Shown: positions 1 to 20,556 of the stretch, piece after piece
Layout: the number at the start of each line of letters is the position of its first letter
Numbering within the stretch: position 1 is the stretch's first letter
Notes under the pieces: model-generated
Databases searched by the model: none
Seen by the model: only the letters and a program-made list of their open reading frames with translations
What the model was told of the DNA's origin: nothing
Program-made: the position numbers and the translations under genes
Source: a virus
Length of the DNA: 20,556 bases
Direction: 5' to 3' (one strand)
IMG/VR virus record: IMGVR_UViG_3300030116_007672
Span: 1 to 20,556 of that record

Positions 1-1
1 T

Positions 2-211
2 GCTTACATAGTCAATTCTGCGACTGCTGGAACCTTGGATTTTCTCACAACGTCCCCCACAGGAACTTCGGTGATGAAACTGGGGACAGTTGCGAGTGCT
101 ACTGTAACAAGGGATGTGCATATACCAGAAGAGGGTGTCTTGTTCACTAATGGGGTGTTTGTCCAATATACAGTGGCAACTTTCACCACTCTCACGGCTT
201 TCCATGCCTGA
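2..211 (+). CDS. Small conserved phage protein, C-terminal part only (5' end outside window)
   Basis: An open frame enters from the left edge and runs 69 codons to TGA at 209-211, so only the C-terminal part is visible and no start can be assigned. The sequence is small-residue and beta-rich (Thr, Val, Ala, Gly) with the pattern 'HIPEEGVLFTNGVFVQ' around residues 40-55 of the visible part. It has no Cys, no transmembrane segment and no coiled coil. I recall proteins of this type, often under 100 residues, sitting between the major capsid gene and the connector genes in marine phages. A head-associated role is therefore possible, but that is inference from position. The stop overlaps the next start by one base (TGATG), which suggests translational coupling. 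Confidence 0.6.
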   Translation, partial: AYIVNSATAGTLDFLTTSPTGTSVMKLGTVASATVTRDVHIPEEGVLFTNGVFVQYTVATFTTLTAFHA

Positions 212-450
212 TGACACGCACAGTAAAAACAGGTCCGAAACCTAAAACTATAAAGCTGACTTACTTCCGTAAAGGCGGCAAAGTGAGCAAAAAGTCGAAG
301 GGTAGCAAGATTTGCCCTGAAGGTAAGGCGTGGGCAAAAAGAACTTTTGATACCTATCCTTCTGCTTATGCGAATTTGGCAGCATCAAAGTATTGTAAGG
401 ACCCAAATTACGCAAAAAAAGCAAAAGGCGGAAGACGTAAGGGTAGGTAA
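211..450 (+). CDS. Small basic two-cysteine protein, marine-phage conserved hypothetical
   Basis: This 79-residue protein is very rich in Lys and Arg. The first 33 residues are a basic tail (GPKPK, RKGGKVSKKSKGSK). A compact core follows at about residues 34-68 with Cys35 and Cys62 and the aromatic stretch 'AKRTFDTYPSAYANLAASKY'. It ends in another basic tail (KKAKGGRRKGR). The core is a pattern I recognise from marine phage and virus hypothetical proteins, but no function is known to me. The basic flanks suggest nucleic-acid or capsid-interior binding, and the two Cys could pair or help bind metal; both are inference. No Shine-Dalgarno is seen and the start overlaps the upstream stop (TGATG), so it is probably coupled. 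The next ATG follows its stop directly. Confidence 0.78.
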   Translation: MTRTVKTGPKPKTIKLTYFRKGGKVSKKSKGSKICPEGKAWAKRTFDTYPSAYANLAASKYCKDPNYAKKAKGGRRKGR

Positions 451-768
451 ATGGGCGAGTTGAAAAAATGGCTCAGTCAAAATTGGGTAAGAATTGGTAC
501 AGATGGTTCAATCAAAGGACCTTGTGGAACTTCGAAAAATAAAAAAAGACCGGATAGATGTCTTCCTAAATCAAAAGCGGAGTCTTTAAGCAAGTCCGAA
601 CGAGCAGCGACCGCTCGTAAAAAGAAAAAATCCAAAAAAACGGTGGTCCCCAATACAAAGGCGGCAAAAGTAAGGAACATGAAACGAGGCGGTGTGGTAG
701 CAAGAGGTTGTGGTGCTATCATGTCGAATCGTAGAAAAGTGACAACAGGTTCAGTTTCAAAAGTATGA
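451..768 (+). CDS. Small basic protein with GPCGTSK/RCLP motif, conserved hypothetical
   Basis: This 105-residue protein starts with WVRIGTDGSIKGPCGTSK (about residues 12-29) and continues to RCLPKSKAESLSKSERAATA (36-55). It then has a Lys-rich linker (KKKKSKKTVV) and ends in 'RGGVVARGCGAIMSNRRKV' (about 79-97). Cys25, Cys37 and Cys87 are the only cysteines. The first half is a recurring small domain in marine phages and some large viruses. The 'ARGCG..M.NRRK' ending also turns up at the C-terminus of other marine phage proteins as I recall. Function is unknown, and a nucleic-acid or virion-associated role is a guess based on charge. The ATG abuts the previous TAA, and AGGTAA lies immediately upstream, so coupling is likely. 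Confidence 0.75.
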   Translation: MGELKKWLSQNWVRIGTDGSIKGPCGTSKNKKRPDRCLPKSKAESLSKSERAATARKKKKSKKTVVPNTKAAKVRNMKRGGVVARGCGAIMSNRRKVTTGSVSKV

Positions 769-776
769 GGTGAAAA

Positions 777-1079
777 ATGGCAGGACGAAAACCCAAAATG
801 ATGCGTAAAGGCGGTGCTATGAAGCCTAAAGGTATGAGAAAAGGTGGTGTTATGAAGCCTAAAGGTATGAGAAAAGGCGGAGCACCAAAAATGATGCGTA
901 AAGGCGGTGCCGCTTCTCCGAAGGGGATGCGTAAAGGCGGCGTTACTTCTCCAAAAGGCATGCGTAAAGGCGGTGCTGTAAAGAAAAGTAAAAATGGCGC
1001 GAATGGCGGCTCAATGACTGTTGCCAAAGCACGAGCTTTCTTGAAAGGCAAGGGGTATAAGGTATCGCGAACCTCTTAA
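777..1079 (+). CDS. Tiny Met-Arg-Lys-Gly repeat protein
   Basis: This 100-residue protein is dominated by six copies of MRKGG, starting at residues 9, 20, 31, 40, 51 and 62. Spacing is 11 residues except for one 9-residue step, and the spacers are PKG, MKPKG or SPKG. After residue 67 it changes to a short non-repetitive tail, 'GSMTVAKARAFLKGKGYKVS', which looks like a small helix-turn unit. There are no acidic residues, so it is strongly cationic. Shine-Dalgarno AGGTGA at 768-773 lies 3 bases before the ATG. Its place beside two other basic small proteins and connector genes suggests a DNA- or capsid-interior-binding role, but I know no described function. Low-complexity frames can be artefacts; the good ribosome site, tight packing and the distinct C-terminal tail argue that it is real. 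Confidence 0.7.
   Translation: MAGRKPKMMRKGGAMKPKGMRKGGVMKPKGMRKGGAPKMMRKGGAASPKGMRKGGVTSPKGMRKGGAVKKSKNGANGGSMTVAKARAFLKGKGYKVSRTS
801..977 (+). repeat. Six in-frame MRKGG-encoding tandem repeats (33-base period)
   Basis: Six units encoding MRKGG plus a 4-6 residue spacer lie inside the 777-1079 gene. The usual period is 33 bases and one unit is 27 bases. The copies use different synonymous codons (atgagaaaaggt, atgcgtaaaggc), so the protein repeat appears to be kept while the DNA has drifted. It is not a CRISPR array: there are no unique spacers and the frame is open throughout. Confidence 0.8.
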
Positions 1080-1080
1080 A

Positions 1081-1767
1081 ATGCCGTATCTAATAAGTAA
1101 CATACCGCATTTTAATTGTTGGGTTAGAAGAGAGTTTACGTGTAATCACATGCGTCATCATGGAGATTATCTTCATGCAATGGCAATTGCTGTAAATACG
1201 ATACCTGACCGCAGCTTGAGTTTTCAGGTGGTTTTCACCGGCTGTGAGATAGATGCAGACGATGATGAACCAAATGTGCATGGTGGGGCAATGTGGGCGC
1301 GTATGCCCATACAGGCACTTGTTGCCGACATAGTTATGGATGAGTGGCCCGAACGCATGATAGATCATCTGGCGCAACCGTGGGATTGTGAATCAAGACA
1401 TCACAGTATAGTGACGATGGATCGTGTAAGTAGCAGTCCTTGGATAGCGAAAATTAATCACGAGTTTTACTCGTCCCGATACATGTTTACCGTGGATTAT
1501 ACGGAGCATGATATCGCGGATGACCCTGCCCAACATAAACAAAGTCATGTTATGTATATTACCGAACCCGGTGACTGGTACGGTAACATTGTGGCTCTGC
1601 CTAACAATCGAGTGAGGGCGACTAGCCCCGCTTTGTGGGCAACTGGAGAGGGAGCACCAGATTTTCGTCCAAGCCAAACAGCGCATTCGGCAGAGGGACA
1701 CGAAAGTTATATGGACCCATCCATTGTATTTGACAACCTTTATCACGATAATGAGAACGACGACTGA
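1081..1767 (+). CDS. Conserved marine-phage protein of unknown function (PNNRVR / GEGAPDF family)
   Basis: This 228-residue soluble protein has no signal peptide or membrane segment. It is acidic and unusually rich in His and Trp. Visible blocks are 'MPYLISNIPHFNCWVRREF' at the N-terminus, an acidic patch DADDDEPN at 58-65, 'GGAMWARMPIQALVAD' (68-83), QPWDCESRHHSI (99-110), FTVDY and IADDPAQHKQSHV (136-157), then GNIVALPNNRVR (168-179) and ATGEGAPDFRPSQ (187-199). I recognise this set of blocks from many marine podovirus structural regions, where it is always a hypothetical protein near the connector genes. The dense His/Asp/Glu content would suit metal binding, but no known active-site signature stands out. 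It starts one base after the previous stop, with only a weak AAGG far upstream. Confidence 0.75.
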   Translation: MPYLISNIPHFNCWVRREFTCNHMRHHGDYLHAMAIAVNTIPDRSLSFQVVFTGCEIDADDDEPNVHGGAMWARMPIQALVADIVMDEWPERMIDHLAQPWDCESRHHSIVTMDRVSSSPWIAKINHEFYSSRYMFTVDYTEHDIADDPAQHKQSHVMYITEPGDWYGNIVALPNNRVRATSPALWATGEGAPDFRPSQTAHSAEGHESYMDPSIVFDNLYHDNENDD

Positions 1768-1779
1768 TAGGATGTATAA

Positions 1780-2445
1780 ATGGCTACCTCTGGGACTACC
1801 ACATTTGAACTGGATGTAAACGATTATATAGAGGAGGCTTTCGAGCGTTGTGGCTTGGAGGCAAGAACAGGCTACGATCTCAAATCAGCCCGAAGATCCT
1901 TGAATATTTTGTTTGCAGACTGGGCAAACAGGGGCTTGAACCAGTGGACGATAGCGCAAAGAACTCAAGCTTTGACCGCTGGCACGGCATCTTACACGCT
2001 TGACGCAGACGTTATTGATATTTTATCTGTTGTTGTCAGACGAGATGACACGGATATTTCAGTAGAAAGATTAAGTCGCAGTGAGTTTCTCAACATACCA
2101 AACAAAACCACGCAAGCTCGGCCGAATCAATTTTTTCTTGATAGACAAGTTACCCCTGTTTTGAAACTTTGGCCTACTCCAGAAAATAGTACCGATGTTA
2201 TTGTATACGATACTTTGACTCGTATTGATGATGCCGGGGCATACACCAACACCGTTGATTTGCCGTTTCGGTTTTTCCCTTGTTTAGCAGCAGGTTTGGC
2301 GTATTACATTTCTGTAAAATTAGCTCCACAAAGAACTCAGTTGCTCAAAACAATCTACGAAGAAGAGTTTGACAGAGCCGCCAACGAGGACAGAGACAGA
2401 GCGTCCTTCAATATCACCCCAGATTACATGTATTTCAGGACCTAG
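1780..2445 (+). CDS. Head-tail adaptor (tail tubular A-like) protein 1
   Basis: At 221 residues this is close to the usual size of T7 gp11-type and P22 gp4-type connector proteins. The N-terminal part (about 10-60) is a helical block with the marine-phage pattern DVNDYIEEAFERCGLEAR followed by SARRSLNILFADWANRGLNQW. The middle is beta-rich (ASYTLDADVIDILSVVVRR, 76-94). The C-terminal half has LPFRFFPCLAAGLAYYISVKLAP, then a helix to the end, as expected for adaptors whose terminal helices pack on the portal. Known family role: adaptors dock under the portal ring and extend the channel to the tail nozzle. The call is by sequence pattern and position; stopper versus adaptor cannot be separated by eye. 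AGGATG at 1769-1774 is a reasonable ribosome site. Confidence 0.75.
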   Translation: MATSGTTTFELDVNDYIEEAFERCGLEARTGYDLKSARRSLNILFADWANRGLNQWTIAQRTQALTAGTASYTLDADVIDILSVVVRRDDTDISVERLSRSEFLNIPNKTTQARPNQFFLDRQVTPVLKLWPTPENSTDVIVYDTLTRIDDAGAYTNTVDLPFRFFPCLAAGLAYYISVKLAPQRTQLLKTIYEEEFDRAANEDRDRASFNITPDYMYFRT

Positions 2446-2446
2446 C

Positions 2447-2749
2447 ATGGCTAAATATGCGTCAGGAAAACACGCTTACGCGATATCAGACCGCTCAGGA
2501 TTTCGATATAGATATCGTGACATGCGAAAAGAATGGAATGGTTTGTTAGTAGGTAAAGATGAATACGAACCCAAACAACCACAATTAGGCCCGTTTCGGT
2601 CAGACGTGGATCCACAAGCTTTGCGTGACGCAAGACCAGATCGTAAAGAACCAATGAAGGTGTACGTCGGCATACCTAATGTAGAGGACATGAAGCCAAG
2701 ACCTTTACAGGGATATGGGATTGTTGGAGAGGTGACGGTGACAACATGA
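2447..2749 (+). CDS. Conserved small virion-type protein (MAKYASGKHAYAISDRSG family)
   Basis: This 100-residue protein begins 'MAKYASGKHAYAISDRSG', then FRYRYRDMRKEWNGLLVGKDEYEPK and VDPQALRDARPDR. I recognise this N-terminal pattern from many marine phages, always next to connector genes and sometimes annotated as a structural protein. I chose the ATG at 2447 over the longer in-frame start at 2369. The extra 26 residues overlap the adaptor gene and look like a frame shadow (MTEPPTRTETERP), and the conserved pattern begins exactly at 2447. It is rich in Arg, Lys and Pro with no membrane segment. It sits between two adaptor-like genes, so a minor connector or virion role is likely but unproven. 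Its stop overlaps the next start (ATGA). Confidence 0.75.
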   Translation: MAKYASGKHAYAISDRSGFRYRYRDMRKEWNGLLVGKDEYEPKQPQLGPFRSDVDPQALRDARPDRKEPMKVYVGIPNVEDMKPRPLQGYGIVGEVTVTT

Positions 2750-3393
2750 GTTTTACTTTCGCGCAACTCAAAACAGCTTTACAAGATTACACAGAAAACG
2801 AAGAAACGAGTTTCGTCAATAATCTGCCTGTCTTCATTAGGCAAGCAGAAGAAAGGATATTGAAAAATGTTCAGTTGACGCTATTTCGAAAAAATGTGTC
2901 TGGAACGATTGCCTCCGGTAGTCTGTACTTAAATCTACCCACGGATTTTTTAGCTCCGTTTTCTTTTGCCGTTACAAGCAACAGTGAGAAAATATTTTTA
3001 GATTTCAAAGATGTAAACTTTTTACAATCTTTCAATCCGAACCCAGCAACCACAGGGGTTCCTCGATACTATGCACTTTTTGATGTTGAAAATTTTATAT
3101 TAGCGCCGACAGCAAATGCTGATTTAGAATCGGAATTACATTACTACTACCGACCGGCGAGTTTAACAGCAGGAGCCGATTCGGGGACCACATGGTTGAG
3201 TGAGAACGCGGAGGTTGCCCTCCTTTATGGGTCATTGATCGAATGTTATACTTATATGAAAGGCGAAAACGATTTGATGCAACTGTACGATAAAAAGTTT
3301 ATAGAAGCTTTGTCAGCCTTGAAAGGTTTCGGCGAGGCGAAAGAAGTTACAGATGCTTATAGGACTGGACTTGTAGTGAGGCAGAAAACCTGA
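2746..3393 (+). CDS. Phage adaptor protein 2 (SU10-adaptor / tail tubular A-like)
   Basis: This 215-residue protein opens with a helical block, 'TFAQLKTALQDYTENEETSF' then FIRQAEERIL (about 4-39). A beta-rich centre follows with GTIASGSLYLNLPTDFLAPFSF (53-74). Further on are GVPRYYALFD, FILAPTANAD and ELHYYYRPASL, then TTWLSENAEVALLYGSLIECYTYMKGE (about 148-174). The terminal helix ends in GEAKEVTDAYRTG. This order matches the adaptor family described for podoviruses such as SU10, by memory rather than search. The likely role is a ring that joins portal to tail nozzle. Two adaptor-like genes (this and 1780-2445) suggest a two-layer neck, such as adaptor plus stopper. It starts inside the previous stop (ATGA), with GAGGTGA upstream. 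Confidence 0.77.
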   Translation: MSFTFAQLKTALQDYTENEETSFVNNLPVFIRQAEERILKNVQLTLFRKNVSGTIASGSLYLNLPTDFLAPFSFAVTSNSEKIFLDFKDVNFLQSFNPNPATTGVPRYYALFDVENFILAPTANADLESELHYYYRPASLTAGADSGTTWLSENAEVALLYGSLIECYTYMKGENDLMQLYDKKFIEALSALKGFGEAKEVTDAYRTGLVVRQKT

Positions 3394-3686
3394 TGTGGAC
3401 GGATAGTGCAAACACACCTGTGGACTTTGGTATCACGGTAGAAACAACGAAGAATCGAGGTTCGACCCCCGAAGAAATCGCAGAACGGTGTGTACGACAC
3501 ATTATCTCTGTATCTGACAACGCACCCGATGTCATCAAAGCTCAAGCCTTGGCTTACAAAGACCAAATGCTAGTTTTGATTTGTTTTTACTTGAAAGAAG
3601 CAATAAAAAGTGATCGAACTAATGTATACAATATGTTGTGTGAGGCGGGACAACCTAAATTAGCGGAGGCGCTAAGGAGAATATAA
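3393..3686 (+). CDS. Conserved small helical protein, hypothetical
   Basis: This 97-residue protein is mainly helical. After a short N-terminal strand (DFGITVETTKNRG) come TPEEIAERCVRHIISVSD, then KAQALAYKDQMLVLICFYLKEAIKSDRT and a C-terminal NMLCEAGQPKLAEALRRI. The pattern '(S/T)PEEIAERC ... FYLKEAIKSDRT ... AG.P.LAE.(L/I)R' recurs in marine phages right after the adaptor gene. There is no membrane segment long enough to be convincing. Function is unknown; a tail-completion or assembly-factor role is suggested only by position. Stop and start overlap with the adaptor gene (TGATG), with GAGG about 11 bases upstream. Its own stop overlaps the next ATG (TAATG). Confidence 0.72.
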   Translation: MWTDSANTPVDFGITVETTKNRGSTPEEIAERCVRHIISVSDNAPDVIKAQALAYKDQMLVLICFYLKEAIKSDRTNVYNMLCEAGQPKLAEALRRI

Positions 3687-4120
3687 TGGCATTTAGTGGA
3701 AACTTCATGTGTACAAGTTTCAAGCAAGAGCTTTTGACAGGCACACATAACTTTACTAACTCTACTGGAAATACTTTTAGATTAGCGTTGTACACAAACA
3801 GTGCGAGTTTTACTGCCGCAACGACCGCCTACACAACCTCTAACGAAGTTAGTGGGACCGGTTATACGGCAAAAGGGGCTGCGCTTACCAACGTGACCCC
3901 AACAACTTCAGGCACTACGGCTTTGACAGATTTTGCAGATGTTACTTTCAGTAGTAGCACGATTACCGCGAGAGGCGCTTTAATTTTCAACGACTCTGCT
4001 TCGGGTGATCCAACGGTTTTAGTTTTAGATTTTGGTTCGGATAAAGAATCCTCAAGTGGGGATTTTGTAGTTGTTTTTCCAACGGCGGATGCGAGTAACG
4101 CAATAATCAGGATCGCGTAG
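3686..4120 (+). CDS. Small beta-rich virion-type protein, marine-phage conserved
   Basis: This 144-residue protein is rich in Thr, Ser and Ala and predicted to be nearly all beta. The order is SFKQELLTGTHNF, FRLALYTNSASF, TAYTTSNEVSGTGYTAKG (about 48-65), DFADVTFSSSTITARGALIFND (about 81-102) and a final FVVVFPTADASNAIIRIA. I recognise this as a very common marine phage family ('ALYTS.A..... TSNEVSGTGYTAGG'), usually labelled hypothetical or structural. A capsid- or tail-decorating role would fit the fold, but is inference. Translation should be strong: AAGGAG at 3674-3679 lies 6 bases before the ATG, the best ribosome site in this part of the window, as expected for a multi-copy protein. Confidence 0.75.
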   Translation: MAFSGNFMCTSFKQELLTGTHNFTNSTGNTFRLALYTNSASFTAATTAYTTSNEVSGTGYTAKGAALTNVTPTTSGTTALTDFADVTFSSSTITARGALIFNDSASGDPTVLVLDFGSDKESSSGDFVVVFPTADASNAIIRIA

Positions 4121-4440
4121 TGGCCGATACAAGTGTTGCGTTTAGTGGTTGGAACTCATCCACTACGAATTGGAACTCAGGCACTTGGGGAGGAGATACA
4201 GCAGTACCGGGAGCAACCGGCGCACTAAGCTCGGCTACGGTCGTTCTTACAGATACTGCAAATCTCACCGGTTTAGGAGCGACTGCGTTATTCGATCCAC
4301 CGACAGTAATAGCAGGAACGGGCATCTCTGTGAGTTTAACCGGAGTGCAAGCAACAGGAGCTACAAACCAAGTTTTGGTTTGGGGTAGAATAATACCAGA
4401 TGCAACAGTAACTTGGACGGAGATAGTTGCTTCGCCTTAG
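4120..4440 (+). CDS. Small beta-rich protein with GTG start, hypothetical
   Basis: The gene encodes 106 residues if it begins at GTG 4120, overlapping the TAG of the previous gene. AGGA at 4109-4112 is 7 bases upstream of the GTG and supports this start. The N-terminal 25 residues carry a tryptophan pattern (GWNSSTTNWNSGTWGG). The rest is Ala/Thr/Gly-rich beta sequence ending VLVWGRIIPDATVTWTEIV. The WGRI-P-WT ending and W-rich start resemble small proteins found next to marine phage tail-fibre genes. No function is known to me. It precedes the fibre gene by 19 bases, so an accessory fibre or tail-surface role is plausible. Confidence 0.68.
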   Translation: MADTSVAFSGWNSSTTNWNSGTWGGDTAVPGATGALSSATVVLTDTANLTGLGATALFDPPTVIAGTGISVSLTGVQATGATNQVLVWGRIIPDATVTWTEIVASP

Positions 4441-4459
4441 TGAAGGAGAAACATAAATT

Positions 4460-5971
4460 ATGGCTACTTATGTAAATGATTTGAGGTTGACTGAGCTTGC
4501 CACGGGTGAGGGTTCAGGAACTTGGGGTACAACAACAAATACCAACTTGGAACTCATTGGTGAGGCGCTTAGTTTCGGCACAGAAGCTGCGTTTAGCTCT
4601 GATGCGAATGCGACAACCACGGTTGCTGACGGTTCTACTGATCCGGCCCGTTCTTTTTATTACAAAGTAACGTCTGGAGCCACTTTATCCGCAACAAGAG
4701 AACTGACAATTGCACCGAACACAGTAAGCCGGGTCATGCTGATAGAAAACGCGACCACCGGCTCACAAATCATTACTATCAAACAAGGCTCTGGCGCGAC
4801 TGTAAACATCCCTAACGGGGGTGTAAAAATGGTTTATCTCGATGGAGCAGGTTCGGGTGCCGCCGTGGTTGAATCCACGGTGAATTTGGATTTGACTGGC
4901 ACGACAACCGCAGCAACCATAACCGCGTCTGGAGTTATTACTGGAGCCACTATTGAAGCCACTGGAGACACCTCTGCTGGTGATAATGCCGCTTTAGGTT
5001 TCACGTCGGCAGAAGGTGCTATATTGACTGGGCAAGGCTCCTCGAATGACGTAACAATTAAAAACGATGCAGACTCTGCTGTACTTCAAGTGCCGACAGG
5101 CACTACAAATGTAGATGTGGTTGGAGATTTGACTGCGGCCTGTTTTATCCCAGATGGCGATACTGCCTCCGGCGATTCGGCTGCCATAGGTTTCACCGCC
5201 GCAGAAGGGATTATTGTCACCGGTCAGGGTTCTACCTCTGACGTGACACTAAAAAATGACGCTGATGGCACCGTTTTAACAATTCCAACAGGTACAACAA
5301 ACGTCGATATTGTTGGCGATGTTACGGCAGCAACGGTCAATGCAGATGGCGATACTTCTGCGGGTGACAATGCCGCAATGGGATATACGGCCGCTGAAGG
5401 TTTGATTCTGACGGGACAAGGTTCTACGAACGATGTCACGATCAAAAACGATGCAGACGGCGACGTAATGGCAATCCCTACAGGGGGCACCGATACAAAC
5501 TTTCATGGTAACGTCAACATTTTAGCCCAAGGTGATTTGCGCCTCCAAGATAGTAGCGGAGGTCAATATGTCGCTCTACAAGCACCGGGCACCGTAGCTA
5601 GTAATGTCACTCTTACCTTACCTGCGAACGATGGTGACTCTGGGCAATTCTTACAAACAGATGGTGACGGGGTTCTCTCTTTCGCGGCGGCAGGTGGAGC
5701 TTATACAGCTTGGGCAGTAAAAACTGGAAATTTTACTGCGACTGCTGGAGACCAACTTATTGTAAATGCTTCTGGCGCGACAACGATTACGTTACCGGCA
5801 TCGTCCAGTGCGGGGGATACCGTCGTCATAAAAGCAACTGGTGGCGGGACGGTGACCATAGGAAGAAATTCACAAAATATCAACAGCACAGCAGCCGATG
5901 GAACTTTACTCAGTGGAAGCTCTGTGCAACTGGTTTTTGTAGACTCAACAATCGGCTTTCTCGAACTCTAG
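4460..5971 (+). CDS. Tail fibre protein with three 64-residue repeats
   Basis: This 503-residue protein starts with NDLRLTELATGEGSGTWGTTTNTNLELIGEAL, an N-terminus I recognise from marine phage tail fibres, probably the part that attaches to the tail. Residues 60-145 are a beta-rich domain. Residues 169-360 are three tandem 64-residue repeats (GDTSAGDNAA...AEG..LTGQGS..DVT.KNDAD..V..PTG), the third diverging at its end. A C-terminal module follows: LRLQDSSGGQYVALQAP, VTLTLPANDGDSGQFLQTDGDG, then TLPASSSAGDTVVIKATGGGTVTIG. Such modules fold as beta-structured trimers in known fibres. There is no enzymatic depolymerase motif. AAGGAG at 4443-4448 lies 11 bases before the ATG. It is followed by the glycine-rich protein, chaperone and oxygenase, apparently one cassette. 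Confidence 0.83.
   Translation: MATYVNDLRLTELATGEGSGTWGTTTNTNLELIGEALSFGTEAAFSSDANATTTVADGSTDPARSFYYKVTSGATLSATRELTIAPNTVSRVMLIENATTGSQIITIKQGSGATVNIPNGGVKMVYLDGAGSGAAVVESTVNLDLTGTTTAATITASGVITGATIEATGDTSAGDNAALGFTSAEGAILTGQGSSNDVTIKNDADSAVLQVPTGTTNVDVVGDLTAACFIPDGDTASGDSAAIGFTAAEGIIVTGQGSTSDVTLKNDADGTVLTIPTGTTNVDIVGDVTAATVNADGDTSAGDNAAMGYTAAEGLILTGQGSTNDVTIKNDADGDVMAIPTGGTDTNFHGNVNILAQGDLRLQDSSGGQYVALQAPGTVASNVTLTLPANDGDSGQFLQTDGDGVLSFAAAGGAYTAWAVKTGNFTATAGDQLIVNASGATTITLPASSSAGDTVVIKATGGGTVTIGRNSQNINSTAADGTLLSGSSVQLVFVDSTIGFLEL
4964..5539 (+). repeat. Three tandem 192-base (64-codon) repeats in the tail fibre gene
   Basis: The units start at 4964, 5156 and 5348, each opening with codons for GDT(S/A)(A/S)GD(N/S)AA. 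All three keep the in-frame 192-base period. The third matches well for about 46 codons and then changes to a different sequence (GGTDTNFHGNVNILAQ). Such in-frame repeats set fibre length and can expand or contract by recombination. Confidence 0.85.
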
Positions 5972-5981
5972 GAGAATATAG

Positions 5982-7331
5982 ATGGCAGTTTTATTAGGAA
6001 GTAAAAATTTAAGCGTGATTGAAGAAGTCGTATTGACTTCCTCACAAACTTACACAGCGCGAAGAACAGGCATCGCTGATGTCATCTGTATTGGAGCAGG
6101 GGGTCAGGGCGGTTCTTCGGGTAAAGCTTTTCCGGGACATGCTTCTATGGCCTTTAACGGAACTGGAGGAGGTGCTGGCGGATATTGTCGCAAACGAATA
6201 CCAATCACAGCAGGTGACACGTTTACTGTCGTCGTTGGGGCAGGAGGCCAAGCGAATGGATCAACCTTAATGCCTGATGCTGATGGCCTCAAAGACGGGG
6301 GTGCTGGAGGGGAAACTACTTTTGACCATGCTTCTGCTACAGCTAATATCGCTCTTGATTCCAACGGTGGTGCTGGAGGACTTGGTAATGCAACTACTAC
6401 AGCGAGTGGAGCTACTTACGCAGGAGGCGCAGGAGGCACAGCGACGGGCGGTGATGTAAATTTTACGGGAGGTCGTGGCGGCACAATTACTCGTAGTAAT
6501 AACTCTGCAAATACCGGGGTTTTTTCCACAGGCGGAGGTGCAGTTGCAATCTTCGGGGCAGCGTTTAACGGTGGAGATATTAACTATACCTCCGCTGCAA
6601 CAACCGTCGCTGCAACTGGTGGTGCTGGAGTTGGCGGTAATGGTGGAGATATAGCATATAATACAGGAACAGCCGTTTCTACGTCTGCGTCAGGAGGCGG
6701 TAGTGCAAGTGGAGCAGGTAATGGATTTACTAGCTCTCATACTGCTGCCGTCACTAATACAGGATTGTCAGCGTTTGCCAAAACAGACATTGTAATGGGA
6801 GGAGGACGACTGCCTTCTCATGGAGGAAATGGTAGAGCGACTAATACAAGTGTCAATGGTCTAGCAGGAAACGGTGGAACAGGTGGCCTACGTGCTGTCT
6901 TAGCTGGTCTAGGAGACTCAGACTATAATTCGATTTACGGGGGCAATGATAGACCAACAGAAGTTATCAACGAAGCGATAACTTCACCAAGAATAGTGGA
7001 AGAACAAAGCGACGGTCCAGCAGCAATGTACCCTCAAGCGACTGGCCCCGGTGGTGGAGGAGGTGGAGCTTGTGGCACAGCCGATAACAACGCAAGTAAC
7101 TCAGTTATTGCAGCAGGTAATGGAGCAACTTTCGCTGGTGGCGGTGGAGCAGTTTCAGTCGTTTCTAATTCTGAACTTGCACATACCACTGAAGAGATAT
7201 CGAGCAGTGGACGAGGAGGTATTGGTGGAGGCGGTTCTGGTGGTTGTATGTTGGGTACAAACGCTAGTAATTCTACTGTGGAATGGGCCTCTGGTGGTGA
7301 TGGTGTAGTCATTATCCAGTATTTAGGTTAG
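5982..7331 (+). CDS. Glycine-rich tail fibre / receptor-binding (adhesin-like) protein
   Basis: This 449-residue protein has a short N-terminal beta region (VIEEVVLTSSQTYTARRTGIADVICIGAGGQGG) and then a long glycine-rich body with many GGAGG, GGTGG and GGGGG clusters separated by variable Ala/Ser/Thr/Asn stretches. It ends in ASGGDGVVIIQYLG, a hydrophobic cap. Similar ending patterns are familiar from glycine-rich phage fibre tips. In T-even-like gp38 adhesins, glycine-rich motifs form polyglycine-II sandwiches and the loops between them set host range. Applying that here is inference from composition. It is not collagen-like: there is no regular G-X-Y and proline is scarce. AGGAGA at 5970-5975 lies 6 bases before the ATG. 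Confidence 0.78.
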   Translation: MAVLLGSKNLSVIEEVVLTSSQTYTARRTGIADVICIGAGGQGGSSGKAFPGHASMAFNGTGGGAGGYCRKRIPITAGDTFTVVVGAGGQANGSTLMPDADGLKDGGAGGETTFDHASATANIALDSNGGAGGLGNATTTASGATYAGGAGGTATGGDVNFTGGRGGTITRSNNSANTGVFSTGGGAVAIFGAAFNGGDINYTSAATTVAATGGAGVGGNGGDIAYNTGTAVSTSASGGGSASGAGNGFTSSHTAAVTNTGLSAFAKTDIVMGGGRLPSHGGNGRATNTSVNGLAGNGGTGGLRAVLAGLGDSDYNSIYGGNDRPTEVINEAITSPRIVEEQSDGPAAMYPQATGPGGGGGGACGTADNNASNSVIAAGNGATFAGGGGAVSVVSNSELAHTTEEISSSGRGGIGGGGSGGCMLGTNASNSTVEWASGGDGVVIIQYLG

Positions 7332-7341
7332 GAGAGCTACG

Positions 7342-7659
7342 ATGGCTGGCACAAATAGATGGAAAATAAAAGATGGGTTAGGAAACGTCGTCAATACAAT
7401 CATTGCAGACGAAAGTTTTGTAAAACAACATTATTCAAATTATGAAATGTTTGTTCCCATTTTCAGAGAGGTTGATCCAGAAATAAGAGCAAGATCGTGG
7501 AGGAACGGTCAGTTGCGAAAAACGGATGTCAATATAAGACGTTTTGCAGATCATCCTGAAAATGACAAATGGCTTGCTTGGCGCAAAACTCTTAGGGATT
7601 GGCCTGCCACAACGGATTTTCCAAAAACTTTGCCGACACAACCTTATACTGATAAATGA
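7342..7659 (+). CDS. Tail fibre assembly / tail assembly chaperone-like protein
   Basis: This 105-residue protein has an N-terminal half (WKIKDGLGNVVNTIIADESFVKQHY) followed by RARSWRNGQLRKTDVNI (about 49-65). It then has WLAWRKTLRDWP (77-88) and DFPKTLPTQP (92-101). The pattern RN..L..TD - W...R..LRD.P - (D)FP..(L)P matches the small phage tail assembly chaperone family whose genes follow tail-fibre genes. Such chaperones are thought to help fold or trimerise fibre proteins. The position directly after the glycine-rich fibre supports the call. AGGAGA at 7330-7335 is 6 bases from the ATG. The stop overlaps the oxygenase start by four bases (ATGA), so the two are probably made together. Confidence 0.78.
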   Translation: MAGTNRWKIKDGLGNVVNTIIADESFVKQHYSNYEMFVPIFREVDPEIRARSWRNGQLRKTDVNIRRFADHPENDKWLAWRKTLRDWPATTDFPKTLPTQPYTDK

Positions 7660-8306
7660 AAGAGGTGCTTTTCAACACCCCAGATCAGCCTTGTTTTATA
7701 GGGGCTTGGTACTTACCTCAAATATCTATTTGTGATCGAATTATTGCTGCATATGATTCAGGTTCATTGCAAAAAGGAGAAGGGCGTTTAGGTGCCCATA
7801 AAGGCGATCCGAAGGGGCAGGTAAAGAAAACTATGAAAGACTCTATAGATGCAAGTCTTCTAAAAAGACCTGATCTAATTGACGATTTTACAGCAAATCT
7901 TTTGGCTGTTTTGGAACAGTATAAACAAAAATTTTTCTATGCAAATGAAGTAGAAACTTTCGTTGTAGATGACTTGAACATCCAAAAATACCCGAAACAA
8001 ACAGGAGGTTATCATGCATGGCATGCCGAGAGGCAAGGAAACAACTCTCGACATCTTGTTTGGATGACTTATTTGAATGATATTGAAGAGGGTGGTGAAA
8101 CTGAATTTTATTATCAGAAGCTAAAAGTAAAGCCACGCAAAGGATTAACTCTGATTTGGCCTGTCGATTGGACGCACACCCACAAGGGACATATCGCGCC
8201 AAACGAAGAAAAAATGATTATTACAGGATGGTTTAGCTTCTTGGAGCAGCAGCCTACTGTTGAAGAAATTGATAAAATGAAAAAAATCCAACCCGTAGCG
8301 GCATAA
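7656..8306 (+). CDS. 2-oxoglutarate/Fe(II)-dependent dioxygenase, prolyl 4-hydroxylase-like
   Basis: This 216-residue protein fits a single double-stranded beta-helix domain. The candidate iron ligands are His123 and Glu125 in the 'GYHAWHAE' stretch (118-125) and the distal His176 in WTHTHKG. Lys186, ten residues after His176, sits where the 2-oxoglutarate carboxylate-binding Arg/Lys is expected. Other family marks are WMTYLNDIEEGGETEFYYQ (136-154) and KGLTLIWPVDWTH (162-174). The family couples 2-oxoglutarate decarboxylation to hydroxylation of a substrate. The first motif is HxE rather than the common HxD, as seen in some phage members I recall. The substrate is unknown: fibre protein, host protein and nucleotide targets are all possible. 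It overlaps the chaperone gene (ATGA) and sits inside a structural block. Confidence 0.88.
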   Translation: MKEVLFNTPDQPCFIGAWYLPQISICDRIIAAYDSGSLQKGEGRLGAHKGDPKGQVKKTMKDSIDASLLKRPDLIDDFTANLLAVLEQYKQKFFYANEVETFVVDDLNIQKYPKQTGGYHAWHAERQGNNSRHLVWMTYLNDIEEGGETEFYYQKLKVKPRKGLTLIWPVDWTHTHKGHIAPNEEKMIITGWFSFLEQQPTVEEIDKMKKIQPVAA

Positions 8307-8317
8307 CAAGGTGAAGT

Positions 8318-10237
8318 ATGCCTTTAACCAAATTAGAGTTTAGACCGGGTGTAAACAGAGAAACCACTTCTTATGCAAACGAGGGAGGCTGGTTCGACTG
8401 TGACAAAGTGCGTTTTCGCTTCGGCACCCCAGAAAAAATTGGTGGTTGGACCAAGCTTTCAAGCATTTCTTTCCTCGGCACAGCGCGAAACATTCATTCA
8501 TTCGCAGCACTTGATGGTGAGCGGTATCGAGGTCTAGGCACCCATCTGAAATATTTCATTGAAAATGGTGGCGCTTACGCAGATGTAACCCCGTTACGAG
8601 TAACGACAAGCGCCGGAGATGTTACGTTTGCTGCGACAAACGGGTCCTCGACTATCACTGCAACGGACGCGGACCACGGTGCAATCAAAGGTGATTTTGT
8701 TACTTTTTCTGGCGCTGCATCCTTGGGCGGTAACATCACTGCCGATGTGCTCAACCAAGAATATCAAATCGACACGGTTGTAAATAGTAATTCGTATACT
8801 TTCACTGCACGTACCGCAAGCACCACAATAGCTGACATTACGGTCGATGGTGAACTAAGCCCAACCGAAGTCACCGCCAGTGGATCAGACACTGGGAATG
8901 GTGGCGGCAGTATCGTCGGTGCGTATCAGGTCAATATAGGTTTGAATACCTCGGTTCTCGGCACTGGTTGGGGCGCGGGTTCGTGGGGTCGGAGCACATG
9001 GGGATCAGCCGCAAGTCTTGCTGTAGCCGGTAACTCCATCCGCATCTGGGAGCATGATAACTTTGGTGAGGATCTGCTATTCAACGCCCGTGACGCAGGA
9101 ATCTTTTATTGGGACGAAAGCGGCGGTACGTCGGCAAGGGCGGTTGCTTTGAAGGACGTTGCTGGAGCGGATGCAGAGACCCCCACGATAGCAAAACAAG
9201 TGCTGGTCTCCGATAACGATAAGCACGTTCTCGTCTTTGGTTGTGACGCTGAAACGAGTATTGGCACTCAAGACCCTTTGCTGATTCGTTTTTCTTCTTC
9301 TGGTAGTTTGACGACATGGAAAGCGGAGGTAACAAATTCTGCTGGCGATTTACGCATAGGTTCTGGCACCAAGATTGTCAAAGCTGTCGAAACAAAACAA
9401 CAGATCGTCGTGATCACGGACGTTGGCGTTCATGCCCTTCAATTTATTGGTCCTCCGTTTACCTTCGGCATTCAACAGGTCGGTGAAAACACAACGATAG
9501 CGGGACCGTTATCTGTGACTGCTGTGGATGACAACGTGTTTTGGATGGGTTTGGGCGATTTTTACGTCTACACTGGACAAACGCAGAAACTGCCGTGCTC
9601 GGTCAAAAGTTATGTTTTCAATGATTTCAACGAGGCGCAAAGAGAAAAAGTTATTGCTGGATCTAATAGTGCTTTTTCAGAGGTTTGGTGGTTTTACCCG
9701 TCTGCAACGAGCGAAGAAAATGATCGGTATGTGGTCTATAACTATCTTGAAAAAACATGGTATTTCGGTAATTTATCGCGCACTGCATGGATTGACAAAG
9801 GTATTGAAGACGATCCGACGGCTGCCAGCGCCGGGTTCTTATATCGGCACGAGGTAGGAAACGATGATGGTAGTACAAACCCAGTATCCTCTATTACGTC
9901 TTTCATTGAAAGTAGTCAAATCGACATCGGAGATGGTGATCGTTTCATGTTTATGCGTCGTGTCGTACCTGATTTAACGTTTGTGGGTTCTACGTCAGAC
10001 GCGCCCTCGGCTAATTTTACGATGAAAGCAAGAAATTTTCCCGGTGGTAATTACTTACAATCAGACGAAAACAGTGTCACTCGTTCTGCAACGTCGCCGG
10101 TTGAACAGTTTACAGATCAGGTATTCGTGCGGCTGCGGGGCCGGTCCTTTGCTGTGCGTGTAGAGTCCACGGCCCAAGGAACACAATGGCGATTTGGCGC
10201 ACCGCGAGTCGATATTCGCCCGGACGGTAGACAATAA
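8318..10237 (+). CDS. Tail nozzle / tail tubular protein B-like (hub) protein
   Basis: This 639-residue protein opens with the marine-phage pattern FRPGVNRETTSYANEGGWFD followed by VRFRFGTPEKIGGW (about 8-44), then LGTARNIHSFAALDG and LGTHLKYFIENGG. Residues about 95-210 look like a separate beta-rich insert (ITATDADHGAIKGDFVTFSGA). The main body resumes at GWGAGSWGRSTWG (218-229). Later blocks include IKAVETKQQIVVITDVGVHALQF-type strands and VFWMGLGDFYVYTGQTQKLPCSVK. Position and size suit the podovirus nozzle (T7 gp12, P22 gp10 class), a hexameric beta-propeller-like tube below the adaptor ring. This is known biology for the class and inferred for this protein. AAGGTG at 8308-8313 is 4 bases before ATG. 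Confidence 0.78.
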   Translation: MPLTKLEFRPGVNRETTSYANEGGWFDCDKVRFRFGTPEKIGGWTKLSSISFLGTARNIHSFAALDGERYRGLGTHLKYFIENGGAYADVTPLRVTTSAGDVTFAATNGSSTITATDADHGAIKGDFVTFSGAASLGGNITADVLNQEYQIDTVVNSNSYTFTARTASTTIADITVDGELSPTEVTASGSDTGNGGGSIVGAYQVNIGLNTSVLGTGWGAGSWGRSTWGSAASLAVAGNSIRIWEHDNFGEDLLFNARDAGIFYWDESGGTSARAVALKDVAGADAETPTIAKQVLVSDNDKHVLVFGCDAETSIGTQDPLLIRFSSSGSLTTWKAEVTNSAGDLRIGSGTKIVKAVETKQQIVVITDVGVHALQFIGPPFTFGIQQVGENTTIAGPLSVTAVDDNVFWMGLGDFYVYTGQTQKLPCSVKSYVFNDFNEAQREKVIAGSNSAFSEVWWFYPSATSEENDRYVVYNYLEKTWYFGNLSRTAWIDKGIEDDPTAASAGFLYRHEVGNDDGSTNPVSSITSFIESSQIDIGDGDRFMFMRRVVPDLTFVGSTSDAPSANFTMKARNFPGGNYLQSDENSVTRSATSPVEQFTDQVFVRLRGRSFAVRVESTAQGTQWRFGAPRVDIRPDGRQ

Positions 10238-10533
10238 TGGCACGAGTGCTGACTTTTCTGCCCCTGCCAAACCCGCCCGACGAGTATACGCAGGACTACA
10301 TGGCACAATTGATACGGACGTTCTCCGTGTTTCAGGAGCAGCTAAACACGCCCGGTGAAGCACGGGCCACGGGCATAACGCTCACAAATTTACAGACAGA
10401 CGACAGTGGCTTGGAAACAGGCGCTGTGTTTGAACATGATGGGGTTTTACGGATCCCAAAAACAAATTCACCTTTTGTACGAGGTTCGGTGGGAACAAGT
10501 GCAGTCGGATCAGTCACGGTAACAATTAGCTAA
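10237..10533 (+). CDS. Small conserved protein following the nozzle gene
   Basis: This 98-residue protein begins LTFLPLPNPPDEYTQDYMAQLIRTFSVFQEQLNTPGEARATGITLTNLQTDDSGLETGAVFEHDG when read in blocks, and ends GSVGTSAVGSVTVTIS. The first 35 residues look like a short helix with 'PNPPDEY...YM.QL.R...'. The rest is beta-rich (GLETGAVF, GVLRIP). I recognise this as a family that regularly follows the large nozzle-type protein in marine phages. A small structural or tail-completion role is likely, and no function is established to my knowledge. It overlaps the nozzle stop by one base (TAATG) and is followed by the only sizeable gap in the window. Confidence 0.72.
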   Translation: MARVLTFLPLPNPPDEYTQDYMAQLIRTFSVFQEQLNTPGEARATGITLTNLQTDDSGLETGAVFEHDGVLRIPKTNSPFVRGSVGTSAVGSVTVTIS

Positions 10534-10537
10534 CTCG

Positions 10538-10566
10538 TAGACTGAATAAACTAAACTAAGTACAAT
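10538..10566 (+). promoter_or_regulatory. Candidate sigma70-like promoter ahead of the ejection-protein block
   Basis: TAGACT at 10538-10543 (4 of 6 to TTGACA) and TACAAT at 10561-10566 (5 of 6 to TATAAT) are separated by exactly 17 bases of A/T-rich sequence. They lie in the only intergenic gap longer than about 20 bases. A start near 10573 would give a short leader before the gene at 10601. A match this good can occur by chance, so this is only a candidate. Confidence 0.35.
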
Positions 10567-10586
10567 GGTCAGAAATGATCATTGTC

Positions 10587-10593
10587 GGTGGAG
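10587..10593 (+). promoter_or_regulatory. Ribosome binding site that fixes the start of the first ejection-type gene
   Basis: GGTGGAG lies 7 bases before ATG 10601 and 4 bases before ATG 10598. The longer in-frame ATG at 10565 has no Shine-Dalgarno and would place this site inside the coding sequence. I therefore prefer 10601 (or 10598). Confidence 0.6.
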
Positions 10594-10600
10594 CAAGATG

Positions 10601-12604
10601 ATGACGAACACAGCCGAACAGCTTGAAATCGAAGAGGTGCCGTCCGGCGGTATCGGTGATTTTGTAATGTCGGAAGAGGACTTTCGGGTTCTCGAACGGC
10701 AAAACGCCGCCGAAGAATACGGCAATGAAGGCATCGCCCGATTTGAAGATACCGCTAGTCGGATCGCAGCTTACGGTCGTTTTGGTGACGATCAGGTAGC
10801 GCACGTTGAAACTGGCGAGTTGATTGTTCCGCGACAACTGATTGATCAAAGCCCCGAACTCAAAAATTCTATTTTCCAACACTTACGCGAAGCCGGTATC
10901 GAAGACCCGGAGCGTTATGTTGTGGGTAATGCAGAAAACTCTATCAACCCTGAAACCGGTTTGATGGAGTTCGGTTTTTTCTCCAAGATATTCAAAGGCA
11001 TCAAAAAAGCATTCAAGAAGATCGGTAAGGTTCTCAAAAAGGCTGCGCCTATTATTTTGAGTGTTGCTTTGGCAGGGCCTTTAGGTGCTGTATATGGAGG
11101 TATGGTCGGACAGGGTATAGGCACGCTCATTCAAGGGGGCAGTATTAAAGATGCCTTCAAAGCCGCTGCGATAGGCGGTCTCACCGGAGCCGCATTCAGT
11201 GGTATCGGAGGGGCGATTGATCCCAACCAAACCGCTCTGGGAGCCATCCAAGAGTCTTTAGCAAATCCCGGTCTTCGTTTTTCGCAAGCAGGAGCGAATA
11301 TTAAAGATGCTCTCACAGGTCAAGGAGAAGGTGGCTTTTTTAAAACTTTGGCAAGACAACCGGGGGATGCTATACCGACTGATGTACGACAAGCAATAGA
11401 CCCCCTCACAGGAAAACCTTATCCCGAAGCAGTTAAACGGGGAACCATTAGCCCGACAGAAATGGCAGAGATAGATGCTCAAATTGCAAGACAGCAGAGT
11501 CAAACCCTGCCCAAGGATTTTGTTGAAGACCGTGCCACTGGAGATTTAATTCGTGGAGCAACGCCACAGGATGTCAGTGTGCCGGGCGCAGAAAATTTGA
11601 CTAGAGGCCAAAATTTCAGAATTGAAACATTTGATCCAGACGCTCCTCTTCAAGCTGCTGCCAACACCGAGTCAATTCAAGAGAAATACATCAAAGCTCT
11701 TAGTGAAGGGAGAACGCGGCCCACACGGCTTCTGTCAGACACAACTAATTTAAGCGACGTAGGCACAACACCCGCAGGGACTGGTGTTTCTTCTGACGTG
11801 AGTGTTACACGTCCAGATTTTTCACAGCTTGATTTAACCCCAGATAGTTTGAAAGGAGCGTTTGATTCTTTTCCTGAGCTTCCCTTCGAAAGATTCACTC
11901 CGCCACCGGGTGTTCGAGGCACAGCTACAGGTTTCTTAGGCAATTTAGGTGAGGCCGGTAAAGACATCTTGCAAGGCGAGTTCCGTGATTCGTTGACTAA
12001 TTTGAAAGAGGCCTTTTTCCCGAAACTTGTCGGGCAGACTGCTGATGAATTAGCGATTTCAAAAGGTTTCGAAGGGATCACAGATGATCGCCTTACCGAC
12101 GCGGCAAGGACACGACTCATTGACCAAGCTGGTAAAGTCTCTTTGGGACAAAAAGCACTCGCATACGCTCCGGCTGCTGGTCTCGCGGCCCTTGCAGGAG
12201 GTTTTTTTGAAACACCTCCGATGGAAGAAGCAGGTTTAGTTGAAAGAGATGAAGAGGGTAACATCATAAGAGGTGATGATTATCTTGCAGCCGATCCGTT
12301 CCGATTTCGTATCTTTCCAACAGGCTTTCAACCCACTTATCGTCCACCTGTAAATCCTATCGTGCCCTATTCAGCGCAGCGAGTGGCAGAGGGCGGCGAG
12401 ATATTCCCTCGTAGAACAGGGGGCATCATGCCCGATGAAGGGATACCGAACGAAGATAGTGTGAAAGCTATGTTGATGCCCGGTGAGTTTGTGATGACCA
12501 CCACGGCGGTGCGAGGTGCAGGTGACGGGGATCTCAACAAAGGCATCAATAACATGTACTCGGTGATGCGTAATCTTGAAGCACGAGGGAGGGCTATGTC
12601 CTGA
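10601..12604 (+). CDS. Internal virion / DNA-ejection-type protein with amphipathic cationic segment
   Basis: The protein has 667 residues from ATG 10601; ATG 10598 and 10565 are alternatives. The N-terminal 115 residues are acidic and include 'VAHVETGELIVPRQLIDQSP'. Residues about 126-178 are striking: a Lys-rich amphipathic helix (FFSKIFKGIKKAFKKIGKVL) runs directly into hydrophobic, glycine-zipper sequence (IILSVALAGPLGAVYGGMVGQGIG), with a second Gly/Ala stretch (AAAIGGLTGAAFSGIGGAI) at about 188-206. The middle is Pro/Thr-rich and probably flexible. The C-terminus has MPDEGIPNEDSVKAMLMPGEF then a helical tail; 'MPGEFV' is common in marine phage internal or tape-measure-type proteins. I infer a capsid-stored protein that inserts in the host envelope during DNA entry. 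Its stop overlaps the next ATG (TGATG). Confidence 0.68.
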   Translation: MTNTAEQLEIEEVPSGGIGDFVMSEEDFRVLERQNAAEEYGNEGIARFEDTASRIAAYGRFGDDQVAHVETGELIVPRQLIDQSPELKNSIFQHLREAGIEDPERYVVGNAENSINPETGLMEFGFFSKIFKGIKKAFKKIGKVLKKAAPIILSVALAGPLGAVYGGMVGQGIGTLIQGGSIKDAFKAAAIGGLTGAAFSGIGGAIDPNQTALGAIQESLANPGLRFSQAGANIKDALTGQGEGGFFKTLARQPGDAIPTDVRQAIDPLTGKPYPEAVKRGTISPTEMAEIDAQIARQQSQTLPKDFVEDRATGDLIRGATPQDVSVPGAENLTRGQNFRIETFDPDAPLQAAANTESIQEKYIKALSEGRTRPTRLLSDTTNLSDVGTTPAGTGVSSDVSVTRPDFSQLDLTPDSLKGAFDSFPELPFERFTPPPGVRGTATGFLGNLGEAGKDILQGEFRDSLTNLKEAFFPKLVGQTADELAISKGFEGITDDRLTDAARTRLIDQAGKVSLGQKALAYAPAAGLAALAGGFFETPPMEEAGLVERDEEGNIIRGDDYLAADPFRFRIFPTGFQPTYRPPVNPIVPYSAQRVAEGGEIFPRRTGGIMPDEGIPNEDSVKAMLMPGEFVMTTTAVRGAGDGDLNKGINNMYSVMRNLEARGRAMS

Positions 12605-14601
12605 TGGCTACTCAGACTACAGAACAGATTATACGAGAAGATCCGTTAATAGAGGCGTATAAGCTAGGGCTTCTAGCAGACGCAGTGAGTTTAGCGCAAC
12701 AACCCGTGGGTGTGCCTCAATACGACGCTGAAGGTAACATAATCATGGAGCCAGCGGTCGTTGACCCAGAAACAGGAGAGGTCATACGAGAAGCGCGGCC
12801 TTTGTTGCAACTTCCACGACAACAAATAGCCGCCATGACCCCTCTGCAAAGAGAGGCTTTGGCACAGGCAGCAGGAGGCATCGGAGAGTTCAGACCTTTT
12901 CTGCAAGGGGCTGCCGGGACCTTGGGCCAAGCACAATTAGCCACGGCTGGCGCAACAGCACAAGCGCAGCCTTTTCAAACCCGAGCAGCAGAATACTTGG
13001 ATGCTGCCGGTCAAGGCGTAGGAACGCAAGTTTCTGGCGCACAACAAGGCATAACCAGTGCTTTACGCACGGGACTCGGTGACACTCGCGCTGCACAAAG
13101 GGCCGCTGCACAAGCAGCAGCGGGACTTGGCACACGGGGCAGAGAAATCGTTGGACAATTAGGTGCTGATTTAGCCCCGACGACAGGAATTAGCAGGGCG
13201 CTGGCGGGACAGGCAGGGCAACAAATAGGACAAGCCACGCTAGGTGGTTTAGGTGCCTATGGACAGGCTTTGGCAGGTGTTCAGGACGTAGGGCGTGCCG
13301 CAGAGGATGTGCAACGGCAAGCGCGAGAGGGAACGCTATTGGCGGTAGATCGTGGTCGAGCGATTACCGGACAGGCAGCAACAGATTTAGCACGAGCCGG
13401 ACGTTTCGGTATGGGCACTGCGGCGCGTGGTATTGCTGATTTATTCGGCTCGACGGGCGAGTTTGACCCTGCTGCGGCAGAGCGTTTTATGAACCCTTTT
13501 GAGCAACAGGTGGTAGACCAAACGCTTGCTGACATTGCACGACAAGGTGAGATCCAACGACAGCAACAACGAGCACAAGCAGTTGCCGCAGGAGCTTTTG
13601 GTGGTGCCAGAAGCGGTATTATGGAAAGCGAACTGGGACGAAATATTTTAGAACAGCAAGCGAAAGCTGCGTCACAATTACGCAGGGCTGGATTTGAGAG
13701 TGCTTCCCAGAGGGCACAACAAGCGTTTGAAGCACAGCAGCGTCGTCAACAACAAGCCGCACAATTGACGGGCGCGTTAGGTGCCCAAGGTTCACAAGCA
13801 GCAGCAAGAGCGGCACAAGCCGCCGGTGGTTTGGGTTTGTCGGCAGAACAACTGGCTACACAAGGTGAAGGGCTGGCTGCAAGGACAGGGCTGCAAGCAC
13901 AACAACTGCGACAAGCGGGTGCTTTGAGCGGGGGTCAGTTAGGTTTAGCTGCACAAGCACAGGCTGCACAAAATGCTGCAAAAGCTGCCCAGTTGGGTAT
14001 GACCGCTGAACAATTCGCAGCCGCAAACGCACAATCGCTTGCATCCACTGGTCTGAGTTTGGAGCAAGCTGCTGCTCGAACAGGTTTAAGCGCCGCCCAA
14101 TTAGCGGGTCGGTTAGGTCAAAACATCGCACAAATGGGTATGCAGGGAGCGCAAGCTTCCGGTCAACTAGGTTTACAAGGTTTAGGGATGCAAGCAGATA
14201 TTGGTAAAGGTATCGCGGCTCTGGGTAGTGATGTGGCTCGATTGAACCTAGAACAGGGTAGACAGCTTGGAACTTTAGGCCTACAACAAGCGAGTCTTGG
14301 TGAACTTGGTCAAAGTCTAGCGCAACGAGAGCAAGGCTTCTTGTTCGATCTTGGTAAAACAGAGCAAGCACAAAATCAAGCAGTTCTGGAGGCGCAACGA
14401 GCGAACCAGATGGCGCAGATTTACGAGCCTTATCAAAGACTTGGCTTTGTATCTGATATTTACAAAGGTGCGCCCACGTCACAAATGACAGTGACTTCAC
14501 AATCTTCACCTAACGTGTCACCAGCACAAACATTTCTTGGCTTAGGCGTAGCAGGATTGTCTGCGGCGGCAGGGGCAAATAGAGCGGGGTTATTCGGATG
14601 A
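12604..14601 (+). CDS. Ala/Gln-rich helical internal virion-type protein with 11-residue repeats
   Basis: This 665-residue protein has an N-terminal block EDPLIEAYKLGLLADAVSLA then PRQQIAAMTPLQREALAQAAGG (about 12-95). A conserved core at about 294-352 reads MNPFEQQVVDQTLADIARQ...AGAFGGARSGIMESELGRN. From about 360 to 580 the sequence is nearly pure Ala/Gln/Gly/Leu helix with an 11-residue repeat. The C-terminus (YEPYQRLGFVSDIYKG, then SSPNVSPAQTFLGLGVAGLSAAAG) ends in a short hydrophobic helix. These blocks recur in marine podovirus genomes beside the other large proteins, unnamed as far as I know. By position it could correspond to one layer of the T7-type internal core (gp14-gp15-gp16), which is inference. 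It overlaps its neighbours by 1 base at the start and 4 bases at the stop. Confidence 0.7.
   Translation: MATQTTEQIIREDPLIEAYKLGLLADAVSLAQQPVGVPQYDAEGNIIMEPAVVDPETGEVIREARPLLQLPRQQIAAMTPLQREALAQAAGGIGEFRPFLQGAAGTLGQAQLATAGATAQAQPFQTRAAEYLDAAGQGVGTQVSGAQQGITSALRTGLGDTRAAQRAAAQAAAGLGTRGREIVGQLGADLAPTTGISRALAGQAGQQIGQATLGGLGAYGQALAGVQDVGRAAEDVQRQAREGTLLAVDRGRAITGQAATDLARAGRFGMGTAARGIADLFGSTGEFDPAAAERFMNPFEQQVVDQTLADIARQGEIQRQQQRAQAVAAGAFGGARSGIMESELGRNILEQQAKAASQLRRAGFESASQRAQQAFEAQQRRQQQAAQLTGALGAQGSQAAARAAQAAGGLGLSAEQLATQGEGLAARTGLQAQQLRQAGALSGGQLGLAAQAQAAQNAAKAAQLGMTAEQFAAANAQSLASTGLSLEQAAARTGLSAAQLAGRLGQNIAQMGMQGAQASGQLGLQGLGMQADIGKGIAALGSDVARLNLEQGRQLGTLGLQQASLGELGQSLAQREQGFLFDLGKTEQAQNQAVLEAQRANQMAQIYEPYQRLGFVSDIYKGAPTSQMTVTSQSSPNVSPAQTFLGLGVAGLSAAAGANRAGLFG
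13984..14346 (+). repeat. Run of eleven 33-base units encoding an 11-residue helical repeat
   Basis: Cut every 11 codons from 13984, the protein reads AAQLGMTAEQF / AAANAQSLAST, then GLSLEQAAART / GLSAAQLAG-RL, GQNIAQMGMQG, AQASGQLGLQG and so on to SLAQREQGFLF, with aliphatic residues recurring in register. The units are diverged at DNA level, so this is a protein periodicity rather than a recent DNA duplication. An 11-residue period (three helical turns) is typical of hendecad coiled coils. Confidence 0.55.
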
Positions 14602-17009
14602 ACAGACAGTTAATGAGCCGTCAAATGTTCAAGATGGGAGGCGCAGCCTTCCCAGACTTGAGCGGTGATGGGAAAGTAACACAAAAAGATATTTTGATTG
14701 GTCGTGGCGTAATCGAAAAGCAAGAGGGCGGTATGATCCCAGAAACGCCGATGATGGAAGAAACGATGGTCGCGGCCCCCGAACCACCCATGATGCCGCA
14801 AAACTCCATGATGATGCCGCAACAAGGACAAGCTGATCCAGAGGTTTTAGGAGCAATGTTCGATCAACTACAGGGGCAGGTAGATAACATCGAAGGATCG
14901 GACGATCTTGAAGAAATGATGAATGCGGTGCGCGGAGATGTGCAGCCGGTCGAAGCCCGACGAGCAGAACTCGCTGAGTTCGTTGGCCCTGAAGATGCTC
15001 AACAAACACCGGACTCTGTGTTAGCTCTAGTGCAACCAGTAATGCAGCTTGCTAGTATTGATCAGGGTATTGGTAGTTTAGCCGCCGATGAAATGATGGA
15101 CACCCCAGTCGAAGGCCCGATGGCAGAGGGCATAATGTCCACGGTAAACATGGCTTCTGATATGCCAGCAGAAGCCCCAATGATGGAGGTTGGCAGCCAG
15201 CCGCCCGTAAATTTTAACCAAGGGGGTGCCGTACAGTATTTTGCGGATGAAAATCTGCAACGTGTTGCGGGATTCCCTACTGTCGATAATATCCAACAAG
15301 CCTTTGATGAGAGAAAGAATCTTTATCGAGGAATCTTAGGAGACTCCGCCGCAGAAGATCAGGCGATGCTCGATGAGCAAAGACGGCTTTCACAAGCACA
15401 AATGTTGTTTGATGTTGCGAACACCGCGTTAGCGTTTGCGACCCCCGGCTCACGTCAAATGAGTCCTGCTGAACGGTTGGCAGAGGCGGCTCAAGAAACA
15501 CAATTACTCGATAAAATTGGTGCTCGAAGTCAATCCATCCAAGATTTGAAAGATAAACAAGCTTTAGCGCGTCGTTCGACGGCTCAATCATTAGATTTAG
15601 CCGCTTTAGGTGCGGCAGAAAAAGACATCGAAGGTGTACGAAGCATACAAGCGGCTTTGGCGAGGGCTAAAGCGGGACGAGCTTCTAAACCGATGGAGCT
15701 TGTTTTAGCAGACGGTACTGTAAGGTATATAGACGGTAACAACGTAGATTTTGGAGCTATAAACCAAGCAGGGGCAAGAATACAGCCTTTAACAACCCCA
15801 GAAAAAGGTGTCACAAATCTCGTTGACACCAATACCGGCAACGTAAAATTGGTAAAGAAAGCAGATGTAGAACAATTTGTTTTAAACAACCCCACAGGAA
15901 ATTGGGTTGATGCAGCCACTTATAGTATAAAAGACGATGATGACAAGTTCACCGCAAGTCAAGTTACCGCTTTGGTGACAAACGAACCCTTTTTGGAAAG
16001 GTATGCCGAAGGAAAAGCAGATCCTACAAATAGGAACCGATTCCATTTTGCATTGATTGATTTAATTAGCCCGAAATTTTTTGTGGATGCCACAGGAACC
16101 ACCGTTGAAAAACCGGGGCAAGCGTTAATCCCGAGTCAAGTGGAGGCAATTGAAAAAGCAATAGAATTAGACCCAGATTCGGTGCCGAGAGAGCTGCACG
16201 AATATGTGAATCCAAAATACAATGTAGTTGAGCCGTATACCGAAAAAGAGCTAGAAGGAGAACTGGAGGCGTTCCAAGCAGATCAAAGAGCAAAAGGACA
16301 ACCAGAGTTAACTACTCTTAGTAGGGCTACGCTGGAATCACCGAAATTCAAACAAAGTCTTACTGATGCTTCTGGTGCTATAAACCCAGAAAGCCCCGCT
16401 TGGAAGTACATCCCAACCTTCACGATGAAGGAGGTTCAAAGACAAAACGTCCCTGTTGAAATTGCCCAAGGTTTGAGTAGAGTCCTCCCTGCAATCGAGC
16501 GGTTTTTCAAAGAACCGGCTTCTGATATTTTTAATATCAGAGTTGAAGGCGCAACTAGAGACTTAGCAATAGCGGATGTGGCGTTAAGAAATATTCGATT
16601 GGCTTTAGGTCAGTTTTTAACGGCTGATTTACCGGATCGAGATCAAGCCCGTATGTTAGCTGCGGAATACGATAGATTAGAACAAAACCTTGCGGGCTTG
16701 GAACCCGGTATCTTCACGTTTGATGTGACGGGCCTTGAAACGCTCAAGGGTGCGATAAATGCTGTTGCGCGGTCTATGACTGCTATCACCAAACAAGTGC
16801 CAGAGTGGGGGTCACAGCGTACCGATTCAAATCAGGGAAGGGTAGCGAAAAGAAGAGCGGCTTTAGATGAAGCAGAATTGTTGATGGCAGAAATGATAAA
16901 TCTGAAAAAGAATTTAGAATTTTTTACACAAATAAAACAAGATGAACAAGAAAAACCGATGGAAAAAGTAGTTGAAGACCTTTCTTTCAGAAAAACGAAA
17001 ATTGATTAA
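14598..17009 (+). CDS. Large internal virion-type protein with EF-hand/dockerin-like loop at N-terminus
   Basis: The protein has 803 residues. After a Met/Arg-rich start comes FPDLSGDGKVTQKDILIGRG. Asp20, Ser22, Asp24, Thr28 and Asp31 occupy the calcium-ligand positions of a dockerin/EF-hand loop. Residues 45-80 are Met/Pro-rich (MIPETPMMEETM, MMPQNSMMMPQQ). Residues 80-205 are acidic, and 205-345 hold long charged helices (DERKNLYRGIL, AAEDQAMLDEQRRLSQAQML). The remainder is mixed, with KFTASQVTALVTNEPFLERYAEGK-type helices and a charged C-terminus (DLSFRKTKID). There is no membrane segment. I recall the N-terminal loop from many marine phages at this position. The role is unknown; internal core or ejection protein is inferred from size and neighbours. 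It overlaps the upstream stop by four bases (ATGA). Confidence 0.7.
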   Translation: MNRQLMSRQMFKMGGAAFPDLSGDGKVTQKDILIGRGVIEKQEGGMIPETPMMEETMVAAPEPPMMPQNSMMMPQQGQADPEVLGAMFDQLQGQVDNIEGSDDLEEMMNAVRGDVQPVEARRAELAEFVGPEDAQQTPDSVLALVQPVMQLASIDQGIGSLAADEMMDTPVEGPMAEGIMSTVNMASDMPAEAPMMEVGSQPPVNFNQGGAVQYFADENLQRVAGFPTVDNIQQAFDERKNLYRGILGDSAAEDQAMLDEQRRLSQAQMLFDVANTALAFATPGSRQMSPAERLAEAAQETQLLDKIGARSQSIQDLKDKQALARRSTAQSLDLAALGAAEKDIEGVRSIQAALARAKAGRASKPMELVLADGTVRYIDGNNVDFGAINQAGARIQPLTTPEKGVTNLVDTNTGNVKLVKKADVEQFVLNNPTGNWVDAATYSIKDDDDKFTASQVTALVTNEPFLERYAEGKADPTNRNRFHFALIDLISPKFFVDATGTTVEKPGQALIPSQVEAIEKAIELDPDSVPRELHEYVNPKYNVVEPYTEKELEGELEAFQADQRAKGQPELTTLSRATLESPKFKQSLTDASGAINPESPAWKYIPTFTMKEVQRQNVPVEIAQGLSRVLPAIERFFKEPASDIFNIRVEGATRDLAIADVALRNIRLALGQFLTADLPDRDQARMLAAEYDRLEQNLAGLEPGIFTFDVTGLETLKGAINAVARSMTAITKQVPEWGSQRTDSNQGRVAKRRAALDEAELLMAEMINLKKNLEFFTQIKQDEQEKPMEKVVEDLSFRKTKID

Positions 17010-17021
17010 TAGGATATTTCG

Positions 17022-20000
17022 ATGGCTGATTTGAAAGAATTCACAACAATTCCGATCACTCAAGAGGATATTGATTCTCTGATACAGGCAGCGGGACCGG
17101 ACCAAGACCCCACCAAGATACTTGCACAAGAGTTGAGTAAACAATTTACAGACAACGAGGGACTGTCCTACGAAGCGTTGTCCGGCGGCACTTCTCCTTA
17201 TTTACAGGCTTTGAATAGAAAAGCTTTGAACGATGAGCAAATCGTGCAATTTCTAGCCACAAACCCCGATGGCACAGAGATTCAAACAGGGTTTTCAAGA
17301 GCTTTAACGGGCGCTACACGGGAAATTGCACCAACTGTTTTAAGTATTCCAGCCGCTAAAGCCGGGTTTGCTGGCGGACTAAAAGCGCAAGCAGCGATTC
17401 CTGTACTTCCGCCTCCCTTTACACCGGTTTCAGTTGGTTTGAAATTAGCCACACCTGTGGTGACTTCCTTAGTAGGCGGAATTTTTGGTTACGATTTGAC
17501 CAAAGCTGCTCAAGACGAAGTAATTGGTGATGAAGGAGTGGTATTGGCAGATGATAAAGCGGCGGTTACAGCGGGAAAAACCCTTGTAAACGTTGGGGGT
17601 CCGTTGAGTGGACTGAGGGTAATTTCAAAAAAATCGGTAGAGGGAGGTATAGATTTTGGTGGTGCTGCTTACGCAAAAAACCTAGAAGACAAAAGGCAAC
17701 AAGCCATTGCGCTACGAGATGCTCTGTCAAGAGGAGGCCCCTCAATTTCAGCGGTGCGAGGACGAAGAGGTGCCAGAACGTCACAAGAATTAGCAGACCA
17801 AGTAAAAATACCCAAAGAAAAAACTGCTTTGAGCAGAACAGTAAATTATATAGAAAAACAATTCCAAAACGCGCCAAACACGACCTATTCCAGTCAAATC
17901 ATACCAACTGGTACTGCCGCAATCGGTTCGGGAACCGGGGGTTTCATCGCCGAAACTATTGATCCTGATAACGAGGTGCTTCGGTTTAGTTTAGAGCTTG
18001 GAGCGGGCACCGGTAGTGGATTAGTACCTAACTTAATAGGCGCTGTGGTCAACAAATCTGTTATTGGAGAGTTAATTCAAAAGTTGAGCTTCACCCAAGA
18101 GGCACTCCGTAGAAAAGGAGTGAACATCATCCTCGAAGATTTACAAGCTTCCGATGACCCCTTGGATAACGTCGATACTATATTGAAGCTGTTACGAAAC
18201 CCGGAGTTTGACAAAATAGTAAACGAGTTAGCAGAAAACGTTGATACGGATGTTTCGCATTTACGAAGTGTCGTTTTACGGACAAATAGCCCTGTTTTGA
18301 AAGGACACGAGATTGCATTAGACAATGCCACCGGCTCTGGTTTAGCTTCCGAAACACAAAAACAAGGACAAGAGTTCTTTAACTTGTATCGGGATCGTAT
18401 TATTGCTCTTGCAAGAACGGGCGACTCCGCTGCATTACAAATCGCTGCTGATTTGATGAAAGCTAATTTTGAGGCTGGGTTTCAAGCCCGATTGCAAGCG
18501 GCTACTGATGCTCAATTAGCGGCGTTTGAGCGATTAAGTCCTGATGCTGATCGAACTCAAGCTTCGGCAAAGTTTGCTGAAGCTTCTATGAATTTGATGA
18601 GACAAGCACGAGCGCAAGAAAGAAGAATTTATGATAGTTTGCAAGACGCTGAATTAAATGTAAAAGAGTTAGGTGATGCTGGCTTGTTGGCAAGAACAGG
18701 TGATCCTGACAACCCGTCCCCTGTCGAAATGTTAGATGATTTCTTGGAAGAGTTCGAAGGCCTTGATCCCGGTGTAGAGGAAGCTGCAACCGAAAACATC
18801 AAACCGCTTTTGAAATATGCAAGAGATTTACGTGAAAGACTGGTTGGTCAAGCCCAAGGCACTGATGAACAAGGAGTCCCACTACCACCAACTTACGACC
18901 CTGATGACACGATAACGTTGCAAGGTCTCTTCAAAAACCGCAGTGTATTTTTGAATAAAATGAGAGATTTACAAGCAGACCCCACTAAAAAAAGTGCTGC
19001 ACGGAACTACGGTGAATTTTCAGAGTTACTTCTCGACATAGTAGAAAAGCTACCTTTCAGTCAACAGTCAAAATCTGAACAGAAATTAGCAAGAGCATAC
19101 AGCAGGGCGCTCAACGATACTTTTACACGAGCTTTCGCGGGTAGAATACCAGAAAGGACACGAATTGGATCACGCCGAAGACCACCAGAACTTTTGCACA
19201 AAGATTTGTTTGCTGGAGGTGCCGACGCTCTTGGGGTCCGATTATCAGAGTTTGATCAAATAGCTGATTTTTTCAAGAACCAAGGCATCGATACCTCGTA
19301 TACAGATTCACAAGGCAGGGTTTTAGACGGTGTGACTGACGCACAAGATTTATTGAACAGGCTCATCCGCAATGAATTAGGAACAAAATTCGATCCAGTA
19401 ACCGGCGAAATTACCCCCGCAGCTTTGGAAAAATTTAACCGCGACTATGAAGTTATTTTGAATCGGCCAGAGTTTGTGGATATCAAAGGTGCTCTCGCGG
19501 ATGCAGGAGACGCTAGAAGACTGCTTGAAAGTGTCAAAGCGGAGCAACTTGCCGATGAAAAAAGGTTAAAAAAATTAGTTACCTTCCAGCAGCTTTCTTC
19601 CAACGCTACCGAAAGCCCAAGCTCCACCATCAACGCAGCGATTGGTAGCTCCTCGCAAACGCCTATGAAAAATCTCAATAGTTTGTTAGAAGTGGTGAAC
19701 AATCCCGATTTGACCCCCGAACTAAGAGAAGAAGCAATGGCGGGTTTTCAACATGCGTTTTTAGATTGGGCTGTAGGAAGTGCGGGAGGATACACGTTGA
19801 AGGAGGGGAACGTATCTAATTTCAAACCCTCAAAAATGTTCCAAATTTTATTTACTCCGATACCTCGTGCCCAAAACAATCAACAATTGATTACGGTAAA
19901 ACTAAAACCCAAAAAAAATAAAACAGATCCCGATGAGTTTGAGTATGGGGGTTGGTTAGTAGAAAACAAAGTGTTCGATAAAGATTTGGCAGATCGGATT

Positions 20001-20556
20001 CATAAGAGTCTCATACAAATGGTGGGCTATCAGTCGGAGTTAGAGTCCGGCAAGATCAATAAATTGATGAGCGAAGCCAGCGGTATGATGGATTTGTACT
20101 TGACGATGGTGGGTTCTGCGGGTGCGACAGGTCTTGCATCAAGATTGGGTTTGCGAGGAGGGACAGGCAATATAGCAATACCCGCGAGAGGTGCTGCGCT
20201 TGCACGAGATTTATATAACGAGTTACCTAATCAAAAATTAACGAATGTCATGGTAGAGATGTTTGAAGATCCCGAACTTTTTGCTTTGCATCTGCAAAAA
20301 GCAAAAGATAATAAGGAGGCACGGGACTTAGGACAGAGAATTGCAGCAGATATAGGTAATCGTTTTGGTTTGAGAATTCCACGAACCGCGACGAGTTTGA
20401 TCATTCCAACAGATCAAGAACCCGTTACAGACTATGTTGAAGAAGCCCTCCAAGGCGAGACAGAAGAAGCGGTTCCACCGCCGCAAGCTTCATTGCCGCC
20501 TGTGCCACAGTTCATGGACCGCGACACACGACTTCAAGGGGCCGAGACAACACCCA
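17022..20556 (+). CDS. Very large internal virion / DNA-ejection-type protein, 3' end cut by window edge
   Basis: The frame from ATG 17022 stays open for 1178 codons to the right edge, so the stop and C-terminus are missing. AGGA at 17011-17014 lies 7 bases upstream. Residues about 100-165 are hydrophobic and Gly/Ala/Pro-rich (TVLSIPAAKAGFAGGLK, VVTSLVGGIFGYDLTKAA). Two more such stretches lie near 289-311 (IIPTGTAAIGSGTGGFIAE) and 326-349 (LGAGTGSGLVPNLIGAVV). Long charged and Ala/Gln-rich helices follow (about 467-551), then a mixed region to about 1080. The last visible part is Pro-rich (VPPPQASLPPVPQF, about 1152-1165), suggesting the end is near. Size and gene order resemble gp16-type ejection proteins of T7-like phages. 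I see no clear lytic-transglycosylase motif, so any cell-wall activity is unsupported. Confidence 0.72.
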   Translation, partial: MADLKEFTTIPITQEDIDSLIQAAGPDQDPTKILAQELSKQFTDNEGLSYEALSGGTSPYLQALNRKALNDEQIVQFLATNPDGTEIQTGFSRALTGATREIAPTVLSIPAAKAGFAGGLKAQAAIPVLPPPFTPVSVGLKLATPVVTSLVGGIFGYDLTKAAQDEVIGDEGVVLADDKAAVTAGKTLVNVGGPLSGLRVISKKSVEGGIDFGGAAYAKNLEDKRQQAIALRDALSRGGPSISAVRGRRGARTSQELADQVKIPKEKTALSRTVNYIEKQFQNAPNTTYSSQIIPTGTAAIGSGTGGFIAETIDPDNEVLRFSLELGAGTGSGLVPNLIGAVVNKSVIGELIQKLSFTQEALRRKGVNIILEDLQASDDPLDNVDTILKLLRNPEFDKIVNELAENVDTDVSHLRSVVLRTNSPVLKGHEIALDNATGSGLASETQKQGQEFFNLYRDRIIALARTGDSAALQIAADLMKANFEAGFQARLQAATDAQLAAFERLSPDADRTQASAKFAEASMNLMRQARAQERRIYDSLQDAELNVKELGDAGLLARTGDPDNPSPVEMLDDFLEEFEGLDPGVEEAATENIKPLLKYARDLRERLVGQAQGTDEQGVPLPPTYDPDDTITLQGLFKNRSVFLNKMRDLQADPTKKSAARNYGEFSELLLDIVEKLPFSQQSKSEQKLARAYSRALNDTFTRAFAGRIPERTRIGSRRRPPELLHKDLFAGGADALGVRLSEFDQIADFFKNQGIDTSYTDSQGRVLDGVTDAQDLLNRLIRNELGTKFDPVTGEITPAALEKFNRDYEVILNRPEFVDIKGALADAGDARRLLESVKAEQLADEKRLKKLVTFQQLSSNATESPSSTINAAIGSSSQTPMKNLNSLLEVVNNPDLTPELREEAMAGFQHAFLDWAVGSAGGYTLKEGNVSNFKPSKMFQILFTPIPRAQNNQQLITVKLKPKKNKTDPDEFEYGGWLVENKVFDKDLADRIHKSLIQMVGYQSELESGKINKLMSEASGMMDLYLTMVGSAGATGLASRLGLRGGTGNIAIPARGAALARDLYNELPNQKLTNVMVEMFEDPELFALHLQKAKDNKEARDLGQRIAADIGNRFGLRIPRTATSLIIPTDQEPVTDYVEEALQGETEEAVPPPQASLPPVPQFMDRDTRLQGAETTP

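Follow-up and report, generated by a model that had tools for sequence, protein, structure and literature searches.

What does the gene that follows the tail nozzle gene of this virus contribute to DNA entry? The window, by which we mean the whole stretch of 20,556 nucleotides analysed (IMG/VR record IMGVR_UViG_3300030116_007672), is the structural module of a virus known only from this 20.5-kb contig. An initial annotation had singled out the first of its ejection-type proteins, here called X, in which a lysine-rich, antimicrobial-peptide-like helix is followed by a glycine-zipper segment, and had proposed that this part attacks the host membrane. X is encoded on the + strand by an ORF spanning 10565-12604 (679 aa, open from an ATG at 10565). 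Translation probably begins at the ATG at 10601, giving 667 aa, as indicated by a GGAG at 10590 and by the starts of related proteins; residues are numbered along the ORF. The features are the following.

8318..10237, + strand, tail nozzle/hub gene (tubeB, "stabilization protein") upstream of X; matches phrog_3287 (E 3.5e-67) and solved nozzle-type chains
10237..10533, + strand, small conserved gene between the nozzle gene and X, by synteny in most related contigs
10601..12604, + strand, gene X, very probably an ejection-cassette protein, bearing the helix pair (667 aa from the probable start)
10742..10972, + strand, N-terminal domain of X (residues 60-136) with NPxTGLxEF at its end; invariant alignment columns, pLDDT 72-88 in its middle part, dN/dS
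10973..11044, + strand, cationic amphipathic helix of X, GFFSKIFKGIKKAFKKIGKVLKKA (residues 137-160, net +9); moment permutations, conserved Lys/Arg and hydrophobic positions
11045..11134, + strand, hydrophobic glycine-spaced segment of X (residues 161-190); Kyte-Doolittle 1.84, zipper positions small in 45/48, helices predicted at low confidence
11135..11212, + strand, GGSxKDA motif and second Gly/Ala-rich helix of X (residues 191-216), from alignments; G132, G133 and A138 invariant in alignment A2
12383..12601, + strand, C-terminal motif of X, DSVxAMLMPGEFVM (residues 607-679), matching tape-measure PHROG families 37649, 934 and 5448
12604..14601, + strand, gene Y, putative ejection-protein family (AGAFGGxRxG motif), directly downstream of X; phrog_4287 in relatives, synteny
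14598..17009, + strand, gene Z of the cassette, by synteny
17022..20556, + strand, gene W of the cassette, running off the window; a DSL-LC04 relative is annotated "DNA transfer protein", and a gene of Caulobacter phage RW corresponds in position

The architecture of X runs from the N-terminal domain, whose NPxTGLxEF abuts the cationic helix directly, through that helix and a glycine-spaced hydrophobic hairpin to a variable middle and a tape-measure-like C-terminal motif. The interval originally delimited, 10976-11134, is exact, extending from the first base of F138 to the last base of G190, and the second Gly/Ala-rich stretch reported behind it is present at residues 191-216. The lysine count given at the time, about ten, was slightly high: the 20-residue FFSKIFKGIKKAFKKIGKVL has seven, or nine with the KK after it. 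Likewise, the helix is adjacent to the hydrophobic run but does not lead straight into it, as five residues, KKAAP, intervene before IILSV. Inside the hydrophobic segment, GAVYGGMVGQGIG occupies 11084-11122, and GxxxGxxxGxxxG corresponds to residues 174-186.

The neighbours of X bear on its class. The product of the upstream gene matched solved podophage nozzle-type chains (9nwi_Y, E 2e-14; 8zkm_E/8zkk_O, E 2e-4), and its DSL-LC04 counterpart is annotated "stabilization protein". The upstream gene corresponds to tubeB, the presence of which marks marine metagenomic relatives as LUZ24-like podoviruses (PMC10386132). Relatives of Y matched PHROG 4287, "DNA ejection protein", with E-values down to 2e-40, and the Caulobacter phage RW gene at the position of W encodes an SLT transglycosylase domain (lytic transglycosylase, E 2e-17). 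The order nozzle, small gene, X, Y, Z, W was found in essentially every long related contig, and nozzle, X, Y also in phages DSL-LC04, HTVC027P and 023Pt. In phiM5, a distant relative, proteins at cassette positions are annotated as detected in particles; these are neighbours and not X. The nozzle and adaptor genes of the window are of podovirus type, not of a long-tail context, and no tape-measure or tail-tube family was found among its annotated genes; terminase family PF04466, sought in nine related contigs, was found in none. Because of the identities of nozzle, Y and W and the conserved gene order, X is very probably an ejection-type virion protein, and the ejection-type setting assumed at the outset holds. 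A C-terminal S74 endosialidase-type chaperone domain, odd for an internal ejection protein and suggestive of trimeric assembly, is present in the Y relatives of Ochrobactrum phage OH and Octadecabacter DB virus 2.

The P22 gene order gp10, gp26, gp14, gp7, gp20, gp16 corresponds to that of the cassette in the window. X resembles the ejection proteins of P22 (gp7, gp20 and gp16) and T7 (gp14, gp15 and gp16) in its place after the nozzle, in its ejection-type neighbours and in its Gly/Ala-rich hydrophobic stretches, the like of which occur at the C-terminus of P22 gp7 (AIGGGASGAIAGAG), at the N-terminus of T7 gp14 and in T7 gp16. Membrane helices have been reported for T7 gp14 and gp16, and the P22 and T7 ejection proteins include membrane-inserting ones (PMC8954989); a podovirus ejection protein with membrane-like helices is an already known concept. 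In contrast to X, none of the five P22 and T7 ejection proteins examined has a comparable cationic amphipathic helix. No homology of X to the P22 or T7 ejection proteins was detected; X is an extra gene ahead of Y, Z and W. In hhalign comparisons the segment of X matched P22 gp7 with a probability of 4%, and Y, Z and W found no support against P22 gp7, gp20 and gp16 or T7 gp14 and gp16 at single-sequence sensitivity. X itself had no match in Pfam or NCBIfam, and a profile of X against PDB chains returned 0 matches at E<=1. The X family and its combination of parts appear to be new, no description having been found in the literature searched.

Such a combination of parts might be a functionless chance product of Lys/Gly-rich composition, and the window is rich in Lys/Gly low-complexity proteins (e.g. 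777-1079). The hydrophobic moment of residues 137-160 was 0.70-0.85 at 100 degrees and 0.04-0.08 at 160 degrees, the beta periodicity. When the residues of the helix were permuted, the first 18-residue window gave p = 0.0006 for reaching this moment, and none of 20,000 permutations reached it in either of the two windows tested after that one; a helical periodicity this strong is far from what chance would give. Neither 3,000 whole-protein shuffles of X nor the 1,149 other ORFs of 150 aa or more in related contigs yielded a single pair of cationic helix and Gly-rich hydrophobic segment. Within the X family, fragments included, 52 of 93 ORFs passed the strict filter for the pair. The spacing of the glycines, on the other hand, equals chance: four GxxxG were counted against 3.6 in shuffles, which is not above expectation for so high a glycine content (p = 0.51), and GxxxGxxxGxxxG arises in 13% of shuffles. 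Hydrophobicity is borderline for a membrane span, the best 19-residue Kyte-Doolittle mean of X being 1.84 (residues 163-181) and that of the family 1.12-2.15 (median 1.66; at least 1.6 in 48 of 79), and the hydrophobic stretch of X includes proline (GP/AP).

Searches of viral contigs found 41, 24 and at least 258 relatives of X. The pair is kept in about 80 non-redundant marine viral relatives through conservative substitutions. The net charge of the helix region was +4 to +12 (median +9) among the 79 non-redundant IMG/VR sequences that span the segment. Across a 48-sequence alignment, Lys or Arg at positions 141, 144, 148, 151, 155, 158 and 159 of X is kept in 85-100%, with K/R exchanges, and the hydrophobic positions of the helix exchange F/L/I/V; in alignment A2, no variation is seen at K158, at K159 and at several glycines. 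In 45 of 48 aligned sequences each of the four zipper positions is Gly, Ala or Ser, and at least three are Gly in 40. We estimated dN/dS by the method of Nei and Gojobori between X and four close relatives, or two for the C-terminal motif. The values were about 0.05-0.06 in the N-terminal domain, about 0.16-0.21 in the helix/Gly segment where synonymous sites were unsaturated, and 0.02-0.05 in the C-terminal motif, and the three regions are under purifying selection. The middle of X is hypervariable in length and sequence, with 16-17% identity over few alignable sequences. Since the segment is conserved, its chance origin is essentially refuted, and we regard it as hardly credible in view of the moment permutations, the empty background of ORFs, the conservation in relatives and a dN/dS of about 0.2. 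The cationic amphipathic helix followed by a Gly-rich hydrophobic segment is real. A BLAST search with the N-terminal 163 residues of X against 50,697 phage records gave no match at E<=10; cultured phages are therefore almost devoid of this family.

Relatives of altered architecture indicate which parts of X form its core. The X relative of 023Pt has no N-terminal domain and starts exactly at MGFFKKIFK (MGFFKKIFKPVSRVLDKIVP), and HTVC027P gp82, which also has none, opens at or near the cationic/hydrophobic segment (KGVKKAVKGVTRGVKDF...). These minimal relatives and L038 amount roughly to a segment of the X type, a variable middle and the C-terminal motif. On contig L126, from a Verrucomicrobia bin, nozzle, X and Y are present and X has lost the lysines; it retains the N-terminal domain, the Gly-rich segment, GGSxxDAxKSAL and the C-terminal motif. 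L126 is a possible prophage or co-binned virus that would extend the lineage beyond marine phages. Almost no lysines, namely two, are found in the helix region of L038/L040. As distant relatives keep the Gly-rich segment and the C-terminal motif with the lysines lost or weak, the sequences indicate that these two elements are the core of X and that the lysine helix is a feature characteristic of the marine clade. Homologues that lack the segment and keep the rest had been named as evidence against the original proposal; such homologues exist in part for the helix (L126, L038/L040), but not for the hydrophobic part. At the position of X, HTVC023P, Pag-Yong1 and CRP-901 have genes without a strong cationic helix; the X profile does not recover them, and they are only putative homologues.

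Models of X were of low confidence, with an AlphaFold2 mean pLDDT of 49 for X (27 sequences) and 61 for residues 60-236 (48 sequences). They predict the lysine and zipper segments and the second Gly/Ala stretch as helices, together with a small, better-predicted N-terminal unit (pLDDT 72-88). A Foldseek search of the segment model against viral predictions found none below E 0.05, which is uninformative at such model confidence.

How might these parts act? The reading that we prefer assigns X to the virion of LUZ24/P22-like marine podoviruses and would have it delivered into the host envelope before the DNA, together with Y, Z and W. Its C-terminal motif would anchor it in the nozzle/portal channel, much as T7 gp7.3 and tape-measure proteins are fixed in tails by their C-termini, and X would leave early once the tail opens. 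The lysine helix may then dock on the anionic surface of the membrane while the hydrophobic helices, packed through Gly, may insert and associate, so that the membrane would be breached or the DNA channel anchored. Taken as a whole, from ejected X through channel anchoring to membrane docking and insertion, this chain is put forward tentatively, at a little below an even chance.

The comparison with T7 gp7.3 bears on this reading most directly. Like X, gp7.3 has a Lys-rich amphipathic N-terminal helix (moment 0.79, net +9 in 18 residues) followed by a Gly/Ala-rich stretch. Six copies of it line the tail channel and contact the DNA end, with their C-termini anchored on the nozzle, and are ejected; the positively charged N-terminal part was assigned to density encircling the DNA end (PMC11784390). 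By analogy, a tail-channel location with a nozzle-anchored C-terminus is proposed for X, the gene of which adjoins that of the nozzle. The analogy also supplies another function: the lysine helix could bind the leading DNA end in the portal/nozzle channel while the Gly-rich helices pack X there; X would then serve as a scaffold and plug during assembly, be shed at ejection and leave the membrane alone. Since a lysine helix of this kind occurs in the ejected gp7.3, membrane attack has its strongest competitor in DNA contact, which we judge to be somewhat less likely than the membrane reading, though not by much. Among the weak PDB matches of the X profile, gp7.3 was the only natural phage protein (hmmsearch E 0.49), and hhalign aligned the two with E 3e-4 and a probability of 40%; however, the similarity is short, confined to a low-complexity K-rich helix and statistically weak. 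The designed coiled coils among the PDB matches are matches of composition. Moreover, unlike X, gp7.3 has only 99 aa, is encoded upstream of the portal gene, and is without a membrane-length hydrophobic segment such as residues 161-216 of X (Kyte-Doolittle 0.61 vs 1.84).

A third reading starts from the C-terminal motif of X, which it shares with siphophage tape-measure proteins in the form (D)S(I/V)xAMLSxGEFV. The motif, which lies in the C-terminal 75 residues, matched tape-measure PHROGs 37649, 934 and 5448 weakly in X (E 1e-4 to 2e-3) and clearly in relatives, with E down to 6e-9 in WJZ48115, the DSL-LC04 relative, and the segment region weakly matched a tape-measure profile in 2 of 27 members (best E 0.0013). 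X could accordingly be a shortened tape-measure-like protein that fills a short tail lumen, its C-terminal motif organising nozzle assembly and its segment merely packing. We consider this unlikely: the motif spans just about 40-60 residues, a ruler would not be expected to have a middle as variable in length and sequence as that of X (17% identity), and the nozzle type and short tail leave little lumen. X is also shorter than tape-measure proteins, and its podovirus module contains a nozzle gene and adaptors in tandem but lacks a recognised tail-tube gene. The tape-measure-like reading is in any case compatible with the membrane reading, because tape-measure proteins also enter membranes. Glycine-zipper membrane segments have been noted in some of them and suggested to be membrane permeabilisers, and in the T6SS effector Tde1, the N-terminus of which resembles tape-measure proteins, a glycine zipper permeabilises the inner membrane (PMC10240207). 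Tde1, which must cross a target membrane, has GxxxG repeats in a hydrophobic stretch as X does; it is a bacterial effector and X a phage protein, and the likeness is one of segment type. In separate comparisons, 8 of the 27 X proteins of alignment A1 matched PHROG 790, "endolysin" (best E 5e-6), and an internal duplication in X, with the N-terminal domain set against the C-terminal motif (DDxVAHVxxGELIV vs DSVxAMLxxGEFVM), was rejected (hhalign probability 0.8%, E 0.07).

As for the membrane attack proposed initially, a membrane-pore role of X is plausible from its sequence and has the ejection-type setting in its favour, but is weakened by the lysine loss in L126 and L038/L040 and by the DNA-channel helix of T7 gp7.3. 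To call it a distinct type of ejection pore exceeds the evidence, and the idea of a glycine zipper is not new, as it was put forward earlier for tape-measure proteins (PMC10240207).

The N-terminal domain of X, which has no Pfam match, also occurs outside phages. A short form of it (GRxGDTxLAHITPxEA...GGxxNPxTGLPEF) was found in six and seven copies in two alphaproteobacterial bins (L129, L131, L132, L133, L135-L143), and lies behind a peptidoglycan-binding domain in those copies examined. The variable C-terminal parts that follow it include GH108 lysozyme with PG_binding_3, a sub-threshold CHAP match and others; by eye, some of these proteins have MuF-like ends. Collectively, they resemble a family of polymorphic effectors that has a junction domain in common with the ejection proteins of phages. 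Otherwise the domain is rare in bacteria: in 398 genomes of the phylum of the query bin, it was found in none besides the query genome itself, and a literature search for the string TGLPEF found no paper. Conceivably, the domain (GxxxDxxxAHxxxxE...NPxTGLPEF) caps a membrane-active helix and can be removed or switched, the helix being uncovered by proteolytic cleavage at TGLPEF or close to it, and is an envelope-crossing module shared by podovirus ejection proteins and bacterial cell-wall-acting proteins; we think this quite improbable. P22 gp7 also loses its N-terminus by proteolysis.

Marine podoviruses of the X lineage occur in large numbers and have to get through the envelopes of ocean bacteria, and no characterised ejection protein was found among them. 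X is conserved and offers a concrete candidate for the component in contact with the membrane or with the end of the DNA, and its C-terminal motif links podovirus ejection cassettes with siphophage tape-measure proteins. Being real and conserved, it is a good candidate for experiment; since the lysine helix is present in some relatives and missing from others, experiments can separate its role from that of the Gly-rich segment.

Several other features of the window deserve mention. Two tandem SU10-type adaptor (tubeA-like) genes at 1780-2445 and 2746-3393 (Pfam PF24175, E 3e-13 and 5e-22) recur in many relatives and resemble the "dual tubeA" called a peculiarity of Sulfitobacter phage PhiGT1 (PMC10386132). 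A 2OG-Fe(II) oxygenase gene lies between tail genes at 7656-8306 (Pfam E 4e-11), and oxygenases are annotated at comparable places in HTVC027P, HTVC023P, 023Pt and DSL-LC04. The translation of 4460-5971 reads as a fibre-like protein with several copies of a repeat of ~45 residues (SAGDNAALGFTSAEGAILTGQGSSNDVTIKNDADS...). The small Lys/Gly-rich ORF at 777-1079 consists of a 33-base repeat encoding PKGMRKGG units, the ORFs beside it at 211-768 are likewise extremely Lys-rich, and motifs like MFRKGG/MRKGG recur at the start of Z proteins in related phages.
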